64,000 nt of DNA, taken from contig NZ_JALHMP010000011.1 of assembly GCF_022843985.1 (NCBI RefSeq), forward strand, positions 1-64,000, written 5' to 3'. Made by a program: the position numbers and the translations under genes. The notes below the pieces were generated by a model. That model did not search any database. It was given only the letters and a program-made list of their open reading frames with translations, and was not told where the DNA came from. Below are positions 1-64,000 of this stretch, piece after piece. The stretch comes from Phreatobacter sp. (GTDB taxonomy: Bacteria > Pseudomonadota > Alphaproteobacteria > Rhizobiales > Phreatobacteraceae). Numbering within the stretch: position 1 is the stretch's first letter; every line of letters begins with the position of its first letter.

Positions 1-157
1 GTGCCGTCTGTCCCGGCGGCGGCGGGCGCTGCTGGGTCGTCGGCGGTGGGCCGAGCTGGAGCTGGGCGAGCGCCGGTGCGCCGGCAGGCGGGATCAGCGC
101 CGGAACGACGACGGCCAAGGCGGTCAGCGCGGAGAGGATCGCAATCTTGTTCGCCAA
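1..157 (-). CDS. Exported protein, C-terminus cut by window edge (possible DUF2155 family)
   Basis: An open frame runs off the left edge, starting from a TTG codon at 157-155. The first residues, MANKIAILSALTALAVVVPAL, form a classical Sec signal peptide: Lys at position 4, a hydrophobic core and an ALAQ-type cleavage site near residue 30. A Pro/Gln-rich stretch follows. No ATG or GTG lies in frame upstream, so the rare TTG start is inferred; its ribosome site is weak. It lies 135 nt downstream of the NDUFA12 gene on the same strand. In related alphaproteobacteria that gene is often followed by a DUF2155 exported protein, which is the basis for the tentative name. The conserved domain itself is outside the window. 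Confidence 0.6.
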   Translation of the reverse strand, partial: MANKIAILSALTALAVVVPALIPPAGAPALAQLQLGPPPTTQQRPPPPGQTA

Positions 158-292
158 GGCCTGATCTGGTGTCCCTGTTGCCGGGCCGCTAGCGCTCGGG
201 CCGGGTCTGGATGCGGGGAGGTCCGGCGTCCGGCATTCATTATGGCCGCGAACATGGCGGAACCATGCCGCCCCGGCGGTCGGCTTGCGGCC

Positions 293-700
293 TTAGGAGC
301 CGGGCGTCCAGGCCTGGTAGTCGCCCGTCGCCTTCGGCCGGCGACCGGCATTCAGGGTCGAGCCTGGCGGCCGATAGGCCGAGGCTGTGCCGGTGGCGTT
401 CGGCTGGTGCGGCTGCTGCCAGGGGCGCGGCCGGTAGGCGCTGGCGGTCGGCGGCTCGGCGGTCCGATGATGCATCCAGCCCCACCAGCCCGGCGGAATG
501 GCGGAGGCCTCGGCCTGTCCGTGGTAGACGACCCAGCGCCGCTCGTGGCCGAGGGCCGGGTCCTTGGCAAAGCGGGACCGGTAATACCTGTTGCCGAACT
601 CGTCCTCGCCGACGAAAACCCCCACCCGCCAGATGGTGAGCTGGGTTCCGAAGGTCTGGCTGTTCCACCAGGTGAAGAACTTGAGGAAGAAGGTCTTCAT
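293..700 (-). CDS. NADH:ubiquinone oxidoreductase accessory subunit, NDUFA12 family
   Basis: 135 residues, the alphaproteobacterial counterpart of mitochondrial complex I subunit NDUFA12 (17.2 kDa / B17.2). Recognised from the N-terminal MKTFFLKFFTWW, then the Trp/Tyr-rich core with GEDEFGNRYY (about residues 32-41) and RRWVVYHG (about 54-61), ending in a Pro-rich low-complexity tail. It is expected on the matrix-like arm of complex I at the cytoplasmic membrane. The ATG at 700 is preferred over a start at 736 because the family begins at MKTFF and AGGCAGG lies just upstream. No other nuo gene is in the window, as usual for this accessory gene. Confidence 0.93.
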   Translation of the reverse strand: MKTFFLKFFTWWNSQTFGTQLTIWRVGVFVGEDEFGNRYYRSRFAKDPALGHERRWVVYHGQAEASAIPPGWWGWMHHRTAEPPTASAYRPRPWQQPHQPNATGTASAYRPPGSTLNAGRRPKATGDYQAWTPGS

Positions 701-783
701 CGCCTGCCTGCGCGCCTGTCGATCAGACCGGTTCATGCCACCCGTCTTCCCGAATGTCCAGCAGGTGCAGCGGCAATGCAGAA

Positions 784-806
784 CGGCCGCCCCGGTGGGG
801 CGGCCG
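784..806 (-). terminator. Strong stem-loop downstream of the DUF2076 gene
   Basis: A perfect 10-bp stem (CGGCCGCCCC at 784-793, GGGGCGGCCG at 797-806) with a GGT loop lies 27 nt beyond the stop of the DUF2076 gene. On the minus strand it is followed by UUCUGCAUU, a poor U-tract, so it may act as a weak intrinsic terminator or only as an mRNA 3'-end stabiliser. Confidence 0.5.
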
Positions 807-833
807 CTGGGTCTTCAAAGCACGCGGGGCGAG

Positions 834-1667
834 TCAGTAATCGTCGCCACCGCCGTCGTCATAGCCGGCGGAATCGTCGTAACCGCCGTAACCGTCATCA
901 CCGGTGAAGCTGTCCTGCGCGGCGGGCTTCTCGGCCGCCTGCTGGGCCTCGGGCGCCGCGGCCGGCGCCGCCGAGGCGGAACTCGTGCCGCCGCCCATCA
1001 TGCTGGAGATGGCGTTGGCCGCCAGAATGCCGCCGACCACACCCACCGCCGCCGTGGCAGCCGTCGCGAGGAAGCCGCCGCCGCCGCCGCCCTGCTGGGC
1101 CGGCGCGGCCTGCTGCCCCCAGGGGCCGCCCATCGGACGTCCCTGCGGGCCACCCATCGGCTGGCCCCAGGGGCCACCCTGCTGGGGTGCGCCGAAATTG
1201 CCCTGCGGCGGGGCACCGAAATTGCCCTGAGGGGGGGCGCCGTATGCCGGCGGCGGACCGCCCTGGGGCTGGCCGAAACCGGGCGGCGGCGGTGCCATGC
1301 CGGTGTTCAGCGGGCGTCCCGGCATCGGCGGCGGCGCCGCCGGCTTGGAGCCGAAGATGCTCGACAGGAAGCCGCCGCTCTGCGGCTGCTCGGCCTGGCG
1401 CTGCACGTGCTGGAGATGCTGCTGCATCTGGTCGACCTGATTCTGCAGCGACTGCGCCTGTCCCTGCAGCGTCTCATTCTGCTTGGCCAGGTCATTGAGG
1501 GCCTGGTCGGAGACATACATCGTCTGCAGCAGGGCGTAGACCGCGCCGGGCTGCTGCACGAGGCGCTCCTTGATGAAGGCGTCGACGGCAGGGTCGCGCT
1601 GCTGGCTCTCGGCCGAGCGCAGGCGGTCGAACAGTCCGGCGATGATATCGCGTTCCTGTTGGTTCAT
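834..1667 (-). CDS. DUF2076 family protein
   Basis: 277 residues. The N-terminal 80 residues (MNQQERDIIAGLFDRLRSAE...) match the DUF2076 family: a helical start with conserved RDPAVDAFI, a YALLQTM segment and a Gln-rich coiled coil (about 60-90). The middle is low-complexity Pro/Gly/Gln sequence with repeated GAPPQGNFGAP units (about 125-170). A short hydrophobic segment (about 195-220) is followed by an acidic Gly/Asp/Tyr tail ending GGGDDY. The ATG at 1667 has a GGAGG 10 nt upstream. Function is unknown; some databases name the family as a putative periplasmic sensor, but I see no signal peptide. It appears monocistronic. Confidence 0.88.
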   Translation of the reverse strand: MNQQERDIIAGLFDRLRSAESQQRDPAVDAFIKERLVQQPGAVYALLQTMYVSDQALNDLAKQNETLQGQAQSLQNQVDQMQQHLQHVQRQAEQPQSGGFLSSIFGSKPAAPPPMPGRPLNTGMAPPPPGFGQPQGGPPPAYGAPPQGNFGAPPQGNFGAPQQGGPWGQPMGGPQGRPMGGPWGQQAAPAQQGGGGGGFLATAATAAVGVVGGILAANAISSMMGGGTSSASAAPAAAPEAQQAAEKPAAQDSFTGDDGYGGYDDSAGYDDGGGDDY

Positions 1668-1864
1668 GGGGGTAGATCCTCCGGAAGAACGTTCGTAGCG
1701 GGTCGCCCCCGCGTGGTTCCTGTCTGGCATCGTCTCATTGCGGTCTGATGTCGCGATTCAGAGCCGGAGCCTTCAGGTAGCGGGAAGATGGTATATGGCC
1801 CCATCCCGCGCCAGAGGTTTGACGGGGGCGTGGCGGCAAGTCGCAGGGGCCCCACAGATCCAAC

Positions 1865-1891
1865 GAAAAAAGGCCGGGGCGGACCCCGGCC
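1865..1891 (-). terminator. Intrinsic terminator of the porin gene
   Basis: On the minus strand, 27 nt after the porin stop, a perfect 8-bp stem (GGCCGGGG / CCCCGGCC, loop of 4) at 1872-1891 is followed directly by six or more Us (A-run at 1866-1871 on the plus strand). This is a textbook Rho-independent terminator. Confidence 0.9.
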
Positions 1892-1918
1892 GTGACACCG
1901 CGCAGCGCCGCGGTGGGA

Positions 1919-2800
1919 TCATTTGTAGGGCAGCTTCGACCATTGCAGATCGATCGACAGGCTGGCGACGACGCTGTGGCCGCACCAGTTGGACCGGCCC
2001 GAGCCGCTGAAAACGCCGCGATAGTCGCCGGTGGTGGCGAAGCACTGCTGCGAGGTCAGGTTGGTTCCGTGATAGCGCAGGTCCAGGGTCAGGAAGTCCT
2101 TGTAGGTCCACGACACGCCGGCGTTCCAGTAGACGTAATCCTGGATGTTGAAGTCGGCGCCCGGACCGAACACCGTCGTCGTGCCGAGCCAGTAATGGCC
2201 GACCGCACCCGAGATCGCGAAGTCGTTCGGCAGCTTCACCTTGGCGTTGAGCTCGCCATAGGTGCCGGCCGCCCCGGTGCCGAGCCAGTTGGGGGCGAAG
2301 TAGAGGGCTGCGCCGACATTGACCGTCGGGGTGATGTCGTAGCCAACCTTGCCGTAGACCTCGACAAAGTTGCTGCGCGCAGGGGCCCAGACGCCGTTGA
2401 GGGCCGGTGCCGCCAGGCCGGCCGTCACGAACTGGCGCTCGTTCGGATAGAGATAGTACATCACGCCGAGGTCGAAGGTCGCATCGCCGACGACCGGCCG
2501 GATGCCGCCATAGAGGTCGACTTCGCCGACCGGCCGGTTCGGCAGCTTCGTGGTCCAGAAGGCGGCGCCGGCATAGAGCCAGCCGTAACGCGCCTCGCCA
2601 TAGACGTTGATCGCCGGGCCCCGCGCCGACTGCGAGATGCCGCGGAAATTGTAGTCCGAGAGTACCTTGCCGCCGAAAGCGAAATCGAAGGCCCAGGGCG
2701 CCGGCGCGGCGATCGGGGCCGGCGCGGCAACGTCGGCGGCGAAGGCCTGGCTTCCCAGTGCCGCGGCAAGCAGGCCCGTCAGCATCGTTTTGCGAAACAT
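1919..2800 (-). CDS. TorF family putative porin (outer-membrane beta-barrel)
   Basis: 293 residues. A signal peptide (MFRKTMLTGLLAAALGSQAFA, cleavage near residue 21) precedes a predicted beta-barrel. The conserved start of the TorF/Gcw_chp family is visible at about residues 40-60 (FDFAFGGKVLSDYNFRGIS), with alternating aromatic strands such as RYGWLYAGAAFW (about 73-84) and a C-terminal strand. The family is a widespread proteobacterial outer-membrane protein of unknown specificity. The gene stands alone, with its own terminator. The 220-nt leader upstream (2801-3020) is shared with the aceB terminator; I see no clear operator in it. Confidence 0.9.
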   Translation of the reverse strand: MFRKTMLTGLLAAALGSQAFAADVAAPAPIAAPAPWAFDFAFGGKVLSDYNFRGISQSARGPAINVYGEARYGWLYAGAAFWTTKLPNRPVGEVDLYGGIRPVVGDATFDLGVMYYLYPNERQFVTAGLAAPALNGVWAPARSNFVEVYGKVGYDITPTVNVGAALYFAPNWLGTGAAGTYGELNAKVKLPNDFAISGAVGHYWLGTTTVFGPGADFNIQDYVYWNAGVSWTYKDFLTLDLRYHGTNLTSQQCFATTGDYRGVFSGSGRSNWCGHSVVASLSIDLQWSKLPYK

Positions 2801-2954
2801 CTGCGTCTCCCGACTGCGGTCGGCGCAGGCCGCCGACCCAAATCACCGCATATCCGTCACAATGACGTCACATGTGGGCAACGGGCGACAAGGCAAAAAA
2901 TCGGGCATAGGTCGGCAAAATGCCCAATCAGAAAGCAGATGAACCCAATAAAAG

Positions 2955-2982
2955 CCCCCTGTGGCCGCGTGGCCACAGGGGG
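2955..2982 (-). terminator. Intrinsic terminator of malate synthase
   Basis: A perfect 12-bp stem (CCCCCTGTGGCC at 2955-2966, GGCCACAGGGGG at 2971-2982) with a GCGT loop. On the minus strand it lies 38 nt after the malate synthase stop and is followed by CTTTTATT. The plus-strand side has TTTGTT, so it might also work bidirectionally. Confidence 0.9.
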
Positions 2983-3020
2983 TTTGTTAACCCAATTGAC
3001 CATCGCGGCCGATTCGTCGC

Positions 3021-4607
3021 TCACGCGAGCATGCGATAGGCCGGAAGGGTGAGGAATTCCTCGAAGTCGGGCGCCAGGGACAGTTTGGCGAAGAGGGCGA
3101 TGGCCTCGGCGAATCGGCCCTTCTCGAAAGCCTCGGCTCCGACTTCGGCCTTCACCACCTCCATCTCCTCCTTCAGCGCCTTGTCGAAGAAGGCCGGGGT
3201 GCAGGCGATGCCGCCTTCCAGCGCCACGCCATAGGTCGTCCATTGCCAGATCTGCGCCCGCGAGATCTCGGCGGTCGCCGCGTCCTCCATCAGGTTGTAG
3301 ATCGGTACGGCGCCACGGCCGCGCAGCCAGGCCTCGATATACTGGACGCCGACGCGGATGTTCTCGCGATAGCCGGCCTCCGAGCGGGTGCCCTGATGGA
3401 TCTCGAGAAGGTCCTTCTGCCCGACCACGACGTCGTCGCGCTGGCGGGACACCTGGTTCGCCGCCGGCATCAGCCGGTCGAAGGCCTCCATGGCCACCGG
3501 CACGAGATCGGGATGGGCGACCCAGGTGCCGTCGTGGCCGATGGTCGCCTCGCGCTCCTTGTCGGCCTTCACCTTGGCGAAGGCGGCGGCATTGGCCTCG
3601 GGATTGTTCTTGATGGGGATCTGCGCCGCCATGCCGCCCATCGCGAAGGCGCCGCGCTTGTGGCAGGTCTTCACCAGGAGTTCGGCATAGGCCTTCAGGA
3701 AGGCCTTGCTCATCACCACCTGGCCGCGATCGGGCAGGACATAGGCCTGGTTCCGCGCCAGCTTCTTGATGAAGGAGAAGATGTAGTCCCAGCGGCCGGC
3801 ATTGAGGCCCGCCATGTGGTCCTTCAGCTCGAACAGGATCTCGTCCATCTCGAAGGCCGCCGGCAGGGTCTCGATCAGCACGGTTGCCTTGATCGTGCCG
3901 CGGGGGATGCCGAGCTTCTCCTGGGCGTGGACGAAGACATCGTTCCACAGCCGCGCCTCGAGATGGCTCTCCATCTTCGGCAGGTAGAAATAGGGGCCCG
4001 AGCCCTGGGCCAGGGCCGCCCTGGCGTTGTGGAAGAGATAGAGGCCGAAATCGAACAGCGAGCCCGACATCTCCTCACCGTCGACCTGCATGTGGACTTC
4101 CGGCAGATGCCAGCCGCGCGGCCGCGGAATGATGACCGCGACCTTGTCCTTCATCGCATAGGACTTGCCGCTGTTCGGGTCGGTGAAGGCGAGCGTGCCG
4201 GCCCAGCGATCCCTGAGGTTGATCTGGCCCTCGATCTGGTTCGACCAGGTCGGCGAATTGGCGTCCTCGAAATCGGCCATGAAGCATTTGGCGCCGCAGT
4301 TCAGCGCGTTGATGACCATCTTGCGGTCGACCGGGCCGGTGATCTCGACACGGCGGTCCTGGAGGTCCGCCGGGATCGGCGCGACGCTCCAGGCGCCGTC
4401 ACGGATGTGCTTCGTCTCCGGCAGGAAATCGGGAAGGGTGCCGGCGTCGAACTGCTTCTGCCGTTCGGCGCGCAGCTTCAAAAGGCGCTTGCGCGTCTCG
4501 TTGAAGGTCCGCTGCAGATCGACCACGAAGGCCACGGCCTCCGGGCTGAGGATCTCGTCATAGCGCGGGCCCATGGCCCCCGTGATGGTGACTCCGGTCG
4601 TGGTCAT
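3021..4607 (-). CDS. aceB: Malate synthase A
   Basis: 528 residues, normal length for the A form. It condenses glyoxylate with acetyl-CoA to make malate in the cytoplasm. The TIM-barrel signature regions are present: the NCGAKCFMADFEDANSP block (about 104-120, Mg/substrate site), KMESHLEARLWND (about 213-225), the long block after IKATVLIETLPAAFEMDEI (about 240-258) and AGLNAGRWDYI (about 269-279). The ATG at 4607 is preferred to an upstream frame extension because GGAGGAAG precedes it. It is separate from but close to glcDEF, which makes glyoxylate from glycolate, so the two form a functional module. No isocitrate lyase gene is present here. A strong terminator follows. Confidence 0.96.
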   Translation of the reverse strand: MTTTGVTITGAMGPRYDEILSPEAVAFVVDLQRTFNETRKRLLKLRAERQKQFDAGTLPDFLPETKHIRDGAWSVAPIPADLQDRRVEITGPVDRKMVINALNCGAKCFMADFEDANSPTWSNQIEGQINLRDRWAGTLAFTDPNSGKSYAMKDKVAVIIPRPRGWHLPEVHMQVDGEEMSGSLFDFGLYLFHNARAALAQGSGPYFYLPKMESHLEARLWNDVFVHAQEKLGIPRGTIKATVLIETLPAAFEMDEILFELKDHMAGLNAGRWDYIFSFIKKLARNQAYVLPDRGQVVMSKAFLKAYAELLVKTCHKRGAFAMGGMAAQIPIKNNPEANAAAFAKVKADKEREATIGHDGTWVAHPDLVPVAMEAFDRLMPAANQVSRQRDDVVVGQKDLLEIHQGTRSEAGYRENIRVGVQYIEAWLRGRGAVPIYNLMEDAATAEISRAQIWQWTTYGVALEGGIACTPAFFDKALKEEMEVVKAEVGAEAFEKGRFAEAIALFAKLSLAPDFEEFLTLPAYRMLA

Positions 4608-4700
4608 GGCCCGCTTCCTCCAGAAGATGCATGATATCCGCACACTCTAGCGCAGCGCCGTCTGTTCCGAAATGGACGAGGGTGATGAAGACTTGTTCCA

Positions 4701-5768
4701 ATGGAGGATAAAATCCGGCCCTCCGGCCTTCGTCTGGATTTTGCCGCCCGCAGCCGCTATGGCGACGGACAGCAATTCCGTCACGCGGATGACATGGCCG
4801 AGATCGCGCGCGTAGAGACCTATTCCTTCACGCCCGCCGCTCTGCGGGTCGGTGACCGGCGGCCGGGCATATCCGGCTTCGTCCGGACGCGGAACGGAGC
4901 CGATTTCGTGGCCGCCGCCATTCGCAGCCACGCCGCCCATGTCGACGAGATCGTCGTCGTCTACAACCAGTGCACGGACGGCACCGAGGCGATCCTCGCG
5001 GCGCTGCAGGACGAACTCGGGCCGCAGAAGCTGAGGATCGTCCATTACCTGCCGCGGGTCTTTCCGCCCGGCTCCGACGAACATATCGCCGAGCCCGCCA
5101 ATTCGCCCCACAGCGTCGTCAATTACTCGAACTTCGCGCTCGCCTGCACCACCCGCCAGGTGGCCTTCAAGATCGACGACGACCACGTCGCCATGGACGG
5201 CGCCTTCGCGCGCATGGCGGCGGACATTCACCGGGACGGGCTGGCGCCCGGACGCATGGCCTGCTTTTCCGGGATCAATCTGGCGCGGGACGACCAGGGG
5301 CGGGTCGGCGTCTTCGCCGCGACGCCGCTGGCGGGCAATGGCGACCACGGCTTCTTCCCCGTGACGCCCGACGCCTATTTCGTGCATGACCGGCGCTACG
5401 AGGACTTCCGCAAGCGCCACTTCCGCCGGAGCTTCATCGGCTTCGCCTACTGGCACCTGAAATATCTGAAGGCCGGTCTCGGCTTCGCCAATTACGAGAT
5501 CGCGGGTGGCGCCAACCGCCGCTTTGCGAAGAAGCAGCGCGACTTTCACCGCCGCCGCGAGGTCGTCACCATGGCCGAGCTCGCCGCGACCATGCCGCGT
5601 CTGCGTGCCTCGCTGATGCGGCTCCTGCCCTTCGACAAATGGGCGCTGATCGGCAACCGCGCCCTCGCCATGGCCGACGGCGCCGTGACCGAGGCCGATC
5701 TCGCCGAGGTTCTGGCCCGTTATGGTCTCGGCGCGCTCCACCGCTCCGACCAGGCCTCCGGCGCCTGA
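4701..5768 (+). CDS. Glycosyltransferase family 2-like protein
   Basis: 355 residues as drawn. The core begins about residue 55 with ISGFVRTRNGADFVAAAI, then VDEIVVVYNQCTDGTEAIL (about 80-98), the first beta-alpha unit of a GT-A nucleotide-sugar transferase. FKIDDDHVAMDG (about 151-162) supplies the DxD-type metal/nucleotide motif. The acceptor and product are unknown; no polysaccharide genes adjoin it. There is no membrane segment, so it is probably cytoplasmic. The first 31 residues are not clearly part of the fold; an ATG at 4794 (MAEIARVE) is an equally possible start, and neither has a strong ribosome site. It is a single plus-strand gene between two minus-strand transcription units. Confidence 0.82.
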   Translation: MEDKIRPSGLRLDFAARSRYGDGQQFRHADDMAEIARVETYSFTPAALRVGDRRPGISGFVRTRNGADFVAAAIRSHAAHVDEIVVVYNQCTDGTEAILAALQDELGPQKLRIVHYLPRVFPPGSDEHIAEPANSPHSVVNYSNFALACTTRQVAFKIDDDHVAMDGAFARMAADIHRDGLAPGRMACFSGINLARDDQGRVGVFAATPLAGNGDHGFFPVTPDAYFVHDRRYEDFRKRHFRRSFIGFAYWHLKYLKAGLGFANYEIAGGANRRFAKKQRDFHRRREVVTMAELAATMPRLRASLMRLLPFDKWALIGNRALAMADGAVTEADLAEVLARYGLGALHRSDQASGA

Positions 5769-5796
5769 ACGCCGCCCGGCGCTGCGCGACCGCTCC

Positions 5797-7224
5797 CTAT
5801 TGCGCGGCGGCGAGCGCCGGCACCAGCCGCTGCGCCAAGCCGGCCGCCTCCAGCGTCTCGGGGGCCGGCCCGCCCGTCGCCCAGTCGAGCAGTTCGACCG
5901 TATGGATGATCGGCGCGCCGCCACCCCTGTCGGCATGGCCGTTGGCGATCTGGGTGATGCAGCCGATATTGCCGGCGGCGATGATGTCGGGCCGGGTCTT
6001 GTCGAGATTGGCGATCTTGCGGTCGCGCAGCCGCTCGGCGATCTCCGGCTGCATGATGTTGTAGACACCGGCCGAGCCGCAGCACAGGTGCCCCTCCGGC
6101 GGTTCCTTCACCGTGAAGCCGGCGGCCTTGAGCAGGTTTTTCGGCGCGTCCTTGATCTGCTGGCCATGCTGCATCGAACAGGCGGAATGGTAAGTCACGA
6201 CGAGCCCGTTCGGCGCCGCGGCGGGCAGGCCGAGGGCCGTCAGATATTCCGTGACATCCTTGGCGATGGCCGAGACGCGCGCCGCCTTCTCCGCATAGGC
6301 GGGGTCGTCGCGGAACATGAAGCCGTAATCCTTGATCGTCGTGCCGCAGCCCGATGCGGTGATGACGATGGCGTCGAGCCCGGCGCCGTCCATCTCGGCG
6401 ATCCAGGCGTCGATGGTGCGCTTGGCCTGGTCGTGGCTCTGCTCCTCCCGGCCCATGTGATGGACCAGCGCGCCGCAGCAGCCCTCGCCCCGGGCGAAGA
6501 CCACCTCGACGCCGAGGCGGGTCAGCAGACGCACTGTCGCCTCGTTGATCGAGGGCTGCAGCACCGGCTGGGCGCAGCCCTGCAGCAGCACGACGCGGCC
6601 ACGCTTCGGGCCCTCCGGCGCATGCACGCCGCCGCGATCGAGGTGCGAGCGGGCGGGGAGCCGGTCCGGGGCGAGGCCGATCATCGCCCGCGTGCGCTTC
6701 AGGATCCCGATGCGCTCCGAGATCGGTCCGACCGCCTTGCGCGACACGGCGACCGCCGCCCGGCCCTTCCAGCGCAGCACCGAGACCAGCGACAGCGCCT
6801 TCTTGGCCAGGAAACCGCCGGCCAGCGCCAGACGGAACCGGTTCGGATAGGGCAGGATATTGGCGAGGACGGAGCGCATCAGCCGGTCGGTCCAGGGGCG
6901 CTCGTAGGTCGCCTCGATATGGGCGCGGGCATGGTCGACCAGATGCATGTAGTGCACGCCCGAGGGGCAGGTGGTCATGCAGGAGAGGCAGGACAGGCAG
7001 CGGTCGACATGCTTGACCACCTCTGCCGTCGCCGGCTGGCCGGTCTCGAACATCTCCTTCATCAGGTAGATGCGCCCACGCGGGCTGTCGAGCTCGTCGC
7101 CGAGCAATTGGTAGGTCGGGCAGGTGGCCGTACAGAAGCCGCAATGGACGCAGGTCCGGAGGATCTTCTCCGAGGCCGCCATGGCCGGATCGGCGAGCTG
7201 CTGGGGCGTGAAGTTCGTCTGCAT
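5797..7224 (-). CDS. glcF: Glycolate oxidase iron-sulfur subunit
   Basis: 475 residues. Two ferredoxin-type 4Fe-4S motifs lie near the N-terminus: CVHCGFCTATCP (Cys 25, 28, 31, 35) and CLSCLSCMTTCP (Cys 76, 79, 82, 86). The C-terminal half carries two CCG (heterodisulfide-reductase-like) domains, seen as GEGCCGAL and LCCGSAG. It passes electrons from the GlcD/GlcE flavin site to the membrane quinone pool. Its start overlaps or abuts the glcE stop; a TTG at 7233 is an alternative start. It is the last gene of glcDEF. Confidence 0.96.
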   Translation of the reverse strand: MQTNFTPQQLADPAMAASEKILRTCVHCGFCTATCPTYQLLGDELDSPRGRIYLMKEMFETGQPATAEVVKHVDRCLSCLSCMTTCPSGVHYMHLVDHARAHIEATYERPWTDRLMRSVLANILPYPNRFRLALAGGFLAKKALSLVSVLRWKGRAAVAVSRKAVGPISERIGILKRTRAMIGLAPDRLPARSHLDRGGVHAPEGPKRGRVVLLQGCAQPVLQPSINEATVRLLTRLGVEVVFARGEGCCGALVHHMGREEQSHDQAKRTIDAWIAEMDGAGLDAIVITASGCGTTIKDYGFMFRDDPAYAEKAARVSAIAKDVTEYLTALGLPAAAPNGLVVTYHSACSMQHGQQIKDAPKNLLKAAGFTVKEPPEGHLCCGSAGVYNIMQPEIAERLRDRKIANLDKTRPDIIAAGNIGCITQIANGHADRGGGAPIIHTVELLDWATGGPAPETLEAAGLAQRLVPALAAAQ

Positions 7225-7229
7225 GGACC

Positions 7230-8408
7230 TCAAACCCCCGGATACATGCGGCCGGGATTGAGCACCCCTGCCGGATCGAAGCTCATTTTCATCTTGCGCT
7301 GGATCGCCATCAGCGGTGCGGCCGGCGGGGAGAAGACATCGACGGCGAGCCGCACCTGATCGGGCGCCCGCGCCAGGGTCGCATGGCCGCTTGCGGCCTT
7401 GGCGGCGGCATGGACGGCCTTCGCTCCCGCATCCCCTGCGGCGGCGATACCGGCCCAGACGAGGCCACCGCCCCAGTCGAGGACGAGGCGGGGGGACAGC
7501 GGGGCCAGCCGCTCGGCCAGGGCCGGCGCGGCCGAGGGCGGCACCGAGAAGCGCCAGACCGCCTCGTCCGTCCCGGCGAAGAGGGCGGCATCCCGGATCC
7601 CGGCCCAGAGGGTGGCGGAGGCATCGGCCTCCAGGGTCTCGATGGCGCCGAAGGGGGTGAGCAGCTTCGACAGGGCGTCGGTGCGATAGGCGAGGGACGC
7701 CGAAAAGCCCTCGATGCGGATGAGGGTGCGCGCCGCCTCTCCAGCGGCAGCGGGCAGGTGCGCCGCCCCCGTCGGCTCGAAGGGCGAGCCGAGCGCCGCC
7801 GAGAGGGCTTCCACGGCCCGGGGAATGGACAGACCGGCGACGACCAGCGTCCGCTCGCCCTCGGCAACGGGCAGCACCTTGAAACAGACCTCGTGGAAGA
7901 CGGCGAGCGTTCCGAAGGACCCGGCCAGCGCCTTGACGAGATCGAGGCCGGTGACGTTCTTCATCACCCGGCCGCCGGACTTCACGTCCTCGGACAGGCC
8001 GTTGACGAATTTCAGCCCTATCATCGAATCGCGGGCGGCCCCGAGATTGATCCGCGCCGGACCGGAGACATTGGCCGCGGCGACGCCGCCCACTGTCGGC
8101 TCGCCGGTCGAGCCATAGAGCCGGCGATGGTCCATCGGCTCGAAGGGCAGGCGCTGCCCCTTGGCCGCCAGCGCCTCCGTCACCTCCCGCAGCGGTGTCC
8201 CCGCCATCGCCGCGATGACGAGCTCCGCCGGTTCATAGAGCGTGAGGCCCGAGAGCCTGGCGGTGGACACCGTCGCGGCCGCCTGGACCGGCCGGCCGAG
8301 GCCGGCGCGCGTGCCGCCGCCGGCCACGGCCAGTGGCGTACCGGTGCTGCGCGCCGCGGCAACGACGGCCGCCAGTTCCGCGGGAGAGGAGGGTGTGTGG
8401 AGGGTCAT
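7230..8408 (-). CDS. glcE: Glycolate oxidase FAD-binding subunit
   Basis: 392 residues. An FAD_binding_4 (PCMH-type) domain occupies about residues 1-180, with AVAGGGTRAGLG (about 27-38) and the family block GSTGEPTVGGVAAANVSGP (about 99-117). GGRVMKNVTGLDLVKALAGS (about 145-164) is characteristic of GlcE. The C-terminus (PPAAPLMAIQRKMKMSFDPAG) is the usual FAD-oxidase cap ending. It works with GlcD and GlcF to oxidise glycolate to glyoxylate. The ATG at 8408 has no recognisable Shine-Dalgarno sequence; an inverted-repeat element ends 24 nt upstream, so translation may be affected by it. Confidence 0.96.
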   Translation of the reverse strand: MTLHTPSSPAELAAVVAAARSTGTPLAVAGGGTRAGLGRPVQAAATVSTARLSGLTLYEPAELVIAAMAGTPLREVTEALAAKGQRLPFEPMDHRRLYGSTGEPTVGGVAAANVSGPARINLGAARDSMIGLKFVNGLSEDVKSGGRVMKNVTGLDLVKALAGSFGTLAVFHEVCFKVLPVAEGERTLVVAGLSIPRAVEALSAALGSPFEPTGAAHLPAAAGEAARTLIRIEGFSASLAYRTDALSKLLTPFGAIETLEADASATLWAGIRDAALFAGTDEAVWRFSVPPSAAPALAERLAPLSPRLVLDWGGGLVWAGIAAAGDAGAKAVHAAAKAASGHATLARAPDQVRLAVDVFSPPAAPLMAIQRKMKMSFDPAGVLNPGRMYPGV

Positions 8409-8432
8409 GCCGTTGTTGATCCGTACCAGAAG

Positions 8433-8585
8433 GCCCCACCCCTACCCTCGCCTCGCTGGCGCGAGGAGAGGGGGACTTCGACGTCCCGCGTCATCACAAG
8501 TCTTGCGCCCGGCGCAGCCGTCCCCGGCTGGAGGCGCGACGCCATAGTCCCCCTCTCCGCGCAGCGGGGAGGGTGCGGGTGGGGC
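8433..8585. repeat. Palindromic dispersed repeat, copy A (between glcD and glcE)
   Basis: About 153 bp bounded by inverted ends: GCCCCACCC at the left and GGGTGCGGGTGGGGC at the right. Inside are GAGAGGGGGACTT and its inverted partner ATAGTCCCCCTCTCC, so most of the element can fold back on itself. The same ends and inner arms recur at 29858-30019, with a different centre. No coding potential is seen. It splits the glcDEF operon. Confidence 0.82.
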
Positions 8586-8622
8586 TTTTCGCCAGATGCA
8601 TCGACGGGCTGCAAATGGTCCA

Positions 8623-10074
8623 TCATGCCGCCTCGCGTGGGGCTTCGTCCCGCGGCGCATCCAGCGGAAACACCTTGGCCGGGTTGAGGATCCATTTCGG
8701 GTCGAGGGCGGTCTTGATCCGCGTCTGCTGCAGGAGGTCGACCTCGGTGAACTGCTCGCGCATCAGGTCGCGCTTCTCGATACCAACGCCGTGCTCGCCG
8801 GTCAGACAGCCGCCGAGCTGCACGCAGAGCCTGAGGATGTCCTCTCCGGCATGTTCGGCCTTCACCTGCTCGGCGGGGTCGTTGACGTTGAACATCACCA
8901 GCGGATGCAGGTTGCCGTCGCCGGCATGGAAAACATTGGCCACGCGCAGCCCGTAACCCTTCACGATCCGATCGATGCCGGCGAGCACGTCCGGTAGGCG
9001 GCCGGTCGGGATCGTCCCGTCCATGCAGATATAGTCGGCGACGCGGCCGGTGGCGCCGAAGGCGGACTTGCGCCCCTTCCAGATCGCCGCCGTCTCCATG
9101 GCGGATTTCGACTCTTTCACCGTCGCCACGTCGTGCCGGCGGGCGATCTCGACGATCCGCGCCAGCATGGCCTCCATTTCGGCTTCCGAGCCCTCGACCT
9201 CGATGATCAGCATGGCTTCCACGTCGAGCGGATAGCCGGCCTTGGCGAAGGCCTCGCAGATGTGGATCGCCTCGCGGTCCATATATTCGATGGCGACGGG
9301 GATGATGCCGGCGCCGATAATGTCCGACACGGTCTGCCCGGCCTGGGCGATCTCCCGGAAACCGAACAGCACAGGCCGCGCGCCCTCCGCGTGTCTGAGG
9401 ATGCGCACGGTCACCTCGGTGACGACGCCGAGCTGCCCCTCGGAGCCGACCAGCAGCCCGATCAGGTCATAGCCGGGCGAGTCCAGCGCGCCGCCGCCGA
9501 TCTCGACGACCTCGCCCTCCACCGTCACCAGCTTCAGGCCGAGGATGTTGTTGGCGGTGACGCCGTATTTCAGGCAGTGCGCGCCGCCGGAATTCATCGC
9601 CACGTTGCCGGCGATGGTGCAGGCGAGCTGGCTCGACGGATCGGGGGCGTAGAAGAACCCGGCATGGGCCACCTCGCCGGAAATGGCGAGATTGGTGATG
9701 CCTGCCTCGACCCGCATGGTCCTGTCGGCGAAATTGACGTCGAGCACCCGGTTCATCTTGGCGACGCCGAGCACCACCGCATCCTCCTGCGGGATCGAGC
9801 CGCCGCACAGCGACGTGCCGGCGCCGCGTGCCACCACCGGCACGCCTTCGGCGTGGCAGAAGGCCATGATGGCGGCGACCTGTTCCGTCGTCTCCGGCAG
9901 TACCACCACCATGGGCACCCGCCGGTAGGAGGTCAGTGCATCGGTCTCGAAGGCGCGCCGCTCCTTCTCCTCGGTGATCACGCCCTCGCCGGGCACGATG
10001 GCCTTGAGGGCGGCGACGACGCGGTCGCGTTTCGCCAGCACGTCGGCACGCGGCGCGGGAAAGGCAATGGTCAT
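8623..10074 (-). CDS. glcD: Glycolate oxidase subunit GlcD (FAD-linked oxidase)
   Basis: 483 residues. The PCMH-type FAD domain shows RGAGTSLCGGSIP (about 84-96) and the GNVAMNSGGAHCLKYGVTANN block (about 145-165). The FAD-oxidase C-terminal domain contains HAGDGNLHPLV (about 371-381) and GGCLTGEHGVGIEKRD (about 414-429), diagnostic of GlcD and D-lactate dehydrogenases. It oxidises glycolate (or D-2-hydroxy acids) to glyoxylate. The ATG at 10074 has GAGGGAGG 6 nt upstream, so the longer frame to 10140 is not needed. It is the first gene of glcDEF, divergent from a LysR regulator across a 195-nt interval. Confidence 0.96.
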   Translation of the reverse strand: MTIAFPAPRADVLAKRDRVVAALKAIVPGEGVITEEKERRAFETDALTSYRRVPMVVVLPETTEQVAAIMAFCHAEGVPVVARGAGTSLCGGSIPQEDAVVLGVAKMNRVLDVNFADRTMRVEAGITNLAISGEVAHAGFFYAPDPSSQLACTIAGNVAMNSGGAHCLKYGVTANNILGLKLVTVEGEVVEIGGGALDSPGYDLIGLLVGSEGQLGVVTEVTVRILRHAEGARPVLFGFREIAQAGQTVSDIIGAGIIPVAIEYMDREAIHICEAFAKAGYPLDVEAMLIIEVEGSEAEMEAMLARIVEIARRHDVATVKESKSAMETAAIWKGRKSAFGATGRVADYICMDGTIPTGRLPDVLAGIDRIVKGYGLRVANVFHAGDGNLHPLVMFNVNDPAEQVKAEHAGEDILRLCVQLGGCLTGEHGVGIEKRDLMREQFTEVDLLQQTRIKTALDPKWILNPAKVFPLDAPRDEAPREAA

Positions 10075-10238
10075 GGTGTCCTCCCTCTTCGGGTTTCGGG
10101 GCCGCATGTCGGCAAGTGCGTCCTTCGAGGCTCGAAGCACGCAATTTCCGGATGCACATCCCCTCCCGGCTGACTTGATTTCACATCACTATACGCTGGT
10201 TCCCCTCTGGCGGAATGGTGTGCAACAGGTCAAGATTG

Positions 10239-10253
10239 TTTCCCTGCAGGAAA
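10239..10253. promoter_or_regulatory. Possible LysR-type operator between glcD and the LysR gene
   Basis: A TTTCC-CTGCA-GGAAA dyad lies 17 nt upstream of the LysR start, inside the divergent glcD/LysR interval. Position and symmetry suit an autoregulatory LysR-family site, but there is only one short copy. Confidence 0.3.
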
Positions 10254-10269
10254 GAATGGGGGCATTCTT

Positions 10270-11190
10270 TTGACACCACTCGCCGATCTCGAGGTCTTCG
10301 CCCGCGTCGTCACCGCCGGCAGCATGTCTGCCGCCGGCCGCGAGATGGGCCTGTCGCCGGCGGTCATCTCCAAGCGCATCAAGCGGCTGGAGGATCGGCT
10401 CGGCACGCGACTGCTCCAGCGCACCACGCGGCAATTGTCCCTGACCGAAGCGGGACAGGGCTATTATGAGCGCGTCGTCGCCATCCTCGCCTCCATCGAC
10501 GAGGCCGAGACCTTCGTGACCCGCCGCTCGAACCTGGCCCGCGGCACCCTCCGTGTCTCGGCGCCAACCTCCTTCGGCCGGCTGCACATCGCGCCGCATC
10601 TGCGCGCCTTCCTCGGCGCCAATCCCGATCTCGTCGTCCATCTCGAGCTCTCCGACAGTTTCGTCGACATCGTCGCCGAGGGCTATGACGTCGCCATCCG
10701 CATCGGCGAATTGGACGATTCCTCCTTCGTCGCCCGGCGTCTCGCCCCCAACCACCGACTGCTGGTCGCGACGCCCGGCTATCTCGCGGCGCGCGGCCGG
10801 CCGGCCGGTCTCGCCGACCTCGCCGATCACGCGCTGCTCGCCCACAATGCCGATACCTGGCGCCTGGAGGGTCCAGACGGGCTGCAGGTGGTGCGGCTGC
10901 ACGGGCCGCTGCGCACCAATTCCTCCGAGGTCGTCCGCGAGGCGGTGCTGGCCGGCATCGGCATCGCGCTGCGCTCCACCTGGGATGTCGGGCCGGAACT
11001 GAAGGATGGTCGGCTGGAGGTCGTGCTGCCGCCATGGCGCGCCTCGCGACGGGTCGCAGTCCATGCCGTCTACCCGACGCGCCGGTTCCTGCCGCAGAAG
11101 GTCAGGGTCTTCGTCGACTGGCTGGCGGCGCTCTACGGCCCGGTGCCCTATTGGGACCAGGGGCTCGACCTCGCGGCACGGGAAGGCTAG
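10270..11190 (+). CDS. LysR family transcriptional regulator
   Basis: 306 residues. The winged helix-turn-helix spans about residues 1-60 (ADLEVFARVVTAGSMSAAG... LSPAVISKRIKRLEDRLGT), followed by a periplasmic-binding-like effector domain from about 90 (RGTLRVSAPTSFGRLHIAP). A TTG start at 10270 is used, supported by GGGGG about 6 nt upstream; no better start is in frame. It is divergent from glcD, so control of glycolate oxidation is a reasonable inference, although glc operons in enterobacteria use a GntR-family activator. hisZ follows after 34 nt and may be co-transcribed. Confidence 0.92.
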   Translation: MTPLADLEVFARVVTAGSMSAAGREMGLSPAVISKRIKRLEDRLGTRLLQRTTRQLSLTEAGQGYYERVVAILASIDEAETFVTRRSNLARGTLRVSAPTSFGRLHIAPHLRAFLGANPDLVVHLELSDSFVDIVAEGYDVAIRIGELDDSSFVARRLAPNHRLLVATPGYLAARGRPAGLADLADHALLAHNADTWRLEGPDGLQVVRLHGPLRTNSSEVVREAVLAGIGIALRSTWDVGPELKDGRLEVVLPPWRASRRVAVHAVYPTRRFLPQKVRVFVDWLAALYGPVPYWDQGLDLAAREG

Positions 11191-11224
11191 AGGCTTGACC
11201 CATCCGCCCCACCCGGAACACCGC

Positions 11225-12361
11225 ATGACGCGCGCCCTGTCCGATCTCGATCTCCGCCTCGCGAGCCTGCTGGCCGCGGCCGGCTTCGCGCGCGCCGAGC
11301 CGCCGCTGCTCATCGCCGCCGATCTGGTCCGCGATCTCGTCGGCGAGGCGCTCGCCCGCCGGCTATTCCTCACCAGCGACGCGGAAGGCCAGGAACTCTG
11401 CCTCCGGCCCGACTACACGATCCCCGTGGTCCAGGCCCATCTCGAAGGCCCGCGCGCGGGCGAAGCCGCGGCCTATTCCTATCTCGGACCCGTCTTCCGC
11501 CACCGCCCCGGCATGGCGGGCGAATTCAACCAGGCCGGCATCGAGCTTCTCGGGCGGGCCGACCACGAGGCGGCCGAGGCCGAGGTCGTCGCCCTCGCCC
11601 TCAAGGGGGCGCGCCTCTACACGGATGGTCCGCTCTCCCTCGCCATCGGTGATGTCGGCATCTTCATGGCCCTGGTGGCCGCCCTCGGCCTGCCGCCCGC
11701 CTGGCGCCGGCGCCTCGCCAAGGACTTCCGGCGCTCCGGCATGCTGGCAGGCGACCTGAAGCGCCTCGCCGAACCGGCCCGCAACGGCTCCACCCATGCC
11801 GGCCTGCTCGCCGCCCTCGAAGGGTCCGACCCCAAGGCGGCCCGCGCCCTGGTCACCGACCTCCTGTCCATCGCCGGCATCACCACGGTCGGCGGCCGCT
11901 CCGCCGCCGACGTCGCCGAGCGCTTCCTCGAACAGGCGGCGCTGGGCACGGGCGGCCTCAGCCCGGACAAGGTCGCGGTCGTCCAGAAGCTGCTCGCCAT
12001 CGACACCGACGCCGTGTCGGCTGAGGCCGAGATCCGCGATCTCGCCACGGCGTCCGGGCTCGCCATGGGCCCGGCCATCGACCGGCTGGCCCGCCGCAAT
12101 CAGCTGCTCGCCACTGCCGGGGTCGACCTGTCCACCACGCGCTTCTCGCCGCGCTTCGGCCGCGATGTCGACTACTATACCGGCCTGGTCTTCGAGGTGC
12201 ATGACGGGTCGGGCCGGGAGCGCCGGCCGCTCGTCGGCGGCGGCCGCTACGACCGGCTCACCGATATGATGACCGCCAAGATGGGGCTCGACATCAAGGT
12301 TCCGGCGGTGGGCTGCGCCTTCTGGGTCGAGCGCCTCGCCGTGACGGGAGGCCGCACATGA
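11225..12361 (+). CDS. hisZ: ATP phosphoribosyltransferase regulatory subunit
   Basis: 378 residues, a catalytically inactive class II histidyl-tRNA synthetase paralogue that binds HisG for the first step of histidine synthesis. The synthetase-like core is seen as [15 protein letters not shown] (about 59-73), motif 2 [13 protein letters not shown] (about 81-93), and [12 protein letters not shown] (about 317-328) with VGGGRYDRL (about 338-346). An ATG at 11225 begins the family-typical N-terminus. Its stop overlaps the hisG start by ATGA, indicating translational coupling. Confidence 0.95.
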
Positions 12362-13335
12362 CCGATTTGCCGCTCGTCTTCGCCATCCCCTCCAAGGGCC
12401 GCATCCTCGAATCGGCGCAGGGGTTCCTGGAGCGTGCCGGGCTCAAGCCGGTGCAGGGCCGCGGTGCCCGTGACTATCGCGGTACGATCCCGGGCCTCGA
12501 CCATGTGGAGGTCGCCTTTCTCTCGGCCTCCGACATCGCGCGCGAACTGGCGGCCGGCACGGTGCATCTCGGCCTCACCGGCCTCGATCTCATGCACGAG
12601 GCGACGCCGGAGCCCGAGGACCGCCTGGTCTCGCTCACCCCGCTCGGCTTCTCGCGCGCCGATGTCGTCGTCGCCGTGCCGCAGGCCTGGATCGACGTCG
12701 CCACCATGGCCGATCTCGATGACGTCGCCAGCCAGTACCGCGCCCGCCACCGCTCGCGCATGCGCGTCGCTACCAAATACCTGAACCTCACCCGCGCCTT
12801 CTTCGACCGCCACGGCATCGCCGACTACCGAATCGTCGAGTCCGCGGGGGCGACCGAGGGCGCGCCGGCGGCCGGCGCCGCCGAGCTCATCGTCGACATC
12901 ACCACGACGGGCGCGACGCTCGCGGCCAATGCGCTGAAGGTGCTGGACGACGGCATCATCATGAAGTCGGAGGCCCATCTCGTGGCCTCGCGGACGGCGC
13001 CCTGGCATGCGTCGGCGCTCGCCTCCGCCCGCGACATGCTCGACCGGATCGAGTCCCAGGCGCGGGCCCGCCGGGTCAAGGAGGTGCGCACGCGCTTCGC
13101 GTCGGCCGACGCGGCTTTGCTGGACGAAGCCCGCGCCCGCTTTGGCGTCGAGGCGCCCTTCGGCGGGCCGACATCCTCCGGCATGCTGACGCTGCACTGC
13201 CCGCCCAAGGCCCTGTTCGGCCTCGCACGCTTCCTCCGGGACCGCGGCGCGGAAACCGTCTCCGTCACCGAACTGGACTATGTCTTCTCGCGCGACAACC
13301 CGCTTTACGAGACGCTGGCCACAGCGCTTGCCTGA
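12358..13335 (+). CDS. hisG: ATP phosphoribosyltransferase catalytic subunit
   Basis: 325 residues. It starts histidine synthesis by joining ATP and PRPP. Visible are the N-terminal [12 protein letters not shown] (about 8-19), the conserved GLTGLDLM (about 75-82), [13 protein letters not shown] (about 137-149) and the PRPP-binding block [18 protein letters not shown] (about 177-194). The protein is longer than the usual 210-230-residue HisZ-dependent form: about 90 extra residues at the C-terminus (from about 235) include [18 protein letters not shown], which looks like an ACT-like regulatory domain. It is nonetheless coupled to hisZ. Confidence 0.95.
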
Positions 13336-13338
13336 CGC

Positions 13339-13734
13339 TCAGACCGCATCCGTCGAGGTGACGACGAAGGTCGTGAGGTCGCCGTCCTCGTCGCGGATGG
13401 AGACATATTCGCCGATCTGGAAGGCGTGGTCGCCGAAGCGGAAGCCGGCCTCGTCGTCGTCCTCGGCTGTCGGGTCGTAGTCGAAGGTCCAGGTCGCGCC
13501 CTTGGCGCCGCCCGCCTTGTGGACGAGGAGACCGTGCTGGTCGGCCTCGCCCTGCCAGAACCGGCGCACCTTGCACAGGGACCGGTGCTCCTTCCACGCT
13601 TCGGCGTCGATGAAGCCCTCCGCGTTCAGCGGCGCGACGAATTCATAGCCGTGCAGCTTGGAGCCTTCGGGATAGCCCGGGGAGCGCGCCATGTTGAGGC
13701 GGATGCGGTGAAAGCCACGGGGGAGAGTCGTCAT
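13339..13734 (-). CDS. Conserved hypothetical protein, 131 residues
   Basis: I do not recognise a named domain. The protein begins MTTLPRGFHRIRLNMARSPG and is soluble, without signal peptide or membrane segment. It is acidic in its second half (DYDPTAEDDDEAGFRFGDHAF, about 87-107, cut here to its ends) and finishes with a beta-rich EYVSIRDEDGDLTTFVV. The ATG at 13734 is chosen because GAGG lies about 10 nt upstream and the longer frame is Arg-rich noise. It converges with hisG, whose stop is only 3 nt away. Good codon structure supports a real gene. Confidence 0.75.
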   Translation of the reverse strand: MTTLPRGFHRIRLNMARSPGYPEGSKLHGYEFVAPLNAEGFIDAEAWKEHRSLCKVRRFWQGEADQHGLLVHKAGGAKGATWTFDYDPTAEDDDEAGFRFGDHAFQIGEYVSIRDEDGDLTTFVVTSTDAV

Positions 13735-13817
13735 GCGTCGGTGCCTCTGGCTGTGATGGCATCCTTGATGCGCCCGGCCCCGCCGCCCCGCCTTGATCGG
13801 GGTCAAGTCGTTCGTGC

Positions 13818-14132
13818 TCAGGGCAGGCCGAGGGCCCGCGCGGCCATGACCGCGCCCATGCCGGCAGCCATGGCCGCGATGTCCTTGCGCACCGCCAGCA
13901 TGGTCGCCGCCGCTACCGCGACACCGATCCAGGCGGAAATGCCTCCGCGCATCGCCAGCGGCACGACGGTGGCGACGATGATGGCGCCGGGCAGCGCCTC
14001 GAGCGCGGCGCGCAGGAACGGGGTCAGCGGCACCCGGCTCATGATCCAGTACCCGGCGAAGCGCACCGCATAGGTCGCCGCCGCCATGGCGAGGATCGCC
14101 GCGACGGGGCCGGTCCAGTCAGCCGCGGTCAC
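13818..14132 (-). CDS. azlD: AzlD family branched-chain amino acid transport protein
   Basis: 104 residues, with three to four hydrophobic helices: TYAVRFAGYWIMSRVP (about 20-35), the AALEALPGAIIVATVVPL block (about 42-59, family signature with P) and a final Ala-rich pair. AzlD is the small partner of AzlC in branched-chain amino acid exporters. It overlaps the 3' end of azlC by 14 nt, implying coupled translation. Confidence 0.92.
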   Translation of the reverse strand: MTAADWTGPVAAILAMAAATYAVRFAGYWIMSRVPLTPFLRAALEALPGAIIVATVVPLAMRGGISAWIGVAVAAATMLAVRKDIAAMAAGMGAVMAARALGLP

Positions 14133-14841
14133 GGAACATTCCCGCCGCTAGCGAGCCGGCAAGCGCCCCGGCGATGATGAACCAGAAGCCCTCCACGAGG
14201 TGTGCCGTGATCACCGCGACGGCGCCCGCCACCGGCCAGGCCAGCCGGTCGCGCCGCATCCGGAACAGGCCGACCGACATCACCGTGAAGGTCAGCGGCA
14301 TGACCATGTCGATGGCGAAGCGCTTCGGGTCGGTGAGGAGATGGCCGAGGGCATGGCCGGGAATGGTCGCCAGCGTCCAGATGATCCACATGAAGACGCC
14401 GGCGCCGACGAAGACGCCGGCATCCTGCCCGCCTCCCGCGTGGTAACGTGAGCCGATGACGAAATTGGCGTCCGTCAGGCCGGCGAGGCCGAGATGGACG
14501 GGTCCGGCCGGCCCGCGTGACAGCCAGGGCTGCAGGGCCGCCCCCATCAGCAGGAACCGCAGGTTCACCGCCGTCGTCACCACCACGAGCGCGACGATGG
14601 CGGAGAGCGAGAAGATCTCCGGCCAGAGCTGCAGGGCGAGGAGCTGGGAGGCCCCGGCATAGACCGAGAAGCTCATCAGCACCGCCTGTCCGAGGGTCAG
14701 GCCCTTTTCGGCGGAGGCCGCGCCCACTGCCGCGGCGAAGACCAGCACGCCCGGCAGCATGGGCATGCTCAGCCGGGCGCCCTCGACCATGCCGGCCAGG
14801 GTGCAGGGGACGGGACGAGGAGCGGAATCGGGCGTGTGCAT
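14119..14841 (-). CDS. azlC: AzlC family ABC-independent branched-chain amino acid permease
   Basis: 240 residues. The family N-terminus is seen as MPMLPGVLVFAAAVGAASAEKGL (about 26-48, long hydrophobic segment) and MSFSVYAGASQLLALQLW (about 55-72), followed by repeated transmembrane helices and LTDANFVIGSRYH (about 124-136). With AzlD it forms an inner-membrane exporter of branched-chain amino acids or analogues. The ATG at 14841 (MHTPDSAP) is chosen, with CAGG just upstream; the longer frame to 15246 is Arg/Ser-rich noise from antisense reading. Confidence 0.92.
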   Translation of the reverse strand: MHTPDSAPRPVPCTLAGMVEGARLSMPMLPGVLVFAAAVGAASAEKGLTLGQAVLMSFSVYAGASQLLALQLWPEIFSLSAIVALVVVTTAVNLRFLLMGAALQPWLSRGPAGPVHLGLAGLTDANFVIGSRYHAGGGQDAGVFVGAGVFMWIIWTLATIPGHALGHLLTDPKRFAIDMVMPLTFTVMSVGLFRMRRDRLAWPVAGAVAVITAHLVEGFWFIIAGALAGSLAAGMFRDRG

Positions 14842-15016
14842 GGGACCTGCGGAGTGGTCGGCCTTTGTCCTGTTCCGCGGCCGGCTGGTCCAGTCCATCC
14901 GGTGCAGGGCGGGGCTTCTCGCATCGCAGGGGTGGAACGGGAGCCACTCCACCATCGGACCCGGTTTCGGCCCGACGCCAAGTTCAGGTCCACCCCACCC
15001 GCACGGCGCGGGGCGC

Positions 15017-15490
15017 TCAGTCCAGCCGCTTGCGGAAGCAGAACTCCCAGCTGGCGCTGGCGTCGGCGAGGTAGCGCTCCACCGGCTCCCGCAGGAAGCC
15101 GAGCTTCTCGTAGAACCGGTGGCCCCTGAGGAAGCGCGTGTCGCTCCACAGGATGATCGTGTCGGCGCCGCGCTGCCGGAGCAGTGTTTCGCCCTGCCCA
15201 TAGAGGGCCTGTGCCAGGCCCGAACCTCTGTGGTCGGCACGGGCATAGACCTTGAACAGTTCGCCCAGCCCCGCCGTTCCTGTCATTACCGCCGCGAGCG
15301 AGCCGACGAGCAGGCCCTCGCTTTCGGCGACGATGAGACGGCCCCCCTGCCGCTCGTAATGGCTGGCGGGGGCCTTCAGCTCGGGAAACTCAGCGTCGAT
15401 GAACAGACATCCGGGATATTCGGCGAAGGTGGCGGCGATCAGCGCGGCGAGGGCCGGGCCGTCGGCATCGGTGGCGGGGCGAAGGATCAT
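15017..15490 (-). CDS. GNAT family N-acetyltransferase
   Basis: 157 residues. A typical GNAT fold: [18 protein letters not shown] start, the acetyl-CoA loop region [19 protein letters not shown] (about 90-108; the RxxGxG/A motif reads R..G.G), and the C-terminal FYEKLGF (about 130-136). The substrate is unknown. Its ATG overlaps the aat stop (ATGA), so it is translationally coupled to aat on the minus strand. Confidence 0.9.
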
Positions 15491-16158
15491 GCGTCTGCGG
15501 GTCTGACGAGGGCGAGGGCGGTGAGGGGGGCGAGCGCTGTGGCGGTGAACCGTGCCGGCACGGGCAGGGCGGCGGCCAGCAGCCGCTGGTAGCGGTTGCG
15601 CGGCACCTCGACGGCGCCGAGCGTGGCGAGATGCGGCGTCACGAATTGCGTGTCGAGCAGGCGGAAGCCGTCGGCGGTGAGGCGCGCCACGAGATGGACC
15701 AGCGCCACCTTGGAGGCGTCGGTCTCGCGGTGGAACATGCTCTCGCCGAAGAAGGCGCCGCCGAGGCTGACGCCGTAGAGGCCACCGACCAGCTGGCCCT
15801 CCCGCCAGGCTTCGACCGTGTGGCAATTCCCCATGCGGAAGAGCGCACCGTAGAGCCGGCGGATGCGGGCATTGATCCAGGTCTGGCCGCGCCCCTCGGC
15901 GGGGGCGGCGCAGGCGGCGATGACGGCCTCGAAATCGTGATCGAGGCGGATCTCGAACCGGCCCGACTTGACCGTGCGGGCCAGCCGCGACGAGACCGTC
16001 AGCCCATCAAGGGGGATGATACCGCGGCGCTCCGGCTCGACCCAGTAGAGGCCGGGATCGTCGGCACTTTCCGCCATCGGAAAAATGCCGCAGGCATAGG
16101 CCTTGAGGAGCACCTCCGGCGTGATGGTCTGGTCGAGGTCGTCGCCGTGGCGCGTCAT
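15487..16158 (-). CDS. aat: Leucyl/phenylalanyl-tRNA--protein transferase
   Basis: 223 residues, standard length. It adds Leu or Phe from aminoacyl-tRNA to N-terminal basic residues of proteins, marking them for ClpAP. Diagnostic blocks: [15 protein letters not shown] (about 17-31), [14 protein letters not shown] (about 38-51), [20 protein letters not shown] (about 110-129), [21 protein letters not shown] (about 132-152) and the C-terminal [16 protein letters not shown] (about 167-182). It heads a two-gene unit with a GNAT gene. Confidence 0.97.
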
Positions 16159-16229
16159 GCGGCCAGACTAGCGCCGGCGCGCCGGCGCGGCCAGTCCGTC
16201 GGCAAAACCATAGGCGGGATCCCCGGGCG

Positions 16230-16643
16230 CTAACCCAGCGCCTTCTCGAAGATGATCTGGCCGTCGTCGGTCCGGCCGGTCGGTTCCCAGCCCTGCTGGC
16301 GGTAGAAGCGTTCTGCCCTTGTGCCGGTGCCGGTCGTCAGCGAGGCCCTGGCGTGGCCTGTACGGGCCAGGTGACGGCAGGCCGCATCGAGCAGGGCGCG
16401 GGCAATGCCGCGGCCCTCGCTGGCGGGATCCATGAACAGGGCGAAGATCGATCCGTCGCGCGGATCAGCCGAGGAGAAGCCGTGGATATGGCCATCGTCC
16501 TCGAAGACCCAGAAGGCGTCGCGGTCGATCAGGTACTGGACGGCGTCGACGATCTTGTCCGGCCGGGAGAGGACGTTCTCCCGGACGGCCAGGCGGATCT
16601 CGGAAATGCGCGGCAGATCGGCGCGGGTCGCGACCCGGATCAC
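16230..16643 (-). CDS. GNAT family N-acetyltransferase
   Basis: 137 residues from a GTG at 16643 that overlaps the stop of the upstream Bug receptor gene (GTGA). Features: VIRVATRADLPRISEIR start, FVFEDDGHIHGF-type strand, ALFMDPASEGRGIARALLD (about 67-85; acetyl-CoA binding RGIA), and FYRQQGWEPTGR (about 117-128). The substrate is unknown. Coupling to a solute receptor gene is unusual for this family. Confidence 0.88.
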   Translation of the reverse strand: MIRVATRADLPRISEIRLAVRENVLSRPDKIVDAVQYLIDRDAFWVFEDDGHIHGFSSADPRDGSIFALFMDPASEGRGIARALLDAACRHLARTGHARASLTTGTGTRAERFYRQQGWEPTGRTDDGQIIFEKALG

Positions 16644-17632
16644 TGCTTCTCGATGCCGGCGACGCGCGCGGCCTCTTCCCACTTGACCGCCTCTGCGGTG
16701 ACGCGCGCGGCGAGTTCCTCCGGCGAGGAGGGCGCGATCACCATGCCGAGCCGGTCGGTAAGGCTGGTCTTGACCTCGGTGCTGGCGGCGGCGCTGCGCA
16801 CGGCCTCGTTCAGCTTGGTGACGACTTCGGCGGGCACGCCGGCCGGGGTGAAGAGCCCGAACCAGGCGATCAGTTCATAGCCCTTGGTGCCGGCTGCCTC
16901 GTCGACCGTCGGCAGGTCCGGCATTTGCGGTGTGCGCTGCTGCGACGTCACCGCCAGAGCGCGCACCGTGCCGCCGCGGACCTGCGGCAGCATCACGCCG
17001 AGATCGGCGGTGAACAGGGTGACGCGGCCAGCGATCAGGTCCTGCATCGCGTTCGGGCCGCTGCGGTAGAAGACATGGGTCATCTTCATGCCGGTCATGG
17101 TCAGCAGCATCTCGGTCGAAACACGCTGCGACGACGAGGCCGAGGCGAAGGTCAGGTCGGTGCGGGTCTTGGCGAGTTCGATCAGTTCGCGCAGCGTCGT
17201 CACCGGCACCGAATTGGCGACCGCCACGATCAGCGGCACCGAGCACAGGAAGGACACCGGCTGGAAGTCCTTGTGCATGTTGAACGGCACGTTGTTGAAC
17301 AGGGCCGGGGCCGCCGCATTGGTCGAATTGGTACCGACGAGGATCGTGTATCCGTCATTCGCCGCCTTGGCGACGGCATCGGCGCCGATCAGGCCGTTGG
17401 CGCCGGGGCGGTTCTCGATGACGATGGTCTGGCCGAGCGTCTTCGACATCTGGTCGGCGAAGGTGCGGGCGACGATATCCGTGGCGCTGCCGGCAGCGAA
17501 GGGCACGATCGCGCGGATCGGACGGGTCGGATAGCTCTGCGCCTCGGCGGCCTGCGGCGCCAGCGAGAGGCCGGCAAGGACCAGGGTGGCGGCGGCGGCA
17601 AGGCGGGCCATCGACGACATGGCGCGGAACAT
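16640..17632 (-). CDS. Bug/TctC family tripartite tricarboxylate transporter substrate-binding protein
   Basis: 330 residues. A signal peptide (MFRAMSSMARLAAAATLVLA, cleavage near AEA-QSYP) is followed by the Bug family start YPTRPIRAIVPFAAGSATD (about 34-52) and the IVIENRPGANGLIGADAVAKA block (about 70-90). Bug receptors bind carboxylates or aromatic acids in the periplasm. No tctA/tctB permease is nearby, as for most Bug paralogues. The ATG at 17632 is spaced 6 nt from GGGAG and is preferred to the ATG at 17638. Confidence 0.94.
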   Translation of the reverse strand: MFRAMSSMARLAAAATLVLAGLSLAPQAAEAQSYPTRPIRAIVPFAAGSATDIVARTFADQMSKTLGQTIVIENRPGANGLIGADAVAKAANDGYTILVGTNSTNAAAPALFNNVPFNMHKDFQPVSFLCSVPLIVAVANSVPVTTLRELIELAKTRTDLTFASASSSQRVSTEMLLTMTGMKMTHVFYRSGPNAMQDLIAGRVTLFTADLGVMLPQVRGGTVRALAVTSQQRTPQMPDLPTVDEAAGTKGYELIAWFGLFTPAGVPAEVVTKLNEAVRSAAASTEVKTSLTDRLGMVIAPSSPEELAARVTAEAVKWEEAARVAGIEKQ

Positions 17633-17821
17633 GGGCATCTCCCGTTGAACATGGTCGGGCGTCGGTCGCGCCCGTTCAGAATGCCGCTATGTCTATCGGC
17701 TTTGCGGGGGAAGGCAAGCGATCGCAGGATAGGGCAGGGTGGCACGGTGTCGGTCATGGCGGTGCAGACCTGCGACGTCGCGGCGCTTCGTACGGCCTGA
17801 CTGCAGCGGATAGAAAAAGCG

Positions 17822-18493
17822 ATGCGTGTCATCCCCAAGCCGATGCCTGCCCTGCGATGGGTCGCAGCCTGCGCCATCGCCGCCACCTGCCTCGCCGCAC
17901 CGGCCGCGGCCCGGGAACTCGTGCCGCTGGACGCCGCCTCGCCGGCCGCGCGGCCACTGGTGGATCGGCTGCGCCAGGGCGGTCTCGTGCTGTTCTTCCG
18001 CCATGCCGATACCGCCGGCATGCCCTGCGACAGCTCCTATCGCATCGGTGACCGCGCCGGACAGCGCAACATCTCGGCCCGGGGGCGCGAACAGTCCCGC
18101 CGCATCGGCGAAGCCCTGCGGGCCCTCGGCATCCCCGTGGCCTTTCCGGTCCTCGCCGGTCCCGTCTTCCGCGCCCGGGACACCGCGGAAGAAGCCTTCG
18201 GCGCTGGACAGGTGGCCGTGACCGACGGACTGACGGCCGACGATTTCGCCGGGTCGCGCCTCGGCTGGGTGCTGTCGGAACATCGGCGGCTGATGGCCGA
18301 GCCGGTGCCGGCCGGCACGAACCGCGTCCTCGTCGGCCACCGCACGCCGGCGATGATGCTCTTCGGTGAGGCGGCCGGTGGCCGGGCCTTCCCGGAGGGG
18401 GCCGCCATCATCATGGAGCCGGCGCCCGTGCCGCGCCTCCTCGGGGTCCTGATGCCGGCACCGATCCCCGGCGCCGGCTTCCACAATTGCTGA
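17822..18493 (+). CDS. Exported histidine phosphatase superfamily protein
   Basis: 223 residues. A signal peptide (about 1-30, ending AAPAAA) leads into a histidine-phosphatase-like fold. The catalytic strand reads VLFFRHADTAG (about 55-65), giving RHAD rather than the common RHGE. A second motif, VLVGHRTP (about 169-176), holds the second His. Many exported relatives are annotated only as histidine phosphatase family; the substrate is unknown. It lies just upstream of the ArsR gene in the same direction, 73 nt apart, but an operator between them suggests separate control. Confidence 0.85.
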   Translation: MRVIPKPMPALRWVAACAIAATCLAAPAAARELVPLDAASPAARPLVDRLRQGGLVLFFRHADTAGMPCDSSYRIGDRAGQRNISARGREQSRRIGEALRALGIPVAFPVLAGPVFRARDTAEEAFGAGQVAVTDGLTADDFAGSRLGWVLSEHRRLMAEPVPAGTNRVLVGHRTPAMMLFGEAAGGRAFPEGAAIIMEPAPVPRLLGVLMPAPIPGAGFHNC

Positions 18494-18505
18494 CGGCCGT
18501 CCTAC

Positions 18506-18527
18506 TATTTCGATATTGCTCGAAATA
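18506..18527. promoter_or_regulatory. Perfect palindrome upstream of the ArsR gene (probable operator 1)
   Basis: TATTTCGA-N6-TCGAAATA: perfect 8-bp arms with a 6-nt spacer (TATTGC), about 40 nt upstream of the ATG at 18567. The AT-rich dyad stands out in GC-rich DNA and matches the site at 18920-18941 in arm sequence and spacing. Confidence 0.75.
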
Positions 18528-18566
18528 TATCTTGACGCCGATCGGCTGCGGCAGCAGTCTGCGGCC

Positions 18567-18887
18567 ATGGATATCCTGACCCAGGCGAACCGGCTGGAGG
18601 CTCTCGGCAACCCGACGCGCCTCGCCATCTATCGGGCGCTGGTGCGGGCCGGTCACGCCGGCACGCCCGTCGGCAAGCTGCAGGACGCCATCGGCATTCC
18701 CGCCTCGACCCTGTCGCATCATCTTGCCAAGCTCTGCGCCTGCGGCCTCGCCGGCCAGACGCGCGAGGGGACGGTGCTGCGCTGCCGGGCGCATTACGAC
18801 GTGATGGAGCAATTGGTCGCCTTCCTTGCCGCCGAATGCTGCGCGGACGCGACCGCCGCACCCTGCGAGACATCGGCATGCGGATGA
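18567..18887 (+). CDS. ArsR/SmtB family metalloregulator with C-terminal cysteines
   Basis: 106 residues from ATG 18567. The winged helix-turn-helix is clear: LEALGNPTRLAIYRAL (about 10-25), recognition helix ASTLSHHLAKL (about 46-56). Candidate thiol ligands are Cys57 and Cys59 (LCACG) in the region of the E. coli ArsR site, and Cys91, Cys92, Cys100 and Cys105 in the tail. The Cys-Cys pair followed by a third Cys in the last helix resembles the arsenite site of Acidithiobacillus ferrooxidans ArsR. An upstream TTG at 18516 would place coding sequence inside the operator, so ATG 18567 is preferred. Confidence 0.9.
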   Translation: MDILTQANRLEALGNPTRLAIYRALVRAGHAGTPVGKLQDAIGIPASTLSHHLAKLCACGLAGQTREGTVLRCRAHYDVMEQLVAFLAAECCADATAAPCETSACG

Positions 18888-18919
18888 CACCGGGCGCAGC
18901 AGGGCAGTAGCCGGTAAAA

Positions 18920-18941
18920 TATTTCGAATTTTCTGGAATGA
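18920..18941. promoter_or_regulatory. Second ArsR-type palindrome, upstream of the flavoprotein gene (operator 2)
   Basis: TATTTCGA-N6-TGGAATGA: the left arm is identical to operator 1 and the right arm matches 5 of 8 positions, with the same 6-nt spacer. It ends 12 nt before the flavoprotein ATG at 18954. It implies that the ArsR protein also controls the downstream genes. Confidence 0.6.
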
Positions 18942-18953
18942 TAAAAAAAGTGG

Positions 18954-20291
18954 ATGATGGGCGACATGACGATGCATGAGGACCTTCCCGTGGTGGTGAT
19001 CGGCGCCGGGCCTGTCGGTCTTGCCGCGGCCGCCGAACTGGCGGAGCGCAACCTCCCCTTCCGGATCATCGAGAAGGCCCCGACCGTCGCCGGCGCAGTG
19101 TCCGCCTGGGGCCATGTGCGCCTGTTCTCGCCATGGCAGTTCAATGTCGCCGCCGCCGCGGCCCGGCTGCTTGGCCCCACGGGATGGCGCCGGCCGCCGG
19201 ACCCTGTCCACCCCACCGGTGGCGCGCTCGTCCGGGACTATCTCGCCCCGCTGGCCGCCCATCCCGCCATCGCGCCGCACCTCGTGACGGACACGGAGGT
19301 CACCGCCGTGGCGCGTGCCGGCACCGACCGGGTGCGGGATGCGGGCCGCGCGTCGCGCCCCTTTGTCGTTCGCCTCCGCGGTGCAGCCGGTGAGACGGAG
19401 ATGCGCGCCCGTGCCGTGATCGACACCTCCGGGACCTGGTCGTCGCCGAACCGGGTGCTCTCGGGCGGGCTGGGGGCGCTCGGCGAGATGGATCCGGCCG
19501 TGGCCGCCCATGTCGCCTATGCCATGCCGGACGTGCTGGGGCAGGCCCGTGCGCGCTATGCCGGGCGCCGCGTCGCCGTCCTCGGATCGGGCCATTCCGC
19601 CATCGGGACCCTCCTCGATCTCGGCCGCCTCGCCGCCGACGGTCCCGGCGGGCAGATCGTCTGGCTGTTGCGCGCCGACAGCGTCGAAAGCGCCTATCGC
19701 AGCGGCGCGAACGACCAGCTGGAAGAGCGCGGCGCCCTCGCCACGAGCGTCGCCGGCCTCGTCGCATCCGGGCGCGTCGCGGTGCGCACCGGCATCCGCA
19801 TCGCGCGCCTCGCGGCGGCGGGAGGGGCGCTGGCGATCGTCACCGAGGGCGGTGATCGCCTCGAGGTCGATGAGCTCGTCGTCGCCACCGGCTTCCGGCC
19901 CGATCACGGCCTCGCCGCGGAACTGCGGCTCGACCTCGACCCGGCCCTGGATTGTCCGGTGGCGCTCGCCCCGCTGATCGATCCGAACCAGCATTCCTGC
20001 GGGACGGTGCGCCCGCACGGCCATGCGGTCCTCGCCCATCCCGATGCCGGCTACTTCATCGCCGGGATGAAGAGCTATGGCCGCGCGCCGACCTTTCTCA
20101 TGGCGACGGGGTATGAACAGGTCCGCTCCATCGTCGCCCATCTCGCTGGTGACGCCCAGGCGGCGGCCGACGTCCGGCTGGTGCTGCCCGACACCGGGGT
20201 CTGTTCCACCGGACCCGCCAAAGCGGAACCGGCCAGGGCGACATCCTGCTGCGGCGGCGCCGCCGCGCGCGTGCTGGAAACGCAGGACTGA
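18954..20291 (+). CDS. FAD/NAD(P)-binding flavoprotein, ArsO-like
   Basis: 445 residues. Two Rossmann folds: the FAD site VVVIGAGPVGLAAAAELAER (about 12-31) and the NAD(P)H site VAVLGSGHSAIGTLLDLG (about 206-223), with VVATGFRPD (about 311-319). This is the architecture of flavin monooxygenase/thioredoxin reductase-like proteins often found in arsenic gene islands (called ArsO). The tail has Cys417 and a Cys432-Cys433 pair, potential thiol ligands. The reaction is unproven. It lies 66 nt after the ArsR gene, behind operator 2. Alternative ATGs at 18966 and 18972 are possible. Confidence 0.85.
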   Translation: MMGDMTMHEDLPVVVIGAGPVGLAAAAELAERNLPFRIIEKAPTVAGAVSAWGHVRLFSPWQFNVAAAAARLLGPTGWRRPPDPVHPTGGALVRDYLAPLAAHPAIAPHLVTDTEVTAVARAGTDRVRDAGRASRPFVVRLRGAAGETEMRARAVIDTSGTWSSPNRVLSGGLGALGEMDPAVAAHVAYAMPDVLGQARARYAGRRVAVLGSGHSAIGTLLDLGRLAADGPGGQIVWLLRADSVESAYRSGANDQLEERGALATSVAGLVASGRVAVRTGIRIARLAAAGGALAIVTEGGDRLEVDELVVATGFRPDHGLAAELRLDLDPALDCPVALAPLIDPNQHSCGTVRPHGHAVLAHPDAGYFIAGMKSYGRAPTFLMATGYEQVRSIVAHLAGDAQAAADVRLVLPDTGVCSTGPAKAEPARATSCCGGAAARVLETQD

Positions 20292-20350
20292 ATCGCGGCG
20301 GCCCCGGATTGACCGGGGCCAGATTCCGCTTTCAGCATCCCGGCATCATC

Positions 20351-21547
20351 ATGCGCGCATCCTTCCCCTTCATCATCACCGCCCTCGGCCTCACCCAGAT
20401 CATCTCCTGGGGCACGATCTTCTATGGCATCTCGGTGCTGGCCAAGCCCATGGTGGCCGAGCTCGGCTGGAGTTTCACCTTCATCTTTGCCGGCTTCTCA
20501 CTGTCGCTGCTCGTCGGAGGCCTGGTCTCGAAACCGGTGGCGCGGCTGATCGAGCGCCGCGGCGGGCGGTTCACCCTGACCGTCGGCTCCGTTGTCGGTG
20601 GCATCGGTCTGCTCATGCTGTCGCAGGTCAATGATCCGGTTGTCTATATCGCTGCCTGGATCGTGCTTGGCTTCGCCTCGCGCCTGACGCTCTACGATGC
20701 TGCCTTCGCCACCCTTGTCGAGATCTACGGAATGCGGGCGCGCCGGCCGATCTCCGTCCTGACCCTGTTCGGCGGTCTCGCCTCGACGATCTTCTGGCCG
20801 ATCTGCCACTATGCCAACGAGGCCATCGGCTGGCGCGGCGCCTGGATGGTCTGCGCCCTCTCCGTGCTCGTCATCTGCACGCCGCTGCACCTGCTGCTGC
20901 CACGCTTCGGCGCCCCGATCGGCGGCAGCGACGCCAGCGGCACGGGAGATCCCGATCCCGAGCCGCTGGTCCCGGCGGCCCAGCGTGCTTTCGCCGTGCT
21001 GATGCTGACCATCGCCATGGCGGCCAATTCCTTCATCACCACCGCCCTGTCGGTCCATCTCATTCCCGCCGTGGTGGCGATGGGCATGGGGGCGGCCATG
21101 GCGGTGTGGATCTCCTCGCTGCGCGGTGTCTTCCAGACCCTTGGCCGTCTCGCCGAGATCCTCTGGGGCCGCAACCTCGATCCCTTCCTCTTCGCCAACA
21201 TCTCCACCGGTGTCATGGTCCTGGCCTTCGTGCCATTGGCGGTCGGCGGCGTCGGCGTCCCCTATTTCTTCGCCTTCAACGTGCTCTTCGGCATTTCGGT
21301 CGGGCTCGCCACCATCGTGAAGGGCGCTGTGCCCCTCGTCCTCTTCGGCAAGCACGGCTATGCCGGCGTGCTCGCCTCCATCGCCACGCCCGGCCTCATC
21401 GTCACCGCCGCGGCGCCCACCGCCTATGCCGCGGTGCTCGATGCAGCGGGGCCGGTGGCGGGCTTCTGGCTGCTCTTCGCCATCGCAATCCTGTCGTTCG
21501 CGGCGACGGCGGCCCTTGCATGGAGGTTCCGCCGCAGCCCAATCTGA
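20351..21547 (+). CDS. MFS transporter (candidate metalloid/drug efflux)
   Basis: 398 residues with about 12 transmembrane helices. The first helix, SFPFIITALGLTQIISWGTI (about 4-23), is typical of a monocarboxylate-like MFS branch. The cytoplasmic loop between helices 2 and 3 reads KPVARLIERRGGR (about 62-74). A central hydrophilic loop near 190-215 splits the two halves. MFS proteins next to ArsR and ArsO-type flavoproteins are believed to export arsenicals; the resemblance here is by context. The ATG at 20351 begins just before helix 1; the upstream TTG at 20309 adds a non-membrane leader. Confidence 0.85.
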   Translation: MRASFPFIITALGLTQIISWGTIFYGISVLAKPMVAELGWSFTFIFAGFSLSLLVGGLVSKPVARLIERRGGRFTLTVGSVVGGIGLLMLSQVNDPVVYIAAWIVLGFASRLTLYDAAFATLVEIYGMRARRPISVLTLFGGLASTIFWPICHYANEAIGWRGAWMVCALSVLVICTPLHLLLPRFGAPIGGSDASGTGDPDPEPLVPAAQRAFAVLMLTIAMAANSFITTALSVHLIPAVVAMGMGAAMAVWISSLRGVFQTLGRLAEILWGRNLDPFLFANISTGVMVLAFVPLAVGGVGVPYFFAFNVLFGISVGLATIVKGAVPLVLFGKHGYAGVLASIATPGLIVTAAAPTAYAAVLDAAGPVAGFWLLFAIAILSFAATAALAWRFRRSPI

Positions 21548-21563
21548 CCCTGGGGAAACGGCA

Positions 21564-22466
21564 ATGATTCTCGAGGTCTGGCAGGGCGCGGGTGATCCGG
21601 TGCGCGGCGCGGCGGTTCTGGTGCGGGCCCTTGCCACGGCGAGCGCCCTCGGGGCTGCCGGCGCGGCCCTGTTCCTGGTCTTCCTCAGCGAGCGGCTCAC
21701 CCTCGACGAGGCCCGGGCGGCCCGCCGCTGGCTCACCCTCTTCGTCGTGCTCGCCCTTGTTGCAAACGCCGCCCTCTGGCCCTTCCGCGCAGCGGCGCTG
21801 ACCGGGATCGGCGAGGGGATGGGCCGCTGGCAACTCTATCCCGAGATCGCTCGCTCGCCCTTCGGCGATGCCGCCTTCACCTTGCTGGCCGGACTTGCCC
21901 TGCTGCTCTTCGCCCGCGTGCGCACCGCCTGGGGGGCGGGACTGGCGACGGCCGGTGCCTTGCTGGTCTGCCTCGCTCCGGTGCTGGCGGGCCATGCGGT
22001 GGGTCATGCCCGCCGCCAGGAACTGATCGCCCTCGGCCTCGTTCACGGCGCTGCCGCGGCCTTCTGGTTCGGCAGCCTCTTCCCTCTGCGCAGCGTTGCC
22101 CGCCGGCGCGATCCGCGCTCTGCGTCCGAGACGGTGCTCGCCTGGTCGCGTTTCGCCATGGTCTTTGCGGGTCTGGCGGTCGCCACCGGCGCCACCATGG
22201 CGCTTGTCCTCGCCGCCTCGCCCATGGCGCTGGTCCGGACCGGTTACGGCTGGGTCGTGCTGGCGAAGACCGCCCTTGTCGGCGCCATGGTGCTCGGCGC
22301 TCTTGCCTGTCGGTTCAAACATGCGCGCCTGATGCAACGCGGCGACGTTCTTGCGGGCGAGGCTTTGCGCACCTCCTGCGGACGACAGATCCTCTTCGCG
22401 CTTCTGGTGTTCTACGCGACGGCCGAACTGACGACGGCCGACCTTCCCGCCGTCGCCGGCCGCTGA
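21564..22466 (+). CDS. CopD family membrane protein
   Basis: 300 residues with about eight hydrophobic helices. The C-terminal half carries the CopD domain signature: ALGLVHGAAAAFWFGSLFPL (about 155-174) and RFAMVFAGLAVATGATMALV (about 194-213), with TGYGWVVLAKTALVGAMV (about 224-241). CopD proteins are implicated in copper uptake or resistance. It starts 16 nt after the MFS stop, so it is in the same operon as the ArsR-controlled genes, which widens the inferred role to general metal stress. Confidence 0.85.
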   Translation: MILEVWQGAGDPVRGAAVLVRALATASALGAAGAALFLVFLSERLTLDEARAARRWLTLFVVLALVANAALWPFRAAALTGIGEGMGRWQLYPEIARSPFGDAAFTLLAGLALLLFARVRTAWGAGLATAGALLVCLAPVLAGHAVGHARRQELIALGLVHGAAAAFWFGSLFPLRSVARRRDPRSASETVLAWSRFAMVFAGLAVATGATMALVLAASPMALVRTGYGWVVLAKTALVGAMVLGALACRFKHARLMQRGDVLAGEALRTSCGRQILFALLVFYATAELTTADLPAVAGR

Positions 22467-22470
22467 GCGC

Positions 22471-23238
22471 TCAGGCGCCCACCAGCATTTCAAGGCCGCG
22501 GTCGGTGACCGCCTTGGCGAGCGCCTTGGCCGGCCTCTGGTCGACGATGATCCCGGTGGCGGCGTCCGCTCCTTCGATCCGCACCGGCGTCTCACGATCG
22601 AGGGACGATGCATCGACCAGGAAATAGGCGCGTTTGGCGGCGGCGATCATCTGCTTGCGCTGCTCCGCCCAGACGCGGCTGAAATCGGTCGGCTGCCCAT
22701 CTGCGGCCATGCCTCCCACGCCGACAAAGGCGATGTCGACGCGGTAGTTGCGCAGCATGGCCATGGTGTCGATGCCGACGGCACCGTCACTCGCCGCGTC
22801 CACCTCGCCACCGAGCATCACCACGCGGATACCGGGGACCTGTGACAACAGGGCGGCATTGGCGATGCCATTGGTGATGACGGTCAGCCGCGACTTCCCG
22901 GCGAGGGCGGAGGCCACGGCGAGAGCGGTGGGGCCGGCATCGAGCAGAACGACGCTGCCGTCCTCGACCAGTCCCGCCGCGGCGCGGGCGATGGCGGACC
23001 GACCGGACGGAGTGTCCGCAAGCAGGGTGATCGGGGTCCGGTTGTCGCTCCCGCGGCGCGAAGCGCCGCCATGCACGATGGTGACCTCGCCGCGATCTGC
23101 GAAAAGCTTGAGGTCACGGCGAATCGTCTCGCGGGAGACGCCGAGCGTGCTGGCGAGTCCCGAGACAGTGACCGTTCCGACTTCCGCGAGCATCATGCGG
23201 ATGCGATCATGGCGGGTAATGGCTAGGGGTCTTGCCAT
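22471..23238 (-). CDS. DeoR/GlpR family transcriptional regulator
   Basis: 255 residues. The N-terminal helix-turn-helix reads VSGLASTLGVSRETIRRDLK (about 26-45), followed by VTIVHGGA (about 53-60). The C-terminal DeoR sensor domain shows VVLLDAGPTALAVASAL (about 95-111), the LTVITNG strand and VGVGGMAADG (about 168-177). The family responds to phosphorylated sugars. It is divergent from rppH-pgi, so control of sugar metabolism is plausible. ATG 23238 starts the domain; an ATG at 23271 gives 11 more residues, and GGAGGG sits between the two, 12 nt from the chosen start. Confidence 0.92.
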   Translation of the reverse strand: MARPLAITRHDRIRMMLAEVGTVTVSGLASTLGVSRETIRRDLKLFADRGEVTIVHGGASRRGSDNRTPITLLADTPSGRSAIARAAAGLVEDGSVVLLDAGPTALAVASALAGKSRLTVITNGIANAALLSQVPGIRVVMLGGEVDAASDGAVGIDTMAMLRNYRVDIAFVGVGGMAADGQPTDFSRVWAEQRKQMIAAAKRAYFLVDASSLDRETPVRIEGADAATGIIVDQRPAKALAKAVTDRGLEMLVGA

Positions 23239-23321
23239 CGCGTTGAAGTTCCCTCCGGGAATGTGTGTCATGGTACCAATCGACCATGTCCGAGCGGGGC
23301 AATTAATGCGTGTTTGTACGT

Positions 23322-23867
23322 ATGTGCGGTGCTGACGCAGCCTATCGGCCTAATGTCGGGATCGCCCTGTTCAATGCACAGGGCCGGGTCCTGATCGCCC
23401 GCCGCATCGGAGACGACGGACCGGAGGTCATCTATCCCGGCTTCGAATGGCAGATGCCGCAAGGGGGAGCAGACCCCGGCGAGGCCCCCGAAATGGCCGC
23501 GCGGCGGGAGCTTTTCGAGGAAACGGGCGTGACGTCGGTGCAGTTGCTCGGCCGGTTGCAACGGCCTGTTGCCTATGACTGGCCACCCTATCACGGCCCG
23601 CCGCACCGGCTCGGCCGCTGGCGCGGCCAGAGCCAGATCTGGTTCGCCTTCCGTTTCACCGGCTGCGACAGCGAGATCGACCTCGACTCGCCACGGCTGG
23701 GGGAAGCGGCGGAGTTCGACGCCTGGCGCTGGGAGCAGCTGTCGGTGCTGCCCGAGATGGTCGTGCCCTATAAGCGCGAGGTCTATTCGGCCGTGGTGGC
23801 CGGTTTCGCCCCTTTCGCCGGGCTGTCGGGTGTGCATGACCGTGAGGTCTTGTCCGGTTCCGGTTGA
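23322..23867 (+). CDS. rppH: Nudix hydrolase, RNA pyrophosphohydrolase-like
   Basis: 181 residues. It starts with AYRPNVGIALFN, the RppH N-terminus, and has the full Nudix box at about residues 48-70 (Gly48, Glu54, Arg62-Glu63, Glu66-Glu67, Gly69). EWQMPQGG just before the box and the C-terminal VVPYKREVYSAVV are RppH hallmarks. RppH removes pyrophosphate from mRNA 5' ends and triggers decay; some relatives act on dinucleoside polyphosphates. A GTG at 23310 is an alternative start. It lies 73 nt before pgi. Confidence 0.9.
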   Translation: MCGADAAYRPNVGIALFNAQGRVLIARRIGDDGPEVIYPGFEWQMPQGGADPGEAPEMAARRELFEETGVTSVQLLGRLQRPVAYDWPPYHGPPHRLGRWRGQSQIWFAFRFTGCDSEIDLDSPRLGEAAEFDAWRWEQLSVLPEMVVPYKREVYSAVVAGFAPFAGLSGVHDREVLSGSG

Positions 23868-23940
23868 TCATGATGTGGTCACGATGGCCGACGATGGTCG
23901 CGCCGCCTGCTGCCTGCTGCATGTCGATGGACCTTCCTTG

Positions 23941-25581
23941 ATGACCGATGCCATCACCCGCGCCTATGAGGCGCTCGAAGCCAACCGTCGCGCTTTGATG
24001 GTGATGTCGCTGCCGGAAATGTTCGACGAGGATTCCGGGCGGTTCGCGCGCTTCTCGCTGAAGCTCGGCCCGCTTCTGATGGACTGGTCCAAGACGCGCG
24101 TCTCGGCCACGACGATGCGGCTTCTGGTTGACCTGGCCAGTGCCGCCGGTGTCGAGGACAAGCGCGACGCGATGTTTGCTGGCGCGCGGATCAATGCCAC
24201 CGAGGATCGTGCCGCCTTGCACGTCGCCCTGCGCAACCTCTCGGGCGCGCCGATGTTCACCGATGGGCGCGACGTCATGCCGGAAGTTGCGGCCGAACGG
24301 GAGCGCTGCTTCGCCTTCGCCGAGGCCGTGCGCACCGGCGCACTGCGTGGCGCCACCGGCAAGCGCTTCACCGCCATCGTCAATATCGGCATCGGCGGCT
24401 CCGACCTCGGCCCGGCCATGGCGACCCAGGCGCTCGCCCCCTATGTCCGGCGCGGCCTTGCCATCCGCTTCGTCTCCAATGTCGACGGCGCCCACGTGGC
24501 GGAGACGCTGAAGGGCCTCGACCCCGCGCGCACCCTGTTCGTCGTGGTCTCCAAGACCTTCACCACGGTGGAGACCATGACCAATGCGCAGACGGCGCGG
24601 AACTGGCTGGCGCAGGCCCTCGGCGATGAGGCGGTCGGCCGGCACTTCGCGGCGGTCTCCACCAATCTGCCTGCGGTCAACGCTTTCGGCATCGCCGAGG
24701 CCAGCATGTTCCGCTTCTGGGATTGGGTGGGCGGCCGCTACTCGGTCTGGTCGGCGGTCGGGCTCACGCTGATGATCGCCATTGGTCCGCGCCAGTTCAC
24801 CGCCTTCCTCGCGGGGGCCGAGCGTGTCGACCAGCATTTCCGCACGGCGCCGCTGAAGCGCAACATGCCGGTGATCATGGGCCTTCTCGGTCTCTGGCAC
24901 CGCCATGTCTGGGGCTATTCCAGCCATGCGGTGCTTCCCTACGACCAGCGCCTCGCCCGCCTGCCGGCCCATCTCCAGCAGCTCGACATGGAGAGCCTCG
25001 GCAAGGGCGTCACACTGACGGGGCAGGCGGTGACGCGGCCGACCGGACCCATCATCTGGGGTGAGCCGGGAACCAACGGTCAGCACGCCTTCTTCCAGCT
25101 CCTGCACCAGGGCACCGAGATCGTGCCCTGCGATTTCCTCGTCGCCGCCTCGCCGCACGAGCGCGGCCGCAAGCACCATGACCTGCTGATCGCCAATTGC
25201 CTCGCCCAGAGCCAGGCCATGATGCGGGGCCGCAGCTTCCAGGAGGCCCGCGACCAGCTGATCGCCCGGGGCATGGACAGGGCCGCCGCCGAGCGCATCG
25301 CCCCGCACCGGGTCTTTCCTGGCAACCGGCCCTCGACCACCTTCCTCTATCGCAAGCTCGACCCCGCGACCCTCGGCATGATCGTCGCCCTCTACGAGCA
25401 CAAGGTCTTCGTCATGGCGACCGTCCTCGGCATCAATGCCTTCGACCAATGGGGCGTCGAACTGGGCAAGGAACTGGCGACGCGGCTCGAGCCGCTGGTG
25501 GCCGGCCACTCCGCCGATGCGTCGGGCCTCGACTCCTCGACTGCGGGGCTTCTGGCGCAGTTGAAGAAACTCAGGGTCTGA
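23941..25581 (+). CDS. pgi: Glucose-6-phosphate isomerase
   Basis: 546 residues, full length. It interconverts glucose 6-phosphate and fructose 6-phosphate. Family signatures: the sugar-phosphate loop VNIGIGGSDLGPAMA (about 144-158), VVSKTFTTVETMTNA (about 203-217), the PGI signature region around GHWWG-equivalent IIWGEPGTNGQHAFFQLLHQG (about 373-393, Glu/His catalytic residues) and the C-terminal GINAFDQWGVELGK (about 498-511). An in-frame ATG at 23884 would add 19 residues, but the family N-terminus fits 23941. A short palindromic repeat follows the stop. Confidence 0.97.
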   Translation: MTDAITRAYEALEANRRALMVMSLPEMFDEDSGRFARFSLKLGPLLMDWSKTRVSATTMRLLVDLASAAGVEDKRDAMFAGARINATEDRAALHVALRNLSGAPMFTDGRDVMPEVAAERERCFAFAEAVRTGALRGATGKRFTAIVNIGIGGSDLGPAMATQALAPYVRRGLAIRFVSNVDGAHVAETLKGLDPARTLFVVVSKTFTTVETMTNAQTARNWLAQALGDEAVGRHFAAVSTNLPAVNAFGIAEASMFRFWDWVGGRYSVWSAVGLTLMIAIGPRQFTAFLAGAERVDQHFRTAPLKRNMPVIMGLLGLWHRHVWGYSSHAVLPYDQRLARLPAHLQQLDMESLGKGVTLTGQAVTRPTGPIIWGEPGTNGQHAFFQLLHQGTEIVPCDFLVAASPHERGRKHHDLLIANCLAQSQAMMRGRSFQEARDQLIARGMDRAAAERIAPHRVFPGNRPSTTFLYRKLDPATLGMIVALYEHKVFVMATVLGINAFDQWGVELGKELATRLEPLVAGHSADASGLDSSTAGLLAQLKKLRV

Positions 25582-25620
25582 GGCGGCGACGGGGCCGCCG
25601 CGCCATGGACCCGCCGATGA

Positions 25621-25651
25621 CGTCATGGCCGGGCTTAAGCGGGCCATGACG
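25621..25651. repeat. Short REP-like palindrome (copy D)
   Basis: CGTCATGGCC at 25621 and GGCCATGACG at 25642 are perfect 10-bp inverted arms. The ends and the GGGCTT that follows match the larger palindrome at 44410-44500, so this looks like a shortened member of the same family. It lies between the convergent pgi and binding-protein genes, where a REP hairpin could stabilise 3' ends. Confidence 0.7.
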
Positions 25652-25686
25652 CGGGAGCGGGCGAATGGCGGGGCACCCCCTGATCC

Positions 25687-27333
25687 TCAGGCCGCCGGCC
25701 CCACCGTCACCGGCGTATAGTCCTGGAACCAGTTGCGGGCCTGGACGAAACCCTTCACGCGGGCCGACAGGCCGCGCGGATTGAGATCATGGACGACGAA
25801 CAGCGCCGCGGCGTCGTCCACCAGCAGGGCATGCAGCTTGCCCATCGCCTCGTTCTGCGCCGCGGGATCGAAGGCTTCGCGCATGACCTTGATCTGCGCA
25901 TCGATCGCCGGGTTATTGTACCAGCCCCAGTTGACGCCGCGGGGCGCGGTCAGCGTCGAATCGTAGATCACCCAGCCGGTCGTCGGGTCGATGGAGGGGA
26001 TGGCGATATTGAGGGCGTGGAAGCCCTTCTGCTGGTCGGTGCGCGTGCCGCCGCGCAGCATGTTGATGATGGTGGTGAAGTCGACCACCTCGAACTTCAC
26101 GTCGATCCAGATCTCCTTGAGGTTCTCCTGGATCATCTCGTTCATTGGCAGCGGCACCATCTGGCCGCCGCCCCCGGACGCGATGACCGCGACGACCTCA
26201 AGCCGCTTGGCGGGTCCATAGCCGGCTTCGGTCATCAGCTTCTTTGCCGCCGCGACATCGTAGCGGATGTCAAATGTCGGCTTGCCGAACCAGGGATCGC
26301 CGGGCAGGACCTTGCCCTTGGCCGGCAGCGCCGTGCCGGACAGCAACTGCACCATGCTGTCGCGGTCGATGGCGAGATTGGCCGCGCGCCGCACGCGCAG
26401 ATCGGCGAAGGGGGTGCCGGGATTGACGTTGAGCCGCCAGGCCCAGATGTGGGGATAGGAGTTCTGGACCACCTGGAAGCCCGCCGATTTCAGGGAGGGA
26501 ATGGCGTCGGGCGGCAGGGTTTCGGCCATGTCGATCGTGCCGGAGCGCAGGGCCGCGATCCGCGCATTGGCATCAGGAATGGGTAGCAGCACGGTGCGCT
26601 GCGTCTTCGGCACGCGGCCCTTGTCCCAATAGGCGGTGTTGGCCTCCAGCTCGACCCGCTCGCGCGGGGTGACGGAGACGACCTTGTAGGGACCGGTGCC
26701 GGCAGGACGCTGGGTGAAGCGCTGCCAGTCGCCACCGAGTTCGGCCAGCCGTGCCGGGCTGACGAACCAGAGATAGGCGAGTTGATAGGGCAGCATGCCG
26801 TCGACGACATTGGTGGTCACCGCGATGGTCTTCGCGTCGATCTTCGTGTAGCCGGCAATGGATGACAGGCGCGAGCGCACCAGGCCGACGCGCGGCTGGT
26901 GGAACTGCGGCGCATCCGCCTTGAAGATGGAATCGAAATTCCAGATCACGGCATCGGCGTCGAAGGCCGTGCCGTCATGGAAGGTGACGCCCTCGCGCAG
27001 GGTGATGATCCAGCGCTGCCGGTTGGCCGGGTCGATCTCCCACTTGGTTGCAAGGCCCGGCGTCAGGCCCGAGGGCTGGTCGGCCTTGGTCATGTCCCAG
27101 TTCACCAGCGCGTCGAAGACCATATAGGCGCCGAAGCGCAGGCCCTCGAAGCCGCCTTCCGGCCCGCCCCACATGCGCGGCACGTCGGAGAGCGAGATGC
27201 CGATGCGCAGCGGGGCGTTGGCCGCCTGCGCGCCTGCCGTACCCGGCAGGGTCGCCGCACCGGCCGCCACGGCGGCGCCCTTCAGCAGGGTCCGGCGGGA
27301 AAAGGCACTGCTCGTGAGGGTCTTGCGCGCCAT
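25687..27333 (-). CDS. Extracellular solute-binding protein family 5 (peptide-type ABC receptor)
   Basis: 548 residues. A Tat-type signal, SRRTLLKG (Arg13-Arg14), precedes a hydrophobic stretch with cleavage near GTAGA-QAA. The SBP_bac_5 fold is seen in LATKWEIDPANRQRWIITLR (about 96-115), GVTFHDGTAFDADAVIWNFD (about 117-136) and GTGPYKVVSV (about 213-222). Family members bind oligopeptides, nickel or diverse organic ligands. No matching DppBCDF-type permease or ATPase is nearby, so it is an orphan receptor. It is 183 nt downstream of the carbamoylase gene on the same strand. Confidence 0.93.
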   Translation of the reverse strand: MARKTLTSSAFSRRTLLKGAAVAAGAATLPGTAGAQAANAPLRIGISLSDVPRMWGGPEGGFEGLRFGAYMVFDALVNWDMTKADQPSGLTPGLATKWEIDPANRQRWIITLREGVTFHDGTAFDADAVIWNFDSIFKADAPQFHQPRVGLVRSRLSSIAGYTKIDAKTIAVTTNVVDGMLPYQLAYLWFVSPARLAELGGDWQRFTQRPAGTGPYKVVSVTPRERVELEANTAYWDKGRVPKTQRTVLLPIPDANARIAALRSGTIDMAETLPPDAIPSLKSAGFQVVQNSYPHIWAWRLNVNPGTPFADLRVRRAANLAIDRDSMVQLLSGTALPAKGKVLPGDPWFGKPTFDIRYDVAAAKKLMTEAGYGPAKRLEVVAVIASGGGGQMVPLPMNEMIQENLKEIWIDVKFEVVDFTTIINMLRGGTRTDQQKGFHALNIAIPSIDPTTGWVIYDSTLTAPRGVNWGWYNNPAIDAQIKVMREAFDPAAQNEAMGKLHALLVDDAAALFVVHDLNPRGLSARVKGFVQARNWFQDYTPVTVGPAA

Positions 27334-27367
27334 GACGGCCTCCAGGTTCGGTCACCTGGAAGGTCCT

Positions 27368-27384
27368 GCATACAATTCATATGC
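27368..27384. promoter_or_regulatory. Possible GntR-type operator upstream of the orphan receptor gene
   Basis: GCATA-CAATTCA-TATGC, a 5-bp-arm dyad in a local AT-rich patch, 34 nt upstream of the receptor start. It loosely resembles GntR-family sites. No GntR gene is in the window. Confidence 0.25.
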
Positions 27385-27516
27385 CAGCCGGTGCGCCGGC
27401 GCAAAGCCCTGAAATCAAGCATCAATTTCTGCGGAGCGCGCATGGGTGACTGGATTCGGATGCGGCAGCCTGCCTCCATGCGAGGCAGGGGCCGTCCCTG
27501 GCGCAGCCGCGGGCCG

Positions 27517-28452
27517 TCAGCGTCCCAGCGGTTCGCCGACGCCGACGCGCTCGGTGATGAGGCCGTAATGTTCGATGCGGCGATGGCGCTTGAAGTCGAA
27601 GATCGTCTCCTTGCCGAAGACGGTGTCGTCGAGGTCGCAGGCATGGACCAGCACGCCGTCGTGCTCGTGCGGCAGTTCGCCGACGATCTTGCCGTTGGGA
27701 TCGACGATCAGCGTGCCGCCCATCAGGTGGTTGCCGTCCTCCGTGCCGGCCTTGGCGACGGCGACGACCCAGGTGGCGTTCTGATAGGCGCCCGCCTGGC
27801 AGGACAGACGATGGTGGAACAGCCGGTCCTCCATGCCCTCGCCGGCGCGCTGCGAATTGACCGAGGGCGTGTTGAAGCCGAGCACCACCATCTCGACGCC
27901 CTGCAGGCCCATGACCCGGTAGGTCTCCGGCCAGCGGCGATCGTTGCAGATCGCCATGCCCATCAGCCCGCCTTCGAAGCGCCAGACCGGAAAGCCGGTG
28001 TCACCGGGCTCGAAATAGCGCTTTTCGAGATGTTGGTGGGTACGTTCGGGATCGAACTCGACATGGCCGGGCAGGTGGGTCTTGCGATACTTGCCGACGA
28101 CGGCGCCAGCCTTGTCGACGAGGATCGAGGTGTTGAAATGGTGGCCGTCGGGGGTCAGCTCGGCATAGCCGAAGCTCATCGCCATGCCGAAGGCCCTGGC
28201 CTTGTCGAACAGCGGTTGCGTCGCCGCATTGGGCATCGCGGCCTCGAACCACATGTCCATCTTCGCCCGGTCCTCTTCGTACCAGCGCGGGAAGAAGGTG
28301 GTCAGCGCCAGTTCGGGATAGACGATGAAGGTCGCACCCTTGGCCTTGGCCTCCTCCATCAGCGCGATCATGCGGGCCACCACGCTGGCGCGGCTTTCCG
28401 CCTTCTGGATGGGGCCGAGCTGGGCTGCGGCGACGGTGACGATGCGGGCCAT
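27517..28452 (-). CDS. N-carbamoyl-D-amino-acid hydrolase (nitrilase superfamily)
   Basis: 311 residues. The nitrilase triad is visible: Glu47 in VYPELAL, Lys124 in KYRKTHLPGH and Cys169 in AICNDRRWPE. The CNDRRWPETYRVMGLQG block is characteristic of Agrobacterium D-carbamoylase, which hydrolyses N-carbamoyl-D-amino acids to D-amino acid, CO2 and ammonia. A related amidase specificity cannot be excluded. ATG 28452 has GGAG 9 nt upstream. It follows the amino acid ABC permease by 22 nt, so transport and hydrolysis are likely linked. Confidence 0.92.
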   Translation of the reverse strand: MARIVTVAAAQLGPIQKAESRASVVARMIALMEEAKAKGATFIVYPELALTTFFPRWYEEDRAKMDMWFEAAMPNAATQPLFDKARAFGMAMSFGYAELTPDGHHFNTSILVDKAGAVVGKYRKTHLPGHVEFDPERTHQHLEKRYFEPGDTGFPVWRFEGGLMGMAICNDRRWPETYRVMGLQGVEMVVLGFNTPSVNSQRAGEGMEDRLFHHRLSCQAGAYQNATWVVAVAKAGTEDGNHLMGGTLIVDPNGKIVGELPHEHDGVLVHACDLDDTVFGKETIFDFKRHRRIEHYGLITERVGVGEPLGR

Positions 28453-28474
28453 GAGGGGTCTCCTGGAGGGGCCT

Positions 28475-29140
28475 CTAGTGTCCAAGCCGGTGTTCGAGCC
28501 GGCTGACGAGCCGCACGATGGGCCAGAGGACGATGAGATAGAGGAAGGCGGCGAGGACGATGGGCGAGGTGTTGTAGGTCACGCTGCGGGCCATGTCGGC
28601 GGCATAGAGCAACTCGGTGAAGGATACGACCGAGGCGATGGAGGTGAGCTTGATCACCTCCACCGTGTTGGAGACGAGGTCCGGCAGCACGTTGCGGGTC
28701 GCCTGCGGGAGAATCACGGACCGGTAGGTCTGCACCCAGCTCAGCCCGGTCGAGCGCGCCGCCTCCCATTGTCCCTTGCCGACGGATTCGATGCCGGCGC
28801 GGAAAATCTCGCCATAGAAGGACGAGGCGTTGAGGAAGAAGGCGATGCAGACCGCCATGAAGGGCGACATGCGGATGCCGGCGAAGGGCAGGCCGGAATA
28901 GATGATGATCAGCAACACCAGCGGCGGCACGGCGCGGAAGAAGTCGACATAGGCCTTGGTGGCGAGCCGCAGCGCCCGCGAGCGCGCCATCGCCCCCGTC
29001 GCCACCATCAGCCCGCCGGCGAGGCCGAGCGGAATGACGGCCAGGCACAGCAGCAGCGTCATCTGCGCGCCGCCGAAAATGATCGGCCAGGCCTGCCGCA
29101 TGATGTCGAAGTTGAGGAACTGGAAGAGGAAGATCTCCAT
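28475..29140 (-). CDS. Polar amino acid ABC transporter permease
   Basis: 221 residues with about five helices. The His/Glu/Gln-type permease signature is present: VDFFRAVPPLVLLIIIYSGLP (about 65-85, shown only by its ends here as VDFFRAVPPL), and the EAA loop IESVGKGQWEAARSTGL (about 116-132). Its ATG shares one base with the stop of the second permease gene (TGATG), so the two are coupled. With the other permease it forms the membrane channel. Confidence 0.94.
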   Translation of the reverse strand: MEIFLFQFLNFDIMRQAWPIIFGGAQMTLLLCLAVIPLGLAGGLMVATGAMARSRALRLATKAYVDFFRAVPPLVLLIIIYSGLPFAGIRMSPFMAVCIAFFLNASSFYGEIFRAGIESVGKGQWEAARSTGLSWVQTYRSVILPQATRNVLPDLVSNTVEVIKLTSIASVVSFTELLYAADMARSVTYNTSPIVLAAFLYLIVLWPIVRLVSRLEHRLGH

Positions 29141-29823
29141 CACGCCCTCTTCCAGGCGAAGCGCCGCTCGATCCACGATCCCAGCGCGACGACAGGCACG
29201 AAGATGAGGATATAGGCCACGGCGGCCATCATCAGCGGCGTCGCATTGCCTGACAGCGACATGGCCGAGGTGCCCTCGTTCATGATCTCGCCAACCCCGA
29301 TCACCGTGCCGAGTGCAGTGTTCTTGGTCACCGCGATGGTCCGGTTGGTCAGCGGCGGCACGCAGATGCGGATCGCCTGCGGCAGGATCACCGACGTCAT
29401 GGTCTGCCAGTGGCTGAGCCCGGTGGAGCGCGCCGCCTCCCACTGGCCCTTGCGCACCGAGACGATGCCCGACCAGAAGATCTCCTCGGCGAAGGCCGCG
29501 AGCACCAGCGACAGCACGAGCCAGAGCACGGCGAAGCCGGAAATGTTGATGCCGAGATTGGGCAGGCCGAAATAGACGATGAGGATGGCGACCAGCGGCG
29601 GCAGGGCGCGGAACATGTCGACGAAGACGATGATCGGCGCATTGGCAAGGCGCGAGCGGTAGCTGCGGATCACCGCCAGGACGAGGCCGAGGGCCAGGCC
29701 CGTGATCACCACCGCCACGGCGATCTGCAGCGTCACCGCCACGCCCGAGAGGATATCGGGCCAGTAGCGGGCGATCAGCTCCGGCTTCAGGAAGGCGTCC
29801 TGGAAGCGCTCGAGGCCGGTCAC
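29140..29823 (-). CDS. Polar amino acid ABC transporter permease
   Basis: 227 residues from a GTG at 29823 with GGGAGG 6 nt upstream. It shows FVDMFRALPPLVAILIVYFG (about 67-86) and the EAA loop IVSVRKGQWEAARSTGLS (about 119-136), both typical of HisM/GlnP-type permeases. It is the partner of the permease at 28475-29140. An inverted-repeat element lies between it and the ATPase gene. Confidence 0.94.
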   Translation of the reverse strand: MTGLERFQDAFLKPELIARYWPDILSGVAVTLQIAVAVVITGLALGLVLAVIRSYRSRLANAPIIVFVDMFRALPPLVAILIVYFGLPNLGINISGFAVLWLVLSLVLAAFAEEIFWSGIVSVRKGQWEAARSTGLSHWQTMTSVILPQAIRICVPPLTNRTIAVTKNTALGTVIGVGEIMNEGTSAMSLSGNATPLMMAAVAYILIFVPVVALGSWIERRFAWKRA

Positions 29824-29857
29824 CTGAGGCCTCCCGCCGCCGGAGCAATCACGACAT

Positions 29858-30019
29858 GCCCCACCCGCACGCTCCCCTTCTCGCTGCGCTCGCAGGGGAG
29901 GGGGACTTTGGCGCTCAGCCCTTCATGCTCCGGTCGGGCCTGGCTCGACGGCCGGCGATGAGCCGGGGCGCAATAGTCCCCCTCTCCTCGCGCCAGCGAG
30001 GGGAGGGTGCGGGTGGGGC
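29858..30019. repeat. Palindromic dispersed repeat, copy B (inside the amino acid ABC operon)
   Basis: About 162 bp with inverted ends GCCCCACCCGCACGCTCCCC and GGGGAGGGTGCGGGTGGGGC, a perfect 20-bp terminal inverted repeat. Inner arms GGGAGGGGGACTTT and ATAGTCCCCCTCTCC are shared with copy A at 8433-8585; the centre differs. It carries no gene. It separates the ATPase gene from the permease gene by 232 nt. Confidence 0.85.
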
Positions 30020-30055
30020 CATTTCCATCCCCCCTCAACGGGCGATCAGAATACC

Positions 30056-30790
30056 TCACCGCGACAGCTCCCCGACGAAGTCCCGGGTGCGCGGAAGCTG
30101 CGGATTGCCGAAGATCTCCGCCGGCGTGCCCTGTTCGAGAATCTGGCCCTCCGCCATGAAGACGATTCGGTCGGCGGCGTCGCGGGCGAAGCGCATCTCG
30201 TGGCTGACGACGACCATGGTCATGCCCGAGGCCTTGAGGTCACGCATCACCCCGAGCACCGCGCCGACCAGTTCCGGATCGAGCGCCGACGTCGGCTCGT
30301 CGAAGAGCATGATCTTCGGCTCCAGTGCCAGCGCCCGGGCGATCGCCACGCGCTGCTGCTGGCCGCCCGAGAGTTCGGACGGGTAGCTCGGCGCTTTTTC
30401 TTTCAGTCCGACGCGATCAAGCGCGGCGCGGCCGATCGCTTCGGCCTCGTCCCGGCTCTTGCCCAGCACCTTGCGCAGCGCCAGCGTGACGTTCCCGAGC
30501 GCCGTCATGTGCGGGTAGAGGTTGAAGGCCTGGAAGACCATGCCGATCTGCCGGCGCATGGCGTTGATGTCGATGCCAGGCGCCATCAGGTCGACGCCAT
30601 CCACGATCACCTGGCCGGCTGTCGGCTCCTCGAGCCGGTTGCAGCAGCGCAGCATGGTCGACTTGCCCGAGCCCGAAGGCCCGATGATGAAGACCAATTC
30701 CCGCGCGGCGACGGAAAAGTCGATGCCGCGCAGGATCTCGGTGGTGCCGAAGCTCTTTCTGAGGCCCCGGACGTCGAGCAGTGCCGACAT
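30056..30790 (-). CDS. Polar amino acid ABC transporter ATP-binding protein
   Basis: 244 residues, GlnQ/HisP type. Walker A GPSGSGKST (about 37-45), Q-loop MVFQAFNLYPHM (about 84-95), signature LSGGQQQRVAIARAL (about 139-153), Walker B IMLFDEPTSALDPEL (about 159-173) and the switch His in VVVSHEM (about 193-199). Its ATG overlaps the stop of the binding-protein gene (TGATG). Confidence 0.95.
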   Translation of the reverse strand: MSALLDVRGLRKSFGTTEILRGIDFSVAARELVFIIGPSGSGKSTMLRCCNRLEEPTAGQVIVDGVDLMAPGIDINAMRRQIGMVFQAFNLYPHMTALGNVTLALRKVLGKSRDEAEAIGRAALDRVGLKEKAPSYPSELSGGQQQRVAIARALALEPKIMLFDEPTSALDPELVGAVLGVMRDLKASGMTMVVVSHEMRFARDAADRIVFMAEGQILEQGTPAEIFGNPQLPRTRDFVGELSR

Positions 30791-31623
30791 CAGCAGCGCG
30801 GCTCGCGGGCGGTCGCGTCATAGCCCGCCATGCCGGGAACGCCGGAGCCCGGGAAGATGGTGACGGCCGCGGAACCCGGACGGGGCGCGATGCCGAACCA
30901 CTTCTCGAAGATCTTCGCCATGGTGCCGTCCTTCTTGATGCACTCGATGGCGTTCTCGAGGGCCGCACGGGTCGCGAGGTCGCCGTTGCGGACGGGCGCG
31001 GCCCAAACGAGGCCGGTCTTGTGCAGATAGTCGAGTTTGATCTGCGGGTTGTTGCGCACGGCGAAGGCGGCGACCGTCTCGGCGGTGATATTGGCGACGG
31101 CGCGGCCGGCGATGACCGCCTGCACGGCATCGGTCTGGGTACCGAAGGCTTCCACCTTCCAGCCCACCGTGGCCTCCATCGATTTCGCCCAGCTCTCGTA
31201 GGCCGAGCCGCGGTTCACCGAGACGACCTTGTCGCGCAGCGAGGCAAGATCGGTAATCGCTGCGTCACCCCGACGGGTGACAAGGCGGAAGTCCGTATCG
31301 AGATAGCCCTCGGTGAAAAGCAGGCTCTCGGCGCGCTCCCTGGTCACCGTGACCGGAGCCGCGATGAAGTCGTAGGTGCCGGCGTTCAGCGCCGGGATGA
31401 TGCCGGAGAACTGCGTCGAGGTGATTTCGATGGGGCGGCCGAGGCGCCTGGCGACTTCCTGGAACAGGTCGATGTTGAAGCCCTGGACGCCGCCGGCGGC
31501 GAGGTTCGGGAAGGCATGCGGGGCGAAGGTGCCGTCGACGGCGGTCTTGATGGGAGCCTGCGCCAGGGCCTGTCCGGTCATGAGCGTCGCAAGGCCTGCG
31601 GCAGCGAGAATATGGCGGAGCAT
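30790..31623 (-). CDS. Polar amino acid ABC transporter substrate-binding protein (family 3)
   Basis: 277 residues. A signal peptide (MLRHILAAAGLATLMTGQALA) is followed by the SBP_bac_3 domain: GFNIDLFQEVARRLG (about 48-62), FSGIIPALNAGTYDFIAAPV (about 72-91) and VTRERAESLLFTEGYL (about 93-108). It binds an amino acid or derivative in the periplasm. It is the first gene of the operon SBP-ATPase-permease-permease-carbamoylase, and is divergent from a LysR gene. Confidence 0.93.
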   Translation of the reverse strand: MLRHILAAAGLATLMTGQALAQAPIKTAVDGTFAPHAFPNLAAGGVQGFNIDLFQEVARRLGRPIEITSTQFSGIIPALNAGTYDFIAAPVTVTRERAESLLFTEGYLDTDFRLVTRRGDAAITDLASLRDKVVSVNRGSAYESWAKSMEATVGWKVEAFGTQTDAVQAVIAGRAVANITAETVAAFAVRNNPQIKLDYLHKTGLVWAAPVRNGDLATRAALENAIECIKKDGTMAKIFEKWFGIAPRPGSAAVTIFPGSGVPGMAGYDATAREPRC

Positions 31624-31730
31624 GATGGGAACCCTCTGTTGGGAGCCGCTCTGACGGCGGTGGTTCCCAACGTAAACACGCAAAAAAGGGCACCTCAATA
31701 TCATTGACGATGAATAATCAAGCCTTGAGT

Positions 31731-31745
31731 ATAATCATAGATTAT
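31731..31745. promoter_or_regulatory. AT-rich palindrome in the divergent LysR/ABC interval
   Basis: ATAATC-ATA-GATTAT, perfect 6-bp arms, lies 33 nt upstream of the LysR start. The whole stretch 31690-31750 is strikingly AT-rich for this genome. It is a good candidate LysR operator controlling itself and the transporter operon. Confidence 0.5.
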
Positions 31746-31777
31746 ATTGCCCGCTCCCTGGGCACGAGGGCCCACCC

Positions 31778-32686
31778 ATGCTCAATCTGCGGCAACTGGA
31801 AATCTTCCGTGAGGTCATCCGCTGCCAGACGACCGTCGGCGCGGCGGAGGCGCTGGCCATTTCGCAGCCGGCCGTCTCCAACGCCATCAGGCAGATCGAG
31901 GCCCAGCTCGGGCTGCCACTCTTCGACCGGATCGGCAATCGCCTGGTTCCGACCGCCGAGGCGCAGGAGGTCATGCGCGGCTCGGAACCGATCTTCTCGC
32001 TCTACCGGGCCTTTTCCCAGAAGCTGAAGGATCTGCGTGATACCCGAACGGGCAGCCTCAGGGTCCTCTCGACCCCGGCCCTCTCCAACGCCCTGGTGCC
32101 GCGCGCCCTCAAGGCCTTTCTCGCGAGCCGGCCGGACATGCATGTCTTCTTCGATGTCAGGCGGACGCCGGGCGTGGTCGAAGGTGTCGAGACCGGCTTC
32201 GTCGATCTTGGCTTCTCGCTCTCGCCGCAGCCGCGGCCGGGCATCGAGGCCACGGCCATCTGCACGGGACAGATGGTCTGCGTCTGCCCGCCCGATCATC
32301 CGCTGGCCGATCGGTCCGAGATTTCCGCCACCGATCTCGCCGCCTATCCGCTCGTCGGCTTCGAGCCGGGAACCCCGCTCGGCTTCGCCCTCAACCAGGG
32401 TTTCTGGACCCCGGCGCTGCAGGACCGGGTGATGGTGGAGACGCGCTACAGCGGCACCGCCTGCCTCCTCGCCGAGAGCGGCGTCGGCGTCGCGGTGGTC
32501 GATTCCTTCGCCGTCGTCGGTGGACGCTACGACCTCGTCTTCCGTCCGCTCAGCCCGCGGGTGCCGATCCAGGCCTTCGCCCTGACGGCCCGCGGGCAGC
32601 CGCCGAAGCGCGTCGTCCGCGCTTTCCTGAAGGAGGTTCAGGCGAGCGCCGTCCGCTTCGCCGATCCTTTCGTGGCGCTGCCGTGA
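31778..32686 (+). CDS. LysR family transcriptional regulator
   Basis: 302 residues. Helix-turn-helix at about residues 1-60 (LNLRQLEIFREVIRCQTT... ISQPAVSNAIRQIEAQLGL), then an effector-binding domain from about 92 (GSLRVLSTPALSNALVPRAL). It is divergent from the amino acid ABC operon and in line with the DHDPS-family and amidohydrolase genes, so it may control both sides of a single catabolic pathway. The ATG at 31778 starts the standard LysR N-terminus. Confidence 0.93.
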   Translation: MLNLRQLEIFREVIRCQTTVGAAEALAISQPAVSNAIRQIEAQLGLPLFDRIGNRLVPTAEAQEVMRGSEPIFSLYRAFSQKLKDLRDTRTGSLRVLSTPALSNALVPRALKAFLASRPDMHVFFDVRRTPGVVEGVETGFVDLGFSLSPQPRPGIEATAICTGQMVCVCPPDHPLADRSEISATDLAAYPLVGFEPGTPLGFALNQGFWTPALQDRVMVETRYSGTACLLAESGVGVAVVDSFAVVGGRYDLVFRPLSPRVPIQAFALTARGQPPKRVVRAFLKEVQASAVRFADPFVALP

Positions 32687-32788
32687 GCGGCCCGGCATGG
32701 AAGCCTTGCGACGGCCGGCTTTGACCGCCACCCTCGTTCCGTGGCATCGCCAGCATCGAAACGCGCCCCCCTTGAGAGGACAAGAGCC

Positions 32789-33736
32789 ATGAAGGCGAAC
32801 GGAACGGATCTGACCACGGCCAGCGGTGTCTATGTCATCGCGGCGACGCCCTTCCACGAGGACGGTCGCATCGACGAGAAGTCGACGGATTCCATGGTTG
32901 ATTTCTACCGTGCCTGCGGCGCCGACGGGCTCACCATTCTCGGTGTCATGGGCGAGGCGCCCAAGCTCGCCGCCGAGGAATCGGTCGCCATCTCCAAGCA
33001 GATCATCCAGCGCGCCGGCCCCTCCATGCCGGTCATCGTCGGCGTCTCGGCGCCGGGTTTCGCCGCCATGCGCTCGCTCGCCCGCACCGTGATGGATGCC
33101 GGCGCTGCCGGCGTCATGATCGCCCCGCCCAACACGCTGCGCACCGACGACCAGATCATCGGCTACTACAAGCAGGCAGTCGATGCGATCGGCGACGACG
33201 TGCCCTTCTGCATCCAGGATTTTCCCATCACCTTCTCGGTGGTGATGAGCCCGAAGGTCATCCGCGCCATCATCCAGGACCTGCCGTCCTGCGTGATGCT
33301 GAAGCACGAGGACTGGCCGGGCCTGGAGAAGATCTCGACCCTGCGCGGCTTCGAGGCCGACGGTTCCATGCGCCACGTCTCCATCCTGTGCGGCAATGGC
33401 GGCCTGTTCCTCGACTTCGAATGCGAGCGCGGCGCCGACGGCGCCATGACCGGCTATGCTTTCCCGGACATGCTGGTGGACGTGGTCCGGCTGCAGAAGG
33501 CCGGCAAGCGCGACGCCGCCCATGATCTCTTCGACGCCCACCTGCCGCTGATCCGTTACGAGCAGCAGCCGGGCGCCGGCCTCGCCGTGCGCAAATATCT
33601 GATGAAGAAGCGCGGCGTCATCGCCTCCGACGCCCAGCGCAAGCCCAGCGCCCCGCTCTCGGCCAAGGCGCGTGCCGAGGTCGACTATCTCTTCGACCGG
33701 CTGGCCAAGCACGACGCCCGCGCCAAAGCGGCGTGA
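32789..33736 (+). CDS. Dihydrodipicolinate synthase/N-acetylneuraminate lyase family protein
   Basis: 315 residues. The TIM-barrel family is clear: YVIAATPFHEDGRID (about 15-29), LTILGVMGEAPKLAAEE (about 48-64) and the Schiff-base Lys172 in CVMLKHEDWPG. The usual catalytic Tyr (YNxP motif) is replaced: the strand reads PFCIQDFP with Gln143 where Tyr is expected, so the reaction probably differs from DapA. ATG 32789 has GAGAGG upstream. Neighbours suggest a role in breakdown of an imported carboxylate or amino acid derivative. Confidence 0.92.
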   Translation: MKANGTDLTTASGVYVIAATPFHEDGRIDEKSTDSMVDFYRACGADGLTILGVMGEAPKLAAEESVAISKQIIQRAGPSMPVIVGVSAPGFAAMRSLARTVMDAGAAGVMIAPPNTLRTDDQIIGYYKQAVDAIGDDVPFCIQDFPITFSVVMSPKVIRAIIQDLPSCVMLKHEDWPGLEKISTLRGFEADGSMRHVSILCGNGGLFLDFECERGADGAMTGYAFPDMLVDVVRLQKAGKRDAAHDLFDAHLPLIRYEQQPGAGLAVRKYLMKKRGVIASDAQRKPSAPLSAKARAEVDYLFDRLAKHDARAKAA

Positions 33737-33746
33737 ACGGGCCCGG

Positions 33747-33773
33747 GGGCCGTCGGCGGAAGGCCGGCGGCCC
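33747..33773. other. GC-rich stem-loop between the lyase and amidohydrolase genes
   Basis: GGGCCGTCGGC and GCCGGCGGCCC pair over 11 positions (one T-G wobble) around a 5-nt loop. There is no U-tract. It may modulate read-through or stability between the two genes. Confidence 0.35.
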
Positions 33774-33866
33774 GCCGGGTCGTCGGGTCAACCATGCGCA
33801 GGCGCGCTGGACTTCGCTGCAGCGCGGTCGTGTTATGCGCGCTGGCTGATCGACCCCGGGGGTATC

Positions 33867-35285
33867 ATGGACAACAGAAGCGATCTGTGGCGGCAGGTGG
33901 ACGCGGCATCGGGCCGTCTCATCGCACTGTCGGACCGCGTCTGGGGCATGCCGGAGGTCTGCTACACCGAGACCCGCTCCTGCGCCGAGCACACCGCCCA
34001 GCTGAAGGCCGAAGGCTTCCGCATCACCGAGAAGGTCGCCGGCATCCCGACCGCCGTGATCGGCGAGGCGGGCGAGGGTGGACCGGTCATCGCCTTCCTC
34101 GGCGAATATGACGCCCTGCCGGGACTCAGCCAGGAGGCCGGCGTCGCCGAGCCTCGCCCGGTCGAGGCCGGTGGCCACGGCCACGGCTGCGGTCACAATC
34201 TCCTTGGCTCCGCCGCCCTTCTCGCAGCCACCGCCATGAAGAACTGGCTGGCGGAGAACGGCATTCCCGGCCGCGTCCGCTACTATGGTTGCCCGGCGGA
34301 AGAGGGCGGCGCAGCCAAGGCCTTCATGGTGCGGGCCGGCGCCTTCCAGGACGCCGACATCGCCATCACCTGGCATCCGGGAAGCTGGTGGGAGGTCGCC
34401 CCGCCGCTGTCGCTGGCCAATACCCGCGCCGACTTCATCTTCACCGGCAAGGCCGCCCATGCCGCGGCTTCGCCCCATCTCGGCCGCTCGGCGCTCGACG
34501 CGGTCGAACTGATGAATGTCGGCGTCAACTATATGCGCGAGCACATGCCCTCAGACGCGCGGGTGCATTACGCGCTCCTCGACACCGGCGGGATCGCCCC
34601 CAACGTCGTGCAGGCCCATGCGCGCGTGCGCTATTCGATCCGTGCCCGCGACCTACCCGGCATGCTCGAACTGGTCGGGCGCGTGAAGAAGATCGCCGAG
34701 GGCGCAGCGCTGATGACCGAGACGAAGATGGAGGTGAAGATCATCTCCGCGGTCTCCAACATCCTCGGCAACACGCCGCTGGAGCAGACGCTGCAGGGCG
34801 TGATGGAGGAGCTCGGCCCGCCGCATTTCGACGAGGTCGACAAGGATTTCGCCCGGCAGATTCAGGCGACCCTGACGCCGCAGGACATTGCCAGCGTCTA
34901 TCGCGCCATCGGCCTCGAGCCCGAGGACAAGCCGCTGGCCGACTTCACCGTGCCGCTCGACGCCAGGCGCAATCCCTTCATCGGCTCGACCGATGTCGGC
35001 GATGTCAGCTGGGTGGTGCCGACCGTGCAGGCCCATGCGCCCACCGTCGCCGTCGGCACGCCGTTCCACACCTGGCAGGTGGTGGCCCAGGGCAAGACGC
35101 CCGCCGCTCACAAGGCCATGGTCCATGTGGCGAAAGCCATGGCCGCCACCGGCGCCGCCGTGCTGTCGAATCCGGCGCTCATGGCCGCCGCCAAGGCGGA
35201 CCTTGCCCGCCGCACCAAAGCCACGCCCTATAGCTGCCCGATCCCCGACGAGATCGGGCCGCCGCTTACCATGTCCGCCGGCTGA
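33867..35285 (+). CDS. M20 family amidohydrolase, AbgB-like
   Basis: 472 residues. Metal-binding motifs of the peptidase M20/AbgB group: GGHGHGCGHNLLG (about 101-113), PAEEGGAAKAFM (about 144-155) and the dimerisation-domain GKAAHAAASPHLGRSALDAV (about 194-213). Family members hydrolyse amide bonds, for example p-aminobenzoyl-glutamate or N-acyl amino acids. ATG 33867 has GGGGG upstream; the longer frame has no family similarity. It likely acts after the amino acid/carbamoyl uptake genes nearby. Confidence 0.92.
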   Translation: MDNRSDLWRQVDAASGRLIALSDRVWGMPEVCYTETRSCAEHTAQLKAEGFRITEKVAGIPTAVIGEAGEGGPVIAFLGEYDALPGLSQEAGVAEPRPVEAGGHGHGCGHNLLGSAALLAATAMKNWLAENGIPGRVRYYGCPAEEGGAAKAFMVRAGAFQDADIAITWHPGSWWEVAPPLSLANTRADFIFTGKAAHAAASPHLGRSALDAVELMNVGVNYMREHMPSDARVHYALLDTGGIAPNVVQAHARVRYSIRARDLPGMLELVGRVKKIAEGAALMTETKMEVKIISAVSNILGNTPLEQTLQGVMEELGPPHFDEVDKDFARQIQATLTPQDIASVYRAIGLEPEDKPLADFTVPLDARRNPFIGSTDVGDVSWVVPTVQAHAPTVAVGTPFHTWQVVAQGKTPAAHKAMVHVAKAMAATGAAVLSNPALMAAAKADLARRTKATPYSCPIPDEIGPPLTMSAG

Positions 35286-35316
35286 GCCGGACCCCCATGC
35301 CCGAAAGGCCTCTTCG

Positions 35317-36003
35317 ATGATCCGCTTCTACTTCAACGGTTCGCCCAACCCGACCAAGGTCGCGCTCCTTCTCGAGGAGACAGGTCTCGCCTACGAGCCT
35401 GTCGCGGTCGACACCCGCACCGGCGCCCAGTTCGCGCCCGGCTATCTCGCCATCAATCCCAATGGCAAGGTGCCGGCCATCGTCGACGGCGATGCGGTCG
35501 TCTTCGATTCCAACGCCATCCTGCTCTATCTCGCCGAGAAGAGCGGCCAGTTCATTCCCCCGGCCTCCGACGCCAAGGCGCGCGGCGAGCTCCTGTCCTG
35601 GCTCATGTTCGTCGCCTCCGGCATCGGCCCCTATTTCGGCCAGGCGGTGCATTTCAAGCATTTCGCCCCCGAGCCGGTGCCCTATGCCCATGACCGCTAC
35701 CAGTATGAGGCGGACCGCCACCTGAAGGTGGTCGAGGGGCACCTCGCCGGCCGCGACTGGATGGTGGGCGGCGCCTATTCCATCGTCGACATGGCGCTCT
35801 GGGGCTGGATCCGCATGCTGCCCTTCGTCCTCGGCGACGATGCCTGGTCGCGCTATCCGAACGTCAGGAAGCTGCACGATGCCGTGGCGTCCCGCCCCGC
35901 CGCCGCCCGCGCCGTCGCCCTGAAGGACCGCTTCACCTTCAAGGCGCAGATGGACGACGAGGCCCGTGCCATCATGTTCGGCCACCTGAAGAAGGCCGGC
36001 TGA
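35317..36003 (+). CDS. Glutathione S-transferase family protein
   Basis: 228 residues. N-terminal thioredoxin-like GST domain: FYFNGSPNPTKVALLLEETG (about 4-23), the cis-Pro NPNGKVPAIVD (about 47-57) and the glutathione-gamma-Glu site FDSNAILLYLAEKSG (about 63-77). A helical C-terminal domain follows. It resembles the YfcG/YghU-like branch. It sits 31 nt after the amidohydrolase stop with AAGG upstream of its ATG, so it may be in the same operon. Confidence 0.92.
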   Translation: MIRFYFNGSPNPTKVALLLEETGLAYEPVAVDTRTGAQFAPGYLAINPNGKVPAIVDGDAVVFDSNAILLYLAEKSGQFIPPASDAKARGELLSWLMFVASGIGPYFGQAVHFKHFAPEPVPYAHDRYQYEADRHLKVVEGHLAGRDWMVGGAYSIVDMALWGWIRMLPFVLGDDAWSRYPNVRKLHDAVASRPAAARAVALKDRFTFKAQMDDEARAIMFGHLKKAG

Positions 36004-36076
36004 TCGCAGCCTTCCCCGGCCATGCCGCATCCCGCTCCTGCCGTTCGGCCTATTGCGACGGCCGGAGGCGGGGTGA

Positions 36077-37075
36077 ATGCTGGCCGCAGAGGTTCTTCTT
36101 CGGGAATTCCGCATGGCCAGTGAGCCGATCCCCGCACCCCTGGTCGCCTTCGCCGGCGCCAGGCCGCCGGCGCCGCCATGGTTCACCCAGGCCCTCGCCA
36201 CCGAGCCCGAGCGTTCCACGCACCAGGGCGCCGGCGTGACGATCGAGTGCCTGGCCTGGGGCGAGCGCGGCAAGCCGGGGCTCCTGCTGCTGCACGGCGG
36301 TTCGGCCCATGCCGACTGGTGGAGCCATCTCGCCCCCTTCTTCGCCCGGACCCACCGCGTCGTCGCCCCGTCCTGGTCGGGCATGGGCGGCACCGACTGG
36401 CGCCCGGCCTATTCCATGGACGACCTGATGGGCGAGATGCTCGCCACCATCGCGGCGACGGGTCTCGATGCGGGGCCGGTAAAGCCTGTCGTCGTCTCCC
36501 ATTCCTTCGGCAGTTTCCCCGCCATGGCCTTCGCGGCGACCCACGGCCATCGCATCGGCGGGCTGATGACCATCGATTCGCCCTTCCTGTCGAAGGACAT
36601 GCGGGCGAAGCGCGACTTTGGCCGGCCGCCCTCGCGGGAGCCGCGGGAGACTCTCGTCTATGACACGTTCGACCAGGCGCTGGCCCGCTTCCGCCTGATG
36701 CCGGCCCAGACCGTGGACAACCTCTACATCGTCGACAATATCGCCCGCCACTCGCTGCGCGAGGTGAGCAGGGCCGACGGCTCATCCGGCTGGACCTGGC
36801 GCTTCGATCCCTTCATGTGGTCGCGGATGACCAGGCGCGAGCCGGCCGAGGATCTCGCAGCCGCGACCTGCCGCCTCGCCATCACCTGGGGCTCGGATTC
36901 GGTGCTGTTTCCCGACGAGGTGAAGGCCTACGTTCGCCGGCAGGCGCCGCCCGGGACCTTCTTTGTCGAGATCCCCGAGGCCCAGCATCACGTGCTGATC
37001 GACCAGCCGCTCGCCCTCGTCACGGTGATGCGGACGGTGCTGTCGGCCTGGGAGGCTGACGACAAGGCTCGGTGA
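36077..37075 (+). CDS. Alpha/beta hydrolase
   Basis: 332 residues. The oxyanion strand LLLLHGGSAHADWWSHL (about 69-85) and the nucleophile elbow VVVSHSFGSF (about 138-147, Ser143; SxSxG in place of GxSxG) identify the fold. QHHVLIDQPLALV near the C-terminus provides the catalytic His. The substrate is unknown: an ester, lactone or ring-cleavage product is likely. ATG 36077 has GGAGG 8 nt upstream; an internal ATG at 36113 is less well supported. Confidence 0.9.
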   Translation: MLAAEVLLREFRMASEPIPAPLVAFAGARPPAPPWFTQALATEPERSTHQGAGVTIECLAWGERGKPGLLLLHGGSAHADWWSHLAPFFARTHRVVAPSWSGMGGTDWRPAYSMDDLMGEMLATIAATGLDAGPVKPVVVSHSFGSFPAMAFAATHGHRIGGLMTIDSPFLSKDMRAKRDFGRPPSREPRETLVYDTFDQALARFRLMPAQTVDNLYIVDNIARHSLREVSRADGSSGWTWRFDPFMWSRMTRREPAEDLAAATCRLAITWGSDSVLFPDEVKAYVRRQAPPGTFFVEIPEAQHHVLIDQPLALVTVMRTVLSAWEADDKAR

Positions 37076-37102
37076 ACGGGCGACAGGTCTCGGGAGGACC
37101 GC

Positions 37103-37894
37103 ATGGGCAGGCTCAAGGGCAAGCGCACCATCGTCACCGGTGCGGCGAGCGGCATCGGCCGGGCGAGCGCCCGTCTCTTCGCGCGCGAGGGCGCCAGCGT
37201 CCTCCTCATCGACCGGTCTGACGAGGCGGTGGAGGCTGTGGCCGCCGAAATCCGCGCCACCGGCGCCACGGCTCTCGCCATGGCTGCCGATGCAGGGTCG
37301 GAGGCGGATGTGAAGGCCTATGTGGCGCGCGCCGTCGCCGCATTCGGCGGCATCGACGCCATCTACGCCAATGCCGGCATTTCCGGCGGCCTGACGCCGT
37401 TCTTGGATCTCACCGTGGACCACTGGCAGGAGATCCTGCGCGTCAACCTGATCGGCCCCTTCCTCGCCATTCGCGAGGTCGCCCCGCTGATGATCGCCCA
37501 GGGGGGAGGGGCCATCGTCTGCACTGCCTCGGTGGCCGGTCTGAAGGCCAATGCCGGCGGTGCCCCCTATTCCGCCTCCAAGGCCGGCGTCGTCAGCCTC
37601 GTGCAGACGGCGGCCAACGCCTTCTGTGGCACCGGCGTCCGCGTCAACGCCGTCTGCCCCGGCCTGATCGAGACCGGGATGACGGTCCCGATCTTCGACC
37701 ACGCCCGCAAGCGCGGCAGCGAGGGCAAGCTCGGCCAGCTCAATCCCCTGAACCGCCCGGGCCAGCCGGAGGAGATCGCCGCCATGGCCTGTTTCCTCGC
37801 CAGCGACGAGGCGAGCTACGTCAATGGCCAGGCCTTCCCCGTCGATGGCGGCCTGTCCTCGACGCTGCCCTTTGCCGGTCAGCGCCCGCGCTGA
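37103..37894 (+). CDS. SDR family oxidoreductase
   Basis: 263 residues. Classical SDR: cofactor motif [12 protein letters not shown] (about 12-23), NAG at YANAGIS (about 89-95), catalytic Ser near VCTASVAG and YSASKAG (about 154-160). Asp after strand 2 (LLIDRSD) suggests NAD(H) preference. ATG 37103 has GGGAGG upstream. It lies between an alpha/beta hydrolase and a FadB-like enzyme, fitting a beta-oxidation-like pathway. Confidence 0.93.
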
Positions 37895-37934
37895 CGCCCT
37901 GACCATCCAGCCATTGCATCCAAGGAGTTTGCCC

Positions 37935-40004
<2,070 letters not shown>

Positions 40005-40052
40005 GGGCAAGGATGAGGGCCGGCGCATGCGGCCGGCCCTTCAACCCACATG

Positions 40053-41054
40053 CTACCAGCCCGCCTTTTCCAGGATCTCGCCGATGAGCTCCTGGCTCTT
40101 CAGCGCCTCCTCGCCGGAGACCACGGGGTCCCGGCCCTCCTTGATCGCATCGAGGAAGTCGGTGATCAGAAGCCGGTGCCAGTCGTGGGGAAAGTCCATG
40201 ACATTGGCGCCGCCGCCGGTCGGCCCCTCCTGCCGCAGCACCTCCTCGCGTCCATCGAGCCAGGCGACCTTGAGACTGCCTCCGGCAAGCCAGGCCGTGC
40301 CGAGGCTTCCCATGATCTCGATCCGCTCCTCGCCGCCTGGATAGGCGGCGGTGGTGGCCTGGATGACGCCAGGCGCGCCGTTGGCGAGCCGAACCAGCGC
40401 CGCGGCGAAATCCTCGGTCTCCATGCGGTGCACAGGGGTGGTCGCGGCGGTCGCCGCGGTCACCGTCATATCCCCGACCAGCGAGCGGAACAGGTCGAGC
40501 GTATGGATGGCCTGCGTCAGCAGCACGCCGCCGCCATCGCGCGCCAGGGTGCAGCGGCCGGGCTGGTCGTAATAGGCCTGCGGACGCCACCAGGGCACGG
40601 TGCAGGACGCTGCCCCGATCGTGCCGAGCCCGTCCTCCGCCAGGATCGCCTTCAGCCGCAGCGCCGCCGGTCGGAACCGGTGCTGCAGCGTCACGCCGAG
40701 GGTGAGGCCGGACCCGCGCATGCCCGAAACGATCGCCGCGGCCCGGTCGAGCGTGATGTCCAGCGGCTTTTCGAGCAGAACGTGCTTGCGGCCCTTCGCC
40801 GCCTGCTTGACCAGTTCGAGATGGGAATGGGGCGGCGTCAGGATCCACACCGCATCGATGTCGCGGCTGGCGAGGACGCCTTCGACATCGGTGGTCATCG
40901 GAAAGCTGAACCGCTGCGCGAAGGCCTTGAGCCGGTCCTCGCTGCGCGAGGCTGCGACGACGACCTCCACGCGATTGCCCAGATCCATCAGGCTCTTCGC
41001 ATGCGGCTCCACCGCATTGCCAAGCCCGATGATCCCGATACGGATCCGTGCCAT
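40053..41054 (-). CDS. Gfo/Idh/MocA family oxidoreductase
   Basis: 333 residues. The NAD(P) fold begins RIGIIGLGNAVEPHAKSL (about 5-22), followed by the family Lys in KHVLLEKPLDITLDRA (about 89-104) and the substrate domain with GGGVLLTQAIHTLDLFRSLVG (about 173-193; GG...HxxD). It oxidises or reduces a sugar or cyclitol derivative; the substrate is unknown. It is the only minus-strand gene in this stretch, convergent with the FadB-like gene and divergent from the DUF3830 gene. Confidence 0.93.
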   Translation of the reverse strand: MARIRIGIIGLGNAVEPHAKSLMDLGNRVEVVVAASRSEDRLKAFAQRFSFPMTTDVEGVLASRDIDAVWILTPPHSHLELVKQAAKGRKHVLLEKPLDITLDRAAAIVSGMRGSGLTLGVTLQHRFRPAALRLKAILAEDGLGTIGAASCTVPWWRPQAYYDQPGRCTLARDGGGVLLTQAIHTLDLFRSLVGDMTVTAATAATTPVHRMETEDFAAALVRLANGAPGVIQATTAAYPGGEERIEIMGSLGTAWLAGGSLKVAWLDGREEVLRQEGPTGGGANVMDFPHDWHRLLITDFLDAIKEGRDPVVSGEEALKSQELIGEILEKAGW

Positions 41055-41204
41055 GCCCTGCCCCCGATGCTTCTCCCGTGCCGCATCTTGCGCGCGGCTA
41101 CCCCTCATTCTGTGGCACTTCGGCAGTCCTGCACAACCCTCCGCATTGCCACTTGCCTCCGCGGCGGCTGCCATGCACTTTCGCCGCCTCTTTCGGAGCG
41201 TCCC

Positions 41205-41618
41205 ATGAAGAAGATCAAGATCACTGCCGGCCCCTACACCTTCGTCGCCAAGCTCGAAACCGAGGCCGCGCCGAAGACCTGCGCCGCCTTCGAGAAGGCG
41301 CTGCCCTTCATCTCGGAGATCATCCACGTGCGCTGGAGCGGGGAGGGCGTCTGGATGCCCCTCGGCGACCTGAATTTCGGCGTCGACTATGAAAACGCCA
41401 CCTCCTATCCGGCGCCCGGCCAGATCATCCTCTATCCCGGCGGCGTCTCGGAGACCGAGATCCTCCTTTCCTACGGCCCGGTCTGCTTCGCCTCCAAGGC
41501 GGGCCAGCTCGCCGGCAACCACTTCCTGACCATTGTCGAGGGCCTGGAGAACGTCCATCCGCTCGGCCGGCTCGTCCTCCTGAAGGGCGCCCACCCGATT
41601 CGCTTCGACGCGCTGTGA
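41205..41618 (+). CDS. DUF3830 family protein (cyclophilin-like fold)
   Basis: 137 residues. The start KKIKITAGPYTFVAKLETEAAP and the IIHVRWSGEGVWMPLGD block (about 39-55) are typical of DUF3830, a small family with a cyclophilin-like barrel. GQIILYPGG and the closing VHPLGRLVLLKG are conserved. No enzymatic activity is established to my knowledge. Its stop overlaps the GTG start of the racemase-family gene (GTGA), so the two proteins are likely made together and may act on the same compound. Confidence 0.9.
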   Translation: MKKIKITAGPYTFVAKLETEAAPKTCAAFEKALPFISEIIHVRWSGEGVWMPLGDLNFGVDYENATSYPAPGQIILYPGGVSETEILLSYGPVCFASKAGQLAGNHFLTIVEGLENVHPLGRLVLLKGAHPIRFDAL

Positions 41619-42343
41619 CGGCACCCCGCATCGCACCCGGCGGCAAGGCGATCTACGGCGCGCCTCTTGGCATCCTCATGCTGGAGGCGCGCTTTCCGCG
41701 CATTCCCGGCGACATGGGCAACGGCACGACCTGGCCGTTCCCGGTGCTGTTCCGGGTGGTGCGCGGCGCCGATCCCGAACGCGTCGTGCTCCAGGGCGCG
41801 CGCGGCCTGCTGCCGGATTTCATCGCCGCGGCACGCGACCTCGTCGACCTCGGCGCCGAGGCCATCACCACCAATTGCGGGTTCCTGTCGCTGTTCCAGC
41901 GCGAACTGGCGGAAGCCGTGAACGTGCCCGTCGCCACCTCCTCGCTGATGCAGGTGCCCTGGGTCCAGGCGACGCTGCCGCCGGGCCAGCGCGTCGGCGT
42001 CATTACCGTCAGCCGCAGTTCGCTCACCGCCGCCCATCTCGACGCGGCCGGCGTGCCGCGCGACGTGCCGGTCGTCGGCACCGAGGGCGGGCGCGAGTTC
42101 TTCCGGGTGCTGATCAAGGCCGAGAAGACCGACATGGACATCGCCCTGGCCGAGGCCGACATCGTCGCCGCCGGCCGTGATCTCGTCGCCCGCCATCCCG
42201 AGGTCGGTGCCATCGTGCTGGAATGCACCAACATGCCGCCCTATGCCGCCGCGCTGGCCGCGGCCGTGGGACGGCCGGTCTATGACATCTATTCGATGAT
42301 CACCTGGTTCCATGCCGGCCTGAGGCCGCGCCGCTTCGGCTGA
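41615..42343 (+). CDS. Aspartate/glutamate racemase family protein
   Basis: 242 residues from a GTG overlapping the DUF3830 stop. The two pseudo-symmetric active-site Cys are in AITTNCGFLSLFQ (about 85-97) and IVLECTNMPPYAA (about 197-209). The family includes amino acid racemases, hydantoin racemases and maleate isomerases; specificity is unclear. Given a carbamoylase and amidohydrolase in the same island, a hydantoin- or amino-acid-type racemase is worth testing. Confidence 0.9.
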   Translation: MTAPRIAPGGKAIYGAPLGILMLEARFPRIPGDMGNGTTWPFPVLFRVVRGADPERVVLQGARGLLPDFIAAARDLVDLGAEAITTNCGFLSLFQRELAEAVNVPVATSSLMQVPWVQATLPPGQRVGVITVSRSSLTAAHLDAAGVPRDVPVVGTEGGREFFRVLIKAEKTDMDIALAEADIVAAGRDLVARHPEVGAIVLECTNMPPYAAALAAAVGRPVYDIYSMITWFHAGLRPRRFG

Positions 42344-42397
42344 CCATCCCCCATCCGGCTCGAAACGCTCTTCGCCCTTGACCCGTGGTCATCGATG

Positions 42398-42423
42398 TTA
42401 TTTGTTTGTCAGCAAGCAAATAA
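42398..42423. promoter_or_regulatory. Strong palindromic operator upstream of the TetR gene
   Basis: TTATTTGTTTG-TCAG-CAAGCAAATAA: 11-bp arms matching at 10 positions, ending 17 nt before the TetR ATG. A TTGACC hexamer lies 14 nt upstream of it. Size, symmetry and position fit a TetR operator that represses the downstream genes. Confidence 0.75.
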
Positions 42424-42440
42424 TACGGCGGGACGAGGCG

Positions 42441-43112
42441 ATGGGTGCGGCGGGTGCGCAGAAGCGAGCGGTGACGGAGGCGGGAGCCGATGTCGCCATC
42501 CGGCGTCGGCGCACCCAGGCCGAACGGCGGGCCGAAGCCGAATCCCGCGTCCTCGCCGCCACTGCCGAACTGGTCGCCGAGAAGGGCATCGACGGCGTCA
42601 CCCTGGCCGAGGCCGGGGAGCGCGCCGGTTACAGCCGCGGTCTCGCCGCCCACTATTTCGGCTCCCGCGACGAATTGCTCGCCGCCATGGCCGAAGCCAT
42701 CCACGACGAGTTCAGCCAGCAGCGCCGCGAGCGCCTGCGCGGCACATCCGGGCTTGCCCGGCTGATGGCCACGCTCGACGCGTCCTTCGAGCGCCCCGCA
42801 GTCGGCATGGTCAAGATGCGCGCCTATATCGCCGTGCTGATGGGCGCTGCCCACAAACCGGCCCTTGCCGAGGCGGTCGCCACCTTCAACCGGGAATCGG
42901 CCACCGAGTTCGGCCGCCTGATCGGCAGCGCCATGGAGGCGGGGGAGATCCGTCCCGACATCGATGCGCGCACCCAGGCGCTCATTCTGTCCGCCGCTCT
43001 GCGCGGCATCATGGCCCAGTGGGTGCTCGACCCCGAGGGCGTCGACCTCGTGCGCATCCGCGAGGAGTTCATCGCGCTCGTCGCCCGCAGCCTCGCCATA
43101 TCCCCAAGCTGA
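42441..43112 (+). CDS. TetR/AcrR family transcriptional regulator
   Basis: 223 residues. After an Arg-rich leader ([14 protein letters not shown], about 22-35) comes the TetR helix-turn-helix: [31 protein letters not shown] (about 37-67, described here by ends) and [15 protein letters not shown] (about 69-83). The C-terminal ligand domain is helical and resembles fatty-acid or acyl-CoA responsive members. ATG 42441 follows GACGAGG. It precedes an acyl-CoA dehydrogenase gene by 29 nt, so it probably represses that operon. Confidence 0.92.
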
Positions 43113-43141
43113 TCCACAAGACCCAAGAGGAGAGGAAGTCC

Positions 43142-44377
43142 ATGGATTTCTCGATGTCCGAACGCCAGCGCTACTGGCGCGACCGCGTGATCGCCTTCAT
43201 GAACGCCCATGTCTATCCGGCCATGCCCACCTATGACGCCCAGATGGAAGGCTTCGGAGCCAACCGCTGGCAGGTCGTGCCGGTGCTGGAGGACTTGAAG
43301 GCCAAGGCCAAGGCCGAGGGATTGTGGAACCTCTTCCTGCCGCCTTCCGAGGCTCATGACGACGACGAGTTTCACGGCGCCGGGCTGACCAATCTCGAAT
43401 ATGCCCTCTGCTCGGAACAGATGGGCCGCGTCGGCTTCGGCTCGGAGGTGTTCAACTGCTCGGCCCCCGACACCGGCAACATGGAGGTGTTGCACCGCTA
43501 CGGCACGAAGGAGCAAAAGCAGCAGTGGCTGCGCCCCCTCATGGCCGGCCAGATCCGCTCGGCCTTCCTGATGACCGAGCCGGCGGTGGCATCCTCCGAT
43601 GCCACCAACATCGAGACCTCCATCCGCCGCGACGGCGACCATTACGTCGTCAACGGCCGCAAGTGGTGGTCCTCGGGCGTCGGTGATCCCCGCTGCAAGA
43701 TCGCCATCGTCATGGGCAAGACCGATACGGGCGCGGCCAAGCACATGCAGCAGTCGCAGATCCTCGTGCCGCTCGACACGCCCGGCGTGAAGATCCTGCG
43801 CCACCTGCCGGTCTTCGGCTTCGACGATGCCCCCCACGGCCATTCCGAGGTGCTGCTGGAGAATGTCCGCGTTCCCGCCGGCAACCTGCTGCTCGGCGAG
43901 GGTCGCGGCTTCGAGATCGCCCAGGGTCGCCTCGGACCGGGCCGCATCCATCACTGCATGCGCACCATCGGCGTCGCCGAGATGGCGCTGGAGAAGCTGA
44001 TCAAGCGCATCCAGTCGCGCGTCGCCTTCGGCAAGCGTGTCTCCGAGCAATCGGTGTGGGAGCAGCGCATCGCCGAGGCCCGCATCGATATCGAGATGAC
44101 GCGGCTCCTCTGCCTCAAGGCCGCGGACATGATGGACAAGGTCGGCAACAAGGTCGCCAAGCTCGAGATCGCTATGATCAAGGTGGCGGCGCCGCGCATG
44201 GCCCTGAAGATCATCGACAACGCCATCCAGGCGCATGGCGGTGGCGGTGTCACCACCGATTTCGGTCTCGCCAAGGCCTATGCGCACATCCGCACCCTGC
44301 GCCTCGCCGACGGTCCGGACGAGGTGCACAACCGGTCCATCGCCCGGATGGAGATGGGCAAATACGCCAGCCATTGA
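43142..44377 (+). CDS. Acyl-CoA dehydrogenase (ACAD10/11-like)
   Basis: 411 residues. It contains the FAD/acyl-CoA site [20 protein letters not shown] (about 141-160), [21 protein letters not shown] (about 170-190, trimmed), the family-specific [19 protein letters not shown] (about 262-280) and [18 protein letters not shown] (about 360-377). It introduces a 2,3 double bond into an acyl-CoA; the ACAD10/11 branch favours long or hydroxylated chains. ATG 43142 has GGAGAGGAAG upstream. It feeds naturally into the FadB-like enzyme at 37.9 kb. Confidence 0.94.
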
Positions 44378-44409
44378 GAAGCAGTCAGCCTCACAGGCTT
44401 CGCCCCAAC

Positions 44410-44500
44410 CGTCATGGCCGGGCTTGTCCCGGCCATCCACGACTTGAACACCGCACTGTCAGGAAAGTCGTGGATGCCCGGCACGAGGCCGGGCATGACG
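44410..44500. repeat. REP-like 91-bp palindrome (copy C)
   Basis: Begins CGTCATGGCCGGGCTTGTCC and ends GCACGAGGCCGGGCATGACG; the two roughly 36-bp arms are inverted copies with a few mismatches, meeting at GACTTGAACACC. Palindromes of this form (CGTCATGGCCGGGCTTGTCCC...) are widely scattered in Rhizobiales genomes. It lies between the acyl-CoA dehydrogenase and SDR genes. A shortened relative is at 25621-25651. Confidence 0.85.
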
Positions 44501-44549
44501 GAAGGGAGAGTCAGCCGACCAGACAACGATAAGCCAGGAAGGACACGCC

Positions 44550-45314
44550 ATGACTCTCTTCGACATGAGCGGCAAGGTCGCCGTCATCACCGGGTCCTCG
44601 CGCGGCATCGGCCGCGCCATCGCCGAGCGCATGGCCGAGCATGGCGCCAAGGTCGTCATCTCCTCGCGCAAGGCCGGGCCCTGCGAGGAGGTGGCGTATG
44701 CCATCAACGCCAAGCACGGCGCCGGCACCGCCATCGTCGTGCCGGCCAACATCTCGTCGAAGGAGGACCTGCAGCGCCTCGTCGACGAGACACGCCGCCA
44801 ACTCGGCAAGATCGACGTGCTCGTCTGCAATGCCGCTTCGAACCCCTATTACGGGCCGATGGCCGGCATCACCGACGACGCCTTCGGCAAGATCCTCACC
44901 AACAACATCGTCGCCAACAACTGGCTGATCTCCATGGTCGTGCCGGAGATGATCGCGCGGAAGGAGGGCTCCATCATCATCGTCTCCTCCATCGGGGGCC
45001 TGCGCGGCTCGGAGGTGATCGGCGCCTATTGCATCTCCAAGGCCGCCGACATGCAGCTTGCCCGCAACCTCGCCCACGAGCACGGCCGCCACAATATCCG
45101 CGTCAACTGCATCGCCCCGGGCCTGATCAAGACCGACTTCGCCAGGGCGCTGTGGGAGGACAAGGAAGCCCGCGAGGCCCGCGAGCGCGAGACGCCGCTG
45201 CGCCGCATCGGCGACCCCGACGAGATCGCCGGCGCCGCCGTCTATCTCGGCTCGAAGGCCTCGACCTACATGACCGGGCAGTGCCTGGTGGTGGATGGCG
45301 GCGTCACGATCTGA
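44550..45314 (+). CDS. SDR family oxidoreductase
   Basis: 254 residues. Cofactor motif TGSSRGIGRAIAERMAEHGAK (about 14-34, trimmed here to TGSSRGIGRA), Arg in SSRKAG suggesting NADPH, VCNAASNPYYGPM (about 92-104), catalytic Ser in IVSSIGG and YCISKAA (about 158-164), then INCIAPGLIKTDFA-type loop. The MTLFDMSGKVAVITG start and YCISKAADMQLARN resemble SDRs linked to acyl-CoA dehydrogenases. It lies 172 nt after the dehydrogenase, across a palindrome. Confidence 0.93.
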   Translation: MTLFDMSGKVAVITGSSRGIGRAIAERMAEHGAKVVISSRKAGPCEEVAYAINAKHGAGTAIVVPANISSKEDLQRLVDETRRQLGKIDVLVCNAASNPYYGPMAGITDDAFGKILTNNIVANNWLISMVVPEMIARKEGSIIIVSSIGGLRGSEVIGAYCISKAADMQLARNLAHEHGRHNIRVNCIAPGLIKTDFARALWEDKEAREARERETPLRRIGDPDEIAGAAVYLGSKASTYMTGQCLVVDGGVTI

Positions 45315-45357
45315 GCGGGAGATCAGGCGGTCGGCAGTCGTCCGATTGCCGATCGTC

Positions 45358-46113
45358 TCAGTAGAGCCCGCGGCCGCCGTTGATCTGCACCGTCTCGCCG
45401 GTGATGAAGGCCGCCATGTCCGAGGCGAGGAAGAGCACGAGATTGGCGACGTCCTCCGCCGTCCCCTCCCGCCGGAGCGGCGTGCCCTCCACCGCCGACT
45501 TCCGCCCCTCCGGCGTGTTGAACTGCACGTGGAAGCGCGTGTCGATGAGCCCCGGCGCCACGCCGTTGACCCGGATGCCGAGCGGCCCGAGTTCCTTCGC
45601 CAGTGCGCGGGTATAGGTGACGATGGCCCCCTTCGACGCGGCATAGTGCAGCGCGCCAGGCCCGCCGCCGTCCATCGCCGCCAGCGACGACATGGTGACG
45701 ATGGCACCCGATTTCTTCTCCGTCATGATCTTCACCGCTGCCTGGCAGGTGAGATAGGTGGACATGACGTTGAGGTCGAAGGTGCGCTGCCACAGGTCGA
45801 GCGAGGATGCGGTCGTGCCGACCCGCTGCAGGATGCCGCCGGCATTGGTGAAGACGATGTCGAGCGTGCCGAAGGCGCGCAGCACTGCCGCAAAGGCGGC
45901 ATCGGTTTCATCCTGCCGCGTCAGGTCCGCCTTGACGGCCAGGGCCTTGCCGCCGGCCGCTGCGATCTCCGTCTCCAGCGCGTTCGCCTCCGCGCCGCTG
46001 GAAATATAGGTGAAGGCGACTTTGGCGCCGGCCTTGGCAAAGGCCCGCGTCGCTGCCGCGCCGATGCCCGATGCGCCACCCGTGACCAGTGCGACCTTGC
46101 CCTTGAAATCCAT
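45358..46113 (-). CDS. SDR family oxidoreductase
   Basis: 251 residues. TGGASGIGAAATRAFAKAG (about 12-30), TNAGG (about 88-92), catalytic Ser in VTMSSLAAMDG and YAASKGAIV (about 155-163), ending with VQINGGRGLY. FabG-like in overall form. ATG 46113 is 6 nt from GGGAG; an adjacent ATG at 46116 is the alternative. It lies downstream of the TRAP transporter genes on the same strand (43 nt), so it probably acts on the imported compound. Confidence 0.93.
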   Translation of the reverse strand: MDFKGKVALVTGGASGIGAAATRAFAKAGAKVAFTYISSGAEANALETEIAAAGGKALAVKADLTRQDETDAAFAAVLRAFGTLDIVFTNAGGILQRVGTTASSLDLWQRTFDLNVMSTYLTCQAAVKIMTEKKSGAIVTMSSLAAMDGGGPGALHYAASKGAIVTYTRALAKELGPLGIRVNGVAPGLIDTRFHVQFNTPEGRKSAVEGTPLRREGTAEDVANLVLFLASDMAAFITGETVQINGGRGLY

Positions 46114-46156
46114 CATGCACTCCCTCGGATGGCGATGAACGGCCACGCTGGCCGCG

Positions 46157-47476
46157 TCAGTTCAGAAATTCCGGCGAGATCAGGCTCGGCAGGAACAGCG
46201 TCACCTTCGGCCAGACGATGACCAGCGCCAGCACCATGAACAGCGGGATCAGCATGAAGATCGTATCCTTGATCACCGCCCGCATGCGCAGGCCCGCGAC
46301 AGCGCAGGCGATCATCAGACAGAGCCCGTAGGGTGGCGTGACGAGGCCGAAGGCGAGTGAGACGATGCCGATCATGGCGAAATGGACCGGATCCATCTCC
46401 ACCGCCTTCGCCAGCGGCTGCAGGATCGGCCCGCAGATGATGATGGCGGGGATGGCATCGAGGAAACAGCCGACGATCAGGAAGACGGCGGCGATGAAGA
46501 ATCCGGTGGCGATGAAGCCCATCTGCCAGGTCGAGACGCCGGTCAGGATGGCTTCGGGGATCTTGTAATAGGCCAGCAGCCAGCCGAAACAGCTCGCCGT
46601 ACCCACGCAGAACAGGATCACGCCGGTGAGCCGGCCGGTATCGAGCAGCGCAGTGTAGAGCCCCTTCAGGTTCATCTCGCGATAGACGACGAAGGACAGG
46701 ACGCCGGCATAGAGCACGGCGATCGCCGCCGATTCAGTCGCCGTGAACCAGCCGAAGATCTTGCCGCCGATGATGATGCCGGGGGTGAGCAGCGCCAGGA
46801 AGGAATGGGCGCAGGCGCAGAGCAGGGCCCGCCAGGTCTCGCGCGGATAGGTCGGGTAGCCCCGCTTCACCGCATAGATGTGGACGGTGGCCATCTGCGC
46901 CCCGGCGATGAGGATGCCGGGGACGATCCCGGCGAGGAACAGCGCGCCGATCGAGGTCGTCAGGATGCCCCCCCAGACGATCATCAGGATCGACGGCGGG
47001 ACGATGACCGCGAGGACGGCGGACACGGCGGTGATGGCGACCGAGAAGGAATCGTCGTAGCCGGCGCGGCGCTGGGCCTCGATGAAGATCTTCGACTGGC
47101 TGGCGGCATCCGCCGTCGATGAGCCGGAAATCCCGGCGAAGAACAGCGACAGGACCACATTGATCTGTGCCAGGCCGCCCGGCCAGTGGCCGACCATGCT
47201 GCGCGACAGCTTCAAGAGGCGGTCGGTGATGCCACCGGTGTTCATCAGGTTGGCGGTGAGCAGAAAGAACGGCACCGCCAGCAGGATGAAGGAATTGAAG
47301 GCGTTGAAGCTCTCCGACATGAGCGTCACGGTGTCGAGACGCGGCTCGATCAGGAGGATCGGCAGACAGGCGAGTCCGAGGGCGAAAGCCACCGGCACGC
47401 GCAAGGCGAGCAGCCCGAAGAAGGCCCCGAACAGCACGAAGGCCGCCTGGCCCGAGGTCAGCACGGCGCCGGTCAT
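46157..47476 (-). CDS. dctM: TRAP transporter large permease (DctM)
   Basis: 439 residues with about 12 helices. DctM landmarks: VPFFLLTANLMNTGGITDRL (about 66-85), AGISGSSTADAASQSKIFI (about 112-130), VTPPYGLCLMIACAVAGL (about 386-403) and IVPPSILMIVWGG (about 155-167). It forms the Na+-driven channel of a TRAP carboxylate importer. Its ATG overlaps the dctQ stop (ATGA). Order on the strand is dctP-dctQ-dctM-SDR. Confidence 0.95.
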   Translation of the reverse strand: MTGAVLTSGQAAFVLFGAFFGLLALRVPVAFALGLACLPILLIEPRLDTVTLMSESFNAFNSFILLAVPFFLLTANLMNTGGITDRLLKLSRSMVGHWPGGLAQINVVLSLFFAGISGSSTADAASQSKIFIEAQRRAGYDDSFSVAITAVSAVLAVIVPPSILMIVWGGILTTSIGALFLAGIVPGILIAGAQMATVHIYAVKRGYPTYPRETWRALLCACAHSFLALLTPGIIIGGKIFGWFTATESAAIAVLYAGVLSFVVYREMNLKGLYTALLDTGRLTGVILFCVGTASCFGWLLAYYKIPEAILTGVSTWQMGFIATGFFIAAVFLIVGCFLDAIPAIIICGPILQPLAKAVEMDPVHFAMIGIVSLAFGLVTPPYGLCLMIACAVAGLRMRAVIKDTIFMLIPLFMVLALVIVWPKVTLFLPSLISPEFLN

Positions 47477-48048
47477 AGGTTGAGCGTCCCGGCTTCGATA
47501 TCGTTGATGGCGGGCTTCACCGGGGATGCCTTGCGGCCGGCGGCGATCAGCACGTCGTCCCACATCTGCTCGCCGAGGAAGATGATCCAGGTGACGCCCA
47601 TCATCGGCCAGGGCAGGTGGATGAGCCAGAGCGGCAGGTCGGCGAGTTCGGAGGTCCGGAACCAGGCGAACTCGACGAATTTCGTGCCGGCGAAGACGAA
47701 GACGCAGGCCAGCACCAGCGTGCCGATGCGACCGATCAGGCGGGCCACCGCCTCGGCCCGGGGCGGCAGTTCCGGCATGACGTCGACCTCGAAATGGGTC
47801 GATTCCCTGACGCCGATCATGGCGCCGATCGAGATGGTCCAGATGAACAGGAAGCGCGCCATCTCCTCGGTCCAGATATAGCTCGGAATCAGCGCGGTAT
47901 GGCGCGAGAAGATCTGCAGGCTGACCGGGATGATGAGGACGGCGACCGAGGCCACGACAAGATGGGACAGGAGGCTCGCATAGGCGGCCGTAAACCGCCG
48001 CCAGAGGCTCGGTGCCTCCCCCACGGCAGGACTGTCGGACGGGGTCAT
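47473..48048 (-). CDS. dctQ: TRAP transporter small permease (DctQ)
   Basis: 191 residues with four helices. Typical: IPSYIWTEEMARFLFIWTISIGA (about 54-76, trimmed), the conserved WTEEMARFLF motif, VRESTHFEVDVMP (about 81-93) and a final LPLWLIHLPWPMMGVTWIIF helix (about 141-160). It bridges receptor and DctM. ATG 48048 follows an untranslated stretch of 91 nt after dctP. Confidence 0.93.
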   Translation of the reverse strand: MTPSDSPAVGEAPSLWRRFTAAYASLLSHLVVASVAVLIIPVSLQIFSRHTALIPSYIWTEEMARFLFIWTISIGAMIGVRESTHFEVDVMPELPPRAEAVARLIGRIGTLVLACVFVFAGTKFVEFAWFRTSELADLPLWLIHLPWPMMGVTWIIFLGEQMWDDVLIAAGRKASPVKPAINDIEAGTLNL

Positions 48049-48139
48049 GATGCGCTTTCGGAGAACGATGGAACGGCGCCGGCGCGCCGCAACGGGCCGG
48101 CCGGCCGCGCCGGGGCGGCGGGCCGGCCGAACGGTTTCG

Positions 48140-49174
48140 TCAGACGCCGCTGAGCTGTCCGAAGATGGCCTCGGCGCCGATCTCCCTGGCATAGGCGGCC
48201 ATGACCGGATCGGTCAGCCTCTTCATCGCGTCGCGTTCCTCGAACACGATGCGCTTCAGGCGGCCGGCCTTCTCCAGCGTCTCCAGCTTGGCGCTGTCCT
48301 CGCTCGATTCCACCTGGCGGCCGAATTCGCCGGCCTCGGCACCGGCCGCCACGATAGCGTCCTGCAGGTCCTTTGGCAGCGTGGTCAGCATCTTCATCGA
48401 GAAGCAGATCGGGCGGATCGACACCGCGTGCTGGGTCAGCACGAGGTTCGGCGCCACTTCGAAGAACTTCATCGCCTCGACGCCGGCCGCCTCGTTCTCG
48501 CCCGCCTGGATCACGCCGTTCTGGATGGCGTTGTAGACCTCGTTATAGGCGATGACGGTCGGCGACATGCCCGCTGCGGCGAAGGTGCGCGACCAGATCG
48601 GCGCGCCCTGGACGCGGATCTTCAGGCCGCGCATCTCGGCAAGGTTCTTGAAGGGCTTGTTGGCGAAGATGTTGCGGGTACCGCCGCCGGCATGGCCGAT
48701 GAGACGCACGCCCGCCCGCCGTTCCACTTCGTCCTCGATGGGCTTCAGCACTTTCGCCTTGATCACGTTGCCCATATGAGCCACGTCGCGGAACACGAAG
48801 GGCGCATCGATGAAGGGCGCGGCGCGGGCAAAGGTGGACATGTGTGCCGGTGAGACGATGGCATAGTCCACCGCGCGGCCCTGGGCCATGTACTCGAAAT
48901 ACTGCTTCTCGAGGCCCAGCGACGAGTTCTTGTGCAGGTTGAAATTGACCGGCTTGCCGTAGAGCGCCTTGACCCGCTCCTCGAACCGCACCAGCGCCTT
49001 GGTAAAGGCATGGTCGTCGTTGAACTGGACGGCACCGTTCAGCGTGATCGGGGCCTGGGCGCGCAGCACGGTCGGGCTGGCGACGAGGGCCGCAGCGGAG
49101 ACGGCGCCGAGACCGAGGATGACCTGCCTGCGTTCCACGCCGCTCCGTGTATGGGTGTCCTTGCGCATGCTCAT
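48140..49174 (-). CDS. dctP: TRAP transporter substrate-binding protein (DctP)
   Basis: 344 residues. A Tat-like signal (ERRQVILGLGAVSAAAL, about 14-30) is followed by the DctP fold: NSSLGLEKQYFEYMAQG (about 83-99), DYAIVSPAHMSTFA (about 103-116), the Arg-containing LKIRVQGAPIWSRTFAAAGMSP (about 185-206, trimmed; Arg binds carboxylate) and QAGENEAAGV (about 224-233). It captures an organic acid in the periplasm. ATG 49174 has GGAGG 8 nt upstream. Confidence 0.94.
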   Translation of the reverse strand: MSMRKDTHTRSGVERRQVILGLGAVSAAALVASPTVLRAQAPITLNGAVQFNDDHAFTKALVRFEERVKALYGKPVNFNLHKNSSLGLEKQYFEYMAQGRAVDYAIVSPAHMSTFARAAPFIDAPFVFRDVAHMGNVIKAKVLKPIEDEVERRAGVRLIGHAGGGTRNIFANKPFKNLAEMRGLKIRVQGAPIWSRTFAAAGMSPTVIAYNEVYNAIQNGVIQAGENEAAGVEAMKFFEVAPNLVLTQHAVSIRPICFSMKMLTTLPKDLQDAIVAAGAEAGEFGRQVESSEDSAKLETLEKAGRLKRIVFEERDAMKRLTDPVMAAYAREIGAEAIFGQLSGV

Positions 49175-49637
49175 TGCGATTCCTCCACAGTTGCCTTGCA
49201 CTCTTGCGGTGCGCCCATGTTGTCCTGGGTAGGCCAGATAGTATGTCAGAACGATCTGGGGCCGGACAATTGCAAAAGCCCATGTTGCGGCGCGAATTTA
49301 AATGGATTTATATTGCAGTGCACTGAACGGATATTTCGCAACGCACATCCGCTCTGCCGGACCGGTGGCCGGGATTGTAACCGTTGCGCATGTGACCGGG
49401 CCTGTGGCTTTACCCGGTAAATCGAGGCAATCCGTCGCAGCCCCGGGCCACAGGACCATAACCCTTCCGTAGCGGTTTTCTCGTAGGGATCGGACGTATT
49501 CAGTCGTTTCCTCGGCGGAACCGGCTGCTTTCGAGTCAAGAGGCCGCGAGGCGACCACCATGGCGGTTCACCATGACAGTTAAGGACGCGTCCATATTGT
49601 CCCGCCGGCCAGCCCGTTCGCTGCTAGTGTCGTAGCA
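49175..49637. other. 463-nt intergenic region between dctP and the acyltransferase cassette
   Basis: Divergent promoters are expected here. It holds an AT-rich patch at 49295-49335, a CCAGAT-N14-ATCTGG dyad at 49234-49259 near dctP, and a perfect CAGTGCACTG palindrome at 49316-49325. A 97-codon minus-strand frame inside it shows no protein-like composition. No tRNA or repeat seen. Confidence 0.5.
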
Positions 49638-50477
49638 ATGCTGGAGGCGATCGGACGAGACACGATGGGGGAGGCGCGGGCGCTCTTGGCGCGCGGCTTT
49701 CCCATGCGCGCGGAGCCCTTCTGGGCGGCCGGGCTCGACCGGCTGTCTGCCTTTCACGATGCCCAGGGCCTCGGTCCCATCGGCCAGATCATGCGGATCA
49801 AGGGTGAAGCCGTCGGCGTGATCCTCACCATGCGCAGCCGCCGCGAACAGGCCGATGGCGCACCGCCGCAGACTGTCGTCAATCTGTCCAGCTGGTATGT
49901 CGAAGAGCGTTTTCGTCTGATGGCGCCGCGCATGCTGCAGAAGGTCCTTGCCGAGACGGTCGATAGCTTCACCGACCTGACCCCGAGCCCTGCCGTCACT
50001 GACATGATCGGCCGCTTTGGCTTCGTGCGCTGCCATGACGGCGGCGTCATCTTCGCCCTGCCGGTCCAGGCGCTCCAGTCGGGGCCTGGACAGATCGGTC
50101 CGGTCGAAACCATCGCGCTCGACGCGGCTCTCGGCCGTATCGTCGAGGATCACCTGGGCCTCGGTTGTCTCGCCTGCGCCCTGGTCGATCCGGAGGGCAG
50201 TCGCCCGCTGGTCTTCAGCCTCGGCCGGCGCAAGGGCCTGCCGGCGGCCCGGCTCGTCTATGCCGACGACGTTGCGTCAGTTCGCCGCAACATCGGGGCC
50301 ATCGCGCGTTTTCTGCTGTCGCGAGGCGTGATCTGTCTGGAAATGCCCGCCAATCGCCAGGATACACCCAAAGGCGCGTGGTTCTCGACCCGGTCCCGAC
50401 CAAGCTTCGTCCGGGGCGTCAGCCCGGTGGCCGCGATCGACCATGCCTATTCGGAATTTGTTTTCCTTCGCATCTGA
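49638..50477 (+). CDS. GNAT-like acyltransferase (candidate N-acyl transferase using acyl-ACP)
   Basis: 279 residues. Not a textbook GNAT but the fold's pattern is visible: the central strand VVNLSSWYVEERFRLMAPRML (about 80-100, trimmed to VVNLSSWYV), then the helix RLMAPRMLQKVLAE, a second strand DLTPSPAVTDMIGRFGFVR (about 113-131) and VIFALP. Its C-terminal half, from VDPEGSRPLVFSLG (about 178-191), has RLVYADD and SRGVICLEM and may be a second GNAT-like half. It is the first gene before an ACP gene (31 nt), which suggests an acyl-ACP-dependent N-acyltransferase, in the manner of N-acyl amino acid synthases. Identity is inferred mostly from context. Confidence 0.7.
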   Translation: MLEAIGRDTMGEARALLARGFPMRAEPFWAAGLDRLSAFHDAQGLGPIGQIMRIKGEAVGVILTMRSRREQADGAPPQTVVNLSSWYVEERFRLMAPRMLQKVLAETVDSFTDLTPSPAVTDMIGRFGFVRCHDGGVIFALPVQALQSGPGQIGPVETIALDAALGRIVEDHLGLGCLACALVDPEGSRPLVFSLGRRKGLPAARLVYADDVASVRRNIGAIARFLLSRGVICLEMPANRQDTPKGAWFSTRSRPSFVRGVSPVAAIDHAYSEFVFLRI

Positions 50478-50508
50478 CAATGCCACCGGACCTGAGCGGG
50501 AGAGAACC

Positions 50509-50766
50509 GTGAGCACCGAGATGATCGATATTGCCGAGGAGACCAGCGCCTTCCTCAAGGGCCGGTTCCCGGCACTCGCCAACCAGCCGCTTGCGGCCGA
50601 GACGCAGCTCCTCGCCAGCGGCGCCATCGATTCCCTCGGCATTCTTGAACTGGTCACCTTCCTCGACGAGCGCTTCGGCATCCAGCTGATGGACGACGAC
50701 TTCGACCCGGCCAATTTCGAGACCTTCGGCCAGCTGGTCGCCTTCGCGGAGCGCCAGCGCGCGTGA
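50509..50766 (+). CDS. Acyl carrier protein
   Basis: 85 residues from a GTG with GGGAGAG 7 nt upstream. The phosphopantetheine site is Ser42 in SGAIDSLGILELV, preceded by ETQLLAS and followed by FLDERFGIQL, all typical of carrier proteins of the peptide/exosortase-associated kind rather than fatty-acid AcpP (which has DSLDTVEL). It is acidic, with four predicted helices. Its stop overlaps the GTG start of the ligase gene (GTGA), so carrier and ligase are coupled. Confidence 0.92.
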   Translation: MSTEMIDIAEETSAFLKGRFPALANQPLAAETQLLASGAIDSLGILELVTFLDERFGIQLMDDDFDPANFETFGQLVAFAERQRA

Positions 50767-52292
50767 CGGCTCCGCCCTATCTCCTCCACCACCTTCTCGA
50801 ACAGGCCGCCGCGTCCGGGGCGGAGCGCATCGCCGTGGTTGATGGCGAGCGGCAGGCGACCTATGCCGACCTTCTCGCCGCCGCCCGCTGCTGCGCGCAG
50901 CTCTGTCGCGACCAGGGCCTGGCCCGTGGTGATCGGGTCGCGATCTTTCTGCCGAAGAGCCTCGAGGAATGCTGGGCGATCTTCGGAATCGCCATGGCCG
51001 GCGGCGTCTTCGTCCCCGTCAATGCCCTGCTGAAGCCGGCCCAGGTCCGCCACATCGTTGCCGATTGCGGCGCTCGGATCGTGCTGACCCTCAGGGATCA
51101 GGTCGCCGCCCTCGACGAGGCTTTTGCGGGCCTCGATGACATCCGGATCATCGCCGTCGACGGCCTGCCGGCCGACGAGCCGGCCGCCTTGCCGCCGGCC
51201 GCTGGCATCGGCGAGGATCTCGCCGCCATCCTCTACACCTCGGGCTCGACCGGGCGGCCCAAGGGCGTGATGCTGAGCCACCGCAACCTGCTGGCGGGCA
51301 CGCGCATCGTGCGCACCTATCTTGGAATCACCGAAGACGAGCGCATCCTCTCGGTGCTGCCCTTCAGCTTTGATTACGGCCTCAACCAGTTGCTGACGGC
51401 GGTGGAGCAGCGCGCCCGCATCGTGCTGCTCACCTTCCAGTTCGGCGCCGACATCGTGAAGGCGATCGCCACGCACGGCATCACCGGGCTCGCCGGCGTT
51501 CCCACGATCTGGGCCATCCTCACCCGGGCGACGCCGATCCTGGCGAAGACGCCGCTCCCGACCCTGCGCTACATCACCAATTCCGGCGGGGCCGTGCCCT
51601 CCGAGACCGTGGCGCGGCTGCGCGAGAAACTGCCCGGCACCCGGATCTTCCTGATGTATGGCCTCACCGAGGCCTTCCGCTCCACCTTCCTGCCGCCCGA
51701 GGAGGTGGAGCACCGCCCGACCTCCATCGGCAAGGCCATCCCCGAATGCGAGATGCTGGTGGTGACCGCCGACGGCCGCCGGGCCGCGCCCGGGGAGCCG
51801 GGGATCCTCGTCCACCGTGGCCCCACCGTGTCGCTCGGCTACTGGAACCGGCCGGATGCGACGGCCGAGGTCCTCAGGCCCCATCCGTTCCGGCCGGCCG
51901 TCGAGGGCGGCGAGACCGTCTGCTGGTCCGGTGACCTGGTGACGGAGGATGCGGACGGTTTCCTCTATTTCGTCGCCCGCAACGACGCCATGATCAAATC
52001 CTCCGGCCATCGCATCAGCCCGACCGAGGTCGAGGAATGCCTGATGGCCATGGGCCATTTCCAGCAGGTTGCGGTGATCGGCCTGCCCGACCCCTTCGCC
52101 GGGCAGAAGGTCCATGCCGTGGCGGTGGCCCTCGGCCCGGTCGACGGCGCCGCGGTGCTGCAGGCCGCCGCGGCCGAACTGCCGCCCTACATGGTGCCGC
52201 GCGAGCTGGAGCTGGTCGCGCGCCTGCCCGTCACCCCCAATGGCAAGGTCGACTATGTCGGCCTGGTCCGCGAGCGCAGCCATGGCGACTGA
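50763..52292 (+). CDS. AMP-forming acyl-CoA/acyl-ACP ligase, exosortase-A-associated type
   Basis: 509 residues from a GTG. ANL-superfamily motifs in order: A3 YTSGSTGRPKG (158-168), A5 YGLTEAFR (299-306), A7 WSGDLVTEDADGFLYFVARND-type block (about 393-413, trimmed) and catalytic Lys495 in NGKVDY. The gap after YGLTE reads AFRSTFLPPEE, characteristic of the ligase family annotated as exosortase A system-associated (TIGR03098). It would activate a carboxylic acid and load it on CoA or the adjacent ACP. It overlaps the decarboxylase gene by 11 nt. Confidence 0.93.
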   Translation: MTAPPYLLHHLLEQAAASGAERIAVVDGERQATYADLLAAARCCAQLCRDQGLARGDRVAIFLPKSLEECWAIFGIAMAGGVFVPVNALLKPAQVRHIVADCGARIVLTLRDQVAALDEAFAGLDDIRIIAVDGLPADEPAALPPAAGIGEDLAAILYTSGSTGRPKGVMLSHRNLLAGTRIVRTYLGITEDERILSVLPFSFDYGLNQLLTAVEQRARIVLLTFQFGADIVKAIATHGITGLAGVPTIWAILTRATPILAKTPLPTLRYITNSGGAVPSETVARLREKLPGTRIFLMYGLTEAFRSTFLPPEEVEHRPTSIGKAIPECEMLVVTADGRRAAPGEPGILVHRGPTVSLGYWNRPDATAEVLRPHPFRPAVEGGETVCWSGDLVTEDADGFLYFVARNDAMIKSSGHRISPTEVEECLMAMGHFQQVAVIGLPDPFAGQKVHAVAVALGPVDGAAVLQAAAAELPPYMVPRELELVARLPVTPNGKVDYVGLVRERSHGD

Positions 52293-53568
52293 CGCGACCC
52301 TCGCCGACAGGCTCGTCGCCGACCAGTTCGGCGTCGCCGGTGCCGACCTCCTGATCGGCGGTATCCCGGCCCGTGCCCTCGCCGAGCGCTTCGGCACGCC
52401 GCTCTTCGCCTATGATGCCGGCCTCATCCGGCGCTCCTATCACGCTCTGGCGGCCGCCCTCGAAGGCTTCGCCACCATCCATTACTCGATCAAGGCCAAT
52501 CCCAATCCGGCCGTGGTGCGGGTGCTCCATGCCGCCGGCGCCGGAATCGAAATCGCCTCGCTCGGCGAGTTCCACGCGGCGATGAAAGCGGGCGTCGATC
52601 CCGCACAGATCCTCTTCGCCGGCCCGGGCAAGCGCCGCTCGGAACTCGCGGCCGTGATATCAGCCGGTATCGGCGAGATCCACCTTGAGAGCCACGAGGA
52701 AATGGCCCATGTCGCGGCCATCGGCGCGTCCCTCGGCCGCCGGGTCTGCGTTGCCGTCCGTGTCAATCCCATCGCCGAGGCCCAGGGCGGCGCCATGCGC
52801 ATGGGCGGCAAGGCCGCCCCCTTCGGCTTCGACGAGGAGGATCTCGACGCCGTCGTGGACGCTGTGGCAGGCGATCCCCATCTCGATCTCACCGGCATCC
52901 ATCTCTTCGCGGGGACGCAGATCCTCGATGCCGCCGTGCTGATCGGCCAGTGGCGCCACGGCCTCGCCGTCGCCGGCCGCGCCGCCGCGCGTCTCGGCCG
53001 CCCGCTGCGCACCATCGACCTCGGTGGCGGGCTCGGCATCCCCTATTTCGCCGGTGAAGGCACCCTCGACCTCGCGGCGGTCCGGGCCGGCCTGCCGGAG
53101 CTGATCGCCCTGCGCGACGCCGATCCGCTCATCCGCGACGCCCATGTGCTGGTCGAGCCCGGCCGCTATCTCGTCGGTGCGAGCGGCGTCTATCTCTCGG
53201 CCGTTCTCGCCGCCAAGATCTCGCGAGGCCAGCGCTTCCTCGTGGTTGACGGCGGCATGCACCACCATCTCGCCGCCTCCGGCAATCTCGGACAGGTCAT
53301 CAAGCGCGATTATCCGGTCGCCGCCGCCTCGCGCATGGGCGAACCGCTGGTCGGTCAGGCCAGCGTCGTCGGGCCGCTCTGCACGCCGCTCGACACCCTG
53401 GCCCGCAAGGTCGAGATGCCGACCATGGCCGAGGGCGATCTCGTCGCCGTGCTGCAGTCGGGCGCCTATGGGCCGACCGCCAGTCCGGTCGGCTTCCTCA
53501 GCCATCCCGCGCCCGCCGAGGTCCTGGTGGACGCCGGCGCGGCGCAGCTGATTTCACGGGTTCAGTAG
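52282..53568 (+). CDS. PLP-dependent decarboxylase, exosortase-A-associated type (LysA/ODC fold)
   Basis: 428 residues. Fold III decarboxylase: PLP Lys71 in HYSIKANPNPAVV, DLGGGLGIPY (246-255), EPGRYLVG (292-299) and Cys367 in GPLCTPLDT. It is closest in feel to the family annotated as pyridoxal-dependent decarboxylase, exosortase A system-associated (TIGR03099), rather than diaminopimelate decarboxylase. It likely decarboxylates a free or carrier-linked amino acid. ATG 52282 lies inside the ligase gene. The 3' end overlaps the RraA-like gene on the other strand by 7 nt. Confidence 0.93.
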   Translation: MATDATLADRLVADQFGVAGADLLIGGIPARALAERFGTPLFAYDAGLIRRSYHALAAALEGFATIHYSIKANPNPAVVRVLHAAGAGIEIASLGEFHAAMKAGVDPAQILFAGPGKRRSELAAVISAGIGEIHLESHEEMAHVAAIGASLGRRVCVAVRVNPIAEAQGGAMRMGGKAAPFGFDEEDLDAVVDAVAGDPHLDLTGIHLFAGTQILDAAVLIGQWRHGLAVAGRAAARLGRPLRTIDLGGGLGIPYFAGEGTLDLAAVRAGLPELIALRDADPLIRDAHVLVEPGRYLVGASGVYLSAVLAAKISRGQRFLVVDGGMHHHLAASGNLGQVIKRDYPVAAASRMGEPLVGQASVVGPLCTPLDTLARKVEMPTMAEGDLVAVLQSGAYGPTASPVGFLSHPAPAEVLVDAGAAQLISRVQ

Positions 53569-54251
53569 ACCGAGGCCTTGCCGAGCGCGGCGCCTTTGGC
53601 GGCGAGCGTCGCATCGACCCAGCTGCGGTCGAGCGTGCCGGCGGCGATGGCCTTCATCGTCGCATCCTCGGCGGCGAGCTGGGCGCGGGCGAGCGCCGCG
53701 ACGGCGGCCACCTCCGCCCGCGGCACGGCGAGAACCCCGTCGGTATCGCCGACGACGAGATCGCCGGGCGCGACATGCTGGCCGCCGATCACCGCACCTG
53801 TATTGATCTCGCCGGGGCCGTCCTTGTAGGGGCCGCGATGGGTCACACCGGCGGCGAAGATGGGCAGGCTCATCGCCGCGATGGCGTCGGAATCGCGGAT
53901 GGCGCCGTCGATGACGATGCCGGCGACACCGTTCTTCAGCGCGATCGTCGCCATGATCTCGCCGATGATGGCATTGGTCAGCACGCCGCCGGCCTCCACC
54001 ACCACCACATCGCCCGGACCGGCCATGTCGATGGCCTTGTGGACCAGGAGGTTGTCGCCGGGCCGTGTCCTGACCGTCAGCGCGAAGCCGAGCATCGGCG
54101 TGCCGTCATGCATCGGCCGCAGCGCCGGGCCAGCGGCGAAGAGCCGGCCCATATTGTCGCTGAGCAGCGCCGTCGGGATGCCGGCGAGCAGCGCCGTCAG
54201 CGCGGGATCGTTGGCATGGGGCTTGGGCAGGACCTGGAAACCGAGGGACAT
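53562..54251 (-). CDS. RraA family protein (4-hydroxy-4-methyl-2-oxoglutarate aldolase-like)
   Basis: 229 residues. The RraA/HMG-CHA aldolase-like fold is seen in TALLSDNMGRLFA (about 27-39), GFALTVRTRPGDNLLVHKAID (about 55-75, trimmed), GDVVVVEAGG (about 80-89) and GIVIDGAIRDSDAI (about 111-124; the DG.(I/V)RD motif carries the metal and substrate ligands). Such proteins are often oxaloacetate decarboxylases or aldolases. It ends GDTDGVLAVPRAE (about 168-180). It is followed by no partner gene; its upstream neighbour on the strand is an exported protein. Confidence 0.92.
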   Translation of the reverse strand: MSLGFQVLPKPHANDPALTALLAGIPTALLSDNMGRLFAAGPALRPMHDGTPMLGFALTVRTRPGDNLLVHKAIDMAGPGDVVVVEAGGVLTNAIIGEIMATIALKNGVAGIVIDGAIRDSDAIAAMSLPIFAAGVTHRGPYKDGPGEINTGAVIGGQHVAPGDLVVGDTDGVLAVPRAEVAAVAALARAQLAAEDATMKAIAAGTLDRSWVDATLAAKGAALGKASVY

Positions 54252-54264
54252 GGCGGGAGCCCGA

Positions 54265-54840
54265 TCAGCCGTTGAAGGATTCGATGGCGGCGATATCGAG
54301 CAGGTCCAGAAGGGCGCGCTTCTCGGCTTCGGTCCCGGATCCCTCGAGAATGATCAGCGTCCGCCCCAGCAGCACCTGGATATTGCCGTCGCGGGAATGC
54401 ACGGCGGTCTTGCCCTTGAAGCGGAAGACACGGCCCATGGCGCCGAGCAGCTGGGCGTTGGAGAACAGCGGCGACAGCTGGGCGATCATCGGGGAATTGG
54501 CAAGCACCTGCAGGGTCACGTGGCGCTCGCCGGTGGAATAGCGCCGCTTGGCGATGAGGCCGCCGCCGAACATGGCTGCGGCGCTGGCATCGGTCTCAGC
54601 CTCGTCGGCGGTCCAGCCGCGCGGCGGGGCGGGCAGGAAGCGCGACAGGCCGCTGGCGCTGCGCTGCGCCAGAAGCTGCGAGGCGACGTCGAGGGCCGCC
54701 TTGGCGGCGACGAGGTCATTGGCCTGATAGGCCTTGCGGGCCTCCTCGATCGCATCGCGGATATCGTCGGCGAAGGCGGGCGAGGCGACGGCGAGCGTCG
54801 CTGCAATGGCGGCGGCGCGCAGCAGGCGGGTCAGGGTCAT
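54265..54840 (-). CDS. Exported protein of unknown function
   Basis: 191 residues. A clear signal peptide (MTLTRLLRAAAIAATLAVAS, cleavage at PAFA-DD) is followed by a helical stretch (RDAIEEARKAYQANDLVAAKA, about 28-48, trimmed) that resembles a TPR-like repeat, then LPAPPRGWTADEAETDASAAA and a beta-rich C-terminal domain with VTLQVLANSPMIAQLSPL (about 108-125). I do not recognise the family. It lies 13 nt upstream of rraA and may be co-transcribed. ATG 54840 has GAGGACC upstream. Confidence 0.78.
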   Translation of the reverse strand: MTLTRLLRAAAIAATLAVASPAFADDIRDAIEEARKAYQANDLVAAKAALDVASQLLAQRSASGLSRFLPAPPRGWTADEAETDASAAAMFGGGLIAKRRYSTGERHVTLQVLANSPMIAQLSPLFSNAQLLGAMGRVFRFKGKTAVHSRDGNIQVLLGRTLIILEGSGTEAEKRALLDLLDIAAIESFNG

Positions 54841-54941
54841 GGCGGGTTGGTCCTCATTGGCGTCGTCCGGCGCGGTGCCGGAATCGTCAGTCGTCCCTGC
54901 CACCGCCTATAGCGGGTCGCCGGCCGATTGACACGCCCCCC

Positions 54942-54966
54942 AAAAAGGGCAGCGGCTCCGCCCCTT
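54942..54966 (-). terminator. Probable terminator of the PHA depolymerase gene
   Basis: On the minus strand, 18 nt after the depolymerase stop, a GC-rich imperfect stem (GGGGCGG...CCGCTGCCC) is followed by UUUUUG. The stem has an internal mismatch, so strength is uncertain. Confidence 0.5.
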
Positions 54967-54983
54967 GCTCGCGGAGGCTGTTT

Positions 54984-56198
54984 CTATTCGCTCGCGAGGA
55001 TCATGTTGCGGACGATCGGATAGACCTGACCGTCCCATTTCCGGCCGCTGAAGACGCCGTAATGGCCGACGCCCGCCTGCATGTGGTGGCGCTTGCGGAA
55101 AGGCTTCAGCTTCGAGGCGAGATCGTGGGCGGCGACGGTCTGGCCGAGCGAGCAGATGTCGTCACGCTCACCCTCGACGGTCAGGAGGGCGGTCCGGCGG
55201 ATGGCGGAGGGGTCGACGGGGCGGCCCTTGTAGGTGAGTTCACCCTTCGGCAGCAGCGCCCGCTGGAAGACCTTGTCGATGGTCTCCAGATAGAATTCCG
55301 CCGTCAGGTCGAGCACGGCGAAATACTCATCGTAGAAGGTCTTGATCGCTTCGGCCTTCTCCGTCTCGCCGCGTGTGAGGTGGCCGTGCAGGTCGAGATG
55401 GGCCTTGATGTGCCGCTCCTTGTTCATCGACAGGAAGGCGATGAGCTGGAGGACGCCCGGATAGACGCGCCGGCCGGCGCCGGCGCAGGGCAGGGGCACC
55501 GTCGAGATCAGGTTCCTCTCGAACCACTCGAAGGGATGGCTGGTGGCGAGATCGTTGACCTTGGTCGGGTTGACCCGCACGTCAACGGGGCCGGCCATCA
55601 GCGTCAAGCTGCTGGGTTGGTCCGGATCGCCGGCCTGCGCCATTACCGCGGCGGCGACGAGCGCCTGCACGCAGGGCTGGCAGACCGCGACCACATGCGA
55701 TCCCGGCCCCATCACATGCAGGAAGTCGATGATGTGCTCGACATATTCGTCGAAGCCGAAACGTCCCGCCGTCCATGGAATGTCGCGGGCGCTGTGCCAG
55801 TCGGTGATGAAGACGTCATGGTCCTGCAGCATCGTCCGCGCCGTGCTGCGCAGCAATGTCGCGAAATGGCCGGAGAGCGGCGCCACCAGCAGCACTTTCG
55901 GCTGGGTGACGTCGACATCCTTGCGGAAATTGAGCAGCGTTCCGAAGGGCGTGACGTGGACGGGGACCTCCGATACAGCCGCCTCGCGGTTGCCCACCAT
56001 GACGCTGGTGATCCCGTAATCCGGACGGGTATGGATGACTCCGGTGCGGCCGATCATCTCCCAGGACGCCATGATCTCGCGGCCGAGCCGTCCTTGCGAT
56101 GCGAAGAGAGCGGGGCCGAACAGGGCACCGGCCATGCGGGCAGCATCACGTACGGGCTCGAACATCCGCTGCTGGAATTCGAACGCGTGGTACAGCAT
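54984..56198 (-). CDS. phaZ: Intracellular polyhydroxyalkanoate depolymerase
   Basis: 404 residues, typical of PhaZ of the short-chain, intracellular type. The family start MLYHAFEFQQRMFEP, the strand VLLVAPLSGHFATLLRSTARTM (about 102-123, trimmed), DVFITDWHSARDIP (about 128-141) and the nucleophile region VVAVCQPCVQAL (about 169-180, Cys173) all match. The final HYGVFSGRKW (about 384-393) supplies the His. It releases hydroxybutyrate from storage granules. ATG 56198 is chosen; the upstream frame adds unrelated residues. Confidence 0.95.
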   Translation of the reverse strand: MLYHAFEFQQRMFEPVRDAARMAGALFGPALFASQGRLGREIMASWEMIGRTGVIHTRPDYGITSVMVGNREAAVSEVPVHVTPFGTLLNFRKDVDVTQPKVLLVAPLSGHFATLLRSTARTMLQDHDVFITDWHSARDIPWTAGRFGFDEYVEHIIDFLHVMGPGSHVVAVCQPCVQALVAAAVMAQAGDPDQPSSLTLMAGPVDVRVNPTKVNDLATSHPFEWFERNLISTVPLPCAGAGRRVYPGVLQLIAFLSMNKERHIKAHLDLHGHLTRGETEKAEAIKTFYDEYFAVLDLTAEFYLETIDKVFQRALLPKGELTYKGRPVDPSAIRRTALLTVEGERDDICSLGQTVAAHDLASKLKPFRKRHHMQAGVGHYGVFSGRKWDGQVYPIVRNMILASE

Positions 56199-56253
56199 GG
56201 GTGGTCCGGGGTGGGTCGAGATGCCACCTTGGCATCGATCCAAAAAAAGCTAG

Positions 56254-56271
56254 TGCACTTTCTGTTGCACT
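56254..56271. promoter_or_regulatory. TGCACT direct repeat upstream of phaZ
   Basis: TGCACT occurs at 56254 and again at 56266, a 12-bp period, in the divergent interval between phaZ and the GST gene. TGCA-rich sites are typical of PHA-granule regulators (PhaR), so this is a plausible, unproven operator. Confidence 0.35.
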
Positions 56272-56332
56272 GCGAGAGTATTCTTTCTGTCGGATCTCTG
56301 CATCAGAGCCGCCGTCACCGGGGAGGTTCGGG

Positions 56333-56989
56333 ATGGCCAAGGCCAAGCTCACCATTTCGAGCAAGAACTATTCGTCCTGGTCGCTGCGCGGCTGGCTCCT
56401 CTGCAAGATGTCCGGCATCGCCTTCGACGAGGTGCCGATTCCCGTCGATGATCCGGGGCAGCGGGCCGAGCTCCTGTTGCTCTCGCCGTCGTTCCTCGTT
56501 CCGGCGCTGACCGACGAGGGCGCCAAGATATGGGGCACCTGGGCGATCGCGGAATATCTGCACGAGACCTTTCCCAAGGCGGGTCTGCTGCCCCGGGACC
56601 GCGTGGCACGGGCCCATTGCCGCTCCATCTCGGGCGAGATGCATGCAGGTTTCCAGAACCTGCGCTCGGCCCTGCCGATGAATCTCAAGGCCCGCCATGC
56701 AGGCTTCAAGATCTGGGCCGGGGCTCAGCCCGACATCGACCGCATCCTCGCCATCTGGGACGAGTGCCTTTCCACCTATGGCGGCCCCTGGCTGTTCGGG
56801 GCGTCGCCGACGGTGGCCGACGCCATGTATGCGCCGGTCTGCATGCGATTCTACACCTACGATGTCCCTCTGGATGCCACAGCCGCCGCCTATTGCCGGA
56901 CCGTCATGGACTGGGCGCCGCTGAGGGAATGGATCAAGGCCGCCAAGGCCGAGCCCGAGGAGATCGAGGAACTGGATGTCGAGTTCTAG
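56333..56989 (+). CDS. Glutathione S-transferase
   Basis: 218 residues. N-terminal GST domain: KLTISSKNYSSWSLRGWLLC (about 5-24; the SSWS site binds glutathione), SFLVPALTDEG (about 53-63) and IWGTWAIAEYLHETFP (about 66-81). The helical C-terminal domain has FGASPTVADAMYAPVCMRF (about 155-173). It is the YfcF/maleylacetoacetate-isomerase-like type without a defined substrate. ATG 56333 has GGGGAGG upstream. It overlaps the DUF3750 gene by 14 nt. Confidence 0.93.
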   Translation: MAKAKLTISSKNYSSWSLRGWLLCKMSGIAFDEVPIPVDDPGQRAELLLLSPSFLVPALTDEGAKIWGTWAIAEYLHETFPKAGLLPRDRVARAHCRSISGEMHAGFQNLRSALPMNLKARHAGFKIWAGAQPDIDRILAIWDECLSTYGGPWLFGASPTVADAMYAPVCMRFYTYDVPLDATAAAYCRTVMDWAPLREWIKAAKAEPEEIEELDVEF

Positions 56990-57740
56990 GCCCGGCCGGA
57001 GCCGGCGGATTGCCCTGGCCTTTCTGCTGCTGTTCCTGCTGCCCATCGGCTGGTCCGCCGGCCATTACGCGGCCGGTGACCAGGGTCCCGACTGGTCGGC
57101 TGCAGGCCGGGCCAGCGCCGGGCTCCTGGCACCCGCCGGGGCGACGCCTGAGGCGGTGATCCGCGTCTATGCCGCCCGCACGGTGCGCTGGCGCGGCATC
57201 TTCGCCACCCATACCTGGATCGTGGTGAAGGAGGCGGGTGCCGCCCGCTATGACCGGTTCGACTATACCGCCTGGGGCGAACCGATCCGCATCAACGGCT
57301 TCGTCGCCGACGGTCGCTGGTTCGGGCGCGAGCCGGAACTGGTCTTCGCTGCCGACGGCGCGACGGCCGCCGCCGCCATTCCCAGGATCCGCGCCGCCAT
57401 CGCCGGCTATGTCCATGCCAATCGCGGCGACTACCGCGCCTGGCCGGGGCCGAATTCCAATACGTTCGTCGCCGCGGTTCTCGCCGCCGCCGATCTGGAG
57501 GCGACCCTGCCGCCGACCGCCATCGGCAAGGACTTTCCCCATGATGGCCGCTGGCTTGCGCCCGCGGCGGCCGGCCTCGGCTTCCGCGCCACGCTCGGCG
57601 GCTATCTCGGTCTCACCATCGGCTGGTACGAGGGGCTGGAAATCAGCCTTTTCGGCGCGGTTCTCGGCCTCGACTTCCGCCGCCCGGCCATCAAGCTGCC
57701 GGCCATCGGCCGCATCGGCATGGGCGAGAGCTTCGTCTAG
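56976..57740 (+). CDS. DUF3750 family protein, probably membrane-anchored
   Basis: 254 residues. A basic N-terminus and one hydrophobic helix ([20 protein letters not shown], about 12-31) anchor or export it. The conserved core includes [22 protein letters not shown] (about 61-82, trimmed to [13 protein letters not shown]), [14 protein letters not shown] (about 154-167; Asn-Ser-Asn-Thr-Phe motif) and [14 protein letters not shown] (about 206-219). The family is widespread but uncharacterised. It overlaps the GST gene upstream and converges with yaiI, overlapping by 4 nt. Confidence 0.9.
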
Positions 57741-58213
57741 CCGCCATAGCCCGCCCGCTTCAGCCGGTTCACCGTCAGGTCCATGGCCGAGAGAAAGGCC
57801 GAGCGGTCGCGGGCGGCAAAGGCCGGCGGACCGCGGGTCTGGCCGCCCGCCGAGCGGATGTCGTCCATGAGGTTGCGGGTGGCCAGCGCCATGCCGATCG
57901 AGCCGGCGTCGAAAATGCGGCCGTTCGGCGCGAGCGTGGCGGCACCTGCCTTCACCGTCCGCGCCGCCAGCGGAATGTCGGCGGTGACGACGATGGCGCC
58001 GGCGCCGGCGCGCTCGGCGATCCAGTCGTCGGCGACGTCGGGACCCTCGCTCACCACGACGCGCTCGATCCACGGCTCGCGCGGTACGGCGATCGGGCTG
58101 TTCGCCACCACCTTGACGGCGAGGCCGTAGCGCTGGGCGACGCGGTAAACCTCGTCCTTCACCGGACAGGCATCGGCATCGACATAGACGACGATCGGAC
58201 CGCCCGCCGTCAT
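57737..58213 (-). CDS. YaiI/YqxD family protein (UPF0178)
   Basis: 158 residues. Family signatures: [20 protein letters not shown] (about 9-28), [10 protein letters not shown] (about 35-44), [12 protein letters not shown] (about 53-64), [13 protein letters not shown] (about 75-87) and the closing [16 protein letters not shown] (about 136-151). A PIN-like fold suggests a nuclease or nucleotide-related role, but function is unknown. Its ATG is 4 nt from the stop of the helicase gene upstream, so it is likely co-transcribed with it. Confidence 0.94.
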
Positions 58214-58217
58214 AGCG

Positions 58218-59984
58218 TCACTGGCGCTCGCGATTCTTGCGGTGCTTGAAGCCGCCGCGCTCGGCCTTGCCCTTGGGCGAACCCGGCGGCGGGCGCTTCT
58301 TGGCATAGGGCTTGGCGTCGCGCGTCTCGCGCCCCTCGTCCGGCCGCTGGCGGAAGCGCGGCGGCGGTGCGCCGCCCTCGCCCTCCTGGATCGGGGTGAT
58401 GAACACGTCGTCCGCATTGGCCTTGCGGGCATTGACGATGAAGGTCTCGGCGAGGGCCGCCGACACCTGGAACTCCGTCGTCGTGTCATGGATGCGGATG
58501 GCACCGATATCGTCGCGCGTGACCTTGCCGCGGCGGCAGATCATCGGCAGCAGCCATTTCGGATCGGCGCGGTTCTGCCGGCCGACATCGGCGCGGAACC
58601 AGGCCATGTCGCCGGTCATCTTCAGGTCGCGCTCGGGCCGACCGCGCGGCCCGGCGGTGGCGCTGCGGGCGAAGCCCGGATCGGAGACCTCCTCCGGCTC
58701 GGGCAGGCGAGAGCGCAGCACCCGTGCCAGGGCGACGGCAATGTCCTCCGCCGACTTGCGCTCCATCAGCACCGCGGCGACCTGACGGTCCTCCTCGCTG
58801 GCCTCCTCGGTCAGCAGCGGGTCGGCGAAGATGCGCTCGCGGTCGAGGGCGCGGATGTCGTCGGCGGTCGGCGGGCCGGTCCATTCGGCCCGGATGCCGG
58901 CTTCGGCGAGCAGGCTTTCGGCGCGGCGACGCCGCGTCGTGGGCACGAGGAGGACGCTGACGCCCTTGTTGCCGGCGCGGCCCGTGCGGCCGGAACGATG
59001 CTGCATCACCTCGGCGTCGTGCGGCAACTCGGCATGGATGACGAGGGCGAGGTTCGGCAGGTCGATGCCGCGCGCCGCGACATCGGTGGCGACGCAGATG
59101 CGGGCACGCCCGTCGCGCAGGGACTGCAGGGCGAGGTTGCGCTCGTGCTGGCCGAGTTCGCCCGACAGGAACACGGCGGAGAAGCCGCGCTCCACCAGCG
59201 TCGCCTGCAGGTGGCGCACGGCGTTGCGGGTATTGGCGAAGACGATCGCCGTCTTCGGCTCGAGCTGGCGCAGCACGTTGACGACCGCGTGCTCGACCTC
59301 GTTCGGAAAGACCCGGATCACGCGGTAGTCGATGTCCTGGTGGCCGCGTTCGCCGGCCCCGGATTCGATGCGCAGGGCCTGGCGCTGGTAGCGCTTGGCA
59401 AGGGTGGCGATGGCGGCGGGGATCGTCGCCGAGAACAGCAGGGTGCGGCGATCCTCGGGGGTGGCGTTGAGGATGAACTCGAGATCGTCGCGGAAGCCGA
59501 GATCGAGCATCTCGTCGGCCTCGTCCAGCACCACGGCCTTGGCCTCGAACGGTTCGAGCGCGCCGCGTTCGATATGGTCGCGCAACCGGCCCGGCGTGCC
59601 GACGACGATATGGGCGCCGTCCTCGAGCAGGCGCCGCTCGCGGCGCGCGTCCATGCCGCCGACACAGGCGATGATGCGCGCCCCGGTATCGGCATAGAGC
59701 CAGGTCAGTTCGCGCTGCACCTGCAGCGCCAGTTCGCGCGTCGGCGCCACGACCAGCGCCAGCGGCGCGGCGGTGCGGTGCAGGCGCTCGGCATCCCCCA
59801 TCAGGGTGTCGACGAGGGCCAGACCATAGGCGACCGTCTTGCCTGATCCCGTCTGGGCAGAGACAAGGAGGTCGCGGCCCGCGGCCGCGGGCGCCAGAAC
59901 GGCGCTCTGGACCGGGGTGAGGTCGACATAGTCCCTGGCGGCGAGGGCCGCGGCCAGTTGCGATGGGATGATGGCTTCGGTCAC
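58218..59984 (-). CDS. DEAD/DEAH-box RNA helicase, DbpA/CsdA-type
   Basis: 588 residues from a GTG at 59984. Helicase motifs in order: LTPVQSAVL (Q motif, about 22-30), AQTGSGKT (about 43-50), PTREL (about 80-84), TPGR (about 123-126), DEAD (about 147-150), SAT (about 180-182), [10 protein letters not shown] (about 292-301) and HRSGRTGR (about 322-329). After an acidic linker, residues about 470-545 form a DbpA-type RNA-binding domain, followed by a basic disordered tail rich in Arg/Lys. It likely acts in ribosome assembly or cold adaptation. Start choice is uncertain; the frame is open upstream but not protein-like. Confidence 0.94.
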
Positions 59985-60081
59985 GTGGCGGAATGTCCTG
60001 AATGGTCCGAGCCGGCGGAAGGAAGGGCCGGTCAGGGATCGGCGGACATGGCGGCTTCGGAGGTTGGCCGTCTCCCTAGGC

Positions 60082-60117
60082 GCATCCGCGACAAAAATCC
60101 ATGTTTTTCGCAGATGC
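60082..60117. promoter_or_regulatory. Imperfect inverted repeat between the helicase and msrQ genes
   Basis: GCATCcGCGA and TCGCaGATGC are 10-bp arms with one mismatch, flanking an A/T-rich centre (CAAAAATCCATGTTTT). A second dyad, CACCGCAAC-N22-GTTGCGGTG with perfect 9-bp arms, lies at 60159-60198. Both are in the 256-nt divergent interval and could be regulatory; I cannot assign a regulator. Confidence 0.35.
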
Positions 60118-60240
60118 GGTAGATCCCGCCAGCTCCGACGCGCCGGAGGCCCGGGCCTCACCGCAACGTGAGGGGCGATACAGTAACCTGTTGCGGTGCT
60201 CTCGCGTATGGCATGACATCGGGCCGTCAGGGGATCTTGC

Positions 60241-61098
60241 ATGCTGCCGTGGAACGACCGGGCGGGGAATCTCTCCGTTCTCAAGCTCATCGTCTTCCTG
60301 GGGATCCTTGCGCCTGGGGCGTGGATCGCCCTCCAGGCGGCGACGGGCTCGCTCGGCGCGAAACCGATCACCGCGGCTATTCACCAGTCCGGCGACTGGT
60401 CCCTGCGGCTGCTTCTGGTCGCCCTTCTGGTGACGCCGCTGCGTTTCATCGCCGACTGGCCGAAGCTGATCGCCGTGCGCCGCATGGTCGGCGTCGCCGC
60501 CGCGGCCTATGCGCTCGTCCATCTCCTCTTCTACGTGGTCGAACAGGCCTATGACCTGCAGAAGGTGGCGAGCGAGATCCTCCTGCGCTTCTATCTCACC
60601 ATCGGCTTCGTCGGCGTCGTGGGGCTGCTCGTCCTCGCCGCGACCTCGACCGACGCCATGATCCGCCGGCTCGGCAGCACCGCCTGGAACCGGCTGCATC
60701 TGCTGACCTATCCGCTCACCTTCATCGCCATCTGGCATTTCTTCCTGCAGACCAAGATCGACGTGTCGCAGCCGGCGCTGATGCTCGGCTTCTTCGTCTG
60801 GCTCATGGGATTCCGGCTGATGCGGCGCCGGGGGATCGCGCCGCGGCCGTTGCAACTCGCCGGTCTCGCCCTCATATCGGGGATCGCCACGGCCCTGCTC
60901 GAGGCGCTGTGGTACGCGACTATGACCGGTGTCATGGCCTCGCGCATCCTTCTCGCCAATCTCGACATCGCCTTCGGGGTGAGGCCGGCCCTGTGGGTGG
61001 TTCTGGCGGGCCTGGCGCTGGCGCTGGTCAGTCTCGTCCGGCTCCGTGCCCGGCGGGACGCGCCTGCCCCGCGTCGGGCAACCGCCGGCGCGCGATGA
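60241..61098 (+). CDS. msrQ: Ferric reductase-like heme membrane protein, MsrQ
   Basis: 285 residues with about six helices. MsrQ/YedZ landmarks: [25 protein letters not shown] (about 43-67, trimmed to [11 protein letters not shown]), [19 protein letters not shown] (about 81-99), and the His-rich [22 protein letters not shown] (about 149-170, trimmed; His ligands for heme). It delivers quinone-derived electrons to the periplasmic methionine sulfoxide reductase MsrP. msrP is not adjacent; a methionine-R-sulfoxide reductase gene follows instead. Confidence 0.92.
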
Positions 61099-61114
61099 CA
61101 GGAGGGCCCAGGTC

Positions 61115-61576
61115 ATGGGACTTTTGCAGCAACTGACCGCCCTGTTCGGAACGAAGGGAGACGACACGATGAATGTTGCCACCAAGACCTTTCCCGTCAC
61201 CAAGACCGACGAGGAATGGCGCCGCATCCTGACGGCCGAGCAGTATCAGGTGTTGCGCGGCCACGGCACGGAGCGGCCGGGCAGCTGCGCCCTCAACCAC
61301 GAGAAGCGCGCCGGCACCTTCTCCTGTGCCGGCTGCGGACAGAAGCTCTTCGTGGCGGCCAAGAAATTCGAGAGCGGGACCGGCTGGCCGAGCTTCGACC
61401 AGCCCCTGCCGGGCGCGGTGGAGGAGACGGTCGACCGCTCGTGGGGCATGGTGCGTACCGAGGTGCACTGTTCCAGCTGCGGCGGCCATCTCGGCCATGT
61501 CTTCCCCGATGGCCCGCCGCCGACGGGCCTGCGCTACTGCATCAACGGCGTGGCGCTGACCTTCGAACCGGCCTGA
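61115..61576 (+). CDS. msrB: Peptide-methionine (R)-S-oxide reductase
   Basis: 153 residues as drawn. MsrB hallmarks: Zn ligands in CAGCGQ (Cys71, Cys74) and CSSCGG (Cys119, Cys122), SGTGWPSF (about 87-94) and the catalytic Cys142 in RYCINGVAL, with Cys58 (GSCALN) as possible resolving residue. It reduces methionine R-sulfoxide in proteins. There are two credible starts: ATG 61115 (AGGAGGG 9 nt upstream) and ATG 61169 (GGGAG 8 nt upstream), so a short form of 135 residues is possible. No signal peptide is seen in either form. Confidence 0.94.
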
Positions 61577-61673
61577 CACGGCGGCGGGCAACCGGGCATT
61601 AACGGGGCGATGCGATCATGATCCCGGACCCTCCGGACGGCCCTCTCCGGAGCCCATCGAACCGAGTGCCCGC

Positions 61674-62222
61674 ATGACCTCGCCCGCCGTCCCGCCGCCC
61701 TTCGACCGCGAGAGGGCCCTGATCGACGTGACGCGGGTCATCGTCGCCAGCGCGCTGACCATCGGCTCGGTGATGCTCACCGCCTTCGGCTTCGTCGAGC
61801 GCGTCGTCGGCATCGACAAGATCGCCACCGACCGCCGTTTCGCCCTGCTCGCGCTGATGCCCGGGGCGGCGGCGCTGGCCTTCCTTGCCAGCGGCCGGGC
61901 GCTCGGCGCGCTCTTCGACGTGAGCGTGCCGCCGCGCGCCGTCCCGGCCTGGCAGCGCGCCCTGTTGCGCTTTACGGACATATCGGGCGCCTATGGCCTC
62001 TTCGCCGTTGTCATTTCCGGCCTTGTCGGCGTCGCCACCTTCCTGTCCATCGCTCTGATGCTGGACCTGAGGTTCGTCATCCTGTCGAGCCTGAGCGGCA
62101 TGCTCGCCTTCTGCGTGGCGCTGTCGGGCATGCTGATGCGCTACTCGCCGCGCCGCCGACTGATCGACCTGGCATTGGCCGTATCGATCGTTGCAGCCAT
62201 GGCGATCGACCAGTTCTTCTGA
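61674..62222 (+). CDS. Small membrane protein of unknown function
   Basis: 182 residues with about four to five hydrophobic helices: VTRVIVASALTIGSVMLTAFGF (about 19-40, trimmed), FALLALMPGAAALAFLASG, AYGLFAVVISGLVGVATFLSIAL and LIDLALAVSIVAAMAIDQFF. Loops are basic and Asp/Arg rich (GIDKIATDRR, about 46-55). I do not recognise the family. It ends one base before the stop of the convergent ABC ATPase gene. Confidence 0.78.
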   Translation: MTSPAVPPPFDRERALIDVTRVIVASALTIGSVMLTAFGFVERVVGIDKIATDRRFALLALMPGAAALAFLASGRALGALFDVSVPPRAVPAWQRALLRFTDISGAYGLFAVVISGLVGVATFLSIALMLDLRFVILSSLSGMLAFCVALSGMLMRYSPRRRLIDLALAVSIVAAMAIDQFF

Positions 62223-63320
62223 TCACAGCACCATGCCTGCGGCATCGATGAGGTGCATGTGGTTGAGATTGGCAGCGAGGCGCATGGGCTGGCCATCGGC
62301 GGCCCCCGCATTGGGACTGACGCGCCCGCACATGGTATCTCCGCCAATGGTGAAATAGACCAGCGTCTCGTTGCCCATGGGCTCGATGACATCGAGCGTC
62401 ATGGCGAAGGGCGCGACGCCCGGATCCATGGCCGCCGAGGTCTCGGTGATGTGCTCGGGGCGAAGGCCGAGGACCAGTCCCGCCTGGCCGGCAAAGCCCT
62501 TGTAGCGCTCCACCCGTGCCGGCGGCACCGGCAGCACGATGGAGCCGGTGATGAAAAGGTCGAGGCCGCCATCCGTCGCCAGCAATTGCACCGGGATGAA
62601 GTTCATCGCCGGCGAGCCGATGAAGCCGGCGACGAAGCGGGTCCGCGGGTGGTGGTAGAGCTCGTTCGGCGGCCCGATCTGCTCGATCAGGCCGTGGTTC
62701 ATCACCACCACGCGATCGGCGAGGGTCATCGCCTCGACCTGGTCGTGGGTCACGTAGACTGTGGTGGTGCGCACCTTGAGGTGGACCTTCTTGATCTCGG
62801 TGCGCATCTGCACGCGCAGCTTGGCATCGAGGTTCGACAGCGGCTCGTCGAAGAGGAAGACCTTGGGATTGCGCACGATGGCACGGCCCATGGCGACGCG
62901 CTGGCGCTGGCCGCCGGACAGCGCCTTGGGTTTGCGATCGAGCAGCTCCCGGATGTCGAGGATGCGCGCCGCCTCGTCCACACGGCTCTTGATCTCCGCC
63001 TTGGGATAGCGCTTCAGCCTGAGGCCGAAACTCATGTTCTCGGCCACCGTCATATGCGGGTAGAGGGCATAGTTCTGGAACACCATGGCGATGTCCCGGT
63101 CCTTCGGCGGCACATCGTTGACCACGTCGCCGTCGATGGCGATGTCCCCGTCCGAAATGTCCTCCAGCCCGGCGATCATGCGCAGCGTCGTCGACTTGCC
63201 GCAGCCGGACGGGCCGACCAGCACCACGAATTCCTCATCGGCGATGTCCAGGTTGATGCCGCGGACGGCCTCCACGTCTCCATAGCGCTTGACGACGTTC
63301 CTGAGGGTTACTCCTGCCAT
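62223..63320 (-). CDS. Sugar ABC transporter ATP-binding protein (UgpC/MalK family)
   Basis: 365 residues. Walker [10 protein letters not shown] (about 36-44), [12 protein letters not shown] (about 79-90), signature [16 protein letters not shown] (about 134-149), Walker [17 protein letters not shown] (about 154-169), switch His in YVTHDQ (about 189-194), and the C-terminal TOBE/OB domain (from about 235: [12 protein letters not shown]) that marks carbohydrate importers such as UgpC, MalK and SmoK. It follows the permease gene by 14 nt; the receptor gene is beyond the window. Confidence 0.95.
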
Positions 63321-63334
63321 TGTCTGCTCTCCCG

Positions 63335-64000
63335 TCAGCCCTTGGTCGCGCCGGCTGTCAGGCCTGCGATGTAATAGTCCATGAGGAAGGCGTAGATGAT
63401 CAGCGGCGGCAGGGCTCCGAGCAGCGCTCCCGTCATGATCTGGCCCCAGGCGAAGACGTCACCACGGATCAGCGTGGTGATGATCCCCACCGGCAGCACC
63501 AACTGATCCACTGACGTGGTGAAGGCCAGCGGGTAGAGGAACTGTGCCCAGCTCACCGTGAAGGCGAAGATGGTGGCGGCGATGATGCCGGGCAGGGCGA
63601 CGGGAATGAAGATCCGCGTCAGGGTCTGGAACCATGAGGCCCCGTCGATGATCGCCGCCTCGTCGAGCTCCTTCGGGATCGAGGCGAAATAGCCGATCAT
63701 GATCCAGGTGCAGAAGGGCACGGTCAGCGTCGGATAGACGACGAGCAGCACCCACCAGCGGTTCAGCATCTGGATGCCGGTCCATTCGTGAAACACGGCG
63801 AACATCTTGAACAACGGGATGAAAAGCAGCGTGTCCGGAACGAGATAGGTGAGGAACACCCCCGTCGCGAGCGTCGCTGACCCCCAGAACCGCATGCGCG
63901 ACAGGGCGAAGGCGGCGGGGATCGAGATCAGCATGGTGATCGTCACCACGAAGGTCGAGACGACCACCGAATTGCGGAAGAAGACGAGATATTCCGGCTT
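63335..64000 (-). CDS. Sugar ABC transporter permease (MalG/UgpE-type), N-terminus cut by window edge
   Basis: 222 residues visible, running off the right edge. The frame continues upstream of the in-frame GTG at 63967 with [11 protein letters not shown], the usual segment before helix 1's VVST, so the true start lies outside. Diagnostic: [11 protein letters not shown], the EAA motif [21 protein letters not shown] (about 115-135 of the visible part, trimmed to [10 protein letters not shown]) and [12 protein letters not shown]. It is one of two permeases for a carbohydrate or polyol and works with the UgpC-like ATPase. Confidence 0.94.

Follow-up and report, generated by a model that had tools for sequence, protein, structure and literature searches.

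A four-gene cassette in Phreatobacter and its proposed aminoacyl-carrier-protein pathway

Arrangement and parts of the cassette

We analysed a stretch of 64,000 nucleotides from Phreatobacter sp. (contig NZ_JALHMP010000011.1, positions 1 to 64,000; hereafter the window), in which four closely packed genes lie on the plus strand. Their positions, a 31-nt gap, a GTGA overlap and an 11-nt overlap were all found again in the window sequence:

49638..50477, plus strand: 279-aa protein of GNAT fold, a proposed aminoacyltransferase with aminoacyl-ACP as donor
50478-50508: intergenic gap of 31 nt, GNAT gene to carrier-protein gene
50509..50766, plus strand: stand-alone carrier protein, 85 aa, GTG start, Asp41-Ser42-Leu43 (PP-binding match)
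50632..50634, plus strand: Ser42 codon, phosphopantetheine attachment (computed position)
50763-50766: GTGA overlap of carrier-protein and ligase genes
50763..52292, plus strand: ANL-family adenylating ligase, 509 aa, VinN-like beta-amino-acid pocket (AMP-binding and TIGR03098 matches, pocket alignment)
51372..51374, plus strand: Asp204 (= VinN D230, GrsA D235), proposed contact of the substrate amino group (alignment; role from an excerpt of PMC11253843)
51678..51680, plus strand: Arg306 (= VinN R331), proposed contact of the free carboxylate (alignment; role from excerpts of PMC7756342 and PMC12186527)
52282-52292: 11-nt overlap of ligase and decarboxylase genes
52282..53568, plus strand: fold-III PLP decarboxylase, 428 aa, BtrK-like, with a proposed ACP-bound amino acid substrate (BtrK match, GPLCTPLD motif)
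52492..52494, plus strand: Lys71 codon (YSIKANPN), nearly invariant in 35 rows including the window; the lysine expected to bind PLP in this fold

An earlier note on this DNA had taken the four genes to act as one unit, and both the confirmed layout and the conservation of gene order across genera agree with it. Three of the proteins had family matches: the carrier protein to PP-binding (24.5 bits, gathering cut-off 20.8), the ligase to AMP-binding (276.5 bits), and the decarboxylase to Orn_Arg_deC_N (139.9 bits) and the C-terminal sheet domain (57.8 bits). Ser42, which the note had named as the phosphopantetheine site, was retained in all 33 aligned rows, window included. The 279-aa protein had no Pfam or NCBIfam family, and a PDB sequence search with it, as a single sequence or a profile, returned nothing useful; a GNAT fold was, however, confidently predicted (mean pLDDT 94.5), in line with the note's assignment. 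The VIA matches of this protein included glucosamine N-acetyltransferases.

Ligase pocket and kinship of the decarboxylase

The ligase pocket was read from gap-free stretches aligned to the VinN structures 3wv4 and 3wvn. D204, S274, M298 and R306 are identical to D230, S299, M323 and R331 of VinN, and Y205 is similar to F231, so that Asp at 230, a bulky residue at 231, S299, R331 and the short loop are all present, with the same register through the loop. According to an excerpt of PMC11253843, the beta-amino-acid determinants of VinN are D230, F231, S299, K330, R331 and a loop one residue shorter, and M323 has been described as a further pocket residue (PMC9484153). The position of K330 is occupied by Phe305 in the window ligase, and the acid may therefore differ from Asp. 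Of 36 rows, counting that of the window, 33 had the same pocket letters (one of the 33 ends before the last position), in free-standing and EPS-linked cassettes alike. For comparison, assignment of BolO to aspartate through D230/S299/R331 is put forward as a proposal in an excerpt of PMC7756342, and in vitro activation of L-Asp is described for AfcQ, which has a counterpart of R331, in an excerpt of PMC12186527. By whole-ligase score, linear gramicidin synthetase (327.9 bits, summed over two adenylation domains) ranked above VinN (225.9 bits), and a long-chain acyl-CoA ligase subfamily model gave 293 bits (cut-off 476). Judged from the pocket residues, the substrate is most likely L-Asp, taken up via its side-chain carboxyl.

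In a PDB search with the decarboxylase, BtrK (2j66/7ru7) came first at an E value of about 1e-79, followed by diaminopimelate decarboxylase (5.6e-52). The scores were 272 bits for BtrK and 181 for the best diaminopimelate decarboxylase, a BtrK lead of about 91. A lysine/ornithine decarboxylase reached 95 bits, and no plain ornithine decarboxylase more than 57. The motif GPLCTPLD is likewise that of BtrK (GPLCTPED) rather than that of diaminopimelate decarboxylase 2p3e (GPICETGD). BtrK decarboxylates a carrier-tethered amino acid, glutamyl-BtrI, and its clade has no polyamine role, both according to excerpts of PMC7857480; by homology, we propose that the cassette enzyme acts on an ACP-bound amino acid. 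The BtrK-nearest decarboxylase and the VinN/BolO-type pocket both speak for a carrier protein that bears an amino acid, and against a fatty acyl-ACP that is joined to a free amine. The possibility that the cassette enzyme is the LysA of this genome was rejected, since a separate LysA-like protein with the motif GPICESGD is encoded on C5; a further decarboxylase, with GPTCDSVD, on C15 likewise argues against it.

Distribution, exosortase and EPS context

The complete cassette was present in 11 of the 12 Phreatobacter genomes, being interrupted by a contig end in the remaining one, and also in Agrobacterium, Shinella, Rhizobium and others. All four genes occurred in order in 15 of 39 genomes (the window's own and 38 fetched, drawn from 45 GNAT-positive genomes of the order, with six positives outside the set) and in 21 of 80 loci from named genomes (kept from 215 relatives found, the genomes overlapping in part with the former set), a recurrence that chance does not explain. 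Recent import was rejected because the flanking genes are common to the window and eight of 11 fetched Phreatobacter loci (L042-L044 differ), and it is also disfavoured by GNAT identities that range from 45 to 90% within Phreatobacter. The neighbours checked included no gene for a polyketide or peptide synthase. Among the literature matches listed, there was no description of the four-gene cassette; excerpts of PMC8776678 do not treat it, and Haft 2006 (PMC1569441) contains none of the terms sought.

The earlier note had likened the ligase and decarboxylase to exosortase-A-associated families, a resemblance borne out by scores just under both curated cut-offs (TIGR03098, 586.6 bits against 592.35; TIGR03099, 436.7 bits against 478.45). 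An exosortase partner was nevertheless rejected: PF09721 found no exosortase in the window's whole genome, in any of the 12 genomes of the genus, or in any of 30 GNAT-cassette genomes (sets of 12, 4 and 14, with S. meliloti and Aureimonas lying outside the searched sets), whereas the same profile detected one in nine of 10 genomes whose TIGR03099 score exceeds the cut-off. The GNAT was found in none of the latter 10 and in none of the 12 genomes with strong TIGR03099 matches, two of which (G626 and G117) also lacked an exosortase; the GNAT profile recovered six of six known positives and none of four negatives. A carrier-protein-like gene lay near nine of the 10 over-cut-off TIGR03098/TIGR03099 loci (the exception being L192), and ligase, decarboxylase and carrier protein thus also occur without the GNAT. 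In addition, EPS loci of S. meliloti and Aureimonas carry a divergent GNAT with a ligase and a decarboxylase, both labelled 'exosortase A system-associated', the S. meliloti pair scoring above both cut-offs.

No match to EPS profiles (glycosyltransferases, Wzy, flippases, deacetylases, GumC) was found in the window at E≤1e-3. The EPS, carrier-protein and amino acid--[ACP] profiles were made from clusters in these same fetched loci, and all 9-kb neighbourhood figures given here are raw counts, uncorrected for background frequency. With at least two EPS classes within 9 kb taken as EPS-linked, EPS genes were mostly absent near the cassette (29 of 35 loci). The note's statement that the window holds no exosortase or polysaccharide gene therefore stood, and the cassette was not invariably beside exosortase or EPS genes; its location inside EPS loci in some relatives (Shinella/Rhizobium-type) had not been foreseen. 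The cassettes of Phreatobacter and Agrobacterium are free-standing. Since only six of the 35 decarboxylase-linked GNATs have at least two EPS classes nearby, the case for a polysaccharide acceptor is only indirect for the window.

Carrier-protein genes lay within 9 kb of 98 of 117 distinct GNAT family members, comprising 35 with the decarboxylase, 52 of the 54 that are linked to an amino acid--[ACP] ligase, and a further 11 near a carrier protein only. The 54 ligase-linked cases, in five of which the ligase is more than 5 kb distant, are not independent because Bradyrhizobium and Xanthobacteraceae dominate; a Bradyrhizobium member of the neighbouring ligase cluster scored 485.5 bits with NF005479 (cut-off 357). 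In the sister clade, such a ligase was found within 9 kb of 52 of 78 GNATs, and many of the remainder sit in EPS loci. Seventeen GNATs lacked a carrier protein and both charging systems within 9 kb, and 13 of these had at least two EPS classes in that range. The usual GNAT loop for the CoA pyrophosphate is Q/RxxGxG/A. This pattern is missing from the window protein, which has R93-x-x-A96-P97 in its place, with Arg in 116, Ala in 105 and Pro in 76 of the 117 members. N-Acyl amino acid synthase profiles are expected in the Pfam and NCBIfam libraries, and none of 42 family members matched one at E≤0.1, the only matches at that threshold being to Acetyltransf_1 (6), Acetyltransf_6 (1) and one NusA-repeat. 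Because most of its sister-clade relatives lie near amino acid--[ACP] ligases and many others are in EPS loci, the GNAT may transfer aminoacyl groups from an ACP, possibly to polysaccharide; it could instead N-acylate an aminoacyl-ACP, or use CoA.

Proposed pathway and its alternatives

On balance we favour, with no great margin of confidence, a self-contained pathway in which an acid is loaded on the carrier protein, decarboxylated there and transferred by the GNAT. As the pocket residues suggest, the ligase would adenylate a dicarboxylic amino acid, Asp or one like it, and attach it through its side-chain carboxyl to the phosphopantetheine of Ser42. By homology, the BtrK-like enzyme would then strip the alpha-carboxyl from the carrier-bound amino acid, leaving a beta-alanyl-type thioester. 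Finally, the GNAT may move the aminoacyl group to an amine or hydroxyl acceptor, as its fold, its changed CoA loop and the occurrence of relatives near amino acid--[ACP] ligases and EPS genes suggest. The acceptor is the least certain element; it may be a sugar residue in an exopolysaccharide or envelope glycan, encoded in cis in Shinella/Rhizobium-type loci but in trans in Phreatobacter and Agrobacterium.

The cassette can be regarded as a new variant of known carrier-protein amino-acid logic. VinN-VinL-VinO (vicenistatin) and AfcQ-AfcK-AfcP (AFC-BC11) provide the same three functions, an adenylating enzyme, a stand-alone ACP and a PLP decarboxylase, which act in that order, the thioester preceding decarboxylation; VinN shares the D/S/M/R pocket residues, but not K330, with the cassette ligase, and the cassette has a GNAT where VinM/VinK or a fatty acyl-AMP ligase act. 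BtrK, of the BtrI/BtrK pair of butirosin, is the nearest solved decarboxylase, but in butirosin the ligase is of a different type and BtrH is the transferase, whereas the cassette has an ANL ligase and a GNAT. BtrH has a papain-like fold (PMC2922099). The TIGR03098/TIGR03099 systems have a homologous ligase and decarboxylase, usually with a carrier-protein-like gene nearby; the cassette differs in scoring below the cut-offs, in its exosortase-free genome and in its GNAT. If the proposed pathway is correct, it would explain what a ligase/decarboxylase pair known to databases only as 'exosortase A system-associated' does. It would also mean that the carrier-bound beta-amino acid chemistry of antibiotic biosynthesis operates beyond antibiotic clusters, where it is conserved genus-wide.

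Among the alternatives, N-acylation of a beta-alanyl-ACP-type thioester by the GNAT with acyl-CoA, yielding an N-acyl-beta-alanine-type small molecule and no polysaccharide, would suit the free-standing cassettes of Phreatobacter and Agrobacterium and has parallels with other enzymes, i.e. the N-acylation of beta-alanyl-ACP proposed for bolagladin (in an excerpt of PMC7756342) and the in vitro transfer of myristoyl to (beta-Ala)3-S-AfcK in AFC-BC11; we consider it unlikely, however, as the four genes include no releasing enzyme, the CoA loop is altered and GNAT relatives occur in EPS loci. Alternatively, the cassette might have branched off from the exosortase-A/EPS genes, keeping the role of the TIGR03098/TIGR03099 pair beside an unrelated acyltransferase. 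This would fit the near-cut-off scores and the S. meliloti and Aureimonas loci, but is quite improbable given that none of the 30 cassette genomes or the 10 over-cut-off TIGR03099 genomes had both a GNAT and an exosortase. The Fee-type route preferred by the earlier note, whose interpretation is partly supported overall, would have the GNAT join a fatty acyl-ACP to a free amine made by the decarboxylase into an N-acyl amine or N-acyl amino acid, and seems marginally less probable again: the gene content fits formally, the GNAT fold is present and the ligase does score with the long-chain acyl-CoA ligase model, but the pocket is that of VinN-type amino-acid enzymes, the decarboxylase is far nearer to BtrK, of a clade described as lacking a polyamine role, than to ornithine decarboxylases, and none of the 42 GNAT family members gave a synthase match.

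Beyond the aminoacyl-carrier-protein pathway favoured for the cassette, we suggest tentatively, as an idea somewhat less likely to be right than wrong, that the members of this GNAT family form a novel class of aminoacyltransferases, which depend on aminoacyl-carrier proteins and decorate exopolysaccharide or another glycan with amino acids. Two charging systems of separate origin would supply them: the VinN/BtrK-like cassette with beta-alanyl groups, and the amino acid--[ACP] ligases of aaRS-like type. Loci of the latter (NF005479; aa:CP ligases) resemble the cassette in having an amino-acid-charged carrier protein and a GNAT of the same family, but differ in their class-II aaRS-like charging, in an acyl-CoA-dehydrogenase-like protein that replaces the decarboxylase and in a GNAT of the sister clade. 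The biological role of these ligases has been stated as unknown (PMC9437257), and the GNAT found both beside them and in the cassette is a concrete, testable candidate for the missing acceptor step. In one Shinella plasmid region, the two charging systems flank a single EPS cluster, and the GNATs that accompany them score 248 and 227 bits.

Gene products and their closest relatives

The positions of the four genes in the earlier note, with the 31-nt gap, the GTGA overlap and the 11-nt overlap, were all borne out by the coordinates. The carrier protein scored above the gathering threshold of PP-binding, the assignments of ligase and decarboxylase to the AMP-binding and Orn/DAP/Arg decarboxylase families, respectively, were clear, and the 279-aa GNAT-fold protein had no match in Pfam or NCBIfam. 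The resemblance of ligase and decarboxylase to exosortase-A-associated families, also noted earlier, held, with profile scores just under both curated cut-offs.

The best PDB match of the decarboxylase was BtrK (about 1e-79; two entries of one protein), about 91 bits above the top diaminopimelate decarboxylase in that comparison. GPLCTPLD was present in 33 of 35 decarboxylase rows and CTPLD in all 35, the corresponding motif being GPLCTPED in BtrK and GPICESGD in the genome's own LysA-like protein. PMC7857480 gives glutamyl-BtrI as the substrate decarboxylated by BtrK and considers the BtrK clade unlikely to take part in polyamine metabolism, a conclusion that speaks against the free amine previously proposed as the decarboxylase product.

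The 151-residue stretch around the ligase pocket matched VinN best in the PDB (69 bits; runner-up, 40); at full length, linear gramicidin synthetase, its two adenylation domains summed, ranked above VinN. Alignment of ligase with VinN paired D204=D230, Y205/F231, S274=S299, M298=M323, F305/K330 and R306=R331, with VinN residue numbers from PMC11253843 and PMC9484153 and the pairing of numbers with letters made here. According to PMC11253843, VinN owes beta-amino-acid activation to D230, F231, S299, K330 and R331 together with a shorter loop. For BolO, whose partner decarboxylase BolN is termed BtrK-like, aspartate was proposed as substrate from Asp230 and Ser299/Arg331 (PMC7756342); AfcQ, carrying the Arg331 equivalent, activates L-Asp in vitro, and AfcP decarboxylates L-Asp on the carrier in vitro (PMC12186527). 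The pocket string was identical in 33 of 36 rows, the window counted (one row lacks the last position at a contig end), and deviated in S. meliloti, Aureimonas and locus L080, whose ligases may use another acid. At L080 (3725-10849, a Hyphomicrobiales MAG), a GNAT and two carrier-protein matches were present along with two ligases that differ from each other, one of them bearing a VinN-like MYGLTECKRC loop; no decarboxylase was detected.

Distribution, flanks and the exosortase question

Of 397 genomes in the order, 45 carried the 279-aa family at E<=0.001, among them all 12 Phreatobacter genomes. In the 39 of these 45 that were examined (that of the window plus 38 others), the four genes stood in order in 15, namely 11 of the 12 Phreatobacter and four genomes of other genera; in the twelfth Phreatobacter, a contig end falls within the ligase. 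All four were also found in 21 of 80 loci of named genomes, kept out of 215 relatives and partly overlapping in genomes with those examined within the order; these belong to Phreatobacter, Agrobacterium, Rhizobium and Shinella.

We found that the flanks, compared by gene clusters plus Pfam of selected neighbours, varied among cassette loci: TRAP transporter, RraA-like and PHB depolymerase genes in most Phreatobacter; TctC or ABC transporter genes at three other loci of the Phreatobacter set; chorismate-binding enzyme, TGT, QueA-type, cyclophilin and GidA-type genes at the single annotated Agrobacterium locus, whose clusters recurred at other Agrobacterium loci; and, at further loci, LysR regulators, a PAS-GGDEF-EAL gene or a flagellar FHIPEP gene. 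The cassette therefore stands alone, as had been claimed, but not everywhere, since on Shinella and Rhizobium plasmids it lies within an exopolysaccharide (EPS) cluster with glycosyltransferases, flippase, polysaccharide deacetylase and nucleotide sugar dehydrogenases. In addition, EPS loci of S. meliloti pSymB and Aureimonas carry a divergent GNAT (98 and 103 bits) followed by ligase and decarboxylase. Under a rule of at least two EPS gene classes within 9 kb of the GNAT, 6 of 35 decarboxylase-linked GNATs were in EPS loci, a count that Aureimonas escapes although glycosyltransferases stand in its annotation.

In the window, three genes convergent to the cassette (53562-56243) encode an RraA-like protein, a 212-aa protein that matched nothing in Pfam, and a PHB depolymerase, and this trio holds the same place in most Phreatobacter loci. 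At L155 (12866-14640, a Rhizobium sp. CC-CFT758 plasmid), the listing shows neither a carrier protein nor a ligase gene from GNAT to decarboxylase; these may be disrupted, or merely absent from the PLSDB table.

The cassette is not an exosortase system. As first remarked for the window, it occurs without exosortase: the profile search, which did not take in S. meliloti or Aureimonas, had no match in the 12 Phreatobacter genomes or the order's four other cassette-bearing genomes, nor in 14 genomes of Agrobacterium, Rhizobium and Shinella (14 of the 16 such named loci). Conversely, TIGR03099 scored above its cut-off in 10 of 385 genomes of the class, nine of them with exosortase, and the GNAT profile, which recovered six of six known positives including the S. 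meliloti and Aureimonas records, matched none of 12 genomes with strong TIGR03099 (these 10 and the sub-threshold G626 and G117). The latter two have ligase, decarboxylase and carrier protein and match neither the GNAT nor the exosortase profile, so that another partner, or none, is possible. Locus L195 (5629-10939), in a genome where neither GNAT nor exosortase was found by profile, has carrier protein, ligase and decarboxylase between polysaccharide-deacetylase-like frames on both sides, with glycosyltransferase-like frames farther out.

The GNAT family and a possible second charging system

From 130 segments we kept 117 distinct GNATs and scored neighbours within 9 kb. Of these, 35 had a decarboxylase, in every case together with a carrier protein; 54 had an amino acid--[ACP] ligase-like gene, with a carrier protein in 52; 11, including L080 and L037 (cut by a contig end), had a carrier protein alone; and 17 had neither charging gene nor carrier protein. 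In the locus cluster used to build the amino acid--[ACP] profile, the Bradyrhizobium sequence scored 485.5 bits on NF005479 (cut-off, 357). Open-frame spacing between GNAT and this ligase (n=54) was at most 112 bases in 30, 1.5-5 kb in 19 and farther in five. At least two EPS classes were present for 13/17 GNATs without charging gene or carrier, 6/35 with decarboxylase, 1/54 with amino acid--[ACP] ligase and 0/11 with carrier only, a contrast that is descriptive because the profiles derive from the same loci; Pfam names of the EPS cluster representatives were glycosyltransferase, Wzy_C, MurJ-like flippase and polysaccharide deacetylase.

In the tree, whose program flags long branches (L137, L046, L047 and L048 among them), the starred branch (100/99) separated the 35 decarboxylase-linked GNATs and four others from 78, of which 52 were amino acid--[ACP]-linked. 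For one Shinella GNAT, nested within the decarboxylase-linked clade (100/95), the distance to an amino acid--[ACP] ligase is 6.6 kb.

The chemistry of the cassette is probably aminoacyl-ACP chemistry. The full mechanism is slightly more likely than not: what the analysis shows is how the genes are ordered and conserved, which folds and families they represent, their residues in pocket and motif, and their neighbourhoods, whereas substrate and step order are inferred. More tentatively, the simplest account would make the GNAT an aminoacyl-ACP-dependent transferase served by interchangeable charging systems, its carrier-protein dependence and glycan acceptor both being conjectural. The three-part loading logic is already known from VinN/VinL/VinO, BtrK (PMC7857480) and AfcQ/K/P (PMC12186527); in contrast to these, the cassette has the GNAT as a new fourth part, and no polyketide, peptide or aminoglycoside gene was seen near it. 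Also new is the tie of a GNAT family to amino acid--[ACP] ligases, whose biological role is termed unknown in PMC9437257. No description of the cassette was found in a search of open-licence papers that did not extend to the original amino acid:carrier protein ligase papers.

An amino acid--[ACP] ligase was found in all 12 Phreatobacter genomes. In the window's genome this ligase lies on contig C1 at 7-10 kb (L163 7158-9814), in a locus shared with a carrier protein and an acyl-CoA-dehydrogenase-like gene. About 7 kb beyond that locus, EPS genes begin (C1 to about 26 kb; L163 and L184), comprising glycosyltransferase, Wzy, GT2, deacetylase, Wzz and flippase. No GNAT of the 279-aa family was present at this locus, and the cassette GNAT was the sole member found in the genome. 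Along about 30 kb of one Shinella plasmid, an amino acid--[ACP] ligase, accompanied by a carrier protein and a dehydrogenase-like gene, is succeeded by a GNAT (227 bits), then by EPS genes and then by the four-gene cassette. At L166 (19174-22487, Shinella sp. WSC3-e plasmid), the annotation places a DUF1839 family protein immediately next to the amino acid--[ACP] ligase and its accompanying dehydrogenase-like and carrier-protein genes; this protein is possibly a further part of that system.
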